Shown here: piece after piece, positions 1 to 64,000 of the stretch
Position numbering within the stretch: the stretch's first letter is position 1
Layout: each line of letters opens with the position of its first letter
Assembly: GCA_009801085.1 (NCBI GenBank)
Contig: VNWV01000001.1
Coordinates: forward strand, 4,092,001 to 4,156,000
Source: Lasiodiplodia sp. COLG20
Taxonomy: Eukaryota > Ascomycota > Dothideomycetes > Botryosphaeriales > Botryosphaeriaceae
Direction of reading: 5' to 3'
DNA: 64,000 nucleotides
Notes under the pieces: generated by a model
What the model saw: the letters and a program-made list of their open reading frames with translations, nothing else
Database searches by the model: none
What the model was told of the DNA's origin: nothing
Made by a program: the position numbers and the translations under genes

Positions 1-699
1 TCTCTCCGCCAACGTCTTCCGGACATTCCTGCTCAATTCGTCCTGGCGCGGGTGGGCTTTGAAGCATGTGGCTTGGATTGCGGCGCAAGTTATTGGTCTC
101 GTAGACTGGAGTTGTGCTGCCGTCGTTGTCTCCGGGATGTAGATAAATGGCAAATATCTCAGGCGATCTTCACGGAAGTCACGGAGATCTTGGTCGGTAA
201 GCGTAGGAGGGGAATCACTTGATACTGTGGATGAGGAAGTGCTGGGGAATGGAGAGCCGATGACTGGGTTGCTGACAAAGGGCTGAGATGAATGCAAGGA
301 GCTGGGCGGTGTAAAGAGTGTATTTTCTGGATTGCGTCGAGCCATGGAGCTTGAAGTTGAGACCGAGTCGTTTTGAGAGATTGGAGCTATGTCTTGGGTG
401 ACATTTTGTGTTCTTAGCAGCGATACCAGGTCTTCAAGTTTGGATTCCAATTGCGATCGTTTCGATGGTGTGCTTCTCTTCGCGCCCCGTTGACGGACAG
501 ATGTTGAGGGCGTGCATTCTTTCGAGAGACGGTGACACCTTCGACATACAGTCAGCAACCTTCTCTTCACCTCAGAAGCCTCAACCCACCGTTCACACTT
601 CCCAGCTTCGCGCAGCATACATCGGATCTTTGCCCGCACGCAGTTAGTGCAAGACTGACCGTATGGAGCAGGCGTCTTCCGGGTTTCGGTGCTGCTCAT
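1..699 (-). CDS. Zn(II)2Cys6 transcription factor, truncated by the window edge
   Basis: Nuclear DNA-binding regulator, N-terminal part only. Reading leftward from the ATG at 699-697, the protein starts MSSTETRKTPAPYGQSC and carries a zinc binuclear cluster: CTNCVRAKIRC, then CERCHRLSKEC. A 51-bp intron (539-589) interrupts the cluster just before its fifth Cys; removing it gives the CxxC-x6-C...CxxCx6C spacing. A Ser/Thr/Pro-rich linker follows, then the start of what is probably the fungal-specific middle homology region (RDFREDRLRYLPFIYIP). The frame is open to base 1, so the C-terminus is missing. It lies at the edge of the RiPP cluster and is transcribed away from it, so it could regulate it, but nothing in the sequence proves that. 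The class is clear; the target is unknown. Confidence 0.8.
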   Translation of the reverse strand, partial: MSSTETRKTPAPYGQSCTNCVRAKIRCMLREAGKCERWVEASEVKRRLLTVCRRCHRLSKECTPSTSVRQRGAKRSTPSKRSQLESKLEDLVSLLRTQNVTQDIAPISQNDSVSTSSSMARRNPENTLFTPPSSLHSSQPFVSNPVIGSPFPSTSSSTVSSDSPPTLTDQDLRDFREDRLRYLPFIYIPETTTAAQLQSTRPITCAAIQATCFKAHPRQDELSRNVRKTLAER

Positions 700-1651
700 G
701 TTGTGCTGTCAATCCCACAGATGTGGTTGAAGGAGTGCAGATGGTGGACGGCGGGGTTCTCATAAAGTTATCCGAAGTCCGAAATCCGGCGGTGGCAGAA
801 TCTCCAAGCTGGTAGAAACAGACCCCACGTCACGTGCTAAATGCGTCTATTACGTTTTCGGCATGTCAACCCGGACGGATGGCGCCGGACCTGAAGGAAA
901 CGGCATCCGGGCTGACCAGCTGCTGCGGCTTATGCGCCACCGGCAGAGTACCTGGTAGGGCCGACCGGCCCGAGCCATTCTCCTTGATAGCGACGGTGCC
1001 GAAGAAGGACGGTCCGGGCGTCTAGTGCGTCGTTCTTATCTACCACCAGTGAGTGATCGACGAGTGGATCCGCCGCGCCCTGCGCCATGACGCTTGATAT
1101 TTCTTCCAGACGAGCATGGAACATGGTAGCTCTTTTTACGCGTGGTCTGGATCTGCTTCACATCTGTCGAGAGATAAGCCGTGTTCTCATTGGTCGTGGG
1201 CCGGCACAGACACCGCTCTTTGGTTGATATGAAGGAAGCGTGTCTCAGTGTTACCCGAGATTCGATTCAGGCATATTTTGAGCAAGTTCCAAACACAGCA
1301 TTTTTAAGAGATGGCCGGCACCGTCCCGAGCTCGGCTTACTCGAATTGGGTCATTCCGAGGATCGAGATCACGGCGGTCGCCGCGATGCCATGTAGTATT
1401 AACAAGGAATAGAGCCGCTCGGACATTGGACATGACAGCAAGGAACAGGCAAGGGCTCAGCATAAACTACATTCAGAAGCTTGCTTATCTTGGCACCCAG
1501 GGCTAATTTGTCAACCCGGTAAGCAACGGCGCGTTAGCGCTGATGCCAACACTTCTTGGGGGGAAATCTCACCGCCCTCAGAGAACACAAATACACCCAT
1601 CGAAACACCACTTTATGCGTACTTAAGGTCCAAGAACAAATCCCCGCAACC
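700..1651. other. Intergenic region
   Basis: Divergent spacer between the C6 regulator and the FAD oxidase. No open frame with recognisable protein features, no tRNA-like fold and no repeats were seen. It should hold both promoters. Confidence 0.5.
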
Positions 1652-3572
1652 ATGGAGGCTTTCGGTTTGATGTACGAGAAAGTCGTTGGCCTCACGTTTG
1701 CTGCTGCATTAGCTTGGGGAGCAAATGCACAGAACGAGTCATGCCGCTACTTCCCTGGCGACGATCTCTGGCCGTCGGTGGCCGATTGGGCCACACTGAA
1801 CGACACGGTTGGCGGGCGGCTCATCGCCACGGTTCCCCTCGGCGCGCCGTGCCACGATCCGACCTACGATGCCACCGTCTGCAGCACTCTGCAAGCAAGC
1901 TGGACCTCGCCAGAGCTTCACGATGAATCATCCAGCTCGGTCATGGCCCCTTTCTTCGCGAACCACAGTTGCGACCCTTTCACTGCTACCGACACGCCGT
2001 GCACGCTCGGCAATTATGTCCAATACGCGATCAACGTTTCGAGTGCCGATGATGCAATTGCGGGAATCCGGTTCGCAACAGACAAGAATGTTCGCCTGGT
2101 CATCAGAAACACCGGCCACGAGTAAGTGCTCTTCCAACTGCTCAGAATAATGAACACTGACGTGGATTTAAGCTACCTCGGCAAATCTACCGGAGCCGGG
2201 TCCCTGGGTTTGTGGATGCATCATCTGAAAGACATCGAAATCATTGATTACTCGGATGCTCACTTCACGGGCAAAGCAATCAAGCTCGGCGCCGGTGTCC
2301 AAGCCGGAGAGGCTGCAGATGCAGCAGACGCCCAGGGCCTGGTCACCATTGGAGGAAATTCCCCTACTGTCGGAATTGCAGGTATGATCAAGACGTTGGC
2401 AAGGACTCTGCAAAAGCTAATCTTGTGAAGGTGGATATTCTCAAGGCGGAGGGCATACGCCTCTTGCCTCAAAGTACGGCATGGCAGCCGACCAAGTATT
2501 GGAATGGGAAGTAGTAGATGGGCTGGGCAATGTCCATATCGCAAACCGCCAAAACAACACCGACATCTACTGGGCAATGTCCGGCGGCGGCGGCAGCACT
2601 TACGGCGTGGCTCTGGCAATGACGGCTAAGCTCTACGAAGACATACCAGTGTCCGGAGCTAACATCAGCTTCGCTTCCGCTAATATTACAGCAGACAGCT
2701 TTTGGAATGCGATTGAGAAATGGTCAGAGGTGGTCTCTCCGCTTCTCGACAAGGGCATTGTTGCGAATTCGTACGCAATGAACACAAGTTTCGCGATCGC
2801 ACCAATCACCGCCCCAGGGATCACTGCAGACGAGCTATCCTCTCTGCTTCAGCCGTACCTCAGCCACCTCGATGGTCTTGGGATCCCATACCAGCATTCC
2901 GTCGTCCAATTTCCAGGATATCTTGCTCAACACGATGCCATGACGCCGGTACAGGGAGTCGGCACTACTCAGGGCGGCAGCTGGATTATTCCAAGAGCCG
3001 TCGTGCGGGAACGTAACGATGAGTTGACAGCGGCTTTCCGGAGCGTGGCGAACGACGGGGGGATAGTTGTCAATCTTCATTTGAGGCCCTCGAAAGAGGT
3101 TGCTGGCGATGTCGATAACGCGGTGCTGCCAGCATGGAGAGACGCGGATATGGCGTCTGTCATTGCGACGTCAGTGCAACCTTTGCCTATTACCCATGTT
3201 TTTATGCTGACACCTCTTTTATGCAGACTGTGGAACTTTACTGCCCCGTGGTCGGAAATGGTGGCCGACCAGGAAAAAATAACGAACAAATACGTTCCGA
3301 TGTTCAGCTCATTGGCACCAGAGTCTGGTACTTATATGAACGAGGTATGCTTGTTGAAACACCCAATTCATCCCAGATTCCAAATTGAATAACTGTTCCA
3401 GGCGGACTACAACCAACCTGATTGGCAAACTGCTTTTTACGGAGCGAACTACGACAGACTGAGGAGTGTCAAAGCAAAATATGACCCGCATGACGTCTTT
3501 TACGCAACTACAGCTGTGGGAAGTGATGAATGGGTTATTCATGAAGGTGGACGGCTATGCAAGGTTAATTAA
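1652..3572 (+). CDS. Secreted FAD-linked oxidase, berberine-bridge-enzyme-like
   Basis: Flavin-dependent oxidase of the PCMH/BBE family, expected to oxidise or dehydrogenate a small molecule in the secretory pathway or outside the cell. Five exons: introns 2122-2172, 2382-2430, 3170-3226 and 3345-3401. Splicing restores [17 protein letters not shown] (FAD-binding core, with the His used for flavin attachment in this family), then [12 protein letters not shown], and at the C-terminus the BBE domain ([18 protein letters not shown]). The N-terminus has a hydrophobic signal peptide ending near GANAQ. Where bicovalent BBEs have a flavin-binding Cys, this protein reads [10 protein letters not shown], so at most one covalent link is expected. 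Start at 1652; Met at 1670 is an alternative. It is the first gene of the putative RiPP cluster, so late oxidation of the peptide is a reasonable guess. Confidence 0.88.
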
Positions 3573-4381
3573 GCGCACACAAAGAAGGAGGATTACGAGA
3601 GCAGCTGCAAACGTAAATGCCGCAAAGCCGCGGTACTGACTGCCAACACCCACAACTTCGAGTCTTGTTTAACGAACGAACTACGTATTCTGAACTTTTC
3701 GTTCCAAGATTGCCCACTTTGCATTGCAATTGGGTTGAAGTGACAAATGCAGAGTGTCGGGACTTCGTAAAACATACGAATACGGCACTTTACGATCTTC
3801 CAATTTAATCGCGCTACATTCCACTTTCACACGTCACGACCGAGAAGAACCGCCGTCAAGATGATCATTGTAATTCTTGACCAGCGTATGAGTAGCACTC
3901 GCCCCACATCCGCGTGTGCATGTGGGGCACGCTGCCACATTTGGGGGAAAAGTGGTAGGCTGTTGCACCCTTCCTCTTCGATAGAGCAAATCACAACCTG
4001 AACAAATACTTTAAGTGCAGGGTGCTAATGCTTTTAAGGTAACCCTGGGTCTCACTTCATTACAAACGACTAAGCGAGTCGACGCCTTACCCTTCGTTTC
4101 GAGCTGCCCTAGCAGCCACCAAGGAAGGTCAAGAACAGTTTCTTAAGCGTGTAAGAGTCACCTCAGAAGAATTAACCCGAAGAAACAACTAATCAGAATT
4201 GTGAAATATTTCGTGCATTGAGAGCAGGTATACATTTGGCGACATAGTAGAATTCGGTGTGCTGTCTACGCGTAACGGATAGGTGAGCTTGGGGCCAGCT
4301 ATCTGATTTATACACCGAGATGTCAAGGTTTTAATCAGAGCTCAGGTTTACCCCTTGCTCTATGTACGCCATACTATTGAA
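3573..4381. other. Intergenic region between convergent genes
   Basis: Terminator-side spacer of the FAD oxidase (plus) and the lipocalin-like gene (minus). No coding potential recognised. Confidence 0.5.
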
Positions 4382-5562
4382 TCAAAAGTTGAGCCCATAA
4401 GTGAACTCGTCGAAGAACGCTTTCCCCTCAAAAGTCTCATTGCGACCCTCAATGCCCCCCTTTGCCAGCCCGGTGCCCCGAGTATACACCACCCTATCAT
4501 ACGTAAGGAACTCCTTGGTGACATTGACGACGAACGTCTCCCCATTGCCCAGATCGAACCTCGACTCGACGCCCGAAACGGAAGCCAAGCCCCCGGCAGG
4601 CGGCCAGGTAGCATTGAGACCCCAGGGCCTCGTCACGACGGCGTCCGCCTCGCAGCTGATCAGCATGATCTCTCCATCCTTGGCAATGTAGCTCCGGTGG
4701 TATTCGACGTCGCTGTAGTCGAGCAGGTCGTACCACACGAGCGAATACGGGCCGAGGCGGGCGTGGCCCCAGTCCCAGAACTTGGGGCTCTTGAGCACCG
4801 TCTTGTCGCCCCAGTTCTTGTCGTGGTAGCCTGTGCCGGTGAACTTGAGGGCGGTACCGTTGATGGTCAGGTCGGCCGAGACGTCGGCGTCCGGGAGCGC
4901 GTTGGACCAGAAGAAGCGCGGGAGGTGCATCTGCGTCTGGCCGGGCACGTTGGCGGAGCAGGGGTAGTGCGCGGGTGCGCGCTGGGGACACGTGCGATGA
5001 GCGTGGAGAGACTCTTGGAAGGCTTCAGATATCTGTGACTTACCGACTTGAAGTTGAGCGTGCCGTGGATGCCGAGTTCGGGGGAGTCGAACGTTACGTC
5101 GTACTCCACGTTCTCGGCCTCCAGGTTCGTTCCCTTGAAGCTGGCCCCGGCTCCCTTCCAATGGCCCTCCACGCCGTGAGGTCCGTTGCTGATGACGGCT
5201 CCGCCCGGCGCGAGTACCTGGTTCCAGTATGTCGTCCCATTCGCAAACACGCCGGACACTTCGACGGCCAACGGCTGGGAGGTGCCGATGTCGCCGGCAT
5301 TGTAGAAAACAATGTTCACGGCGGAGCCGTCTGACGAGGACATGGCATCGAACCACCAGTAGTCATACGATGTCGTGTTGGCAGACGTCCGCATCTTGAA
5401 ACCATCGAGGTTGCCGGGAACGGAGAGGGTTTCAATCTGGACGGTGCCGTTGTGGAAGGCGGGTTCAAGGAAGATTTTGTCTTTATGAACTGGCCCGGCT
5501 TGGGCAAAAGAAGGTAGCAACAGTGACATCGTTGATGTCGCTGCAAAGAGGAGTGAATGCAT
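4382..5562 (-). CDS. Secreted CrtC/AttH-fold (Diels-Alderase-like) protein
   Basis: Two exons with an intron at 4982-5043. The ATG at 5562-5560 opens a signal peptide (MHSLLFAATSTMSLLLPSFA). The mature protein has the double-lipocalin look of the hydroxyneurosporene-synthase-like family: EPAFHNGTVQIETLSVPG near the start, YDYWWFDAM, GVEGHWKG, and in the second half YHDKNWGD followed by FWDWGHARLGPYSLVWYDLL. Fungal members include pericyclases (decalin-forming Diels-Alderases) and other cyclases or isomerases. Length is about 370 residues, normal for the family. A TATA-like stretch (minus-strand GGATATAAGA, about 5658-5667) lies roughly 100 bp upstream. Pericyclase relatives usually sit beside a PKS-NRPS; here the neighbour is a RiPP precursor and no PKS is present, so the substrate may be the peptide. 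That is inference. Confidence 0.8.
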
Positions 5563-6244
5563 ATTGGGAAACGAGCGGTAAGGTGCAGATCTTTGAAGCG
5601 AATGTGTAGTCTCTGCGAGATGATGCTGACAGGAGTACAGTATGAGGGCGCACCGCGTCTTATATCCCCCCTGCCGGCTCCTGGGTGCTAGGAAGTCCAC
5701 GTGTTTCGCTACGCCCGTTCTGCTCGGAAAGCGGTTGGTTATGCGTGCCGATGCAAAGCACTGACCTCGCAGAGTCCTTGCCTGTTGACACACCGGCTTC
5801 TCACACTCAACTCACAGCTTAGTCCATGGATCGAAGTAGTCGCCGTACCGTACTTGCTGCAAGTTTATTGGCGGTGCATATGGAAACCCGTATGTAGGTG
5901 GGTAGAGTTGCCGGATGTGGTATGGCCAAAAACTTAGCGCATATTCGTATTATCTCGTATTCGCAACACCATTTTGGCTTACATACTCGGGCAAAGGCGT
6001 CCTCCTCAGTGAAGCGGAGGGTGAAGAAATATCATCAATAGCCTCGATCCTGGTACATCTGTAGATTTCAAGACATTTATCTCACTATTGTAGTTGCAAT
6101 GCAAGTACGAAGTTTGTTAACGGAAGAATTGTTTGAAAATAGACTAATCACTTAATCCACAAGTTCTTAGACTTTCTCCCGTCGAAATGCCCGGTCTGCC
6201 GCCCGGACCACAAGTTGATCGCCAAGTAACTGGACCTGGGCCGT
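5563..6244. other. Intergenic region
   Basis: Promoter side of the lipocalin-like gene and 3' side of the RiPP precursor gene. No coding feature recognised. Confidence 0.5.
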
Positions 6245-7248
6245 CTACTCAGAGTCGGCGGTCGCCTCGTCCCGCTTGAAGTTGTACCAGGCATACTTCT
6301 GATCATCGACAGCGTCAGGGGTAGCGGCCTCAGCGGCACTGTTCTCCTCCCTCTTGAAGTTGTACCAGGCGTACTTCTGGTCATCGACCGCATCAGGAGC
6401 CGCCTCAGCCGCACTCTCCTCGTCGCGCTTGAAGTTGTACCAGGCGTATTTCTGATCGTCAACAGCATCGGGGGAGACCTCGGCGGCGCTTTCTTCGCCC
6501 CTCTTGAAGTTGTACCACGCGTACTTCTGGTCATCAACGGCGTCGGCGGCAGGCTGGGCCGCACTTCCCTCCTCCCTCTTGAAGTTGTACCAGGCATACT
6601 TCTGATCATCGACGGCAGCAGGGGCAGCAGCCTCGGCAGCACTCTCCTCACCACGCTTAAAGTTGTACCAAGCGTACTTCTGGTCGTCAACAGCGTCGGC
6701 GGCGGGCTGAGCCGGGGCACTCTCTTCATCGCGCTTGAAGTTGTACCAAGCGTACTTCTGGTCGTCAACCGCGTCGGCCTTAGCCTCGTCGCGCTTGAAA
6801 TTGTACCAGGCGTACTTTTGGTCATCAACAGCGTCAGGGGCAGCCTTAGCCTGAGCGGCGCTCTCCTCGTCACGCTTGAAGTTATACCAGGCGTACTTCT
6901 GATCGTCGACCGCGTCGGGTTTGGCTTCGTCACGCTTGAAGTTGTACCAAGCGTACTTTTGGTCGTCGACGGCATCGGCCTTGGCCTCATCCCGTTTGAA
7001 GTTGTACCAGGCGTATTTCTGGTCGTCGACGGCATTGGGCTCGGCGGCAGCAGCCTCGGCGGCATCGCGGGCGTCGATGTTTTGCACCGCAGCGTCGGAA
7101 TCAGCAACGGGTGCGGGCACGGCTGCGGAAAGTCTCAGTGATGTGAACTTCAACCAGGGCAACTTGGATACACACCGATAGGAGTGGCCGCAGCCATGGC
7201 GGTCAAAAGCATGACCACAGCGGTCGGGGCGGAGATCTTGGACTGCAT
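6245..7248 (-). CDS. RiPP precursor peptide with 11 Kex2-bounded core repeats (dikaritin/UstA-type)
   Basis: Secreted precursor of a ribosomally made, modified peptide. Two exons (7177-7248 plus base 7176, and 6245-7122); the 53-bp intron 7123-7175 falls at the end of the signal peptide MQSKISAPTAVVMLLTAMAA. Spliced length is 316 residues: signal, a short Ala-rich leader (VPAPVADSDAAVQNIDARDA), then 11 tandem units to the stop. Every unit holds AVDDQKYAWYNFKR unchanged, followed by an acidic/Ala spacer of 6-13 residues. Lys-Arg closes every unit, as expected for Kex2 processing in the Golgi, which would free 11 equal peptides. The likely core is YAWYNF, with AVDDQ(K) as recognition sequence; the exact core ends are inferred. 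Architecture (signal peptide, repeats, KR sites, adjacent UstYa genes) matches the ustiloxin/phomopsin/asperipin class of fungal cyclic RiPPs. I cannot say from memory whether this core has been reported. Confidence 0.93.
6248..7033 (-). repeat. Coding tandem repeat: 11 units of 20-27 codons
   Basis: Unit lengths in translation order (right to left) are 20, 20, 27, 20, 26, 26, 25, 25, 25, 26 and 22 codons. The 14-residue block is identical in all units at the protein level, while its codons differ: core Ala is written GCC, GCT or GCG, and Gln as CAG or CAA. Spacers differ in sequence and length (DEAKA, DEESAAQAKAAP, GEESAAEVSP, EENSAAEAATP and others). Confidence 0.95.
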
Positions 7249-8171
7249 GATCGAGGATCCAATCGGCAACGAATGAAACAAGTGTTCTGCTGGTTTCCTT
7301 CGTCCAGCGCAGGCATTGTGCCTTTATATATGTGTTGATCAGTACACCGTCGGCCTCTTCTGTTGCATCATTCCTTGACACTCCGCCAGAGGAGGAGCAC
7401 TCTCTCCGAGACGATTTGGGCAGCTCGATTCCAGCCTGAATGGCGCAAGTCATGCAATGAATGGCGACTCGCAGTTGGTGTTGATACTTCAGTCCTACTG
7501 TCACCGGCTTCTGCCAAGATGTGTTGCGGAATGCACCCTTAGTCGTGAAGCGAGCGTGACGTACTTGGTTGGGCAGGTCCTTGACTCGACTCCGGTCAAG
7601 CCTATTGGATCTGCGTGCTTGACACTGTAGTACCGTACAAGCTTTCTCGGATAGCAGAATCTCCGAAGTGGCACCTAATGTTGGCTAGTCGCTAGTAGCC
7701 GCTATACACGATGAAGATGTCGTGCAGCGTCGTATCTACAGGAATACGCCGCGCGATTAATACACCGATCACCGAAGAGAAGACGCTATGGCCAGGGTCC
7801 ATCTTATCGGCTGCAACAACACGAAGGTTCATGCCGACACACAAATTGAAACTTTTGCTAGGATTATTATTCACCTGGTTGACGCAAGAGCGCCCGCGCG
7901 ATAGGTGCCCGAAGGGGATGGGCCACGGCTGAATCTGAAACTGTCTATGAACTTAGATCCAACGACAGACGTCGTGCATGATTGCCTAAGGAGCGTCAAG
8001 ACAAGACTTTCAGTTTTCATCCGGCTGGCTAGAGGTCACCGAGGGTCCTGTCCACCTACCTCGTCGAAACCACCTGCTTTCCTGCCGGCACACACTTTGA
8101 TCTATCTGTCAGGTACGGACGTATTCTTCCCCACTTCTCCATCCCACTCTGTTGCTGACCTCACCAGAAAT
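7249..8171. other. Bidirectional promoter region, RiPP precursor / UstYa-like gene
   Basis: Divergent 0.9-kb spacer between the precursor (minus) and the first UstYa-family gene (plus), suggesting shared control. Besides the TATA box near 7325 no defined site was identified. A short open frame on the minus strand (7692-7874) has no convincing family resemblance. Confidence 0.5.
7321..7330 (-). promoter_or_regulatory. Probable TATA box of the RiPP precursor gene
   Basis: Minus-strand TATATAAAGG, about 73-82 bp upstream of the precursor ATG. Position and sequence fit a core promoter; no transcription start is known. Confidence 0.5.
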
Positions 8172-8984
8172 ATGTCTCCCACCTTCTCAAAGCAAATAGA
8201 GTGGCTCCGAGGAATGTGGCCTCCAACTTGGTCAGGGAGCTACTCTCGTGCAGCTGGGGAAGAGCAACCTTTGGCACATGACAGGCCGTGGCACGAAGAC
8301 AACATGGGGAGAGGACCAGAAACTCCCGACGCCGAGATCAAGCACGAAGGGAGCTACGAAGACATGGCACCTGGTGCGGAGCAGCAGCAGCAGCATCAGC
8401 GGCGGAGGCGATGGCAATCAAAATGGCAACACGCATGGCGGCTCCTCGTCGTCCTCCTAGCGCTGTGGGGCACATTCGACCTTTGCCACCGCGCGGCACG
8501 ACCGCTTCTCTCCCGCCTGGCGCACCCACACATCTCAGACGCATCATTCTGGTGCCGCAAAGCGTGCCCACAGATAGCAGTCGAGGCGAGGCGGCAGGGA
8601 TGCGTGTTCGACGAGCTGGAGAACCGCTTCACCAAGCCCGAATGCATCAACGCGGACATCACTGACGAGTTCACGCGGGCTGGGCCTGGCCCGGACGGAT
8701 CCTGGTTCTACAGGACGGAGATCGACGGCAATATGACGACGGTCAACGTCTCGCAGGTGATCGAGCTGATCGAGCCTGGCAGGATGGTGTGGCAGACGAC
8801 CAGGTGGCATCTGCTGCACTGCATGTTTGTTTGGCGGAAGATCTCGCTGAGCCGTTTTGATGGGACGCTGTTGCCGATGAATAGGGAGGAGGAGGCAACG
8901 CATGGGGAACATTGTGAGAGGCTGGTGGCGAGCTTCCTTGTTGGGGGTGAGATGGATGATTATTTGGCGCATACGGAGTACTGA
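8172..8984 (+). CDS. UstYa-family (DUF3328) oxidase, copy 1
   Basis: Single-exon, about 270 residues, membrane-anchored oxidative cyclase of the UstYa family. The start at 8172 (MSPTFSKQIEWLRGMWPPTW) is chosen because upstream codons look non-coding. A polar, Gln/Arg-rich N-terminus leads to one transmembrane helix (LLVVLLALWGTFDL), giving a type II topology with a lumenal catalytic part. This has CPQIAVEARRQGCVFDELEN and P-x-x-C further on, then the two family motifs: RWHLLHCMF (HxxHC) and THGEHC (HxxHC). Family members close macrocycles on RiPP cores, for example ether links to Tyr in ustiloxin-type peptides. It is divergently paired with the precursor across 0.9 kb. Which bond it makes is unknown. 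Confidence 0.85.
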   Translation: MSPTFSKQIEWLRGMWPPTWSGSYSRAAGEEQPLAHDRPWHEDNMGRGPETPDAEIKHEGSYEDMAPGAEQQQQHQRRRRWQSKWQHAWRLLVVLLALWGTFDLCHRAARPLLSRLAHPHISDASFWCRKACPQIAVEARRQGCVFDELENRFTKPECINADITDEFTRAGPGPDGSWFYRTEIDGNMTTVNVSQVIELIEPGRMVWQTTRWHLLHCMFVWRKISLSRFDGTLLPMNREEEATHGEHCERLVASFLVGGEMDDYLAHTEY

Positions 8985-9302
8985 GATGTCTGACTGAGAA
9001 ATGCTCCTTTCGGCCTTGTTCGCTTGTGTAATATAGTTCTGTCAAATGAAAGGGAATTCAACTCACTTCTTTCTGAAAATCATCTTTGCCTTGCTCCTTG
9101 TCATACGTCCTTCAGCACCTCAGAACCAACAGTGTGAAGATGATCGTGAAGCTTGTACCCTACATCATCGTTTGATTCACTGTTCTTGCTCACGATCAAA
9201 TGTTCATCTGTTCAAATTGCCATCGCCCTCCCATTTTCTCCTGATCATGAAGACACGCCCTCAACTATGATACAAGCAAACTATATACATCAGACAGCAA
9301 CC
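8985..9302. other. Short spacer between convergent UstYa-family genes
   Basis: 3' flanks of copies 1 and 2. Nothing else seen. Confidence 0.5.
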
Positions 9303-10049
9303 TCACTGATGCCCATGCCAAGTCGGCATCACCCCATGCGTCTCCGGATCCGCCTTCACATCCCTCCACGAATAATCGCACGTCGGAAACTTGAGATGCA
9401 ACAAGCTATTGAAAAACCACGGATCGACATCATACCGCGGCATCATATTGTTACAGTGCTGCCCGTGGTGCCAATCCGCCGTCCAATTGTCCATCGGCCG
9501 ATCAAACATGACGGAACGCATGTACTTCTTCATGATCAGCGAGCAGTGCGCCATGTGCTGGTACCACGGCACCCACGCCTCGCGCACCTCGCCGGCGCGG
9601 CACGCCGCCACGAACGCCGCGTCCGTGTCGCTGCTGTCGTTGGCCGTCCGCGAGAAGGTCCAGTCCGCGTGCCCGTCCCACTCCGCGCCTAGCTCCTCGT
9701 CGTAGCACGCGGCCGGCACCCACGCGAAGTTGTGCATCTCGAAGCGGCAGCCAAGCGCGCGGGCTTCGGCGGGGGTGGAGCCGCATTGGTTGATGGGGAG
9801 GCGGGAGGAGGCGTTCCAGCGGATGGTCAGGTGCCCGGCGCGGGTGAGGGCCGCGATGGCGGCCATGGTGAGGAGGAGTAGGATGCCCACCGAGAGTTTT
9901 GCGAAGTGCCGTCTGAGGAAGCTGCGGCGTGGAGAGGGCGCTATCCTCATCGGCTTGTCGGCGAACCCATCTTCTTCGAAGGCGTCATCGCTGTTGTTGG
10001 AAGCTCTGGAGAGACTTGTATATTTGAACGGTTGTGATAACGACAGCAT
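9303..10049 (-). CDS. UstYa-family (DUF3328) oxidase, copy 2
   Basis: Single exon, 248 residues from the ATG at 10049-10047 (MLSLSQPFKYTSLSRASNNS); an upstream in-frame Met at 10136 would add 29 residues. One transmembrane helix (LSVGILLLLTMAAIAAL) follows a basic stretch. The lumenal part has CGSTPAEARALGCRFEMHNF and AWVPAACYDEEL, then the paired motifs WYQHMAHC and WHHGQHC. The GCxF...WxPxxC segment is shared with the copy at 12187-12990, so these two form one subtype. Transcribed convergently towards copy 1. Expected to act with the other UstYa proteins on the Kex2-released peptides in the Golgi lumen. Confidence 0.87.
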   Translation of the reverse strand: MLSLSQPFKYTSLSRASNNSDDAFEEDGFADKPMRIAPSPRRSFLRRHFAKLSVGILLLLTMAAIAALTRAGHLTIRWNASSRLPINQCGSTPAEARALGCRFEMHNFAWVPAACYDEELGAEWDGHADWTFSRTANDSSDTDAAFVAACRAGEVREAWVPWYQHMAHCSLIMKKYMRSVMFDRPMDNWTADWHHGQHCNNMMPRYDVDPWFFNSLLHLKFPTCDYSWRDVKADPETHGVMPTWHGHQ

Positions 10050-10824
10050 CGTTGTGGCGGGATTTTCCAAAACGAATGAAGAGCAGTTGATTTGCAGTGA
10101 TGAATGGTTGGTGTTGGAGGCGGAAGCTTCCGCCAAGGAAGAAGAAGTGTTTGCTGTGTTGCAATTGCAATGGACCTGGAGCCTTACACTGAGTCACTTG
10201 TTGATTCACTTCTCCCAAGAGCAAAGTCTGCGGTCGCGGCCGGTGTTTCTGAATTGCGAAGCCTCAGCTCTTGCGCGATGTCATCCGTATTCGGGTACCA
10301 ACAGCCAAGTCAGTAGCTCGGCGTCTGACTCGAAGTTAATAATGTCTACAACAACAACAATGATTCACACGCCCTGTCTGCCTCCGCACGCGACATTGCG
10401 TGATGAACTACTCAACTCGACGACTAGTGCTTCGGTCTCACTGAATCTGCGCGATACCATCTACTTAGTCATGGATGAACTCTGACGTCAGCGGCGGGCG
10501 ATCGTATGAATTGCCTGTTACAGTGGCTAGTGCGTTAGCGCGGCGCCAAGTGGGCCGGTCCCTACTTTTGGGTTCACTACAATAGTAGATGACAAGTGTA
10601 GACCGCGGGATTTTAGTGATTGACTGAGTAGTGGATCGTTTAATGCTTCCTTAAACGAACTGGTTACATCTGCAAAATCCAAGGTGGTCAAAATACAAGG
10701 TTTAGCACTATACATGGACAGTCTGTCCATACTCCAGCACACAAAGAATTGAGTCATGATTAACTTTCTAAAGCGAAGTGACCGGTGTACAAATTCCCAC
10801 CACTTAGAATACAGAGACATTTGT
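10050..10824. other. Intergenic region
   Basis: Upstream of UstYa copy 2 and downstream of copy 3. Open frames here are antisense or low-complexity and were not accepted. Confidence 0.45.
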
Positions 10825-11704
10825 CTACAATGGGGCGTCGAAAGCAATGATCCACCTCTCATCCACAAGTCTGCGCTCCTCAGCCCACTGAACGAGCTCG
10901 TTGTAGCTCCGACACACGTGAGTATGTCCGTAGCCATCGGTGCCCTTCGTGTTATCGTGCTCTGTGCGCCCTTCAAGGGTCGTGTCGCCGTTGCACAGAA
11001 TGGCCTGGCGCAAGTAGTCGAAACAGTGGTTCGTGTGCACGGAGTGATGGCCATCTTGAACCTTGTTCTCCTGCCCATTCGCGCCGTAACGCACCACTTG
11101 ATCGTAGGCGTCCATGACATAGTACAAGCAGTGGAGTTGGTGTGCCCATGATACCTTCCACATCGGCACTCCTTCCGAGTTGATGAAGGGTTCGCTAAGT
11201 TTGTCGTACTTCTCGTGATCAGGAATATGCACATTTCCTCCGCCCTCTGCGTATCGATCCATGAGAATGCCGTTTTTACTCGCGGAGATAAGGGAGAACT
11301 CACTTGGAAGAAGATCCTGCCAGCGCTCTCTGACAATCTTCGCCTCTTCCGAAGATGTATAGTTGAGGGTGTACTCAGCCATGCCTGAAGAGAATTTGAT
11401 GTGCTCCTGAGAGACTATAGGAGGCAACTTCAGTAAACACATTTTTTGAACCGGGTTGTGAAATTCTATACTTACATTTGGGAGCGACATTGCTGATGTC
11501 ACCACCAAAGTCGGGCTTTGCATTGCTGAACCGAATCAAAACGACCATTGAGACCCAGTTTATCATGAGACTGGTCGCAAGTGCTCCAATCAACACCCAT
11601 CGCAACACACGGCTCCCATGCCTTTGGCGACTGCTGATCAAAAGGGGTTCCTGAGGCAGGAAAGTGCTCGTTTCGGAACACTCATCATCCTGAGAATGAC
11701 CCAT
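10825..11704 (-). CDS. UstYa-family (DUF3328) oxidase, copy 3 (classic UstYa type)
   Basis: Two exons; intron 11415-11475 (61 bp) joins VAPK to FSQEHIKF. Start at 11704 (MGHSQDDECSETSTFLPQEP); an upstream Met at 11776 is possible. A cytosolic tail, one transmembrane helix (VLIGALATSLMINWVSMVVL) and a lumenal domain follow. It has the textbook UstYa signature: GVPMWKVSWAHQLHCLYYV (first HxxHC) and HTNHCFDYLRQAILCNGDTT (second HxxHC plus the conserved Cys), then the C-terminal Trp/Tyr segment. About 273 residues, normal for the family. Of the four copies this is the closest to the canonical short form, so it is the best candidate for the first ring closure. That assignment is inference. Confidence 0.9.
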
Positions 11705-12186
11705 GGTATGGATCAAGCTGGGCAAAAATTCGAAAGGTATTAGGAAGCGTTCAAAGGAAATCGAAGTCCGGTTCATGGCTGCACTATCTCAGTGAGCCCG
11801 TTTAAGAGCCTCATGGCATGTCGGTGATTGCCGCTTAGTTTAGCTTCCATCGAGTATTAGGGAGAATGCAAGCGTGACGGCCCGACCATACGAGGCAGGC
11901 GCATGTGGAGACTTGCACACAGATAGTCGTCATGAAATAGCTGAACCTTATCGAAATGAATGCTTGATGTATCTTGGAACGGGTTGGGCAGTCTTGGGGT
12001 GCTTGCGATTCGCATGCGCTAATTTGCCACTAGTTGCCGAGTACAACGTACACCAGCGATTCAAGCGCTGCTGAGTGCAACACCTTTGCGGAAGCCTCCT
12101 ATAGTGCGCATATTCAACTTCAATCTCACAAATTTCTGCTTTTCTGTTCTATTGGGTCGCCTACACAACATCAGCTTACTTGCATC
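11705..12186. other. Divergent promoter region, UstYa copies 3 and 4
   Basis: About 480 bp between divergent genes, so probably a shared promoter. No specific operator recognised. Confidence 0.45.
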
Positions 12187-12990
12187 ATGAAATCAACCAC
12201 GTCAAATGGCGAACGCCAGAAAGAGGAGCATTTCAGACCTTCCGATGCTTCAGGCTCATTCTCGGATCTTGAAGAAGGCCCGTCTTCAGAGCAGGAAAAG
12301 CTTCTCCAAACCGATCCTCTTTCTGAAAGCCATCGACCTTCGAGGAGCTTCTTTAATTCCCTGAAGTGCACAGGCACAGCATGGGTAGCCGTCCCGGTCT
12401 TGATCGTTGCTCTCATTGCCGCCGTCTTCTCAATAGCAACAGCGGCGTCTACAGAGCTCAGTGCATCTCCAAAGACAGCAGCAGCATCATTCAAGCAATT
12501 CCCCATCAAGACCGACGAATTGGGCGACTACATCGAATGCCCGACAGAGTCTCCCGACGCCGCCCAAAAAGCAGGGTGCACCTTCGACGTGCTCCTCTAC
12601 GGTTGGCTCCCGGACGCGTGCTTCGACGCCGACATGTACCGCGACATCACTGCGGACGCCGACTACGGCTTCTACTTGGACCGTGAGGGGCAGCGGCCCG
12701 TCGCCATGTCGGAGCTGATGAAAGGCGACTATGTGCAGTACCCGGAAGCCTACGTCTCGGTCGAAGAGCACTGGCAGCACTGCACCTACATGCTCAACTC
12801 CTCCCTCCGGTTCCGTGCCAAGGAGCCGCCCACCGCCCTGAATCTGCACCTCGATCAGCATCACATCGGTCACTGTCTGAAGTTCTTGTTGGATCCGGCT
12901 ACCACGAGGTCGCTGGAGGTGACGCAGACACGAGCGCTGTTCAGCGCTAAGCGACGATGCTACCTTCGTCAGCATGCTCAGTTCGGCTGA
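12187..12990 (+). CDS. UstYa-family (DUF3328) oxidase, copy 4
   Basis: Single exon, 267 residues, start at 12187 (MKSTTSNGERQKEEHFRPSD). Ser/Glu-rich cytosolic tail, transmembrane helix (WVAVPVLIVALIAAVFSIAT), then a lumenal domain with KAGCTFDVLLYGWLPDACFD (same GCxF...WxPxxC block as copy 2) and the paired motifs VEEHWQHCTYM and HHIGHCLKFLL. The last 30 residues or so are less family-like. Divergent from copy 3. A diversified set of UstYa proteins in one cluster is known for phomopsin-type clusters, where several oxidations are made on one core. Confidence 0.86.
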   Translation: MKSTTSNGERQKEEHFRPSDASGSFSDLEEGPSSEQEKLLQTDPLSESHRPSRSFFNSLKCTGTAWVAVPVLIVALIAAVFSIATAASTELSASPKTAAASFKQFPIKTDELGDYIECPTESPDAAQKAGCTFDVLLYGWLPDACFDADMYRDITADADYGFYLDREGQRPVAMSELMKGDYVQYPEAYVSVEEHWQHCTYMLNSSLRFRAKEPPTALNLHLDQHHIGHCLKFLLDPATTRSLEVTQTRALFSAKRRCYLRQHAQFG

Positions 12991-13917
12991 GTCAGTTCGG
13001 TTGGGTCGGAAAGGGAGAGAAAGAAGCAAACATGAGCCTTGGGCTCAGTGCTTCGTCTATAGGGCACACTAGACGAGTCAGCCCTATGCTGGCGGAGTCG
13101 ATGTCTGGATTCGGCGTCAGGAGTCAAGAGTCCGTAGCAAATGGGGCAAAGTGCATTGTGCGCAAGGCCGTGATTCAGCTTTAGAGCAGCGAACAATTCA
13201 TTCGTATAGACTAGACCCTGATATCTTCGGCGTATTCGTCATGTCAACGGTGTTCAGGAACCGTCTCGTTAGCATGACGTCAGGTGTGCTGGGCACGCCA
13301 TTTCTCGTATAGATACAAGCAATGATGTGGAGTACGGCCGGTAGATAAGCTTTGATAGATTAGCTCTTTGCCGAAGATCGGCAACCACCGGCTATCAACG
13401 ATGACCGGAGAAACCTTGTCAGGTACCCGTTTCGGAAGAGGAAAGGCTTGGTTACCGATTTCCCTGGATTCGAACAGCCGTGTTCGATCGCGGTACGCAG
13501 CGTTGTGGTGGCATTCGTATCGGGACGTGAATAAGGTTTAGTAACCGAAGTACTAGTCTCACCAGCAGCGGCTAAAATATCGCACCGGCACTCGACTCAT
13601 GGGCTGAGACCATGAAGAAGTCGTGAGAACCTCAAACAATGGTTTGCACAGGGTGGATCAGAATCTTTCATTGGAGCGATTTCGACTTGAGCTTTCGTTT
13701 CTCGAATGTTCGTGAGTTATTATCACCGTGAGCTCGTGATAAATATCCCTCCAATCAAAGCACGTAGTTTGCGATTCAAGCCACCGACCACTTCAAACTT
13801 GGAGAATTCCACTTCGTCCAATCTATGGGTATTCCTGCTGGACCCCGTCAACTTGTCTATCTCTTCCCTCACCATCCAGTTCCCACGTTGCTGTAGTCGA
13901 GAAGACGAGATACCGCA
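12991..13917. other. Intergenic region
   Basis: Between UstYa copy 4 and the MFS transporter, both on the plus strand. No gene, tRNA or repeat recognised; contains the transporter promoter. Confidence 0.45.
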
Positions 13918-15591
13918 ATGCACGGTGTCGATAGTGCATATGACCTGGAGAGCTCGAGCACGGCACTTTGCCATGTCGAAAAGACAAACCACAATGTTGG
14001 AAAAACGGGGTTCTTTGCATTTAGCTACTCTATACTTGGGTGAGTAGCCTTTTCAACAGCCATAGCGGTGTTATCGAGTAGTTCGCCTTACTGTCGCCAG
14101 ATTGCAACTCGTTTGGAGCACAGTGTTCGCTCGGGGAACCGTAAGACAAATAAAGTAGCCCCTTGGCATGCACCGCTCTTGCTAACGGCGATGACTTGTA
14201 GGACCACCTGATTTCGCTCGGTGTTCCTGAGTATCTCACACCAGTAGCGTGGATCGCGGCCCCTTTCTGCGGAATGGTCCTGCAGCCTGTCTTTGGGCTG
14301 CTCAGTGACCGTTGCAGCACTCGATGGGGTCAGAGGAAACCATTTATCCTCTGCGGTGCTGTGGCTGTGGCGTTGTCTATCACAGGTCTTGCCTGGGCCG
14401 AGAACACAGCGTTGTTTCTCCGAAAGCTATCTGGGCCACCAGAAATCAGCGGCGACTCTGAGCGGGTGCTCCGATGTGTCTTGGCATTCATCTGGATCTG
14501 GGTCCTTAACATCTCCATCCAGTCGGCACAGATGGGCATCAGAACGTCCATTGTGGAGTCATGCTCGCGTGACCAGCAAGCTCCAGCTACGGCGTGGAGT
14601 GGTGTTGCTGTGGCTGTCGGTAATCTATGCGGCTATCTCCTCAACACGCTGGAGCTCAGCTGCATTCCCATTTTTGGTGCAATGACACCATTCCAGATCT
14701 TGTGCGCGATAGTGTCGAGCCTTCTCGTATTCCTGACTGCCTTGACCTGCATTCTTGCTCCACGGCCAAGCATCACTCTGCCTTCCGGGAAGAACCTTCG
14801 CCTTCGCCATCTTGCCAGAGAGGCGGTGCAGACTATCACCGGTGAGCTAGGCCCACCTTCGAAGGTCATCAGGCAGCTTTTTGAAATCCAATTCTACTCC
14901 TGGATGGCCTGGTTTCCCGTCATGTACTACCAAACCAGGTAAGTTGTATAACGAGCCCCCGGTTCTGATGCTTACTGACGGAATCCCCAGATACGTTGCC
15001 GACCTTTACTATTCCAGAATGTATTCCGAACATCCGTGGATGGGGGTGAGTGCGCTTGGCAGTGTTCATGATGACAGCGTGCGCATGGCGTCGGGAGCGG
15101 CTGTGGGGTTCGCCGTGCTCTCTTTGGTCACAGGCGCCCTCGTACCATACATCTACCAGAACTCGATTCACGGCCCTCGAAGGCGTGAAGGAGCTGTTCT
15201 CGGCAAACTTCAGGAGCTCACTTTGCCAAATCTGTGGATTATCAGCCACTCATTTTTCGCGGCAACAATGCTGTGTACCCTTTTCGTTCGGTCTGAGGGC
15301 GCAGGCATGCTAATTATCACAATGTTGGGCTTTCCTTGGGCCTTGACTGCCTGGATTCCTCACGCCATCTTGGGCATGGAAATTGCTGAGAGGGAGCTTA
15401 GTTCTGTAGGCATATTGACGGGCTTGCATAACTCGTTTGTCTCCGCCCCCCAGATGATATCTGCAGCGGTTTGTACGGTAGTCTTTAAGGTCTCTCCATT
15501 AATTGGCAACCACGAGCCAATTGTAGTGGTCCTTAGACTAGGAGCGTTTCCCGCCTTGGTAGCAGCGTATCTTACGCTTAAGCTAAGATGA
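13918..15591 (+). CDS. MFS transporter of the sucrose/GPH type
   Basis: Membrane transporter of about 499 residues resembling the plant/fungal sucrose:proton symporter group. Four exons, introns 14040-14100, 14141-14201 and 14939-14990. The 40-nt second exon restores the family block GLQLVWSTVFARGTDHLISL, followed by SLGVPEYLTPVAWIAAPFCG, LLSDRCSTRWGQRKPFIL (the loop 2-3 motif RxxxxGxRxP) and WAENTAL. The start at 13918 (MHGVDSAYDLESSS) is the first in-frame ATG after the spacer. Hydrophobic helices continue to the C-terminus. Next to the UstYa genes it may export the mature peptide, or it may simply import a disaccharide; the family usually carries sugars, so the cluster role is uncertain. 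Confidence 0.83.
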
Positions 15592-16070
15592 TATTAATTA
15601 GTGCAATTGACAATAAGTGCTGATAGCCATTGATATAATGGGATGAAATTGATATGCGGTGTTAAACTGTAGTCATTTGCCAGCTTGTGAAGCTGGCTTA
15701 CATATGTATGCTTGGTAGTAAACCTACCGTCGGTTCGCAAATTGTGCCTCTTTAACCAGGCAAGTGGCAGCTGCCTCAGCTTTGTCTTAAAGGGCAAGTG
15801 TATGGCCGTGTTCAGAATGAAGTAACAGCCGGGGCGTGACAACTACGGTACGGACTACGATGAGTATAAATACGTAGTATTCTATCGAATATGCAGAGTA
15901 TGCTGGGTCAAGATGACTAATCTATTTAGCATGGCGTTGTCTGACTAAAACTGTCCGCTTCTTAGCCCCTGCCGACGCACGACCCATTTGGTTTGGCGAG
16001 ACGGGGTGTCCGGAACGCCGCCGCACCTCCCTCCCGCCTCGCCGCACTCCCCCGGGTCTCAACACGCCAT
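15592..16070. other. Intergenic region
   Basis: Between the MFS gene and the broken C6 regulator. AT-rich around 15850-15920; no gene recognised. Confidence 0.45.
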
Positions 16071-17899
16071 ATGACAACACGCTCCCGATCCGGCTGCTAG
16101 ACGTGCAAACGTAGGCGGCGCAAATGCGACGAGAAGCGGCCCGAATGTGGCATCTGCTGGCGCGCCGGGCTTGTGTGCGGAGGCTATGCGCAGCAGCTCC
16201 AGTGGGGGGTGGGCATTGCCTCACGCGGGAGATACACCGGGGCGAGCGTGCATACACCTCAAAACGTGCCCGAGCGGGCAAGAGGGCGACAGAGGGATAT
16301 GATGAGGGCGCGGCGTGTTAGCGGGGAGGCGGCGAAGGGTGCCGCTGATGGTAGACTGCAAAGAACATCGCCCGTAGGTTGCAGACTGTAGGTGAAGAGC
16401 TTTGGTATCTGACCTGAAGGTAGCGAGACTGTTCTTCTGCTCCGGCAGCAAGCATGTTGCAGCAAGAGGACAGTCAAAGCCTACAGCCTAGAGGCTTTTC
16501 TTCATCGGCCCGAGAACAGGAATTATTCCAAGACTGTAGGCTTCAGTTTGCAATGCGGCATGAATAGGTCGCTGACATGTGAAACAGTCGTGCAGAGTGG
16601 GCAGTACCAGCTGTTCTCCATCGACATCACCGACAGCCCCATCTCTCAAGCGATCCGAGCCTTTCCCGCGTACATCAGCCAAAGCAGAGCCCTCTACTAC
16701 ATTTGCATATGCATTCAGCTACACCTCAGCCAACACGCCGATTCCGAATCCAGCCAGTACTACGGATACGCCCTCCGCGCTTTCCGCGAGGAACTAGACG
16801 ACCCGCTCCGAACTCAGCACGACGGCACGCTGGCCTCGGCCATATTCTTATGCACAGTCGGCGTCCGTTTCCACTTCTCTCTCGACCCTTTCTTTCTCAG
16901 CCACACAGCTCCCAGCTAAGACCAGACCAGATCATCACCAGCACAGACTGGACCATCCACCTCCACGGCGCCAACTCGATCCTCGAAAACCGCTTATCTC
17001 ACACCACCACCACCACCGCAACTCTCAATTCCCACAGTCCAATGTCCCCCCTCCTCTCCACCATGACATCCGCCATCCTCGAAGCCCTCGGCTACATGGA
17101 CCTCCCCCCCTTCACCCTCGGCCGCAAGTCTCCGCCCCTCAACATCTGGGCCCGCCACTGTCGTCGTCGCCCCCGCCACCACCGCGCAGAGGACGAAGAC
17201 CACGTCGAGCCCGTCAGCGGCCTGCCGTGCAGCCTCATCGACGTTTTTTCTCGCATCGACGATGACGACGACTGTGACGACGACTGTGACGGCGACGACG
17301 ACGACTGCAACGGCGGAAGCGGCAGAGGAAGCAAAAGCGAACAGCGCTTCTGGGACTGGAAAGGCTACCCCGGCGACCCGCTGCAGTGCCAGCTGTGGGA
17401 GGCGTACCGCTTCGCCGGCATCCTGGACGCGCGGGCGCGGCGGCGATGGTGGCAGCGGTCGTCGGCGTCTTCAGCGTCGGCTTCTACGCAGGACAGCATG
17501 GTGGTGGGGGGTGTGAGCACAACGCTTGTGCTCAGTCGGCTCGTCAGCGCTGTCGACGCGCTGCATCGCGGTATCCTCCAAGCCGGCGGCGGCGGCGGTG
17601 GAGGTGGGGATGGTGAAGATGGTGGAGATGGCGGGGGCCGCGGCGGCCTGCTGGTCGTCAACGCGCTGGTGTATCCGCTCTGGCACGCGGGCGTCGAGAT
17701 CAAGCCGGTCGACGGGTTGCGCCGGTGGCATGGGCTGGTGGATGGATGGTGGGCGTTGCTGGCGGAGCGGGAGGGCGAGGAGCGGATGCGGGATTTGGCG
17801 TGGGCGTATGCGGCGTGCTGTGAGGAGAGGAGGGCGGGGAGGGATGGGAACGTGGACGAGATTGTCAGAGCGCGGGGGGTGGAGGTTGCTTTGGTTTAG
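16071..17899 (+). pseudogene. Zn(II)2Cys6 regulator with nonsense codon in the zinc cluster
   Basis: From ATG 16071 the frame reads MTTRSRSGC, then a TAG at 16098-16100, then TCKRRRRKCDEKRPECGIC and WRAGLVCGGY in the same frame: a C6 cluster with its second residue after the first Cys replaced by a stop. LQWGVGIASRGRYTGASV, typical of Fungal_trans_2 regulators, follows. Downstream exons encode the regulatory domain: YYGYALRAFREELDDPLRTQ, DGTLASAIFLCTVG, then after an intron (16863-16915) TDWTIHLHGANSILENR and on to 17899. The join between about 16260 and 16560 is unresolved. Low-complexity Asp and Gly runs occur near 17260-17310 and 17585-17640. A TGG or CAG to TAG transition is enough to explain the break. 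It may be a silenced cluster regulator, a sequencing error, or start internally without DNA binding. Confidence 0.65.
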
Positions 17900-18351
17900 G
17901 AGGACGGCATTGGGAAGGAGCGGAAAAGGTGGTGATCCGAGACAATCGGCAAAGGCTCGCGCAGGGAAGATGGTTTGCGTGTGCAAATATCCCCGTCCGT
18001 CGTATCCGAGAAATGACAGTGCCCCTCAATCTGCGATCAGATACAGCGGCACAGCCTCACCGTTGGCGTCATGGCCAGAAAGGTGAGAGGGAAGCACCGG
18101 CGCTAAGCTGGATCGGGCATGTCGACGCACCGGGCTATGGCAGCCGTTGGTCCGTGACTGCTTCTTTCCTCAGCGTCGACATGCCGTGTTTGGATTAGCG
18201 TTCGCAGCTGCCAGCAACGGCGTGCGTCGACCTGCCCGAACGAGAGTTGGATTGTATACTGCCAGCTGGAAGAGGTGCTTTCAGCTCGCCGATAAAAGGT
18301 AGAAGAGAGTGCCACCTGAGACGGCTCGACATCATCCTCAGCAATTCCAAG
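17900..18351. other. Intergenic region
   Basis: Upstream of the lipase-like gene. A GATAAAAGG element near 18290 could be its TATA box; otherwise nothing seen. Confidence 0.4.
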
Positions 18352-19842
18352 ATGCGAGCTTTCATTCTTTCATTCTTCCTCGCTGCTGCCCCGGCGCTCT
18401 GTACGCCCGCCGCCAATTTCAATGTCACCAAGGAAACAGCAGCATCCTACCAATGCGGCGACGACTGCTACTCGTACCTTCAACACAACTTGGCGACCGA
18501 CCGTGGTTATCTTGGCACAGACTTCGACAACGATCTCTACGCCGTTGCCAGCAACTTCTCGACCGCGAAGCCCGGCGATCTGCTCAAATTGAAGCCAGTC
18601 GACCCCGAGACCCTCACCGTTATCTCCGGAGTCTCCGTCTATCGCATACAATACGTTTCGGAGGACCTAAACGGATCCTACGTCCCCGTCACCGGCTTTA
18701 TCGCTCTTCCATTCTCTCTACCCGAGAGCGGAGCCTTTCCTCTCGTCGCCTTCGCCCACGGCACCGTCGGCACGAATGCCGGCTGCGCCATCTCCAACGG
18801 CCCTGATCTCTTCAACTACAACAGCTGGAGTCTCCTCAGCTCGCGGGGCTACGCCCTCGTCGGCACCGACTACGTCTGTTCCCATCCCCCCCCCCCCCCA
18901 TCGCCATCTTCATCCAAACCTCAACACTGACAAACACAGGCCGGCCTGGGCACAAACCACACCACCCACAAATACTGCGCCTTCCCCGCCCACGCCGCCG
19001 ACCTCTACCACTCCGTCACCGCCGCCCGCCAGGCCTTCGGCGCTGTGCTGTCCGCCAAATGGCTCTCCGTCGGCCACTCGCAAGGCGGCGGCGCCGTGTG
19101 GAAGCTCGCCGAGGACATCTCTCACCTCGCCTCTGCCCACAACAACAGCGCCGCGAACTACATCGGCACCGTCGCCCTCGCCCCCGCCACAAAGGTCGTC
19201 GACATGGCTTACCTCGCCGTCACCCAGGCGCTCGCCAACCCCGCCGCCGATATCCACGCCAGCTCCGCCGCCAGCCTGCTCCCGCTGCTCGCCCAAGCCG
19301 TGCAGCGCATGTTCCCGTCGTTCGACACGTCATCCCTCCTCGGCCCCGTCCTCGCGGCGCGGATGGGCCTGGCCGACGCCGCGCAGCTGTGTGCGAGCGC
19401 CGTGCTCGGGCTGACGCTGGACCTGGACGCGTCGGCGCTGCTCGGCGGTGTCGCGTCTATCACGAACAACACCACCACTTCCACGCTGCTCGCCGCGTGG
19501 CAGGCGCGGATGGCGCCGGCGAACGGCGCGAAAGCGCACGGCCCGGTGCTGGTAGTGCAGGGGGTGAACGACACGGCGATACTGGCGGAGACGACCGTGC
19601 AGGCGTGGGAGGACGCGTGCGCGGCGGGCGGCGAGGTGCATTTGGTGTTGTATCCGAAGCAGGATCATTCGGGGTTGCTGACGGCGGCGGCGCCGGAGTG
19701 GTTGGGGTGGGTGGATGAGAGGTTTAAGGGCGTGGAGACGGGGACGGGGGGACGGTGCACGAGGGTGGTGAGGGAGGCGTTTGATTATGAGTTTGTTAGG
19801 GCGGAGAAGGAGGTGGACCCTGATACTGGCGATGTTAACTGA
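18352..19842 (+). CDS. Secretory lipase-like alpha/beta hydrolase
   Basis: Extracellular serine hydrolase of the fungal secretory-lipase family, about 474 residues. Two exons; the 66-bp intron 18874-18939 contains a long C run just after the donor and joins GTDY to AGLGTNHTTHKYCAFP. The start at 18352 gives a clear signal peptide (MRAFILSFFLAAAPALCTPA). The oxyanion-hole region is FAHGTVGTNAGC, the nucleophile elbow is SVGHSQGGGA, and later GVNDTAI and KQDHSGLL supply the likely acid and His. Family enzymes cleave triacylglycerols or other esters; some act in secondary-metabolite clusters as acyl-transfer or hydrolysis enzymes. It follows the broken regulator, so membership of the RiPP cluster is possible but unproven. 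Confidence 0.85.
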
Positions 19843-20330
19843 GGAGGCGCTTGGTGGTGGGGTGGGTTGGGTTGGTGGAGAGGGTTTGCTGCGGTTTGCC
19901 GTGGCGGTTGTTGTTGGGTGGGGAAGCAATGGCGAACACTCGATTGTTTCCCTTTCCCCTGAAATACATTTTTGAATCCTCTTAGTTTCGTTTGTGGCCA
20001 GCCGTGAGATGCTTGCAGATGTCCTTCCAGATCAATTGAGTGCGTTTGCGCTATGCCCTTTGACCTTGTCGTCTTTGAGGCGAACACATGCGGGGCGGAC
20101 TCGATGCGTTTATCTTTCGGTTTCCCACGATTGGCCGTTCCACGAACACTGGATGCTGACAAGAGGGGTAATATGAACGAATCTCACCAGCGGTCGAGCT
20201 GCGGGGATGTGTCTTGGCATTCTCACGGATGTAACATCTAGAGGAGCTGCTTACAGCTGCATTTGAATTCCGTTGTTACAGAATACCATTCCCCACACTA
20301 GTCTTCCTTTAACTCTGCCGATGTTCAAAG
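19843..20330. other. Intergenic region
   Basis: Between the lipase-like gene and the amidohydrolase remnant. No feature recognised. Confidence 0.4.
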
Positions 20331-20906
20331 ATGGCTCTCGCGTACATCAATGGACGCGTCTTTACTCTCGATCCGCAGAAGACTTGACGAGCCATGAGGT
20401 GGCGCACTGCAACGCCGTGCATGAAGGTGATTATTGCCCTCCTCCTCCTCCTCCCATTCACGGAAGGAGGGCTTACTAGAAGTGAGATAGATGATATCCC
20501 CCGCTTCAAACGACTCCGCGTCACGGCTGCGATGTCGCCTGCCATCTTCCACAACCCCGAGGTCGAGCTCGTCCCGCATCTGCTGAGATGGCCCTTCCGC
20601 CAGATGCTGGACCATGATGTGCGCATGACTGTCGGCACGGATTACTTTCTCACGCCGACGCCGAATCTGTTTCCGACGCTGCAGGCTGTTGTTGGTAAGC
20701 TTTCGACTGAGGAGATTTTACGAGCCATCCCCATCGAAGGCGCGAAGGCGGTGGGACGGGAGCATGAGCTCGGTAGTATCCAGGAGGGGAAGCTCGCAAA
20801 CTTCATTTCTGTGGATCGTGATCTTACGCAGGGGAATTTTGAGGATGCGAATGTCTTGGAGACCTGGCATCGTGGGAAGTCGGTGTGGGCTTCTGGAGAT
20901 GTCTGA
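20331..20906 (+). pseudogene. Gutted amidohydrolase (amidohydrolase-3/YtcJ-like)
   Basis: The first codons (MALAYINGRVFTLDPQKT) are a typical N-terminus of the amidohydrolase-3 family, but they end in a stop after 18 residues. The family C-terminus follows after only about 100 bp: DIPRFKRLRVTAAMSP, HDVRMTVGTDYFLTPTPNLF (with the metal-site Asp), ILRAIPIEGAKAVGRE, LGSIQEGKLANFISVDRDLT and a normal stop at 20906. The intervening catalytic barrel (several hundred codons, with the first metal His residues) is gone. An internal deletion of an ancestral full-length gene is the simplest reading. The surviving C-terminal frame is intact, so the loss may be recent. No function is expected. Confidence 0.72.
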
Positions 20907-21009
20907 GTCAGCTTGCATATCATAATCGCACAGAAGGTAGGACCGCAGTGCAAATCTAAGATCATCATCGATTAACTTGTAGGAGACTGGTATAACGGCA
21001 GGCTGCTAA

Positions 21010-22265
21010 CTAATCCATCTTGATCACAACCTTGGAGAAATGCTTCTTCCCTTCCAGTCTCTCGTAAGCCTTTTTCGCATCCCTCAAGTCGAAGGCAACG
21101 TCGTCAAGTGCAGGCTTCAGGTTTTTTCCCTCGATGAAGTTGACCATATCTCTGAACATCTGCCTTCCTCCAGTCAGTATACCTCTCATAATGACTCCAG
21201 CCCACAAGACCTGGAGCACATTGGGGCTCTTCGCCTCGAATCCATCAGAAGCACCGGTAACGCTGACCACGCCATTGAGTCGTGTGGCCGTGATGGACTC
21301 TTGAATGGTCGCATATCCACCTATATCGACCACATAATCCACTCCGCGACCATCAGGCGTGAATGACCGTGCAACCTTGCCCCAGTCAGGCGTTGTCCGG
21401 TAGTTGATGACGTGCGTAGCACCGAGAGCCTGCAGACGTGCTGCCTTCTCGTCACTGCTGGTCGTGGCTATGACCGTTGCGCCTGCTGCCACTGCAATCT
21501 AAAGGGTAAATCAAGTTATTACTTATCATTCATTCCTCGCACTTTCCAGTGTCATGTGGGGAGAGTAACCATACCTGGAGAGCAGCGATGCTGACACCGC
21601 CCGTTCCCTGCACGAGAACGTAGTCACTCGGCTGCAAAGAGCGACCCGGGGCACCCATCAGCGCGTTCCAAGCGGTAAGACCAGAGCAAGTCAGTGTCGC
21701 TGCCTCTGCAAAGGAAAGCTGCCTGGGCATGTGAACCAGTGCCGTGTGGTGGAAGACGCCCAGGCGACGCAAAGTACCATCCGTCCTGTGGCCTAATCCC
21801 TCTGCAGACTCGGCCATTGTTGGGAGTGCGTCGTCAGGGACATGTGGGGTGATATGCGTGACGACTTTGTCACCCGCATGAAACGACGTCACGGCCGAGC
21901 CGACTTCGAGAACGACGCCGGCGCCATCTGAGCCAGGTACGAGTGAGGGTTTGGTAGGTGGAAAGCCTAAAGCCTGTAGAGCTCTATTGTTAGATAAAGC
22001 TTCCACTTAAGCTGATGTTGTTTGTTACCTTTGGGGTTCCCTATGCAATATCACGGTCAGTTTCCCCTGTCTGAAATAGAACTATGGCATCAGTTACCTG
22101 TGAGAGCCCAATATCACGGGGATTCAGCGATGCAGCATAGAGGCGGACGAGTACATCGTCAGGTCCAAGGGGGAACGAGAGCGGCGTTTCTGTGTATTCG
22201 AAAGAGTCGAAACCGGACTGGGTCTGCAGTACCCATCTGCCGTAATCTCTGCTAGTGAAGTTCAT
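21010..22265 (-). CDS. Zinc-independent alcohol dehydrogenase / quinone-oxidoreductase-like protein
   Basis: NAD(P)H-dependent medium-chain reductase of about 355 residues. Exons (minus): 22098-22265, 22029-22040, 21575-21973, 21010-21498; introns of 57, 55 and 76 bp. The second exon is only 12 nt (encoding GTPK) but has good splice sites on both sides and keeps phase 0. Domain order: GroES-like N-terminus (SLNPRDIGLSQ, LVPGSDGAGVVLEVGSAV), the helix TLTCSGLTAWNALMG, the cofactor loop QGTGGVSIAALQ, then IAVAAGATVIATTSSDEKAA and VDYVVDIGGYATIQESI. Zinc-ligand Cys/His residues of classical ADH are absent. It ends KHFSKVVIKMD. No link to a neighbouring pathway is visible. Confidence 0.88.
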
Positions 22266-23316
22266 CTTGCAATTGCTTGAGTAAGCTAATTATTCGATGA
22301 TTGTGTCCTCATATATGAGGTAGACCTATATATTGACGATGAATCAGATCTCGGATTCGTCGTTACCCGAGCTTTGTAATCTAAGGAATTCTGCGTCTTA
22401 TATTCCAAGAGGGATCTTTCCGCTTTCAAATAAGCCTTCCCGCATCTTACCGCCTCCTCGCTCCGTCAAAATTCTGCCGATATTGACGAGGGGTTGGATG
22501 TTTAGGTAGGAGTCCAGGGTGATCGGTCGAAGCAGATAGACGTTAGAAGGAAGAGATAACCTTAGTAAATAAAACCGCTAGCAAGACCAAAGCAAGTAGG
22601 AGTAAAGAGTTGTTAGTAGTAACTTCTTCTTCATCGCCACCAGCGACTTACAAATTTCAGACCTTCGTCTAGTAATGCATCCATTATAATCGTTCGAGAT
22701 TACATCGTATACAGCTCTTAGAAGTCCTTTCCTACTTAAATTCTTGTCTTTACAATATGTCAGAAATCAAAAACTCTAACAATACCTTTCAATAAAGCTA
22801 TATTTGGGACTCTGGCGAGGCGTAAGAAGAGACTCGTGTGCCGAAGGCACGTGACTAGCACAGCCCGGTAGGCGAGTCGCATGCTCCTCGTAGGGGCCGA
22901 GCGCTGGGCGGATACCTCAGGCAGAGGTCCCCAGCGCCAGTGGTACTGATAGCAGACTAAAGTAAGATACCTATGATGACGTCTACTAACCGTCCTCTTA
23001 ACCCTGCTATAGTTCCGAGAACTCCGCACGGTCGGCCGAGTAGTATCGAGCAGCGACGAATAAGCCAGCAGGTGAAGACGCGTACGTACTCCGTATACCT
23101 ATAGCGGGGGTGGATTTCCCGGAATCGCACTATGATATCCTATTTCGTTTAGCTGTTTCCATCTACGGCATAGTCAAAGCTTCGCCGTTGATCCGCGCAT
23201 GGCTCTGTGACCGCGATACGAACACCTCAAACAAGAAGCGATCGCCCGTTCAACCCGCAGCACTGCAGTATATGTAGAACTGAGCACGTCGTAAGCACTA
23301 CAATGTCGTCTTCAGT
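22266..23316. other. Gene-poor AT-rich region with possible transposon relic
   Basis: No gene supported. The stretch about 22780-23080 is GC-richer and has a minus-strand open frame without a known motif; its look (isolated GC-rich block in AT-rich DNA) suggests a decayed repeat. Copy number in the genome would decide. Confidence 0.35.
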
Positions 23317-24228
23317 ATGTCGCAGTCAGACATGGTACAAAGCCACGAAAACGGGGCAGCGATGAATGCCTCGGAGAACCCGGACGACGACCCCTTCGGC
23401 CCGCCGGCACTGCACTACACCCTGCGCACGCGCAAGAAAGCCATCGCACGGTTCTGGACGCCACTGGTGCTAGACTGCTGCATCATCCCGGTCGCGCTAT
23501 ACTACTCGCTCCGCTTCTCGACGCGGCTGTCCAACGCCACCATCTTCGGCATCACCACCGCGCTAACCGGCGGCACGCTCGTCCTCGAATTCTTCCTCCG
23601 CGGCTACCACCTGTGGAAAGCCTCCTCGCGCTGCCGCCCCAAGGCCGCGCCGCGCGCCTACTTCGACCACACGCACTGGGTCTTCCTGCTCGCCATCGTC
23701 GTGACCGTCGCCGAGCTCGTCGTCGGCAACGCCTACCCCGACCCCATCGAGCGCCTGCTCGCCATGCCCGCGCCCAGCGTGCTCGCCGTCTTCTCCGTCG
23801 ATGTCCTGCTGCGCGACGTCCTGCACCTGTGCCGTGCCACGGCGCCTTTCCGCATTTCCACGTGTCCCGCCGGCATTGCGTTCCGCCCGGGCGTCTACGC
23901 TGTCGTTGAGGATATCGTCGCTACCGATGGTGGTGGGGGGACGGAGTTTAGGGAGGACTTGAGCTTGAGGTATCGGAGCAGTTACCGCTTCCGCCACATG
24001 CTGCGCGCCCTCTCGCTGTTCTGGAGTCTGGGAGGAGTTGTTACCGCGCTGGGCACGTCCGCGCTGGTGTGGACGCTGGATGTTGATTATGCCTACGGTG
24101 TCGGCTGGGTCGCGCCGTTCGTTTGGGGGTTGATTTGGACTTTGCTCACCATGTATTGGGTGCCGGTGTGCTTGAAGCTCGAGTACGCCTCCTGGGCGGA
24201 AGTACGTAGTTATGCTGTAGACGTATGA
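23317..24228 (+). CDS. Multi-spanning membrane protein of unknown function
   Basis: Single exon, 303 residues; start at MSQSDMVQSHENGAAMNASE. After an acidic N-terminal tail there are about six to seven hydrophobic segments: FWTPLVLDCCIIPVALYYSL, TIFGITTALTGGTLVLEFFL, WVFLLAIVVTVAELVVG, VLAVFSVDVLLRDVL, ALSLFWSLGGVVTALGTSAL, and VAPFVWGLIWTLLTMYWVPV. Between helices 4 and 5 a lumenal or cytosolic loop has CPAGIAFRPGVYAVVEDIVA and a short Gly run. It looks like a fungal lineage-specific protein; I do not recognise a named family. Codon use is GC-rich in the third position and normal for the window, so it is probably a real gene despite standing between two gene-poor stretches. Confidence 0.7.
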   Translation: MSQSDMVQSHENGAAMNASENPDDDPFGPPALHYTLRTRKKAIARFWTPLVLDCCIIPVALYYSLRFSTRLSNATIFGITTALTGGTLVLEFFLRGYHLWKASSRCRPKAAPRAYFDHTHWVFLLAIVVTVAELVVGNAYPDPIERLLAMPAPSVLAVFSVDVLLRDVLHLCRATAPFRISTCPAGIAFRPGVYAVVEDIVATDGGGGTEFREDLSLRYRSSYRFRHMLRALSLFWSLGGVVTALGTSALVWTLDVDYAYGVGWVAPFVWGLIWTLLTMYWVPVCLKLEYASWAEVRSYAVDV

Positions 24229-25534
24229 CATTGGAATGTTGAAAGCTGGAAGACGGCACAAGACGAGATAGAAAGTTTCCATGATAAATAGTGTGAACTC
24301 GTATAGTACGTAGCTATTTAGAAGATAAATGCTATACGGTCCAAGACTTTTAATTAGTAGCGGAGCTCGGCTTATCTTCTAAAAGAATTTACCAGAGTGG
24401 TTTTACTAAGAAATATATATTAGTCTCTATAAAAGAATCTTTGGCTGGCAGGCAAAGTCATTGCCATCTTACCTTTCGTAGTGACAAAAGTAAGAAACTA
24501 AAGCAGCACAGACAGAATTGCCGTAGTAGCTCTCTATACCTGTCAGCGGGCTTGAGAACCATTTTTCTATCATCGATCTCGAGTCTAAAGGCCGGAATGT
24601 CGACGAATAAGTTCTGATTCAAATCCATAATAGAGATGACAGTCCTACCGGGTGTTTCTTAGATTTAATCGTATATTATCCAACGTTTCCTGATGCACAG
24701 AAAGTTTTAAGCAACTATGTGAATAATTTCAGAGGATGTTCGGTTCAGTAGTAAGCCGTTTCTCTTTACGGAGTCCTGCTTCCCGAGTATATTCCGAATT
24801 GTCCCATCTGCCATCGTTCTTTCTGACCATAAATCGGATTTTAGATCTTACGCTATCATAATTCGAAACTGTCACATTCCGATATGGTTTTCGGACGGCG
24901 AATCAGCATCATGCATTTGGGATAATGAGCACAGGTACCAAGGCGGTAGGGCCTCCAGGATAAGAGAAAAGATGTCAATGCGTAGGAGGTAAGAGAGTCG
25001 ACCATGCCAGGTATAAAGATGCCTACCTCATCCGTGAACAGGTAAGTGACTCGGTAGGAAGTAGATAACCAAGACTAGCTTGGGAGGTCCCGGAGATGAG
25101 TACCTCCCAGGACAGCGAGCGAGCTTCAAGCATGTCGTAGGCGACCGAACGAGAATGCTCGGCAACCGACCTTCTTGTATCTCTCCATTCGTGTTGTCAT
25201 ATATCTCCAGGGGTAGTCCAAATATATCTGCTTCGCTGTATTGAGTCTGCCACATGGTAAGATTGGCTACCTGTGTGGTGGCTGACTGGCCAGTACGACT
25301 TTGACATTGTTTTTTCTAATGGTAGTCAGCACTGCAAATACCGCCGACACCTTCTATTGGCTGCCAAAATGAACCTAAATTTAAAGCGTAATGCGGGGTG
25401 GGAATTCTTCTCATTGCCATTGGCTCGGACCGAGGCATCTTGTTGTTGATTAATCTCAATATGGTCTTACTACTTAGCCGACTCTTTGACGCCTTCGGTT
25501 AGGCACTATTGAACTCGTTCCAAAGCCTGCCAAC
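24229..25534. other. Gene-poor AT-rich region
   Basis: 1.3 kb without a supported gene or RNA. AT-rich between about 24290 and 24900, perhaps mutated repeat DNA. A small minus-strand frame (25028-25255) has no recognisable features. Confidence 0.4.
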
Positions 25535-26478
25535 ATGTCGAGCTGTCCTATTGTCGATGTCTGGGCCAACCCTACTGGTGTAAGTAGCGTCAATGCCCAG
25601 AGCCATTGGTGATGGTTTATACCTCATACCTCAACTTCCAGAACCCCATACCAGAAATCGCCCGTCTCTTCGCCTACAGCCATGCAAATCCCGACTACAC
25701 CCGCCGCCAACTCACCCCCGACGAGCTCATCGCCCTGATGGACGACGCCGGCGTGGCGCAGATCTGCCTTGCCGCGTGGCACCGCCCCGGCCAGACCATC
25801 TTCTCCAACGCCGCCGTCGCCGAATACACCCGCGCGTATCCAACCCGCATCTTCGGCCTCGCCTCGGTCGACCTCCTCGGCGACCTCGTCGCCGCCGTCC
25901 GCGAGCTCGACCACTACGTCACCACCGAGGGCTTCAAGGGCCTACGCATCGTCCCCTGGCTGTGGAACCTGCCGCCCAGCGACAAGCGCTACTTCCCGCT
26001 GTACGTCAAGTGTATCGAACTCGATGTTCCGTTCTGCACGCAGATTGGACATACCGGCCCGTTATGCCCAAGCGAAGTCGGCCGGCCGATTCCGTACGTG
26101 GACGAGGTTGCGCTCGCGTTCCCGAAGCTGAAAATCGTGTGTGGGCATTTGGGATACCCGTGGACGGCCGAGGCGGTGGCGGTGGCGTGGAAGCATGAGA
26201 ATGTCTTTCTTGATACGAGTGCTTGGTCGCCCAGGTTTTATCCCCCAGAGTTTCTGACGTTTGCGAATACGACGGGGAGGAAAAAGGTCATGTTTGGGAC
26301 GAACTTCCCGCAGCTGGAATGGAAGGAGTGTGTTAAGCGTGTGGGTACGCATCTCGTAGAGGGGGAGGGCGGGTTGAGGAAGGAGGTTGTAGTAGACTTT
26401 ATGGGGGGCAACGCGAGAAGGGTATTCAAGTTGCCAGATGTTGACGTTAATAGGGCGAAGTCGAAAGCTCTACTATAG
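25535..26478 (+). CDS. Amidohydrolase-2 family protein with altered metal site
   Basis: TIM-barrel hydrolase/decarboxylase-like protein, about 293 residues. Two exons; intron 25580-25641 joins MSSCPIVDVWANPTG to NPIPEIARLFAYSHANPDYT. The second exon has DDAGVAQICLAAW, IFGLASVDLLGDLV, GFKGLRIVPWLWNLPP, VPFCTQIGHTGPLCPSE, LKIVCGHLGYPWTAEAV, NVFLDTSAWSPRFYPPEF and VMFGTNFPQLEWKEC, in the usual order for the family. Normal members start with DxHxH; here the place reads DVWAN, and the late metal-site Asp is Asn in GTNFP. His residues at GHTG and CGHLG remain. So metal binding is probably changed; some fungal amidohydrolase-2 proteins are like this. The reaction cannot be named. No partner genes are evident. 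Confidence 0.85.
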
Positions 26479-26730
26479 TAGAATGCCATCTTTGAGATTT
26501 TTGACAGTGGTGAAATTATCTCCAGCAGTAAATAGACGAGTGAAGCCTGCATCTTTGGTAAACTAGCGATTGCATGGCCCATGTCGATGTAGGCGGTAGC
26601 AAAACAGTGCGTTCAGTGCAGTCCGAAGCAGGCCGAGAAATGGTTTAGCCACTGCCTTTTGCATGGCCTCTCTCCATTCTCGAACAGGCCATGGGTGGAA
26701 AGTTGAAAATTTCCCCTCAGTCTCGCTTCA

Positions 26731-28614
26731 TCATCGCTCGCTGAACAACGCCATATACGGATATCCTCTGCCCTCCAGCTCACGTATAGCTCTCTGGCAC
26801 TGCCTGATCCCATCCCGAGCCTGCTGTCGCTGCTGATCCTGTTGATGCTGAGCTACCGTCGATTCTTGGGTCCTATTGGCCAAGAATTGGTACCCCTCAA
26901 GCGCCATCTTGAGCAGGAAGCCCGCCGTGCTCAACCCGTAGAAACCAGCCCCAGGTTGCAGATGGTATGAGACGCTCTGTCGAATTCTCTGTGCTATGCG
27001 GAGGATGTTGGCACTGATAGCATGAGGGCTACTGAGAAGGGACGCCGAAGAAGATGAGATTGACAAGAAATTTCCGTAGAGAAATTCCACATACTTGTTC
27101 TCGTCTGTGGGGTTTGATTCGCGGTCAACAGGCCCGTTGGAAGTAGTATGGTGAGGAGAGCTCAGGGCGTCGAGCGTGAGGAGAGATGTGAGAATGAGGA
27201 TGCGGAACGACCAGATGTTGGTCAAGGCATTGGCTGTCAGGATTGTGGGGAACCAGATGTCGCCTTCGTCATCCCCCAAGGTGGCTTCCACCGCCTGTTC
27301 AGGCGCATGCTGAGATGTCTGTCCCGATGAGGACATGGCGTGGGATAGTGTGTTGTGCTGCCTGTGCTGCCAGTAGAGCGGTGCGGCGCGGCTATAGCGG
27401 ACGTGGAAGTCCTGCGTCCATTTCTCCAACGCCGCAAAGACGGCAATGAATCGCTCGCGGAGGTCCAGGACGGCAGGTATATCAACATCGCTTGGAGTAG
27501 CCTTTATCACGTCGAGACGCTCGAGGAGCGCAGCTGCAGGGGCAATAACACCAAGAAGTTGGTGCATTTCGCTCGGTCGGTGGACGGAAAATGGTACCGT
27601 TTGCCATTTTCCATATGCTACAAATACACTTTTCCGGGCAAGGATCCCTTGGTAGATCTGCGGAAAAGATTAGATACAAGTTCGCTTCAGCATTGTGCTA
27701 CATAAATTTCTGCCACTTACCAACATGGATCTGCACGGAATAAAGACAGAGTGATTCACGCCGGATACGAAGTGTTCTGGACCAGACATGCGCAACAACT
27801 CCGCTACGCCGCTTCCGTGCATCATCCATGCCGTTGAGAAGGTTGGAGAGAGTAGCTGCACACTGTTGGTCATCGTTTTGACGCCCGTGCTCGGAATTTC
27901 AGCTTAACTCACCTCAGTCATGGTTAAGCACATGATCGCTATCCCGAGTTCATGTGTCAGAGGCCTGTTTGATGTTTGTAGCCCTTTTGTGAGGAGTTGC
28001 AATGCAGAAATGTGTAGATCAAATCTTGAATCCTGTAGCACGTTCTTCCGAGATGCTCTGCTCAGAATTGTGGCTCCGAGAGCTGTCAAAGCAGCAATAA
28101 CAACAGGCTCCTGCGCTGTCGAGGGAGGAAGCTCGAGGAGCCTGTCAACCCACATGCCACAGATACAGTCCCGAGGATCGTAAGATATGTGGGGTGATGA
28201 GAATAACGTCGAGTCCGGCGCATACTCTTTGGCGAGCACATGTAATACCACTTCCCATGTCAATTGTGGGGCGCCCTTCGGCAACAGGCTCTCCGAGATA
28301 GCCGAGCCGCCCGGTGAGGCGTCTCGCTTCGGGGTCGGGTGGATCATCCGCTGGGAGTGGCGAAATGGCTTGGAGATCCCGTTACCAGCCGGCTCGTGGC
28401 TGACGAAGATCAAATCATGCTGGTACCCCGCACATTTGTGCCCTCTGAGGAGACACTGAGAGCATGCTGGCCGCTTGCCATCACACTTGAAGTTTGGGTC
28501 AGCTCATTTATGTATTTATTCAAATAGGAATTGTTTGCAATAGGATTTGAAGCCACCTACTGCTAGCTTCCGGGACCGGCAAGTGTGGCAGACGGTCGTC
28601 CGACGAATCTTCAT
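26731..28614 (-). CDS. Zn(II)2Cys6 transcription factor
   Basis: Nuclear regulator of about 535 residues in five parts: exons 28561-28614, 27913-28485, 27721-27855 and 26731-27657 (introns 28486-28560, 27856-27912, 27658-27720). The first intron splits the zinc cluster: MKIRRTTVCHTCRSRKLA joins CDGKRPACSQCLLRGHKCAG, giving CxxCx6Cx5CxxCx6C with the usual basic and Pro residues. The remainder resembles the Fungal_trans_2 type: APDSTLFSSPHISYDPRDCI, VVIAALTALGATILSRASRK, LTHELGIAIMCLTMTEV, AWMMHGSGVAELLRMSGPEH, LGDDEGDIWFPTILTANALT, and a terminal Gln-rich helix. No HxH or enzyme domain. It is adjacent to, and transcribed away from the 5' end of nothing obvious; the P450 downstream of its promoter is the nearest possible target. 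Confidence 0.87.
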
Positions 28615-29016
28615 TTTTCAGTCTTTTAGTCGGCCCTTCGGATCACACTATTCCCGGGGATATCGGATTAGCGAGGGCAAAATTTGTGGCTAGCCAGCGC
28701 CCTTTAGCATGCTGGTGGAAGATGTGAAGTGGCTCGACGATGCTCTCCTGGTGAATCGGTTGTAGGGCTCGTGCGCACACTCGTGACTTCTTGGCGAATA
28801 ATGCTACCGTAAGCGGTTAGCGCAGCTAACTGAGTGTTTCAGATTCCTTGTTTGTATTAGACTCGGATTGGTTTCCGAGCTTCCTTGATTTTGGGAAGGT
28901 TGACCCGTCTACAAAAGTAAAAAGCTTCGCAATCAGAGTTTAGCAAAGTTCCAGCTCGGAAAATGGCGCACTGTGTACATGCCCAATCAACAAGACATGC
29001 AAGATCCATGAGCAAG
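28615..29016. other. Intergenic region
   Basis: Promoter of the C6 regulator and 3' end of the P450 gene. Nothing else seen. Confidence 0.4.
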
Positions 29017-30808
29017 TCAGTTTCGTTCAACCTTCTTTGCGTTGATCCAGAGTGGAGGCTTGTCCCACAACGCCCACGCCTTCTGATCCGTCCACTCCCT
29101 GCTCTCAGAACAAAGAGACAGGTCAAAGTGCCAGAGGATTTTTGAAAATATAAGACGCATTTCATGGTACGCGAGACTACATCTTGATCAGCACTCAGCA
29201 ATACTCGCTTCTGTAATTCTTGAACATACTTTTTGCCAATGCAGTTACGAGGGCCATACAAAAATGGCTGTAGAACCTCTTTCTTATCGTCGTCATAACC
29301 GGTCCCTGGTAGCCACCGCTCTGGGACGAAGGAGTCAGGGTCCTTGAAGTTAGACGCAGAATGATACGCAACATATTGAGGGACGCCAATCCGTGTCTGG
29401 GAGTTGTTGATGTTAGCTTTGCACCCTAGCCGTACTTCACCGTAATCAGGAGTAGAGTAGCATACCTTGGCGGGAACCCACTCGCCGCATATGACATTAC
29501 CACCTTCGGGAACTACGCGCAACATGGCCGTCGGAACTGGAGGATAAGTCCTGAAACCCTCATCGAAGCACGCAGATAAATATTTCAAGCGCGGCAACAC
29601 TTCCAGGTTGAGCTGGTCCTCAGGAAGAGATCTTACTTCCTCCACCGCCCTTTGGAGCTTGTCAGGATTCGTCAGGAGAGAGTAAGTGAGTCCGCTTAGA
29701 AGAGTCGCAGTGGTCTCTGTACCCGCAATCATGAAGACCATACCGTTCGCATGCATCTCGTCCAGGTTGAGCACCCCCTCATTCTTGTGCAGCACCAGGT
29801 TCCAGATGTCGGCCTGGTTGGCGCCCTTTTCAAGCCGCCGGTCGACACGGTCTGAGGAATACTTGTAGTGCTCGTCTTCGCCTTTGGAGATTTTAGCTGG
29901 GAGGACGATGTCCATTATGCGGCGGAGAAGTGGGTAGTCGAGAGACAGCCGGCCGAACTCGATGGCCTTGACGCTCTGGAAGATAGCAGATACCCAGGGG
30001 GAGTACTCGGACTTGTCAAGCAGGCCAAGAGTTTCCCCAAACGTAAGCTCCCCCATGATATCGAACGTGGTGCAGTTGTAAAGCTTGACGATATCCAGTC
30101 GCACCTTGGGATCGTTGTTGATGGCTGCATGGATGTTTCCGATGAGCTTATCGACGCTCCTCATGATCAAGGACTCTTGGAGTTTCAAAGCTCTCTCCGA
30201 GAACGCGTTTGAGAAGATTTTTCTGTGACGGTAAAATGAGCTTCAAGATGCTTGGTGGGTTCATTATTCAGTCATACCGCACTTCGCCATGCCTTTGATC
30301 ATCTGGCTCGGAAACAATGGAATACGCTCCAGTTTTCTCTCTGCGATACGTACGGGGATCCTTTGGGTTTGCTTTGTGGCCAGCCGTGCGATGCCCGTAG
30401 ATGTCTCTCCAGGCTTCAGGGTTGATGTAGCTAAGCCGGTCTGGAGCAATGCGCACAACATCTCCATATTTCTCATGGAGGGACTTTGTCCAGCTCACAC
30501 TATTACCAGACAGTGTCTTGTACCAGTACGGGATAACGCTTGCAGCAGCCAACTTGGGGCCCGGAACTACGTCGTATGTTAGTTGTGTAAGTGGAATAGA
30601 AACAAGAAGGGGAGCAGACTGACACTTTCTAAGAGGAGAGAACAGAATATTGTAGATTGCTGTGGCAATAAAGCTGGCAAGGAGCTGCATGCATGTCAGT
30701 TCATCCCCTCCATGGTGCCGTTATTGCTCTTACGAAGGTTGCAGCTGCGCCAAAATAGCGCATTACGCCAAAGTCTTTGAGGGAGTTCAATATTGTGGAT
30801 GTTTCCAT
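29017..30808 (-). CDS. Cytochrome P450 monooxygenase
   Basis: ER-anchored heme monooxygenase, about 477 residues. Six exons (minus): 30734-30808, 30624-30684, 30278-30566, 29466-30222, 29230-29396, 29017-29176. Splicing restores LRKFPGPKLAAASVIPYWY, PDRLSYINPEAWRDIYGH, SIVSEPDDQRHGEVRKIFSN, the I-helix VFMIAGTETTATLL, the ExxR helix DEGFRTYPPVP, NFKDPDSFVPERWLPG, the heme loop FLYGPRNCIGKNLAY with its Cys ligand, and a normal C-terminus ending NAKKVERN. The start at 30808 (METSTILNSLKDFG) precedes a hydrophobic anchor (LLASFIATAIYNILF). The PxRF-like sequence and I-helix are those of the CYP3A/isotrichodermin-hydroxylase-like group common in fungal clusters. No backbone gene is near, so the substrate is unknown. 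Confidence 0.9.
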
Positions 30809-33013
30809 GATGGCTGGTGGCTTTTTGCTGCCGAAGAGGAGTGTATGCCTACAAACGATGAAGTGGGAGAGTCCTTTTTAAACGGTCAAGCGCCATTTCA
30901 CCACTGTACCTCATCAAGCGTCATCCCTTCCAAACGGCAGTCAAATTCGCAGTTCCGTTCGTTTTCGAGATCCGGTGTAGCCGGCTCTCAACCGGCACTG
31001 ATCTTTCCGAGCCGAAAGTTTCCTTTTCTAGTAAGATTAATCGCCAAGACCCGCGCAAGAGCGGGACGAGTCTTAAGCTTAATCTGGGAGAACAAGGGCA
31101 ACATCACGCATTATTTCAGCGTCGTCAACCTCTCTTGCACCACACGTCGCTGTTAAGCTGACTCTATATTCACCATTGCAGCCAAGGAGCGAGTACAAAT
31201 CCCTAGTATAGAATAGGCTAGCTTAGTAGCAGCGCGTCTTACTCTCAGGCTAAGACGATGTTAAGTGGTAGCTTTTATACATTTTTTAAGCCGTAGTTAT
31301 TTATACATTTACGTTTACATTTAGTATAGAGAATTAACCCGTTGGTGTCACAATCCTGCCGCATATGTGTGGCTGGCAGCAGTGGCTGGTGGTGTGGCTG
31401 GTGGCAGCCAGCGCAGCGATGCGAAGCGGTGGCCAGCCGGCCAGCGGGCTTGGCAAGCCGCCTTTTATCTGTACCCTTGAGGCCAGCTCATGGCCGTATT
31501 GGAAACCGAGCAACAGCCGGCTCGTGACCCTTAAAAGATAACGGATTCTATTCGAGTATGGTATAGCACATAAACGTTGACAAGCCCGCCGAACATGGTT
31601 TACTAAGAAGCTAACGGCTTACCGATTGCTTGTTCTGTTTGCTTAGCTTGGTCCTTTAATGCTACTAGTACGGCATTATTCTTTTTCGATTAGTAGTATG
31701 TTACTACCACTCGCAGCATCTACCAACGGTCATCCATTCGCATTCCTCAAATGCGAAGCCCATAAGCGCTTCGGCAACCAACCGATAAATTTCAATTCGA
31801 GCACGCAGGGGACGGTTGACCGAGGGGCACAGACTTGAAATTACAAATGACGATTGAGGCAATGCCAGTAGGTTTTCTCCGCATACCCACTGCGCTTGGG
31901 CCACACGAAGCAGGCCCCCCGTTTTCTAGTTTTTACTTACCATGAATGTTCGAGTTGTAGTAACTCTCGCCGCTTGCCCTCGCTTAGTCAAATGCACGGC
32001 GCCTAAGCACGGCAAGCCCGACGTCGCGCAGCCACGTAGGTACTCGATGTAAGTGCGGCAATCAGGCGGCGATGTGATCGCAAGCGGCGCCTCGTCGTCG
32101 CCCACAGAGCTCGTCGATGTAGTCCAGTCTAAGGTGGTTGATAGGAAGCTGTCCTTCCACAGCACAAACCACCACACGCAACTGTGCGCGCGCCGTCTTG
32201 GCTGATCTAGGCCTTGATCCCACCGGAACGTTGGTCCAAGCAGCGACCACGTCACACCAGCGTTGGCGTTGTTAAGGAGCACATTGCCCAGCGGTAGCAG
32301 TATCGTACTCGTGTCCGTTAAAGGGCCAGTCATGCGTAGGGACGTCGGAGTCTTCTTCGAGCTGGAGATTAATCAAATCTATAAAGCCCCAGATGTAGAG
32401 TCATGCGCATCTTCTATAAATGTCTTCTTATTAAAATGATTTATAAGACCGACCAATGGCAAGGAAGATAATGGAAAACGTAACCGTGTATTCTCGGCGT
32501 CTTCTCGGTCTTGCGTGCTTGGGTTGATTTTATCCAGACGTTTCTCGGATAATCGGGAGACTGCGGCGGAATTCCGTAGCTTACTAAAGTGTGTTGAAAC
32601 ACTCACCATTGACAAATTACTCGATATGTACTAGCAAAAGGCGTGACTGACGTCCAGCTGCCTATTTTGAATTGTTTCCTCCGCCGCATGATTCACACAG
32701 GGGCTGCTCGAAGAGTTCACGTTAGACGAAGCTATATCATCATGGCGCGAGCATTTTCTGTTTCGGTTCTCTGTTTCCTATTGCAGTGCCAATTCACCTG
32801 TGCTCGGATCTCCCTAAGCTACCAGCATTGTGGGCTGCCTGAGAAAACGGTGTCAGCTTGATCACCCGTGCTCGGCTCATCTCACGCCAAGCAGGAAAAC
32901 CAGCGGAAAAGACCGCAGCACATTGGTGTTTCTGTGGGAGCCGATGGTTAGTATATATATGTGACGACCAGAATGTTTACAGCAGCAGAGGTACACCAAT
33001 TCTTCAGGCACAA
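30809..33013. other. Gene-poor region, probably repeat-derived
   Basis: 2.2 kb without a supported gene. At 31360-31530 a GC-rich block built from GCTGG/CAGCC words lies in AT-rich DNA, which looks like a decayed transposon or MITE. A minus-strand frame at 31926-32333 has no recognisable motif. RIP-like mutation is possible but not measured. Confidence 0.4.
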
Positions 33014-34241
33014 TGGTCTCAGCGAAGCTCCTTACACTCCTGGCGGGCGCCACTGCCGCCTTGGCCCAGGTCGAGATTGAAACACGTACGCTCGACGAGA
33101 TCCATGAAGCAGCCCTGAAGGAGGGTGGCGTTGTCACCTGCTGGCATGGAGGGTAAGTTTACTAAACCAAAGGCGTGACAGTTTGCTGACTCCGTCCCAG
33201 AGATGAAAAGAACAGCAGGGATAGCCTCAAGGCGGCATTCGAGGAACGCTTCCCTGGAATGACTCTCAATGTCACTGTTGATCTCTCCAAGTACCATGAT
33301 GGAAACGTAAGACACTTCAATCCAGGATAGACCTGCCGCAGCTAACACTTGAAATCCAGCTCGACCAGCAAATCCAAGACAAGAACGTCTACGTAGACAG
33401 CGTCATCCTCCAAACCCTTCACGATTACCCGCGCTGGAAGGAGGATGGGTCCATTCTGCAATACAAGCCTCTGGGTTGGGATCAGGTGTACGACGAATTC
33501 AAAGACCCCGACGGATACTACAGTGGACTGTTCGTCATCGCTTGGTCGAACGTGTGGAACACGGCCAAAACCGACGTTTCCATCAAGGAGTACGCCGACT
33601 TCCTGAAGCCAGAGCTCAAGGACAAGATCGTCCTCACCTACCCCAACGACGACGATGCCGTGCTGTATGCCTTCGACCTGATGTACGTTTATCTCCCCTC
33701 CCTCCCTCCCACCCCGTGTCTCCCCACTAACACGAACTCAACCTTTAGCCTCCAAAACGTCGGCTACGCCTGGTTCGACTCGCTCCTCGCCCAGAACCCG
33801 CGCTGGGTCCGCGGCACGCGCACGCCCTCGACCGTCGTCGGCGACAACTCGACGCAGTGGGCCGCCACCTTCACCAGCTCGCGCGGCCTCAACGCCGCCG
33901 CGCCCTTCGCGGTGTCGTTCCCCGAGACGTCCGCGCCGTTCGTGTCCTGGCCGCAGACGGGCGCCATCCTCAAGGACGCGCCGCACCCAGAGAGTGCGAA
34001 GCTGCTGCACTCGTTTATACTGTCTGAGGAGTGGCAGAACGCGACGGGCGGCTGGAGCGCGCGGAAGGACCTCTCGCCCCAGCCGGCGGCGTATCCGGAT
34101 ATTTTTGATATGCCTGGCACGAATGTGACGGCGTTTGGGGATTGGATGGCGGATCGTGCGAATGTGGAGAGGGTGAGGTTTTGGTTTGAGAGTAAAATTG
34201 GGACGGCGCAGGGGTTGAGCCCGTTGGAGGATGACCTATAG
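33014..34241 (+). CDS. Secreted bacterial-type (ABC) solute-binding protein
   Basis: Extracellular protein of about 353 residues resembling bacterial periplasmic iron/small-molecule binding proteins. Four exons: introns 33153-33200, 33307-33359 and 33683-33748. Signal peptide MVSAKLLTLLAGATAALAQ, then ALKEGGVVTCWHGGDEKNSR, LKAAFEERFPGMTLNVTVDL, DSVILQTLHDYPRW, YYSGLFVIAWSNVWNTAK, IVLTYPNDDDAVLYAFDLI, GTRTPSTVVGDNSTQ and a C-terminal lobe SAKLLHSFILSEEWQNATGG. The two-lobed order fits type II binding proteins. Fungi lack the matching ABC importer, and none is encoded here, so the role is unknown; perhaps ligand scavenging. The family is bacterial in origin, and transfer long ago is likely because introns are present. 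Confidence 0.82.
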
Positions 34242-34791
34242 TGGTGGTACAGAGTATGCGTTGATTTTAGAATAAGTAGTTCAGCTACTACTACAGAAAA
34301 TTTATTAGTGATACTATCGATCCGGCCCCTGTACTATTCAGGTATGTGGCTATTACGGTCTGGGAGACGCAGGTGGCGTCGACTGGTGAAAGCTCAATGG
34401 TGTTGGAGGAAGTTTCAAACCCATAGTAAATGGCTTGATATATTCTATGAAAATTTCGGATTCCTGCATACTGCAGCAGACCATTGCAAGTTCGCGCTCA
34501 CCATGAAGACCTTCCTTAGTAAGCGCGACAGCTTCAACACTGTTCAATAACACTGCACACGCAGAAAAGACTCAAATCTAGTCAACGGTTAGGTCAGCAA
34601 TTTATTGTAGAATAAAGTGACCTCGAAAATGGCTCGGCTCTTTCTCGATGACATTACTCACGTATTATTCTCGTATTTACAGCAGAAGATCAACCAATTC
34701 AACCCCGTGTCCACTTCAAGATACCCTTCGAAGCCTCTTTCAGCTCTCTTTGCACTTTCTTCCCTTCATCAAACACCACAAGCGGCCGCAT
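34242..34791. other. Intergenic region
   Basis: 3' flanks of two convergent genes. Nothing recognised. Confidence 0.45.
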
Positions 34792-35919
34792 TCAGTTCCG
34801 TGCTGCCCTCCTACCCACAAAGCCCCTCCCCCGCCTCACCGCCCTCCTCATCCCCATCATCGCCAGGCTCACCTCACGATCGCTAGTGCCCCCACTCGGA
34901 TCGGCATCGACGGCCTGGCACGTCGGCCCGCTCTTCCCCTCGCCATGCGCGCCATCCACCATCCCAAACTCCCTCTTCTCCCTCACGACCTCTAGCATAC
35001 TCTCCGCCGCGTCGTCAAACCACCCGTTAATAAAATCGCCATGCATAGAGAAGCTGCTCCCGCTCGCCAGCTCCAGCGGCGCGGGGCCCTCCCACCCTTC
35101 AGGCACGATCTTCCGCAGGTCGTAGCGGATAGAGAAGCGCAGGCGCGGGATGCGCATCCAGCCCTCGGGGCACCAGTTGTCGGTGTAGTACAGCGCCGAG
35201 CTGTACGTGCTGTTCAGCGTCGCTTCTTCGACGCAGTCCGGGAAATACACCAGCGCCTGCAGGTGCGTGGAGCACGTCTGCTCGGGGAAGGCGGCGCGGT
35301 CCTTGTCGGCGGGCACGGCGGCGTCGCCCTCGCACGCCCACGACACCTGCGCCTTCTTGTCGTCGTCGAGGTCGGCGCGCGACTGCGCGAGGGCGTTGCC
35401 GGCGATGGCGGAGAAGTCGGCGGGGAGGGGGATGTCGGCGTCCGCGATGTTTTCGTAGTAGGTGCTGAAGCGTTGGGGGACGACTTCGGTGTAGGTGTTG
35501 GAGGAGTCGACGTGGTAGAGGGTCGGGACCCCTGGTTGAGTAGGTGAACCGGTCAGCGGCTTGGGCTTTGGGATGGCGGCGGCGGGAATGGGTGAAGAAG
35601 GGGCTGGGATGTTGGTGGGATGGGGTCGGATGTTGGTCCAGCGGTGGAGGGCCGGGGAGCAGGAGAGGGGCAGAAACTTACAATAGACGGAGAGGTCGTT
35701 GGGGTTCTCGCCTGAGGCGCAGCCCTGCTGAAGCTCGGCGGAGGTAGGCTTGTCCTTGGTGATGGCGTCGGAGCCGAAGAAGGAGTGCATATGGCTCTTG
35801 TACTGGCCGGGCATGACGAGCGGGTCGATGTTCTTGGTCATGAACTGGTCGTGCACGATGACCGTGTAGGCGTTGGCCGCCGCGGCCGCCGAGAGGACGG
35901 AGATGGTGACGCTCAGCAT
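34792..35919 (-). CDS. Secreted DUF1996 protein
   Basis: Extracellular or wall-associated protein of unknown activity, about 325 residues. Two exons; the intron 35532-35681 is long for this window (150 bp) and joins NPNDLSVY-W to VPTLYHVDSSNTYTEVVPQR. Start at 35919 (MLSVTISVLSAAAAANAYTV), a signal peptide; an upstream in-frame Met at 35949 is less likely. DUF1996 hallmarks: IDPLVMPGQYKSHMHSFFGS near the N-terminus, ELQQGCASGENPNDLSVYW, STHLQALVYFPDC, YYTDNWCPEGWMRIPRLRFS and SSFSMHGDFINGW. No catalytic assignment exists for the family. The basic C-terminal tail (MRRAVRRGRGFVGRRAARN) is unusual for a secreted protein. Downstream of the promoter, a TATAAAC-like element lies near 36090. Confidence 0.88.
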   Translation of the reverse strand: MLSVTISVLSAAAAANAYTVIVHDQFMTKNIDPLVMPGQYKSHMHSFFGSDAITKDKPTSAELQQGCASGENPNDLSVYCKFLPLSCSPALHRWTNIRPHPTNIPAPSSPIPAAAIPKPKPLTGSPTQPGVPTLYHVDSSNTYTEVVPQRFSTYYENIADADIPLPADFSAIAGNALAQSRADLDDDKKAQVSWACEGDAAVPADKDRAAFPEQTCSTHLQALVYFPDCVEEATLNSTYSSALYYTDNWCPEGWMRIPRLRFSIRYDLRKIVPEGWEGPAPLELASGSSFSMHGDFINGWFDDAAESMLEVVREKREFGMVDGAHGEGKSGPTCQAVDADPSGGTSDREVSLAMMGMRRAVRRGRGFVGRRAARN

Positions 35920-37828
35920 CGCGGTAAAGTAATGAATAATATCTTTCAAAGATACCTTTCAAGAATTGAGATTGCAGAAACAGAAAAATCGAACCAACGA
36001 TGGACGGAGAGAGAAAAAACGGCCGTGGTGGGCGCGAAGCGGGGAATGGAAGGGCGCTGTGGAGTAGTGCCTTGAGGCTGATGCTGGATGTTTATAAGTT
36101 GCTAGAAAGGGGCGGGTGTAGAGCGTAATTTTAACAGAAGATGCCGCTTGCTTCTGTTAGTTGTTTGGTGTTCTCGTAGACGAAGTGTTTCAAACGACTA
36201 GAGGCTCCACCGGTAGCGGCAAAGCGGATGTACAAGCTTTGGACATAATTGCGGAGGTGAATTGCCCGTTTTAGTAAGTCTCCAAAGCGTGCAGCCAATG
36301 ATGGAAGCTGCTTATTTTGGAGCTGGCTAGCGCCCAGTGGGGCATGAAGGTTGATCCGCATATCCGCATCCCTAAATGTGATGGGGCCAATGCCGTCCAG
36401 AACCTCCTTGTTGCTTTTTGGCTACCCCGTGAACGCTGTTTAAACCAACACAAGGGAGCAGCAACACCCAGGTCCAGACCTTTCCACCCACATGGAGTCC
36501 ACAGTGCTGTAGGTAGCCGCACAAATTTGCGGCTGAGATCAGCCTTACGGCATCCGAAACGAGCAGTATATGTAAACAGAGTTATGCACATCATCTCGAC
36601 CGTTGAGGAAAAGCGGCAAGACGGACCACCCAAGATCGCACTGCATGTTTCAGGTCAGACCCACTCCGTGCGTGGACTGCCGCCTGCCGCCCCGTTCTGC
36701 CTCGGTTTCGGGGACTGCCCGAGCAGCCGAGAACGGGGGACGGGGCTCCGACGGTGCACTGTTCAGGTATATCGCGCGAAAAACAAAAAAAATAGCAACC
36801 ATTTCATGACCCTGTCAATCTTAAAACCATATCCTCACCCTGTCTTTCCTGAGGCCACTACTGCTGCTCGTGCGCAGCCGCATACCGCCCGCCACTGTCA
36901 TGAAGACGAAGAAGCGCGCTATGTGCAGCGAGTACGGCGGTATCAGCGGCTCCACTACGTCTACGTCTGTACGCTGCAGCTGGCTCTGCCGATGGAGCGG
37001 CTGCTGATCGTCGAGAGGCAGGGGTGGGAGGTTGAACGGTCAAGTCGTGGTCGAGGCCGAACAAAGACATCTACGAGCGCTGCGAGAATGGGAAGGAGAG
37101 CTTCTCGTGGTGGTCTGGAGGGCTCAGGTGGTTGTTATCGCCATCTCCATGGACCATGAGTACTGAAGCTAGATTTGGAGGCCACGGGAGAGATTACGAG
37201 CGGAACCCTTTCTGGGACAAGGCCACCGAAATGAATTCGGTACGCCGCTTTTGCTGTTTGGTAGGGAGACATCACTGTCCGACCTAAAACCTTACTAATG
37301 GGTTTTTCTTTTCCCCAGACTCGTCAGATTTATAGAATAAGCGTTATTATCGTTGCACCTTCTGCGTGATTCAGGCGTATGGCTACTATGGTTTGTGAGA
37401 TGTAGGTGGAGAAGGGCGGTGCTAAGGTTTTGCATTACGCCGACGTGCAGGCTAGTCAAATTTGATTCGCGGTGTATTCCCTCCCAAGGCTACAATGTGT
37501 AACCTTGGTAAAAGTTTGAACACACGATGCAAGGTCGCGTGCAACAAGGTCTACACTCCTACAAAGCGTGTACCACTTTCGACTTTCAGCTCTGGACTGC
37601 GGCTGAATATAGCGCAATTCATGCAACCTCTGTGCTTTGCACACGAACATTGCGCTGAATCGTCCTAGACTGTTTGGATATATCGTATTACAACCACGTC
37701 ATATCTTTTTGTACTATGCCCGAATATAACTGCAGGCATTTGCACCCGGTAATGGGAAAATGATCCGTTTCCTTCAGCCCACTTTCAAGCCAGGCACGAT
37801 TTAGCCCACCTCCATCAATTTTTGCGAG
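35920..37828. other. Intergenic region with a possible gene remnant
   Basis: 1.9 kb. On the minus strand 36131-36420 encodes an uninterrupted but start-less frame (EVLDGIGPITFRDADMRINL and on to GIFC) that reads like protein but ends in a stop upstream; it may be a fragment of a lost gene. The remainder, with an A-rich tract near 36780, shows nothing convincing. Confidence 0.35.
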
Positions 37829-40139
37829 ATGAATACGGCAGCGAGGTCCAGGGCCAGATGTCGAGATGGCCCACCAATGCGAAACAACGCCGCCTCCGAT
37901 GTGGCTGGTCAGCTGGAACAACTTCTGCAGCCAGATACCCATAGTTCTATCGGGTGCGAGTTTCGCGGTCATAAGGTCATTAGACTATACTAACACTTCT
38001 TCAAGGCTATCGCCCGGCCCGTCCAAATCCCAGCCATCCGTATCAAAGCGTGCGGATGGGCTACTGCCAGCTTTTCTACGGAGCCTACAGCTGCTATCGC
38101 TCACATCCTTCAATCCCTGGAGAACAAGTCAGGAGATTCCAAAGGTTGCCTTCAGTCGGCGCCGATCCGTAGCTATTGTCCGATCGAGTGTTCACGTTAT
38201 TCCTTTGTTGTCCGCAGTCCTTCTGATCTCAGTCAATCTTGTCACTTGGTATCCGAGGAAAGCGCCGTCGACTCCCGCATTACAATTCACAGCGAAGGCC
38301 ATTGAACTGTTCACTCAGGCCTCCATTGCACACCTTGTGTTGTTTCACATACGACATCAAGCTTTGGGCCAAAGAGCGATCCCGTTCGGTGCCCTCTTTG
38401 CAGGCCTTCAAACAACCAGTATCAGCTACCTGTGGTCCTTTGAGTTCATCGGAACACTGTCAGCAAACTGGTGCTCGCGTCCCAAGAGATTCATATTTGC
38501 CGTACTCGTTGGCTTCAACGTCATTCTTGCCGCTAGCGTGGGTCCGTCAATTGCCATTGCGCTGATTCCGCGAAAGCAACAATTTCCATTCGGACCAGTT
38601 TCCGGATGTTTCCAAGGCTCGGAACATGATTTATTTCCCCTCCACTTGAACAAAAACCATGTTCCCAGTTCGTGCTTCGCCACATCCGGAGCAAGCTCAG
38701 GAACTGCCGCTTATCTGGAATGTCCATGGCGCGCGTTACCAACAGTTCTTGAAATGGTGAAGACTGGGACTGCTGTCGAACTTCCCGGCTTCGGTAAATA
38801 CATGAATGACGGTGATATCCGACCACTTGGAATTACAAGCGAAGATTCTGGAGATGCCAGCAAATTCATATCCCTTACACTCGGGCCAGAAAAAACAGAG
38901 TCCCCATTCTTGTCCTTTCTCAACGAACAAGGGCGCCAAGACACTTGGCTAGTCACCGCAACTACAAAGGGGCTTGCTCAAGCATTTGTTGCTACTTCAA
39001 TGCAATATCAATATGCACCACAGAGCGCGCTGCGGGATTACATCGAAGTGGAGAGCTTCAGCCGACGGATTACGACACACAGCAAACAAGCTCTTGCATG
39101 GACACAATGCAATGAGACTTTGAATCCCTATGATACTAAAAGTATTGAGTTTCCAGGGATCCATAATCGTTCTTTAGCTGAAGTCCCGGACATCAAACCA
39201 TCGCTCCGTTGGCGCGTTGTCTGGGCTGATGTGAATCAAGAGGAGCTACCGGTCTCTATCGCCGCTGTCGTCGTTCCCCCATCGCTTTTACCAGAAACAT
39301 CTAGTATAAGAGGTGAGACGCCCGGAACCCCTTCTTCCTATAGCGCATTTGCGTGTACAATTGCTGCCTCATGGGCCAATGATATCATGGTTGTTGTTGA
39401 TGGCAATCCATCAAGAGCCGAAAGTAATATTACAGCATGGCCAAAGACGGCGGTTAAGATATCCTCAGAATGGGCAAATCTCTTGCTATCTAACTGGCCC
39501 TCCGCAAATGATCCCAACACGACACTACTTGACACCATGATGCCTCCAGCCCTCGAGGAGCGCCACGCCAATGTCACAACTGAGGATTTGTTGTCCGGGT
39601 TTATTGTTGCTGCGATGTCTCAAACCATTACTGCAGCATGGAACATAGTCGGCAACCCGGATAATTCTACAATGCTTCAAAAGATCTACAATCATGAAGC
39701 AAAGCCCACAGAGATTCAGAATGGAACAGCACAGAACCCATGGGGTGTATTACCGACAGATCCACGTTGCGGCTTTCGTTTGGATGCCGAATTCACTTCA
39801 GTGGGATTGGCATACTCTCCTCGCGGTATCCCCATGATTATCGCCCTCGTCGTACTTTTCGCCTACAGTCTTTACGTCTTCTTCTCCATCGTTTACATCT
39901 TATCGATTTGCCCCGAAAGCTCGAGTGCTTGGGACTCTATCTCCGAGCTTACAGCCCTGGCCATTCTCTCCACTCCCACCGACAGACTCCGGAATACCAG
40001 TGCAGGAATCGAAACACTCTCTGCTTTCCGGGAGCCTGTAAATATACGCGCGACTAAAGACAACAAACTCGAGATTGTGTTTGAAAAGGATGGAAGGGGT
40101 ATGGCCGTAGAGTCTCCTGAGGCAGACAAGGCGTATTAG
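37829..40139 (+). CDS. Large membrane protein of unknown function
   Basis: About 750 residues. A short intron 37954-38005 with a perfect branch-site context (ACTAAC then TTCAAG) joins PDTHSSI to LSPGPSKSQPSVSKRADGLL; the start is then 37829 or 37877, both in frame. Hydrophobic segments: VHVIPLLSAVLLISVNLVTW, then TQASIAHLVLFHI, FIFAVLVGFNVILAASVGPS and, near the C-terminus, GIPMIIALVVLFAYSLYVFF. In between is a large polar domain of about 450 residues with several N-glycosylation sites, ending in a Cys-poor fold (GFRLDAEFTSVGLAYSPRG). The cytosolic tail has SELTALAILSTPTD. This layout resembles fungal proteins of unknown function often annotated only as membrane proteins. No enzyme motif was seen. 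Confidence 0.7.
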
Positions 40140-40428
40140 CTAGCTGAAATGTCGTTTTTGCTTTTGCACTGATATTTGGTTTATGTTGGCAATGTCTACC
40201 AATGGAAATGGCTTACTGTTGGGGATTTCTTTGAGTATTTTAAATATTTATGTGGCATCATGGCCAGTATTGAGAGATGAGAGTGAATACAAAAATTAAT
40301 AAAATATTCTACTGACATTGTCGAATATTCTAAAATATTGATGACTTTCTCGCCCTCTAGTGATATTCTTAAATGTATAAAGGAGATATTAAAATGTTAC
40401 CGCATTCTAGGTTGGTAATATACACAGG

Positions 40429-43400
40429 CTACGTCTTTCTCATCTTCCTCAATCTGAAAAACAAAACTGCCACACAGATATTGAAAGCAATGTACGACCA
40501 TCCCAGACCAAAGTTTCTCCAGCGATCTGCCCAATACATATCCGAAGCACCAAGGTATTGATCAGATGTCGTAACAGGGCAATACTGACAATCCTCTGTT
40601 GCATCCGGGTTACGGAGGTATCCGGGAGCGACTGCAAGATACTGAGAGAGGTAGGTTCCGCAGGTCATGTTTGAGTTCAACGGAGGACTGAGACGGTAGA
40701 CTCCTGAATCGGAGCATTCCATTGTTCGACCATGCAGGCCTGAGGTGAGGATCCCGGATATCCAGTAAGTTAGCGGCGATACCCGGTACATGAAGATCCA
40801 GAACCCAGGCAGAGCATCTTTCGGCTGCATGACGCCGTCGAACACGAGAGTCAGAATGAAGATGAAAACGCTCAGGATTCCAGCTGTGTCGGGGCTGGAG
40901 ATGGCCGAGATGACCATGTGTGCAAAGGTGGATGCGAAGACGAAGAACTGGACGGCGTAGAGGAGAACGAGCGCCTGGCTTTCCGAGGAGAGGATTCCGA
41001 ATAAGTTGTAGTTGAAGCAAGCGAATGCGAGAATGCCGATGAGGACCTGGAAGGGTATTTCGATGACGATGTGGACAATGATGAAAACAGGCCATGCGTA
41101 TGTTCTGGATGGCTGCTCACGAACTTCGAACAGCTCTCTTTGCGTCGAGAAACGCGGGATGATCTGCTGGACCATGGCTGCAAACACGGCTGTGAGCATG
41201 AACACGCTGAACATGGCGTTTTGCGTCCCTTGTGGCGAGTTGCCCGGGTCGAAAAAGCTGTACGCGTTGAAAAGCGAAGATCCAATGACCAAAGCGATTT
41301 TGGACCAGACGTATCCCGGTGAGCGCCAGTAATGGAGCCAGGTGCGATGCCAGACGGTGCGGAGTTGGTTGGGTAAGGAAGCCGCATACTCAGAGTCTTT
41401 CAATTTGGCCACCAGTGTGCATTCACCGTCCTCCTGTTCACCATCGGCCAATCGGCTCAGCAAACCCATCATGGCAGTGGACTCGGTAGAGCTCCGCCAG
41501 ATATCAGCCCAATTCAACTTTCCCTTTCCGTTGCATCCCGAAACGACATCAAAGATGTACTCTGCGGGGTTCTCATCGATGCCACACTTGCCAGCCCCGT
41601 TCTTCTCAAAATACTTGAGCAAGGTCGAACACTGCGGCCCAATGTCGCCAAAATAAACGGTCTTTCCCCCTTCCCCGAGGAACAACAGCCTATCAAACTG
41701 CCCAAACAGCGTAGCATTGGGCTGATGAATGGTGCTCAACACCGTCTGCCCGTGGTCCGCCAGCCGCCGCATCAACGACACGATGGAAAACGCACTCTGC
41801 GAATCCAACCCGCTCGTCGGCTCGTCCAGAAACAACAGGACCTCGGGCTTCGCGGCCAGCTCGACGCCGATCGTCAGCAACTTCCGCTGCGTCACCGTCA
41901 ACGACTGCCCCGGCGCCCCCACGCGACGGTCGGCGAAGTCCTGCATTCTCAGCATCTTGATGACGCGCTCGACGTACGCGTGCTTCTCCTCCGTGGACAC
42001 CCAGGCCGGCTGGCGCAGCACCGCACTGAAACGCAGCGCTTCGCGCACCGTCGCTGTCTCGAGATGCACGTCCTGCTGCTGCGCGTAGCCGACCTGCCGC
42101 GGGAACGACGCGCTGAGCGGCCTGCCATCAACAAAGAGATCACCTGCCACTACGCCGATGGATCGACGCTGGGCCAAGATATCAAGCAGCGTCGTTTTGC
42201 CGGCGCCGGAGACGCCCATGAGGGCGGTCAGCGTGCCTGGCTGCACCCAGCCGGAGACGTCGTCGAGGATGCGTCGCGACTGCCCGTTGCGGATGGGGAT
42301 GTCGTAGCAGATGTTTTGCCAGGTGAAGGTGCGGCCGTGGTTCAGCGTGATTTGTTCCTCTTCTTCTGTGGGGCTGAGGTCGTCGGTTGTAGGCGATGGC
42401 TCGGTTCCCTTCTCCACTTCACTGTCGTTTTCGTCTTGTGTTGCCTTTTCGCTGGAGTGATTGCGGTTCCGAGAGGTTCCAGAAGCGGTTTGGAGTTTCG
42501 ATCCCGCCGCGCTCCACTCCGTTGCGGCAAGGTACAAGACCAGAAACGCGCCCAGAAACGCCAACAGGATCCCCAGGTTCCGCCAGACGTGCCCGTAGTA
42601 GTACTCAAACTTGGACTCGATGTACGCGTCTCCCGCCACCGTCCGCCGCCCCGCCACCGCCCCCGCCACACCGCACACGAACGCGCCAGCAGACAGCTCC
42701 GGATACGCGGGCACGAACTCCGAGCAGACGAACTCACGACCGTGGAACTCGTTCGCCATGAGTGCCTCGAAGGCGTACGCGACGGGGTCGATCCGGCCGA
42801 TCCACTCGAACCAGGGGTGCATCGACGCGCGCGGCAGCACGAAGCCGCTGTAGATGACGATGGCCAGCATGAGCACGCTGCATGCGGCCAGGGCCTGCGG
42901 CGCGGAGCGCGTCGATGCGGCGATGGCGCGGAAGATGCAGGCCATGGTGATGGCGGCGAGGTAGTTGAACAGGAAGAAGGTGAAGTACGCGGCGGGCGTG
43001 CCGTGCAGGCCGACGAGGAAGTAGAGGATCGTGTTGAAGCACAGTGCGGCAAGGAGCTTGATGGGGAGGTCGAGGATGAAGCCCGCGAATGCCTCGGCGG
43101 AGGGCCGGTAGAAGGCGATGCGGGCCTGGCGCGAGATGATGGGGCGGAGGGCGTAGACTTTATTGACTTCGGTGATGGAGATGAGGGCGTTGAGTAGGAC
43201 GGCGAAGAAGAGGACGGCGCCTTTGGAGAAGAAGCCGGCCGAGGCGTCGGGCGTCTGGTAGAACATGGAGCCGAACACCAGGGCCAGCACGACCTGGCCG
43301 ATGACGGCGGTCAGGGTGGAGGCTTTGTCGTTGATGGCACGTTGCCAGGCCCTGATCAGGCACCATTTTATTTGCAGCGTGATGCTTGGCGTGGAGGCGG

Positions 43401-44841
43401 ATCCGGATGCTCCATGGTCGATGTTTCTCTGCCGCATCGTTTCTTTGGAATCACGAGCTGTCTTGGCTTCATCGAGCGGATATTCTGCCTCATGCATGCT
43501 GATTTCGTGGCAGAGAGCAGCGTACTCGTCGGAACTCTTCCAGTATCGTTGAAACTCGTCTGCTGTCCTTGGCACGCGACTTTCGAACCCAGGCTGGGGG
43601 GTGCGCTCCTCTGGGCTCGTCACGGCAGTAAGAAAGTCCGAGGCCGTCTGGCGTGGAGGGCACATCCAGCCCATCCTCTCGAAGTAGTCCTTGGCTTTCG
43701 CAGCTGGTCCAAAGTAGATTTGCCGTCCTTCGTAGAGCACTGTAACCTTGTCGAAAGTATCGTAGATGGCGTTCGACGACTGCTCGAGCGTGAGCACCTG
43801 GCACGAGCCGAGGATTTCCGCCGCCAACCTGAAGGTGCGGATGACGTCGAGTGCCGTGGTCGAATCCAAGCCCCGCGAGCAGTTGTCCCAGCATACGATG
43901 GACGCGAGGGAGAGCGCCATCTCGGCGATGCTGACGCGCTTGCGTTGTCCCCCGGATACACCGCGGACGAAGTCGCTGCCGACTATGGTGTCGGCTACAC
44001 CGGAGAGCCCGAATGTCGCCATGGCAATCTGTGACATGGTCTGCGCCCACTCGGTGCGCGAGAAGTCCTCTGTTCCGGGACTGGGGGTCCTCATTGCGGC
44101 TGCAAATTCTAGGGTTTGCTTCACGGTGAGATGCGGGATGTGCAGGTCACTTTCGGGATTATAGACGACCTGGGGTAACATTAGCCAGTTTATCTCTGTC
44201 TTCAGTTCAGAAAACCATACCTCGCCCTTGAATTCCTTAAGCATGTGGAACTGCGGAATACCGTTGTAGTGAATGATCGCCGAGTCCTCAATCGTCATGT
44301 TCTCCAGGTCCCCGGATATTGTCCGCAGCAGCGTCGAGCATCCGCTCCCGGGCCGTCCGAGCACCAACAGCATCTCCCCACTCTTCACCAACACATCCAC
44401 GTTTCGAATGACGCTTCTCTCTGGTGCGGTACTTCGGCGGAATGCACTTCTGATTGCCATTGGAATTATGGACGCAACGGTGGCATTGCGGACATCTTCC
44501 GAAGTGCGGCGAGTGCTGACCGTGACGTCCTTCAGCACAATTCCAGACCGCTGAAAGCCTCCTCCAACTCCTTTGACTTTTCGTAACATCATCCTAGCCC
44601 AGTATGCGCTGTTGAACGAGGTGCTGTCCGGATCGAGCTCTGGATCGGCCGCAGGTGATATGCCATCCTTGAGACCGGAATCCATCTGCAACCGCTGAGA
44701 AATGCGAGAAGCGATTTGGTGCAGACTTTCGCTCTCCAGTTCTGATACGTCTGCCTGGAATTCGTCCTCCGCTGATGCGGCTCGATCGTGAGGCGGAGTG
44801 TCATCCTTGTCGGTGAGAGCTTCGGATATATCAAGAGACAT
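40429..44841 (-). CDS. PDR-type ABC transporter (ABCG, full-length)
   Basis: Plasma-membrane multidrug efflux pump of the pleiotropic drug resistance group, about 1453 residues. One intron, 44170-44220 (51 bp, no stop, multiple of three), sits between FKGE and VVYNPESDLHIPHLTV; read through, it would add 17 residues. Order is NBD-TMD-NBD-TMD, reverse of most ABC proteins. NBD1 has the degenerate Walker A GRPGSGCSTLL (Cys for Lys, standard in PDR), signature VSGGQRKRVSIAE and CWDNCSRGLDSTTALD; NBD2 has GVSGAGKTTLLDIL, LTVTQRKLLTIGVEL and LFLDEPTSGLDSQSA. TMDs end in the PDR loops around TCGTYLSQYLAVAPGYL. Start 44841. A TATA-like element lies near 44905. Likely role is efflux of a toxin or drug. 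Confidence 0.95.
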   Translation of the reverse strand: MSLDISEALTDKDDTPPHDRAASAEDEFQADVSELESESLHQIASRISQRLQMDSGLKDGISPAADPELDPDSTSFNSAYWARMMLRKVKGVGGGFQRSGIVLKDVTVSTRRTSEDVRNATVASIIPMAIRSAFRRSTAPERSVIRNVDVLVKSGEMLLVLGRPGSGCSTLLRTISGDLENMTIEDSAIIHYNGIPQFHMLKEFKGEVWFSELKTEINWLMLPQVVYNPESDLHIPHLTVKQTLEFAAAMRTPSPGTEDFSRTEWAQTMSQIAMATFGLSGVADTIVGSDFVRGVSGGQRKRVSIAEMALSLASIVCWDNCSRGLDSTTALDVIRTFRLAAEILGSCQVLTLEQSSNAIYDTFDKVTVLYEGRQIYFGPAAKAKDYFERMGWMCPPRQTASDFLTAVTSPEERTPQPGFESRVPRTADEFQRYWKSSDEYAALCHEISMHEAEYPLDEAKTARDSKETMRQRNIDHGASGSASTPSITLQIKWCLIRAWQRAINDKASTLTAVIGQVVLALVFGSMFYQTPDASAGFFSKGAVLFFAVLLNALISITEVNKVYALRPIISRQARIAFYRPSAEAFAGFILDLPIKLLAALCFNTILYFLVGLHGTPAAYFTFFLFNYLAAITMACIFRAIAASTRSAPQALAACSVLMLAIVIYSGFVLPRASMHPWFEWIGRIDPVAYAFEALMANEFHGREFVCSEFVPAYPELSAGAFVCGVAGAVAGRRTVAGDAYIESKFEYYYGHVWRNLGILLAFLGAFLVLYLAATEWSAAGSKLQTASGTSRNRNHSSEKATQDENDSEVEKGTEPSPTTDDLSPTEEEEQITLNHGRTFTWQNICYDIPIRNGQSRRILDDVSGWVQPGTLTALMGVSGAGKTTLLDILAQRRSIGVVAGDLFVDGRPLSASFPRQVGYAQQQDVHLETATVREALRFSAVLRQPAWVSTEEKHAYVERVIKMLRMQDFADRRVGAPGQSLTVTQRKLLTIGVELAAKPEVLLFLDEPTSGLDSQSAFSIVSLMRRLADHGQTVLSTIHQPNATLFGQFDRLLFLGEGGKTVYFGDIGPQCSTLLKYFEKNGAGKCGIDENPAEYIFDVVSGCNGKGKLNWADIWRSSTESTAMMGLLSRLADGEQEDGECTLVAKLKDSEYAASLPNQLRTVWHRTWLHYWRSPGYVWSKIALVIGSSLFNAYSFFDPGNSPQGTQNAMFSVFMLTAVFAAMVQQIIPRFSTQRELFEVREQPSRTYAWPVFIIVHIVIEIPFQVLIGILAFACFNYNLFGILSSESQALVLLYAVQFFVFASTFAHMVISAISSPDTAGILSVFIFILTLVFDGVMQPKDALPGFWIFMYRVSPLTYWISGILTSGLHGRTMECSDSGVYRLSPPLNSNMTCGTYLSQYLAVAPGYLRNPDATEDCQYCPVTTSDQYLGASDMYWADRWRNFGLGWSYIAFNICVAVLFFRLRKMRKT

Positions 44842-45571
44842 TGTTGTGAGGTACGCCGCGCAGTTGTGGCTACAGGGCTAACGAGCTACTCAAAGTCTCT
44901 TTATACCACACTCTGAGGGGCTATGCACCTGTCAGAAGATCAGGCATCGAATTTTTGCCTGCTGTTATCTTGTCGATCCGGTTGCCGGAATGGTTCCGAG
45001 ATGCCCAACCCGCCGCCCGGGATCATTCCGACAGTCGCACTTGGGCAAGTGATCATCTCCGGAACAGCCCCGACTAAGTGAAAATCAATATTTTACGATT
45101 GAATTGCGCAGATGATGAATAAAAGATGCAAGTGCGTCATCCCATGTATGAAATCAACCAATAGTTCGCTGGTGGACAGTTTGGGCGTCTCGCTTCACTA
45201 AGATCACCTGTTAAACAACGCCACATGCGGATACCCCCTGTAGGAAATTCTGACTCGTGCCACCACCTGTGGTTTTCGGGCTCATTATGGGCGCGTGTCC
45301 TATATAAGCTCCAGCTACTGTCTTAGTAAGACCCGCAGGGTTGTAAAGGCCTTGTGTCCTGAGGTTCGTAACGGCCACTACAATCTAATCACCACAACTG
45401 CAGCTAACTACCTTACACTCTTGGCCTGAGAACTAAACCTTTTCGAGCCTGCCTAGAGTGGGGGCACAACCTTGAAATTCTTTTAGCGTGCGCTGATTGT
45501 CGGCCTTTACCCCTCTATTAAAACAACACATTGCCTTCTCACTCGTATCAAGCCAGGCGAGTTCATTCAAA
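44842..45571. other. Divergent promoter region (PDR transporter / HET protein)
   Basis: 730 bp. Contains TATAAA-like boxes near 44905 (minus) and 45300 (plus). No specific operator recognised. Confidence 0.45.
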
Positions 45572-47745
45572 ATGATCTGTCAAATCTGTCGCGATGCATT
45601 CGACGGCATTTGGGACTCGCAGAAGACGCCACGAACCGAAGAAATAGACAGCTCCGACATCGACCCGGCGGATGCCATGGCTTTTATGTTCGATGCGGAG
45701 CCCGGTGTTTCCCCCGAGTCCTTTGCATCCAGACTCCAGAATTATCGCAAACCTCAAGCAAAGCTTGGCGATCGTAACGATTCTGATGATCAAGGCAGAC
45801 CAGAGATCTTCAAGTACCTTTTTGGTCACCACAAGAACGTCAAATCCCTACAGAAGTCTGCAGAAGAAGAATGTGCGATATGCGCCGTGATGTTCGCTCT
45901 TCTGGCGTCTGAGGGAGCTGCGACACCAAGGAAGAAAGAATTCTTCTCGTATTTCGTCGTTAGGCAAGATAAAATCTTGGTTTTACTTGACAACGGAAGG
46001 TTGGGCATGCGGGAATTCAAGTTTTGCAGCCTTAAAGGTAACCTGAGCGTCATGGCATCAGCTCATCTTTATTAAGTAGCTAACACAGCGTGGGCAAAGA
46101 TGACGCATGGCTACATCCTCCGCTCGAAGCATCCACAGACTCGTTAACGACTTGGACCATGGTGAAGACCTGGCTCGCCAATTGTCTCAACAGCCATGTG
46201 TTTTGTCAGCAGCCCCAAAAATTTGTGCCATCGAGGCTGCTGAAGCTGGACCCGCTCAGAAAAAGCTTCTCCCTTGTTTTCAAGGAGAACTTGAGTCCGA
46301 CAGTTCAGTACATTGCGCTCAGCTACTGCTGGGGAGTAGATGATGAAGAGAAGCTCAAGCTGTCCCAGGCAAATTTCGAAATGCTCAAATTCGGCGTTTC
46401 CCTAAGCTCATTGCCCAAGACTCTACAAGACGCATTCAGGATTACACAAGAGCTCGGAGTCCAGCTCCTATGGGTGGACCGCCTGTGCATCATTCAAGAT
46501 TCACCCGAAGACTGGTTTCGCGAGTCGAACCAAATGCAAGATGTATATTCGAGCGCATTCGTCACAGTATGCGCTCATGGAGCGTCTAGTGACTCAGATG
46601 GCTGTTTTTTCACCCGAAACCCCTCCGATATAGCTCCAACTAAGGTATCTTTGGCAATCCGAAGTGAGTCAGAGAAGCTTCCCTATCTACTATTCGAAAA
46701 TGCCGTCACTTGGGGGAAGCATTTCGATTCTCCTGCCACGAAGCGTGCATGGATACTGCAAGAGCAGCTCCTCTCTCAGAGGATCCTTTACTTTGGTCGA
46801 CAACAAGTTTTCTGGGAATGCAGATCCACATCCTGCTGTGAGACGTATCCCTCCGGCGTGCCAAGTTTCAAATCAGCCTCCGCTTCCGTAGACCAAAAGA
46901 GACTACTGTGGAAGACTCCACTGAATGTGGCGTTGAAAGCTCCCAACATGCCCCCACTGCACTTCGAGTTAGATGAAGTCGACTACTGCATGCTTGAGTG
47001 GGACCAAACAGTGCACGAATACTCTGGACGCTGTTTGACCCGTGGTCATGATAAGCTAGTTGCTATATCCGGACTAGCCAATCAAATGGGAGAGAAGCTG
47101 CGGAGTCTCGGAGCAGACGACAAATATCATGCAGGAATTTGGGCTATCTCGCTTCCTCGAAGCCTGTTATGGATGATGACCAACCCGAGGCGGCGAGAGT
47201 TGGCAGAAGAGCGTGCACCATCCTGGTCTTGGGCTGCATCGGAAGGCAACTTGGATCAGAACGGCCAAAATATGCATTCAAATGCCGAAACATTAGTTTC
47301 GGATGTCCAAGCCAGCACATCGACAAGCAATTCCGGCACCTTCGTTGAGGGCCGCTTAAGCTTAAAGGGTCTTATTGCCGTACCAATGCTAGATGACAGG
47401 GTTGCTCAACATATCAACAACGCACACACTATCCCACTACGTCAGCTTCGAAACTCCGGCACGGCCGAATGTATCCCGGTGGAAGAAGGTTTCATTGTCT
47501 TTGACGACGTACAACCTATGAGCTCAGAGGTTGAACTGTTCTGTCTTCCAATTGTCTATGATGTAGCAAGATTGCGGTACTTGCGCCTACCTTTCATTGC
47601 CAGATGGGCCATCCAGGGACTTGTTTTACAAGGAGACCACGGTAGCTTTCGTCGCGTGGGATATTTTGCATGGGTACCACAGTTGGGAAATGATCACAGA
47701 AAGTTTCTCACAAGATTATCAGAGGTACCCATCGTAATACGATAA
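45572..47745 (+). CDS. HET-domain protein
   Basis: Heterokaryon-incompatibility-type protein, about 704 residues, expected to act in non-self recognition and cell death. One intron 46038-46099 joins SLK to DDAWLHPPLEASTDSL (the acceptor is a weak AAAG and may be read differently). Start at 45572 (MICQICRDAFDGIWDSQKTP), which opens with a Cys-pair that may bind zinc. The HET core lies at about residues 240-400: YIALSYCWGVDDEEKLKLSQ, LGVQLLWVDRLCIIQDSPED, QMQDVYSSAFVTVCAHGASS, KRAWILQEQLLSQRILYFG, then EYSGRCLTRGHDKLVAISGL and APSWSWAASEGNLD. The C-terminal part has no named domain. No partner such as an NLR is in the window. Confidence 0.88.
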
Positions 47746-47959
47746 ACATACTTCTCACGCCATAGATGACTCAGAATGCAGATGAATCTTTTCATTTGTG
47801 CAATCAGGCGTGGTGGCCACTTGTCTCCGCCACACCCTGATCCAAAGTGTATTAAATCTCGCATTACATCGTAAATCAACAAAAACGCCTCGCCGCAAAA
47901 AAAAGAATTTAGAATTTATCCACTCATAACGCCTTAAACCTTTATTTTTCCTCTCCTCT

Positions 47960-50752
47960 TCACGTCTCCCACCAATGCTCCTTCTTAATCCTGCCCGCGG
48001 CCCCTGTCCCCGCGGCGCCCCTGTCCGTGCTCCGCGCCGGCTGATCGTAGCCCCACCGCATCCGCGTCTCCCACACCCACCACTCGCCCAGCTTCTGCGC
48101 CAAGTCGACCCACTCGGCGGCCTGTCCATCGTGCTTCTTGCGCACCGCGTCGACCACGCCGCGCGCGCTCCATGCAATCAGCTCTTCAGTTTCGTGTGGA
48201 GAGGTCGATCGGTCGGTGAAACGCAAAGGCAGGGTCGAGCACAGCGGCAGCATGAGGCGGTACGACGAGTTTTGCTGGGAGATGGCGAGGAGCGAGCCGC
48301 CGGGGTTGATGACGGAGAAGTGGAAGGGCTGGGGGCCGGTGACGTTGGTGAAGGGCGTTGGGGCGTTCTCCTCCGGTCCGGCGCGAGGGATGGTCGGGAC
48401 GCTCCACTTCTGCTCGCGCGCCATCGACTGCCCCTGGTACCGCGGCAGGAGGTTCTCCGCAACTTCCTCCTCCTCCTTGCTCAAGGATTGCGTTTGCAGC
48501 AGGATGTCCAGGACCGTCGGCAGGATGCTGGTCGGCGACGTCTGGGCGTCGACCTGCACGCGGGGCAGGGCCGGGTTGACGAAGACGAGCGGGATGGCGA
48601 AGTTGGCGATGTGGCCGTTCTCGAAGGTCGACTTGGAGCCGTCGGGCGTCGTGAAGGCGAGGCCGTGGTCGCCGACGACGACGACGAGCGTCTCGCGCAG
48701 CACGCCGACGTCGTGCAGCATGCTCATCAGCGTATCCAGGTACGCGTCCTGGTATTTGATCGTGTTGAGGTACCGGTCGAACTCCTCGTTCTCCAGCCCC
48801 GCGAAGCGGCGCTTGGCGACGTATTCCTCCACGCCGTCCCACGCCGCGGGCACGGCGTAGGGATGGTGCGTGGTGCTGGTAATGTGGCTGGCCCACAGGC
48901 GCCGGCCGGAGTTCGTTGCGTTGACGAACATGTCGCGGAGGTAGGGGAGGGACTCGGTTTCCGGGTAGCCGAAGTAGTTGCAGCGCGGCTCCTTGGGCGG
49001 GAAGTGCGCGGCGCTGGGGTCCTCGATCGTCGTGTCGAGGATGACGTTGGCGGGGGAGAAGCCCATCTGGTCGTCCAGCGTGTACTGCGAGTCCCACTGG
49101 TCCGTGATGCTCTGCACGAGCGCGGCGTCCCACGGGTGGCTTGCGCTGGAGCCGGATTGCTGCTGGGCTTTGTTGAAGAGGCCGGTGACGTGCGGGAAGC
49201 ACGGCTGGTACATCCTGCCTCGGACTTCTTCGGTGAAGTCGACGGGCAGCGGGTCGATGCCGCAGTGGCTGGTCACCAGGCTTTTGAGCGTGAAGGCGCT
49301 GCCGGTCACTGCGCGCTGGACGTTGATGCCGCCGTGGCCGGATTTGAACTCGGATGCCCATGGTCGGTTCAGCGTCTCGTCCTGGCCGAACCCGGTGGAC
49401 TCGCCTGTCAGGAAGGCGGCTGTTCTTGTGAGGTTCTTGAGCTTCTTGTCCAACTCTTCTGCGGCGTCGACTTTGGCGGCGCCGTATGACGAGAGAATGC
49501 TGTTGTAAACAGCGCTGTCCTTTTTGAAAGGAAACATATCCTTGCGAGTACTTTCTAGAGTAACAAAGAGAACATGCTTGATTTTTGCGGCCTCCATCAG
49601 AGCATCCAGTGGGCTCTGGTCCAAGTTCGACAGCTTCAGCGGATCGCAGGAAGGGTCATAGCCCCCATGGTGTTTGTGCCTGGGCGGGCCATCTCCTCTC
49701 GGTGTTTGGGGTGCGTGTTCAGCCTCTTCCCATGCAATGGGGTGAATCGGTGAAGGTGGTTCATCAGGCCTCTCGTGATGATGGTGGTGGCGGCGGCATT
49801 CTTCGGTGATCGGCTTCCACTCGGCCGGCGGCGCATGTCCAGAGACTTTGGCATATTCTTCGAAGGGGAACTCGACACGGCGCGTGGGATACGGCAGGCA
49901 GAAGTCGGCATTGATGGGACTGAAAAAGAGGGATTCGAAAAGCGTAATCGGAAGGGATCCGCTCATGTGAGCATAAGGCGGGTTCCTCGGGCGGACGATT
50001 TGTAGGATGAGCACGGTGATAACCACAGTCAAGACTGTGACGCAAGTTGCGGCCGATTTCCGGAGAGATGGAATTTCTTCGCGGGAAGGGATGCTGGAGC
50101 TGTTCTTTAGCATGACTTGGTAGAACGAGCAGTGTATGGTCCGACTTACCTCTTGTCAGAGTTCTCGTCCAGCGGTTGGTATTCATTAAGCTGAGGTCGT
50201 CCTCTAATACAACGATACATCTGCCGGAATGAAAGGCTGGTCGTCTTGCAAATATAGGTCGTGACGGCATCGAATCGAGGCGCAATAAGCCACGAGACGA
50301 GGGTGAAGGCGAGAATACATATAAAGAATTTCGGGAGCTCAGATAGAAGCATGCGGAGGCCACCAGGGTCCTTGGCAAGATTTCCAGCGGCCATCCATTG
50401 TACTTCACCGCCCGTGGTCATGTAGAAGGAGATTTGAGAAGCCGAGGCAGTAACGGTAAATAGGCTAAATTAAGGTCAGCCGCAGATTTTCAAGGCGTCG
50501 ATCAGGTACCTACGCGTAGAGCCCTCCAAAGATCTTGCATATTTTCCCTCTGTCCTGGCGGTATATGAACTTGGTGAAGAGGATCAAAATGACGTCAGGG
50601 AGAAGGAATGTAGGCGTGTAAAGAACGATTAGCAGGATGGGCAGTGAAGTCCGGTGGCTGTAGAGATGGAGAAGTTTAGCAGCAAACGAAGAAACAAAGC
50701 AAAGCGCGAACTGGCTTTTGGCCTTCAGCTGCCAGAACGAGGGAATCTTCAT
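47960..50752 (-). CDS. Membrane sulfatase/phosphoethanolamine-transferase-like protein
   Basis: About 900 residues. Three exons: 50514-50752, 50150-50464 and 47960-50099 (introns 50465-50513, 50100-50149). N-terminus: four to five transmembrane helices (ALCFVSSFAAKLLHLY, LPILLIVLYTPTFLLPDVIL, then LFTVTASASQISFY, FFICILAFTLVSWLIA and CVTVLTVVITVLILQIV). After a His-rich linker (ECRRHHHHHERPDE) the catalytic sulfatase-type domain begins: VLFVTLESTRKDMFPF (metal ligand and Thr nucleophile candidate), later TSTTHHPYAVP and VVVVGDHGLAFTTPDGSKST (Asp-His metal pair). This is the LTA-synthase/alkaline-phosphatase-fold type with a lumenal or extracellular enzyme. Start at 50752; 50782 is an alternative. 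Substrate unknown; wall polymer or GPI-type transfer is possible. Confidence 0.85.
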
Positions 50753-51910
50753 GGCTGCAGAGTTCGAAGGGGGCGCGCACAAGCGGGCGGGTCGCGTGCC
50801 TGGGTGCCAGCAGCTATATGTGGTCAGCTACCAGCCTCGCGCCACCGCGCTCCCAGCGCACTAAGGCTGTGCACCGTGCATCAAGTGCAACACGGGGAAG
50901 CACAGCTGTGGATTCTGTGAGGCAGGATTCGAGGAATTTCACCGGCCGAGCTGAGCCACCTAACCGACCTGTGACGGTGGGATTCTCTACAAGCTCAGAC
51001 CAACGCATCCTTATTTTCCGAGGCAAAATGGAAAGTGCTGACTCGTAAAAGGGATATTTTATTCAAGCCTTCCTATTTGATCACAAGACCCCTTTCCCCA
51101 TTCGCCTGTACGTGTGCCAAGCCCATTAGCACAGCATTCCATTACCAATGGCGTCAGGCACGTCAAATCACGACTATGGCGCCTGAAAAGAGCCTCGCGG
51201 GAGATTTGCGAGTGTGTAACCGAGGATGGTGCACGAGTGCTGCAAGGGCGTTTTCAGCTGGAAACCTTGTGAAACGTTTGATTTCGTGTCAGTTGCCTGC
51301 CTGTTTGTGGGATACGGCACGCTACACGGAGGTCGGCAAGGCCGTCCACTCGAAGCGCAAGCGTACCGTGCCGTTGAGCCGAACCACCGGTTGAAGCTGG
51401 CCGGCCCACCTGCGAGTGGGAACAGGTCCCGTTCCAAAAAAAGGCGCAAGGCAAGGAAAGTCAAAACAAAGAGCTGCAGCTCGGCCAAGGCAACGTCGAA
51501 GCATTTCGAAAAGCTTCACAGCCTTGGGGGCGAGTCAGGAAAATAGGGGTACCACGGGGAGGGCTCGTGGTGCGCGCAAAAAGCTTAGCAAAGCTTGAAT
51601 ACGAGCCAAGTGGCCGGTGCATAGCCCAGACTGCGGTTGGTGGCTGTTGCCTGGGCCCATCAGGGCCCATCAGGCCTCATCCTGCCGTCCGATCATGACA
51701 CACGCTTATGCGCGACAGGCTATTTTAATGATTTTGGCCCACGAAGTCTGCCTTGCCGGCCCCGGCGATCCCCGCGCTGACATTGCGCGGATTCCGCGGG
51801 CGGCCAATCGTGAAACGGCTTTCACGTGGTAGGATTTTGGCAGGAATGCGGGGTTGCCTTGATATTTTGCACAGCCGCCGAGGCTCTGCTAAACGCCCAT
51901 CGAACGCCCA
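50753..51910. other. Divergent intergenic region
   Basis: 1.16 kb between the membrane sulfatase-like gene and the C6 regulator. Short open frames lack homology features. No RNA gene recognised. Confidence 0.45.
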
Positions 51911-54018
51911 ATGGAAAATTCGAAGAAACGGCCAAGACCTACTCTGTCCTGCCGCCAATGCCGCCAAAAGAAGCTGCGGTGTGACCGGACCCACCCGTGC
52001 CAGCAATGTGTCAAAGGGCAACGTGAAACGCTCTGCGTCTTTGACAAAGAGTTTGCTTCCCCACAGGCAGCAGAGCCCCAAAGGAATGGGGGCCAAGTTT
52101 CGAGGAATGTCCGCATCAGGCTAGGGCCGGATACCACCAGCTCCGCTTTACAAGAAAAGGACAGCATCATCAAAGACCTCCAAGCCCAAGTTACATCACT
52201 CGAAGCGATCATTTCTGCTAGTGGGGCGTCTCCCGACAAATCTCACAAGAGCGCTCAGCCACCCGTTGGAATCCTTTCGCTTAAGGGGAACAGATGCCGC
52301 TACTACGGAAACGGATACCAAAGCGGCTTGTTTGATCGAGTGCAGGGCACGGCTACGTCGATCCTTCAGCCATCCGTGGACCCCGATCTGTGGTCTCTGG
52401 CAAAGCACGTCCAGGGGTTGATGAAGGCTCAGCCCAGCAACCAGACTTCATCATCAGAGAGCGAGAAGAATGAGATCCTTCAGCTACGAGAGAAATTACC
52501 AGCCAAGGATGTCTGCGATGCTCTGGTCCAAACCTATTTCGAGATGTATGAGGAAAGATTAGTCATTTTGCATAGACCAACTTTCATGCCGCTTTACTCT
52601 CATTTCATGGAGAACCGAGCGGATCTAGCTCAGAGCTGTAGCGGTGTAGAAGCACAATTTTACGCGGCAATGGGGCTGGCAGCGTACCACCTGCAATTCT
52701 CAGACAATCCACATCAGGAAGCAGCGAAGCAATGGCTTAGCCATCATCCTTCCATCGCCATTGATACGTGGCTTGATTCCCTTTCAAGAAAATCACGTGC
52801 CGAAATATCAGTCTTGCAGGCAAGAGCTCTGAGCATTCTTTCTCAACAGGCCAGCGGCCAGCCAGCTGAAGAGCATTGGCAGGCAACGAATGCACTCGTT
52901 CGAGCGGCCATGGTATTGGGACTCCACCGCAACCCGAGACAATTCAAGCCAATCCCTCCCCTCGAGGCTGACCTCCGACGGAGATTGTGGTGGAGCATAG
53001 TCGAGATGGATTTGTGGGCTTCATTGTCTTATGGGATGCCAACGGCCATTTGTTCAGAAGACACCGACTGCATGCCAGGTATCCGTGCCGATGATTTGGA
53101 CCTTGGAGTGTACCTCTCTGGCTCACCGACAGGAGGTTTCCATTTCACAGTCCAGGATTTTTTTGGAAGTTCATTGCGGAGTCGCCTTGACATTGTCAAC
53201 ATTCTCAGCCGCGCACGCGATGAGTCATCTCGAGTCAGATTAAGGAAACTGTGGGATGATGTGCAAGATGCTATGGGACACTTCCCAAAGCTGGTGGATT
53301 CTGATATTGCAGCAATGGACCCCAGGTCGAAGTCCGCGGCCGTCTCCCTAAAGTCGTTCCATAACGCCCTGCTCCTCTCTCTCCAGCGCTTCTTAACAAC
53401 AAATGATTTCTCCAGTGATGAGTGTACTCAGGGAGCTGCCGATATTCTGACTTCTCTAATACTTCTTGCACCCGAGGGCGAGGAAAGGAATACACTGAGG
53501 CCATATCTCAATAAATTCCTTGTTGAGTTCACCCACACCGTATACAAAGCCGTGGCGCTCATATGCATACGTCTTGATCATTCCACATCCAGCACTACTG
53601 ATTCGTCACTGGATACTGCCGACATGTTCCGGCTTCTTGAATCATTTCTTCAGGTATTTGTAGAGAGCGTTCCTCTTGAACGTGAAAGTCTAAAAAACAT
53701 TCTTGCCTTGAGCATATCGACCTCTTTGTCCAAAGCGAGAAGCGGCGGAGAAGAAGAGAAGGACGTCGTACGAAAAGGGTTGAAGGAGACGCTCACTTCC
53801 TTACGCGGCAGACTTTCCGACTCGACAGAGGTAAGTGTCATCTACTTGCTCCACCAACTATTTGCAGTTACTTATAATTTACTCAGAATAGTGAGCAGTG
53901 GGAGTCTTTAATGATGGACATGGACTTTGGTGGGCTTTTAATGTCGGATAATGCTTTTGATATCGATCTGGATCCATCACCGGACTGGCTGCTTCATATT
54001 GAAGAGGCTTGGCTTTAG
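51911..54018 (+). CDS. Zn(II)2Cys6 transcription factor with fungal-specific TF domain
   Basis: Nuclear regulator of 683 residues. Two exons; the last intron (53831-53886) replaces a false C-terminus with NSEQWESLMMDMDFGGLLMS and an acidic, aromatic tail ending HIEEAWL, a likely activation domain. Start at 51911 (MENSKKRPRPTLSCRQCRQK). The cluster reads CRQCRQKKLRCDRTHPCQQC then a late Cys in ETLCVF. A coiled-coil dimerisation helix follows (LQEKDSIIKDLQAQVTSLEA), then the middle homology region: ALVQTYFEMYEERLVILHRP, TNALVRAAMVLGLHRNP, LRRRLWWSIVEMDLWASLSY and GMPTAICSEDTDC. It leads the gene group up to 60.9 kb, so it is the likely local regulator of the nearby reductase, monooxygenase, P450 and pump. 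Confidence 0.93.
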
Positions 54019-54231
54019 AAGACTTTTTTGTGCCATTGGTATGATCGACTGGTTTGAAAATAATACGCCACGTCTGTCCTCCTCCGCTGTACATTTTCCA
54101 CTTAAGAGAAAGAGTTTTAATTATTCTATTAACATGACAACTCCAAAATCTATCCGTGATAAACGCAAACATCAAAGCAAACAAGCAGTACAATTTCCGA
54201 CATGCTCCCTCGTTCTCTCTTCTCAAAGACA

Positions 54232-54997
54232 TTAATTGGTGATGACAGGCGTCTGGCGATCCCATGTACCAGTCTCGCAGGCATCAAGAATGAAATGAGC
54301 AACACTCTTCCTCGAAATCTTTGGAATCCAACCAGCTCCTTCGCCGCTGTTTCCAAAGATCTGCACTGGCAGATTTTCACCCTCGGTCAGCATGGCTGGC
54401 CGCACAAGAACGAAGTTCGCTCCGCTCTGCTTCATTTCCTCATCGACAAAGTCGTGGTCCTCAAACTGGAATTTCATGTTCGTTTTGCGGAGGACCGCAC
54501 GGATGGCGCAAAAGACGTTTGGATCCGAGTCTGCCACGCCAAAGGCCGACATGGTGACAATCTTGGATACGCCATGCTGCTGCATCACGGCGGTGACATT
54601 GGCGTGTGAGTCTGCCATCATGCGGCGCGGCGCAATGGATACTGCGAAAGGACTGTCCGAGGCGCGTGCTGAGTTCAACGTGACTATTACGGCATCGGGA
54701 CGTGTAGGCACTAAGAACGAGGCCTCGATATCCTCCTTGGACAATGGGGTCCCTGTACATTCGTTAGCGGCGTTGTCAAACACCGTGTGAGAGTAGTTCA
54801 TTACCTTTGGCGACAGTAAGGCCTTTTCGTGGCTCGAGTGAGCCGGGATTACGGACGATGGCAGTAATGGTATGTCCTTCAAGATGTTAACTAGTTCTGC
54901 TCGCACCGAAATCGTGAGGGAGCTTACCTCTTCGCAGCGCATCGTCAATGACCAGCTGGCCAGAACGGCCGTTTCCACCGAGAATGTAAAAGTGCAT
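54232..54997 (-). CDS. NmrA-like NAD(P)-binding reductase or sensor
   Basis: Atypical short-chain dehydrogenase of 220 residues. Three exons: 54928-54997, 54805-54876, 54232-54752 (introns of 51 and 52 bp). Splicing gives MHFYILGGNGRSGQLVIDDA, the NAD(P)-binding GGNGRSG loop at the very start, then GHTITAIVRNPGSLEPRKGL, EDIEASFLVPTRPDAVIVTL, GVSKIVTMSAFGVADSDPNV, KQSGANFVLVRPAMLTEGEN and SRKSVAHFILDACE. No Tyr-x-x-x-Lys active site, which fits the NmrA/HSCARG type (redox sensor or isoflavone-reductase-like). Divergent from the FAD monooxygenase across 379 bp, suggesting joint control. An enzymatic role in the same pathway is the simplest guess. Confidence 0.87.
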
Positions 54998-55376
54998 GGC
55001 TAGGTATTGGATAAAAGCTTTGTAAAATGAAGTTGCTGTGTAGGATGATGTTTATCTGACAGTGAAAACTGTGGTTCTCTTATACATGAAGTTCCGGATC
55101 CGAAGCTTTCGGATCCGACCACCATTCGGATCCGGATCACCACGCTAGCCGGTCTGGGAAGTGCCAAGTTTGGTATACAGGGCAGTGCACGCCACAACTC
55201 AAAGCATGTAAGCAGAAGGATGAAAGTCCAGAACGGCGGCTAAATGGTTACATTACATATCTAGAGCGTGGCTGGGAAGTGATATAAGACCTAACTCTCC
55301 GCAGCTGAAAACTACGGCCATCAACCAAAGCTTTTCTCAACATTCCACCCAAACACCTTCTCACCATATCATAAAA
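54998..55376. other. Divergent promoter (reductase / FAD monooxygenase)
   Basis: 379 bp. Around 55094-55140 lies a run of repeated GGATCCGA/TTCGGATCCG words, some forming inverted copies; it could be a binding array for the local regulator. Confidence 0.45.
55097..55138. repeat. Clustered CGGATCCGA-type palindromic words
   Basis: Within about 42 bp the words GGATCCGA, TCGGATCCGA, TTCGGATCCG and GGATCA occur in close succession (55097-55138), each a near-palindrome with CGG/CCG half sites of the kind C6 regulators bind. They lie in the divergent promoter of the reductase and monooxygenase genes. Function is inferred. Confidence 0.5.
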
Positions 55377-56642
55377 ATGTCCACCCCAATCAAGTCTAAC
55401 ATCACCATCATTGGCGGTGGCCTCGCCAGCCTCACACTGGCCCTCTCCCTCCACCAAAGAGGGATCAATTGCGTCATCTACGAAGCCCGCCCCGAGGATG
55501 CCACCACTCCCGGCGCCCTGATGCTCTCCCCCAACTCCCTCCGCATCCTCGACAACCTCGGCGTCTACGCCCGCATCCGCTCCCAAGGCTTCAACTTCCA
55601 GACGGTCTCATTCAAAAACGAGAAAGAAGAAACCACCGACTCCTACTACCTCGGCAGCGCCACGCAATACGGCTACGACTGCCTGCGCGTGTACCGGCAA
55701 ACGCTGCTCCTCGCCCTCCGCGCCACCGCCCGCGCCGCAGCCATCCCCATCCACTACTCCCACAAGTTCTCGCACATCACCTCCGAGGACCCGCAAACCG
55801 GCGTCGTCACCTTCGAGCTCGCCAACGGCTTGGGCACTCGCACCGCCTCCCTCCTCGTCGGCGCCGACGGCATCCACTCCAAGGTCCGCACACACCACGT
55901 CGCGCCCGGCACGGCAGCCACGTACGGCGGCCGCGTCGCCATCACCTTCGCGACGCCGCGCGCGCGCGCGGGGCTGCCGGACTCCTATCCTGCCCCGTTC
56001 TCCATCCACGGCGCCGGCGGCGCGTTCGTCATGGCGCCGCAGACGCCCGACGGCGTGTCCGAGTTGCTCGCCGGGACGCAGATCGCGTTCCCGGAGCAGG
56101 ATCGTGCCGGGTGGGAGGCGCTGGCGGCGGATAAGGAGAAGTTGGCCGGGTTGCTGAAGGCCGATGCGGAGGGCAAGTGGTCGGTGACTCCGAGGAGGGC
56201 GTTGGAGGATATTCCGCTGGATACGTTGGGGATTTGGCCGTTTTACTTTGTGCCGAAGTTGGAGAGCTGGGCGTCGGCGGGGGAGGAGGGGGCGGGGCGT
56301 GTGGTTGTGCTGGGGGATGCGGCGCATGCGATTCCGCCGACGGCGGGGCAGGGCGCGAGTCAGGCGCTGGAGGACGCGGTGACGTTTGCGGAGTTGGTGG
56401 GGGGATTCGAGGGGGTGGGGAGGGAGGAGTGGTTGGGGGAGGTGGCGAGGTGGCAGAGGTACAGGCAGCAGAGGGTTGATAAGGTTATTGTTTTGACGCT
56501 TCAGTTGAACAATACGCGCCTCCCGGCTGAAGAGCGGGCGAAGTTGAAGGACGGGGAGATGTGGCAGAGTAGCGGTGATGGTGAGCTGGCGTGGTTGTAT
56601 TCTGCGGATATTGTTCGCGAGCTGCGGGAGTTTGAGGCTTAG
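55377..56642 (+). CDS. FAD-dependent monooxygenase (salicylate-hydroxylase-like)
   Basis: Single-component flavin hydroxylase, 421 residues, single exon, start at 55377 (MSTPIKSNITIIGGGLASLT). Rossmann motif GGGLASLTLALSLHQRG with the last Gly changed to Ser/Leu context, ending in the acidic E of VIYEARPE; then ALMLSPNSLRILDNLGVYAR, GADGIHSKVRTHHV (DG motif), and GDAAHAIPPTAGQGASQALE (GD motif that binds the ribityl and pyrophosphate). The C-terminus is rich in Trp and charged residues. Enzymes of this group hydroxylate aromatics or epoxidise terpenoid and polyketide intermediates with NAD(P)H and O2. Neighbours (C6 regulator, NmrA-like reductase, P450, MFS) suggest one pathway. Confidence 0.92.
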   Translation: MSTPIKSNITIIGGGLASLTLALSLHQRGINCVIYEARPEDATTPGALMLSPNSLRILDNLGVYARIRSQGFNFQTVSFKNEKEETTDSYYLGSATQYGYDCLRVYRQTLLLALRATARAAAIPIHYSHKFSHITSEDPQTGVVTFELANGLGTRTASLLVGADGIHSKVRTHHVAPGTAATYGGRVAITFATPRARAGLPDSYPAPFSIHGAGGAFVMAPQTPDGVSELLAGTQIAFPEQDRAGWEALAADKEKLAGLLKADAEGKWSVTPRRALEDIPLDTLGIWPFYFVPKLESWASAGEEGAGRVVVLGDAAHAIPPTAGQGASQALEDAVTFAELVGGFEGVGREEWLGEVARWQRYRQQRVDKVIVLTLQLNNTRLPAEERAKLKDGEMWQSSGDGELAWLYSADIVRELREFEA

Positions 56643-56903
56643 GTTCTGTTGGTTTACAGCGTTTCAGTTTCATAGATATCGATTTCATAGACAGTTAGGA
56701 AACGAAATAAATTGGCAATCGACTTAGTTCTATATACAAGAAGAAGCTGCTAAGGAGGAAAATGAGAAATAAGAGAGACGAGCTCAAATGATGACTTCGG
56801 CAAAACGATATCCCTAATCATGTGTTCCATGCGTGCGAACCTCTTGCCATAACAAATATCACTTAGCTTGACTTCACTTCCACTCCATATCTGTGTGCCC
56901 CAA

Positions 56904-58582
56904 TCACTTTCTCTCCTTGATCCTCACGAACATTTCACCTTGATCGGAAAACCACATGGACTTCAAAACCCATGGCTTCTCCTTGTTCACGAGCTCCACA
57001 TCAAACTGATGCAGCAACTGGGCGGTGAATTTGTGAATCTCAACCAAGGCCAGATTCTTGCCCACACAAGTGCGCGAGCCGTAGCCAAACTAAACAATTC
57101 AGTGTCAGTACTTGCAAAGTTTCTGCTGTGGATGGGTGTCTTACAGTAGTGTCAAACTTATTCATTTCCCTCACACGTTGCTCAGTCGAACCCTCTCCAG
57201 CAATCCATCTCTCAGGGCGCCAGGCATCCGCATCCTCCCCAAAGATTTCAGGGCATCGGTTATGAGACAACGGACTCATACTGACTGTCGTGTTAGCGGG
57301 GATATAGTAGTCCTTGATAGTAATACCCTGCGGGGGAGTCTCTCTCGGCAGCTGATACAGGATGCTGGGGTGCAGCCTCAAAGCCTCCCTGACACACGCA
57401 TTGAGGAACGGCAGCTTCTCCGCAACAGCAAACGGAATGCCACCAGAACCAGGCTCGTCCGAGAATCCGTGAAGCCGGTACGCCTCGTCAACCTCCTCCT
57501 GGACCCGCTTGTACGAGTCCTCGTGCAGCATCAGCTGGCCGATAACAGAGCGAATGCCGATAGCCGTCGTATCGGCGCCAGCACCGATGATGTTGCCCAT
57601 CTCAGCAAGGACCTGGCTGTCGGGCGCCGGGTTCCCCTGCGTACACTTCATAGCGAGGAAATGGTCCAGCATATCGCCCTTCTCGCCGTCCTTGGGCGGC
57701 CCGCGCTCGCGGCGGCGGTGCATCTGGTTCAGCATCCAGCCGTTGAGGAAGGTGACGCCATCGGTGTTGTCGCCGAACAGGCCGAGAACCTTTTGCACGA
57801 GCGGGTTGAAAAACGTGCGCGTCTGGCCCGGCAGGTAGCCCGTGTTGGAGGCGAGGAAGAAGTAGCTGTGCACGGCCGGGATGATGCTCTCCGGGTCGCC
57901 GCTGGCCTCGATGAAGCCGATCGGCCCGCCCAGCGCGACTTGCCCGACGACGTCGAAGGCGAAGTAGGGGACCCAGTCGTGGAAGCTGACGACGACGCCG
58001 CTGCGGGCGAATTCGCGGAAACGCTGCCAGAGCAGGTCCGCGACGCCTTGGATGCCCTTTTCCATGTGCAGGATGCCCGTCATCGAGTAGGTGGCCGAGA
58101 CGCGCTTGCGGAGGAAGGAGTGGTATCGAGGGTCGGTCTCGTTGAAGAAAGAGTTCTCGACACCGGGAATCTTCCATGTATCATACCAGCTGCTCTGTTG
58201 GGCGGAGGTGTTAGTAGGGTGGCAACGAGATAGAGTGAGAATAAAAGAGCAGTACCTTCTTCGCTGATTTGGTGTAGCCGTATACCTGGGCGAGAGCTTC
58301 TTTGTCGACGAAGCTTACTTCATTCGGAGAGAGGCGCACCACGGGCCCGTACTTGCGGTGCAGATCGAGGATGTCTGTATGCCAGTTCCCGGCAAGGTAT
58401 TTGCGAGTTCGCCATAGTTCCGTGAATTTTGCCAGAAAAGGACCAGGAATGCGGTGGAGTGGATGAAAAAGGATGCGGTAGAGAATGGTGATTAGAATAT
58501 AGCTGAAGAAGAGCGCGGCCAAATATGAAGGCTGGATATATCCAACGACTGACTTGGCGGATGAAGCTTGAGTTTGCTCCAT
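56904..58582 (-). CDS. Cytochrome P450 monooxygenase
   Basis: ER-bound heme enzyme, 520 residues. Three exons: 58256-58582, 57145-58194, 56904-57089 (introns 58195-58255 and 57090-57144). Anchor: SYLAALFFSYILITILYRIL; then HPLHRIPGPFLAKFTELWRT (Pro-rich hinge), KYGPVVRLSPNEVSFVDKEA, the I-helix MGNIIGAGADTTAIGIRSVI, ExxR in CVREALRLHPSILYQLPRET, WRPERW, and after the last intron FGYGSRTCVGKNLALVEIHK with the heme Cys. The C-terminus ends MFVRIKERK. It looks like the pisatin-demethylase/CYP57-like group, where such enzymes detoxify plant phenolics, but that is only family resemblance. The neighbouring MFS pump on the same strand suggests a joint role. Confidence 0.93.
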
Positions 58583-58923
58583 GGTGGCTTCGTAGATCGC
58601 GGAAACGATTTGAGCTTATTTTGAAGTGGCGCAAGACGTCCCCTTCTAAAAGCTTTATATACTTGTTTCCCCTTGCGAAAAACATTGAAAATGCAGTCGG
58701 CTTCGAAGGCATCCGGGTCCGACTGTAGATGGTGCAGATGAGACAGTTGATCCACCCTTTTACTATACGCAAGTAGCATACGATCTACACTGAAACCTAG
58801 TAGGTGCATATTACGAGCGCATGCCCCGCACCGGAAACGCTGCAGTTCTCGGCGTAAGTGCTCTCGGCCGAGAGCGGGGGAAATCACCGAGAACCCGTTC
58901 CGCAGCGCTCTGAAAAGCAAATA

Positions 58924-60850
58924 CTAAGAGTTTTCCACTTTCTCCAGCACATCTACATCTCCCTCGTCCTTCGTGTAGATCTGCCGCGAAATATGGCCCG
59001 TCAAATACTTGTCCATATCCCTCGTGAAGAAAGCAGCAATGACGGAACACAGCCCAAGCGCCAAGGCGCAGTAGTAAACATAGGCATACGAGCCCGCCCA
59101 GGCATTGCTTGCTCCTTCGTTCACCGCCTTCAAAACAGCCGGGTCATCCATGCCAGGAACGAGGCTGAGCGCAGTGTCATTTCCCGCCACGACGGCAGCG
59201 AGGACGTCAGGGACGGATGACTCAGGGAGTCCTGCCGCGAGCGCACTTGGAACAAGCTTGGAGGACAATTGTTTGGGGAGTTTATTGGTGAGAATGGCAG
59301 AGAAGACGGAGGTGAAAATACATCCGAGGATGGTACGATTGGCCGAAGTCACCGCTATTATCTATTAGCATCCTGAATGGAGCGAATAGGCGCGCGGAAA
59401 CCAGAATCCGCTGTGAGTGAAGAGGAGAAGGACACGACTCATACTTACCGAAGGCAGCGCCCAAATCTTTATCGTCGACGAGGTACTGCACGAGCAGCAT
59501 GGTGACAACCTCACCCCAGCCGATGGGCAGGCAGGAAAGAAATGAGACGGCGATGGCAGCAGCACGCTGACTGCTGTTGGCCGTCGTGAGGACGCCAAGG
59601 AAGATGGACATCCACGCCGTGGCGACAACAAGCTGCCATCGGATGTGCTTGATGATGTGGTACAGCGGTCCGACGATGATGATGCCCGTCCATATCCCAA
59701 AGTTGACCGTGCAGCTCATCCACGCCGTCTGCTCCCAGCTGCCAGTGCTTCCAAAGATGTGGATGACCTGCGAGGGCCAGAGAATGAAGACGGCAATGTT
59801 GATGCAGCCGAACACGGCTGACATGACGTTGATACAGGCAAAGCCACGCACGTCTTTGAAAAAGCGCATCGGGACGATAGGAAACGCGGGCACGAAGCAC
59901 TCGTAGAGGACGAAGGCGATGCAGCAGAGGATCCCAGAGATCAGGAGCCCAAGGATGCGCGGCGAGTCCCAGGTCAGCGCTGTCGTCGTGCCGCCCCAGG
60001 AGACGCCCAGAAGGAACAGCGTCAGGCCTGCCGTCAATAGAAAGACTCCGATGAAGTCAATACGCTTGAAAGCATCCCAGCGCTTGAAGTTGTGGCCGTG
60101 GAGCTGCACGAACGTCGGTGGGTGATACCAGAAGTAAAAGCAGACGGTGGCGGGGACTGCAAAGAGAGTTAGCGGGAACCAAAGGTAGATTGAGAGGATG
60201 TACTTACCCATCATGATGATATAGATGTAGAATATCCACCTCCACGTAGCGTACACGACGAGGCGCTGTCCAATGTACGGACCGAACCCAGTTGCAATGA
60301 TGTTCGGCACGACGACGGTCACGGTGGCCAGGAACTTGCCCTTGTTGGTCGCCAATTCCCCAGTCAACAGCGGATACGACGCCGGCACGCCAGATGCAAG
60401 GCCCAGAAGAACCATGGCGCCGATCAGCGTGTTCATCGTCTTCGCGGTCGCGGCCACGGCGCCGCCAACGATACCGAGGACCATGGCCGCCAGCGCCCAG
60501 TTGCGCCGGCCAAAGCGGTCGGACAGGGACCCAAACAGCAGAACCGAGATGGGCTGCGCTGCGCTCCACACGATGGCGAAGAGGGAAGAGTTCTCACTCG
60601 GGCCAATGTCGTTGTTGATGCTGATGATCACCGACGCCCCCGCTTGGTACGCAAAGTACGTGGCGACGAGCGATATCGCGATGCCCACGAACGTCCCCAC
60701 AATGCGGATGCTGGAGTAGTAGCCAGCTGGAAGGGTTGCTCGGTCAGAACTGAGGGCTTGGGATCGCAGCTGGTCGGCCTCTTCCTGGGAGAGCAGCGCC
60801 ACATTGATGGCCTGCTTGTTGTGCACCGAGTTGTCTTTCTTTTCTTCCAT
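58924..60850 (-). CDS. MFS transporter (TRI12/14-helix type)
   Basis: Plasma-membrane exporter of about 590 residues. Three exons; intron 60157-60207 is 51 bp, stopless and in frame, and intron 59355-59458 (104 bp) joins GAAF to AVTSANRTILGC. Start at 60850 (MEEKKDNSVHNKQAINVALL). Helices: IRIVGTFVGIAISLVATYF, SLFAIVWSAAQPISVLLFGS followed by the MFS motif SDRFGRRNW, IGAMVLLGLASGVPASYPLL with GELATNKGKF (typical of the TRI12 subfamily), RWIFYIYIIMM, and a string of further helices to AYVYYCALALGLCSVIAAFF; the tail is charged. Family members export trichothecenes, siderophores and drugs. Beside a P450, monooxygenase and regulator it is likely the exporter of that group. Confidence 0.91.
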
Positions 60851-61937
60851 GGCTGCGAGGAGCAATTGAGATGGAATCCAATGCGAAAGTTGAGACCAAA
60901 TTAATGAAGGCTAATCACAGCAAAACTTTTGCTTGTCTGATTAAATAGTTGTATGTGTCGCGACGTGAACTGGACAGGGATTCGGTTTGGCCCCCATAGT
61001 CATGATTGTTTTAGCCGCTGCTTAAGCCGGGATGGTTACCCAAACAGGAAATGATTTCTGCTGCACTATGCTATTGATTTGCCGCGTCTGATCCTGGAAT
61101 TCTATTCGCTGTAGTTCCAAGTCTCTTTTTCCCCGCCTTACGCGTCTGGGCAAGGTACCCGCAACATCCATGGATCGCCGAGGTGGAGTGATGATGGCCA
61201 CGTCTTTGTTACAGGGTATGGACGACGCTACATATGCGATGTCAGCACTACTTTATCTTTTTGCAAGGCGTGCTTTTGAATCCTTGCATATGAAAGCCGT
61301 TTTCGGTTCGAAGATGGGTTTCATTGTGGTGATCCCCCGGTATGGATATTGCCAAGGCGGTAGGGCTCTGCGGAAGCGGTGAACGCAACGGAAGCAAGTC
61401 CATGGGTAGGCAAAGCGACCGTTGATTTGTCGAAAAAGTCGATGAGATCCTTGCGCGATAATAACTCGGAAGTTAAAGTAGTGGTCCTGGTATCACTAAG
61501 CTTTGACTGAGCACAGGGGTAAAAATAGAGTAAAAGTGGGGATGAACTTGACTACTCGAGCGTAAGTAGTTCTGTCCGTGAGCAGGCTGCTCCGATGTTA
61601 GGAAAGCAAGAAGTAGCGACCAGTCCAAAGCAGCATCCACTTTTCTAAGGTATTCGTCGGGTCCGTAGTTTTCCAACGTAGCTGATGATCCGTGTCTGTA
61701 TCCCTAAACTCACCCACGAGCTAGCCGTCGTGAAAGGCCTGAGAGATGAGCCAATCGTAGCTTTCAACCTCAATTGCTTTACTATTAATGGATGTCCCCA
61801 GAAATTATAGCTTCTTTGGAAGCGGTCCCGCGACTATCTCGTTGATTTGTCCTAAAGAGAGAGTTTGGGGATAGCACAGGGCGGTTTACTCCTCGCTAGC
61901 TTGAGTTCAGCGGAATCAATTAGCCCAGCGCGTAACA
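60851..61937. other. Intergenic region
   Basis: 1.1 kb between the MFS gene and the second HET gene. No gene, tRNA or strong repeat recognised. Confidence 0.45.
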
Positions 61938-64000
61938 TTATGCTAAAACTACGGTTTCCCATTTTGGTTCCACTGTGCCCCAGAGCGGCATCTCCACGTA
62001 CCCTAGACCGAGGCGACGAGCGACACCATCATTCCGCTGAATGAGCATCACCATAAGAAGCCAGCGACTTTCAAATACAACACCAAAAGGGAGCGGAAGG
62101 CCAAAGTAGAGTCTCTTTCTGTATGGCCTTGGGAGTAATCCCGCACATAGAACAATAAAAGAGTGTTTCTTCTTGATATCGATTGCTTGTTCCGCCCACT
62201 GATCACCTATGAACATATAGCCAATCTTGCGATGCTCTTCGTTACATAGGTGTAAGAGCAACCCAGCCCCCTCATTATCACTTCCAGTACTGTCCTGGTT
62301 GTTGAGAGGAGGTCTTGTCAGGCGTAGAGTGGCTATAGTTGTATTGAATACCAAGCATCCTGGATAATTGCGTGCGAGTGCACAGGATGCCGGATCGAGA
62401 CTTGTGTGTCGGTATAGTTCCCATGGATTCTGCAAGCATCCCCTCCACAGATTGACGTGATATTGGCTCAATTCCTTCCATTCCCCTTCGGGAAACGAGC
62501 CCTTTTCAAATTTCTGTAGGTCATCAAACCATGTTTCCTCCAGATTTAGAGGCTGGAGGCCTTTCTCAGAATCCTGTATGTGGAGTTTCACCAGCGCACC
62601 GGTATCCGATTCAGAAATAAGCTGTGACGCTAGATAGAGATGGGAGAACTTGACGGGTCCTGACCACGCTGCCCAACTCCAACTGGGAATCTCTGGAACG
62701 CCTGATCTTCGCGCTTCGTGACCAGGATTATACCAGAGTAAAGCCTGCGTGAAGTATTTCTCCGGTAGACCGAAGATAAATCTGGTTCTGAATTGCTTGG
62801 AAAGTATATGACTAACGCCAGCGAATGCGTTCAGTATATCCGTTGGGTACGAGAGTTTTCGGGCCGTATACTGCGAGACGTAGTTCAAGTACGCGTCCAG
62901 GGTTTTTGTCTTGACTATCCAGGGAAGGCTGGGGTCTGTGGGTGGACCCCAGCCGTCGTCATCTCTCTTCGGTACTGCACCAATCTCTTCTTGAAACAAG
63001 ACTCCGGGGCAACTTAAGTAGACCTGAAAATCTGTGATATAAAGACACCGTAATGAGAGGACACGCTCTTGAAAGGTCCAGGCCCTTGTATTCCATGCAG
63101 ATTGGTCGACAGTAACATGGGGATTCATGTCTACCCTTTCCATTTCGAAGTTGAACAGTCGGGTATCGTTGAATATGAAGGATCTTCTGGGCCTTCCACG
63201 CATTCCTGGAAGACCAATTGCCTGTGCTGGGTCTGTTGCAGCAACTATGGTCAAGGAGGCCATGCCGTATGCTGAGCCCATAGCATTGATCTGCGTGTGC
63301 TTTGCGGAACTGTCATCTTGAACAATGCATAACCTGTCGACCCAGAGATACCTCTCCCCAAGGTCTTTGCAAAGCTCTACAGCGTCAGCTACCACAGCCG
63401 GTAGTGCATGGACATAGATTCCACCAGGTACCTGCAGCTCTCGAAGATTGCCTCGGCAAAGCCGCAAGTCGTTTCCACCCTGAGTTATGTTCCACATGTA
63501 GCTCAGTGCAACAAAGGACTTTGACCTAGAAGGCTTGGTAACGCAGAGCTTCTCAGTGTCGATCAGTCGAAATCCGGGCGGCAGGGCAGCTGTAAAGTTC
63601 TTGCAGTCTCTGTGATGATGCTTGCATTTGGCTACCCAGCTCTTTACAAGATGCGTGTCGAACATTGGTGTGTCCCAGGTCTTTACTTGGCTTAATCGGG
63701 TTGGGCCGCATTGATACCACAAAGAAAGCTGAACGCCGATGCTTGGAGCAGGAAGCCAATGCCACGATAAGCCTGAGGGAGGCTCGGGATCCCCCCGGAT
63801 ATCCTGGATTTGAAGATAAAGAATACACTTGATGGGATCCCCACGCCTGACATGTTCGGAAAAGTAGTGTTCCATGGCACGTTTATCCTGGATCTGCGCG
63901 TCTTGAACAAGGAACGCAGAGCCTATGTGTACTCTGATATTTGATACCGCATGGAAATCTCGATCAGTGGCCTGTAGCTTGTCCAGAATTACCAAACCGA
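61938..64000 (-). CDS. HET-domain protein, 5' end beyond the window
   Basis: At least 685 residues, open to the right edge, so the true start lies outside. HET core: KSFVALSYMWNITQGGNDLR (a variant of the usual SYCWG motif), then ALPAVVADAVELCKDLGERY, LWVDRLCIVQDDSSAKHTQI, AMGSAYGMASLTIVAATDPA, and NTRAWTFQERVLSLRCLYIT. Further on EIPSWSWAAWSGPVKF matches the usual WSW box. The N-terminal 150 residues are not recognisable. Same broad class as 45572-47745 but clearly diverged, so not a recent duplicate. Role: incompatibility or allorecognition-linked cell death, by family. Confidence 0.85.
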   Translation of the reverse strand, partial: GLVILDKLQATDRDFHAVSNIRVHIGSAFLVQDAQIQDKRAMEHYFSEHVRRGDPIKCILYLQIQDIRGDPEPPSGLSWHWLPAPSIGVQLSLWYQCGPTRLSQVKTWDTPMFDTHLVKSWVAKCKHHHRDCKNFTAALPPGFRLIDTEKLCVTKPSRSKSFVALSYMWNITQGGNDLRLCRGNLRELQVPGGIYVHALPAVVADAVELCKDLGERYLWVDRLCIVQDDSSAKHTQINAMGSAYGMASLTIVAATDPAQAIGLPGMRGRPRRSFIFNDTRLFNFEMERVDMNPHVTVDQSAWNTRAWTFQERVLSLRCLYITDFQVYLSCPGVLFQEEIGAVPKRDDDGWGPPTDPSLPWIVKTKTLDAYLNYVSQYTARKLSYPTDILNAFAGVSHILSKQFRTRFIFGLPEKYFTQALLWYNPGHEARRSGVPEIPSWSWAAWSGPVKFSHLYLASQLISESDTGALVKLHIQDSEKGLQPLNLEETWFDDLQKFEKGSFPEGEWKELSQYHVNLWRGCLQNPWELYRHTSLDPASCALARNYPGCLVFNTTIATLRLTRPPLNNQDSTGSDNEGAGLLLHLCNEEHRKIGYMFIGDQWAEQAIDIKKKHSFIVLCAGLLPRPYRKRLYFGLPLPFGVVFESRWLLMVMLIQRNDGVARRLGLGYVEMPLWGTVEPKWETVVLA

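What the first reader, a model, noticed from the sequence alone, without database searches (positions are those of the whole stretch)
1652..15591. A UstYa-type RiPP gene cluster: repeat precursor plus four DUF3328 oxidases
The window encodes a secreted precursor with 11 KR-terminated repeats flanked by four UstYa-family proteins, a FAD oxidase, a lipocalin-like cyclase and a transporter. This is the layout of fungal cyclic RiPP (dikaritin-type) clusters, but with a core I do not recognise and no tyrosinase, methyltransferase or peptidase gene in sight. The product may be a new cyclic peptide.
Basis: partly seen in the sequence, partly recalled or inferred. Interest (0 to 1): 0.95.

Follow-up and report, generated by a model that had tools for sequence, protein, structure and literature searches.

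The report
Fungal modified-peptide cluster with unknown product
A fungus close to the plant-associated genus Lasiodiplodia carries a gene cluster that very probably cuts one secreted protein into eleven copies of the same small aromatic peptide and oxidises them into an undescribed compound; the kind of pathway is known, but the peptide and several of its enzymes are unusual.

Summary
Between them lie a precursor with 11 identical units AVDDQKYAWYNFKR, a Diels-Alderase/AsqO-type (lipocalin-like) protein and four ORFs with paired HxxHC motifs. Across the units all 44 base differences from the consensus are silent. The best reading is a Kex2-processed, DUF3328-type (dikaritin-like) RiPP cluster. 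Corrections: only one of the four oxidases passes the Pfam UstYa cut-off; the other three belong to a cysteine-rich HxxHC branch whose 32 database relatives carry no Pfam domain; all four lie on one side of the precursor; the six-residue core is an inference. Two protein searches found no relative of the precursor, and no paper in the held library has the unit. Such clusters are common in fungi and this genome has at least three more repeat precursors beside UstYa genes, so the class is not new. The core, the cysteine-rich trio and the Diels-Alderase-type neighbour make it a new variant. Product, linkage and function are unknown.

The parts
1..699 (-). Putative fungal transcription factor (N-terminal part; continues left of the window), divergent from the FAD oxidase; possible cluster regulator
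   Evidence: ORF; no Pfam hit at E<=0.1 for its 254-aa N-terminal part; cysteine-rich N-terminus resembling a zinc-cluster factor (by eye)
1652..3572 (+). FAD-linked oxidase of the VAO/berberine-bridge type, 587 aa, exons 1652-2121, 2173-2381, 2431-3344, 3402-3572; probably secreted
   Evidence: model; Pfam FAD_binding_4 66.9 bits and BBE 54.2 bits; best solved relative MtVAO615, E 4.8e-116
4382..5562 (-). Diels-Alderase/AsqO-type (lipocalin-like) protein, 372 aa, exons 5562-5044, 4981-4382
   Evidence: model; DA_N 164.3 bits, AsqO_C 147 bits; weak match to CghA and Fsa2
6245..7248 (-). RiPP precursor (Kex2-processed repeat protein), 316 aa, exons 7248-7176 and 7122-6245, signal-like hydrophobic N-terminus
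6272..7033 (-). Array of 11 identical units AVDDQKYAWYNFKR separated by variable acidic/Ala-rich spacers of 6-13 residues
   Evidence: DNA-level repeat also
8172..8984 (+). U1: HxxHC-pair protein (HLLHC/HGEHC), hydrophobic segment before the motifs; cysteine-rich branch
   Evidence: 90% to P0001, L. theobromae LTHEOB_43
9303..10049 (-). U2: HxxHC-pair protein (HMAHC/HGQHC), cysteine-rich branch
   Evidence: 94% to P0002 of L. hormozganensis
10825..11704 (-). U3: canonical UstYa/DUF3328 oxidase (HQLHC/HTNHC), exons 11704-11476, 11414-10825
   Evidence: model; PF11807 94.8 bits, cut-off 25
12187..12990 (+). U4: HxxHC-pair protein (HWQHC/HIGHC), cysteine-rich branch
13918..15591 (+). MFS_2-type transporter, 499 aa, exons 13918-14039, 14101-14140, 14202-14938, 14991-15591
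   Evidence: MFS_2 34.5 bits, cut-off 27; a homologue (27% identity over 453 columns) sits beside another repeat precursor in the same genome

Best explanation
It is a Kex2-processed, DUF3328-type RiPP gene cluster. The precursor enters the secretory pathway, Kex2 cuts after each KR, and a carboxypeptidase trims KR, giving eleven copies of a peptide ending in the constant segment AVDDQKYAWYNF. In the ER/Golgi lumen the membrane-anchored oxidases (one canonical UstYa, three of a cysteine-rich branch), probably copper enzymes, oxidise and cross-link the aromatic residues of YAWYNF. The FAD oxidase and the Diels-Alderase/AsqO-type protein carry out further oxidation and ring closure or rearrangement. 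Host peptidases remove the AVDDQ(K) part and the MFS protein exports the product. Shown: gene content, repeat conservation, motifs, domains, co-occurrence of U1 and U2 homologues in other fungi. Inferred: processing, copper use, order of steps, type of bond, cyclic product, core limits, and that the FAD and Diels-Alderase-type genes belong to the same pathway.
For: Eleven units identical in protein but all different in DNA, each ending in the Kex2 site KR. Hydrophobic N-terminal segments on the precursor and FAD oxidase, a weaker one on the Diels-Alderase-type protein, and a hydrophobic segment before the HxxHC domain on U1-U4 (hydropathy only), which would put them in the same lumen. Four HxxHC pairs within 5 kb against 0 in 60 simulations; U3 passes PF11807. 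[quoted passage not shown] In the AlphaFold model of U2 the motifs lie at the starts of two helices, 162-181 and 193-202, after a long N-terminal helix 40-75. The layout has a second instance in the genome: contig 36 has a repeat precursor with 7 copies of KVKVD, a PF11807 match, two proteins of the cysteine-rich branch and a homologous MFS. U1 and U2 homologues carry consecutive tags MPH_09221/MPH_09222 in Macrophomina, and those of Pseudocercospora are listed on contigs of the same length, so probably the same contig.
Against: No expression or mass data. Three of four oxidases fail the Pfam UstYa cut-off, and the profile comparison with canonical UstYa gives only 17% probability, although it lines up both HxxHC motifs (E 0.0014). 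No precursor relative was found in the protein database although it holds Lasiodiplodia and Macrophomina proteins. No S41 peptidase is in the window to remove the AVDDQ part. Membership of the FAD and Diels-Alderase-type genes rests on position: neither had a homologue at E<=1e-4 in the other fetched UstYa loci.
Confidence: 0.8

Rival explanations
1. The precursor yields an unmodified linear secreted peptide (signal, pheromone-like or surface peptide), and the oxidase genes are neighbours serving another product.
For: Many KEPs give linear peptides, and in Umemura's survey only 22% of KEP genes are accompanied by DUF3328 genes (abstract and passages of PMC7329392). The whole 14-residue unit is conserved, not only six residues. 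The spacers hold X-Ala dipeptides such as EA, KA, DA, which in pheromone precursors are trimmed by STE13.
Against: The precursor lies between the FAD oxidase and the four HxxHC genes and shares a divergent upstream region with U1 (7249-8171). In that survey almost all KEPs annotated as mating factors or pheromones, with three exceptions, lacked DUF3328 neighbours (abstract). The X-Ala dipeptides are one residue out of register with the KR cut and are followed by VDDQK (by eye).
Confidence: 0.12
2. Two adjoining sets of genes: a core RiPP set (precursor, U1-U4, MFS) and a separate small-molecule pair (FAD oxidase plus Diels-Alderase/AsqO-type gene). This is compatible with the RiPP reading and only narrows it, so its odds overlap with it.
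For: Neither gene has a homologue at the other fetched UstYa loci. Relatives CghA and Fsa2 act in non-ribosomal or polyketide-type pathways (recalled). The other two AsqO_C genes of the genome are not at UstYa loci.
Against: No PKS or NRPS domain came up in the Pfam-scanned ORFs of the window (not all ORFs scanned). The Diels-Alderase-type gene is the immediate neighbour of the precursor on the same strand.
Confidence: 0.25
3. A degenerate or silent cluster with no product.
For: No expression data. A related locus on contig 57 matches the contig 34 repeat precursor only over a short, diverged stretch (76 columns, 55%), so precursors may decay.
Against: All frames here are open after GT-AG introns. 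All base changes in the units are silent, which points to selection on the peptide. U1 and U2 are 90-94% identical to Lasiodiplodia proteins.
Confidence: 0.05

Closest known systems
Dikaritins / ust-RiPS: ustiloxin, phomopsin, asperipin-2a
   Same: Secreted multi-copy precursor cut by Kex2 with DUF3328 oxidases next to it (passages of PMC7329392 and PMC9233826). Asperipin-2a is a bicyclic peptide linked through tyrosine side chains (PMC9233826 passage); its aromatic six-residue core is recalled.
   Different: Core segment YAWYNF is none of YAIG, YVIG, YVIP. Three of four oxidases are of a cysteine-rich branch; a VAO-type FAD oxidase and a Diels-Alderase/AsqO-type gene are present; no tyrosinase or S41 peptidase in the window.
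Victorin cluster (Cochliobolus victoriae)
   Same: Multi-core precursor, likely Kex2-processed, in a dothideomycete, cyclised between a C-terminal Phe side chain and an internal Leu (PMC9233826 passage); the unit here also ends in Phe before KR.
   Different: Other core; victorin is described there as chlorinated and likely processed by cluster peptidases. Halogenation cannot be judged here.
CctR and DUF3328 copper enzymes
   Same: N-terminal membrane segment and HxxHC(x)nHxxHC in a helical domain (PMC12435403; here).
   Different: U1, U2, U4 and 30 relatives have three invariant Cys before the motif. In six canonical members of this genome, U3 included, the invariant Cys outside the motifs come after it.
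CghA / Fsa2 Diels-Alderases and AsqO
   Same: DA_N and AsqO_C domains over cut-off.
   Different: Here with a hydrophobic N-terminus (possibly secreted) and beside a RiPP precursor; sequence similarity to solved members is weak (E 1e-4 to 2e-3).

Membership tests
Kex2-processed repeat protein (KEP) | N-terminal signal peptide | tested here: inconclusive
   Most hydrophobic 19-residue stretch at residues 10-28; no signal-peptide predictor available
Kex2-processed repeat protein (KEP) | Repeated near-identical units separated by dibasic sites | tested here: met
   11 of 11 identical 14-residue units, each ending KR
Dikaritin / DUF3328-type RiPP cluster | At least one DUF3328 (PF11807) gene close to the precursor | tested here: met
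   U3 94.8 bits, cut-off 25, about 3.6 kb from the precursor
Dikaritin / DUF3328-type RiPP cluster | Product: core peptide cross-linked through side chains | not testable with these tools
   No mass or NMR data
Dikaritin, ustiloxin/phomopsin type | YxIx core and a tyrosinase in the cluster | tested here: not met
   Core segment YAWYNF; none of the 40 tyrosinase matches listed for the genome is in the window
UstYa family (PF11807), U1/U2/U4 | Match over the Pfam cut-off | tested here: not met
   17.2 bits (cut-off 25), none, none
UstYa family (PF11807), U1/U2/U4 | Two HxxHC motifs after a membrane segment | tested here: met
   29 of 32 homologues keep both motifs; P0019 and P0029 lack one or both, being short or incomplete, and P0024 has lost the first
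Copper-dependent DUF3328 enzyme | Two copper ions per monomer at the HxxHC pair | not testable with these tools
   Reported for CctR (PMC12435403)
Diels-Alderase/AsqO-type protein | DA_N and AsqO_C domains | tested here: met
   164.3 and 147 bits, both over cut-off 27

The most novel reading that the evidence does not exclude
A fungal RiPP class in which a trio of cysteine-rich HxxHC oxidases, distinct from PF11807, builds links between Tyr, Trp and Phe side chains of YAWYNF and a lipocalin-like Diels-Alderase/AsqO-type enzyme then shapes the oxidised peptide: the first ribosomal peptide pathway with a Diels-Alderase-type enzyme, with relatives of the U1/U2 oxidase pair in Colletotrichum, Pseudocercospora and Macrophomina.
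Probability: 0.2. Interest if true: 0.75.

Novelty: new variant of a known kind. Interest (0 to 1): 0.5.

Why it matters
A 2025 paper on CctR defines DUF3328 proteins as copper enzymes (PMC12435403). A compact cluster with four HxxHC proteins, three of them from a branch that Pfam does not name, plus one constant substrate repeated 11 times, is a clean system to ask which oxidase makes which bond. If the Diels-Alderase-type gene acts on the peptide, it would join a small-molecule cyclase to ribosomal peptide chemistry. Co-occurring U1/U2 relatives suggest an overlooked peptide family in plant-associated fungi.
Full report
What was checked. The window is part of a 43.5 Mb fungal assembly in 88 contigs. 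The closest relatives of two cluster proteins are from Lasiodiplodia (90% to L. theobromae LTHEOB_43 for U1, 94% to L. hormozganensis for U2), then Macrophomina (66% and 69%), so the host is very probably a Lasiodiplodia or a near relative (inference).

The precursor. It has a hydrophobic N-terminus, a short leader, and 11 units AVDDQKYAWYNFKR separated by acidic, alanine-rich spacers of 6 to 13 residues. All 11 units differ in DNA and none in protein: the 44 substitutions against the consensus are all synonymous. The spacers vary in length and sequence. So the whole 14-residue unit, not only YAWYNF, appears to be under selection. KR at the end of each unit fits Kex2. Which residues stay in the product cannot be read from the sequence; the aromatic segment YAWYNF is the likeliest substrate of oxidases. 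Two searches of a database of about 5.8 billion proteins found no relative (limits under Tried and rejected), and no paper in the held library has the unit or the parts searched.

The oxidases. All four proteins have a hydrophobic segment followed by two HxxHC motifs whose starts are 30 to 35 residues apart. The pair occurs nowhere else in the window and in 0 of 60 simulated sequences; single HxxHC matches were 11 against 4.85 expected. U3 is a canonical UstYa protein (94.8 bits). U1 scores 17.2 bits, below the cut-off of 25, and U2 and U4 give nothing. The three form a branch with 32 database relatives, none with a precomputed Pfam domain (only the 7993 candidates sharing most words were scored). 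In 33 aligned sequences (30 of the 32 relatives plus U1, U2, U4) three cysteines before the motifs are invariant. In a set of six canonical sequences of this genome the invariant cysteines outside the motifs come after them. Of the 32 relatives 29 keep both HxxHC motifs. Remote homology to canonical UstYa is suggested by P0027, a U1 relative that matches U3 at E 9e-6 (an E-value for a database of only four sequences), and by a profile alignment that matches both motifs, E 0.0014 but probability only 17%.

Conservation elsewhere. U1 and U2 relatives occur in Macrophomina with consecutive tags (MPH_09221, MPH_09222) and in Pseudocercospora fijiensis on contigs listed with the same length, so probably one contig; Colletotrichum higginsianum has one of each kind in the database, from different annotations. 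In the own genome the branch has at least 7 members at four places: three here, two on contig 36 and two far apart on contig 7. Contig 36 also holds a repeat precursor with 7 copies of KVKVD, a PF11807 match and an MFS homologous to the one here. That second instance of the layout supports precursor, both oxidase kinds and MFS as one module.

The two odd partners. The FAD oxidase is a VAO/berberine-bridge-type protein close to MtVAO615. The Diels-Alderase/AsqO-type protein has both domains over cut-off; the genome has three AsqO_C matches. Neither has a homologue at the other fetched UstYa loci. Their membership rests on position and on hydrophobic N-termini; for the Diels-Alderase-type protein this is weak, since with an 11-residue window its most hydrophobic stretch lies elsewhere. 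No listed paper joined DUF3328 with a Diels-Alderase (25 of 31 listed) or with berberine bridge, AsqO or CghA (9 of 10 listed).

Mechanism. CctR, a DUF3328 protein, is a homodimeric binuclear copper enzyme using the HxxHC pair, with its catalytic domain proposed to be luminal (PMC12435403, parts 1 and 2 of 3 read). By analogy the four proteins here would oxidise the peptide in the Golgi after or during Kex2 cutting. The AlphaFold model of U2 (mean pLDDT 82.6) puts both motifs at the starts of two successive helices, in line with that, but metal binding was not tested. On the same contig the nearest S41 match is about 0.43 Mb away and the nearest tyrosinase match about 0.9 Mb. A passage of PMC12048977 says that clusters without tyrosinase or peptidase are not uncommon, with asperipin-2a as the example, so this does not speak against a cyclic product.

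How new. Umemura counted 7878 KEPs in 1345 of 1461 strains, 22% with DUF3328 genes nearby (PMC7329392 abstract), so the kind is common. This genome alone has repeat precursors beside UstYa matches on contigs 34, 36 and 21. What is unusual here is the core, the cysteine-rich trio and the Diels-Alderase-type neighbour. I file it as a new variant of a known kind. Product, bonds and function are unknown; the Botryosphaeriaceae include plant pathogens and latent endophytes (PMC8336260 abstract passages), so a role toward plants is possible, but nothing here shows one.

Noticed in passing
L016 (contig 36, 82001-92000) 4935-9746: Second cluster with the same module: repeat precursor with 7 KVKVD copies, a canonical UstYa match, a cysteine-rich HxxHC protein and an MFS homologue; a further protein of that branch at contig 36:81.5 kb.
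   Followed up: partly
L013 (contig 34, 9001-19000) 587-1333 and L014 (contig 57, 22001-32000): Repeat precursor with about 10 copies of AYVWASSAKAKR-type units beside three UstYa matches; contig 57 carries a 73-80% identical copy of the region in which only a short diverged match to the repeat protein was found.
   Followed up: partly
L017 (contig 21, 26001-36000) 1883-2806 and 3420-4640: Repeat precursor with 10 copies of QFMIDAYEELD near UstYa exons and an HxxHC-pair ORF without the GCxF cysteine motif.
   Followed up: no
L011/L012 (contig 7, 290001-306000): Several UstYa matches and a cysteine-rich HxxHC gene with no repeat precursor found in 280-316 kb by the simple scan.
   Followed up: partly
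window 40429-63998: PDR-type ABC transporter, two HET-domain proteins, sulfatase, transcription factor, FAD monooxygenase-type protein, P450 and TRI12-type pump: perhaps a second, unrelated metabolite region.
   Followed up: no
window 33486-34241: ORF with a bacterial-type solute-binding domain (SBP_bac_6, 31 bits, cut-off 24.6) in a fungal genome.
   Followed up: no
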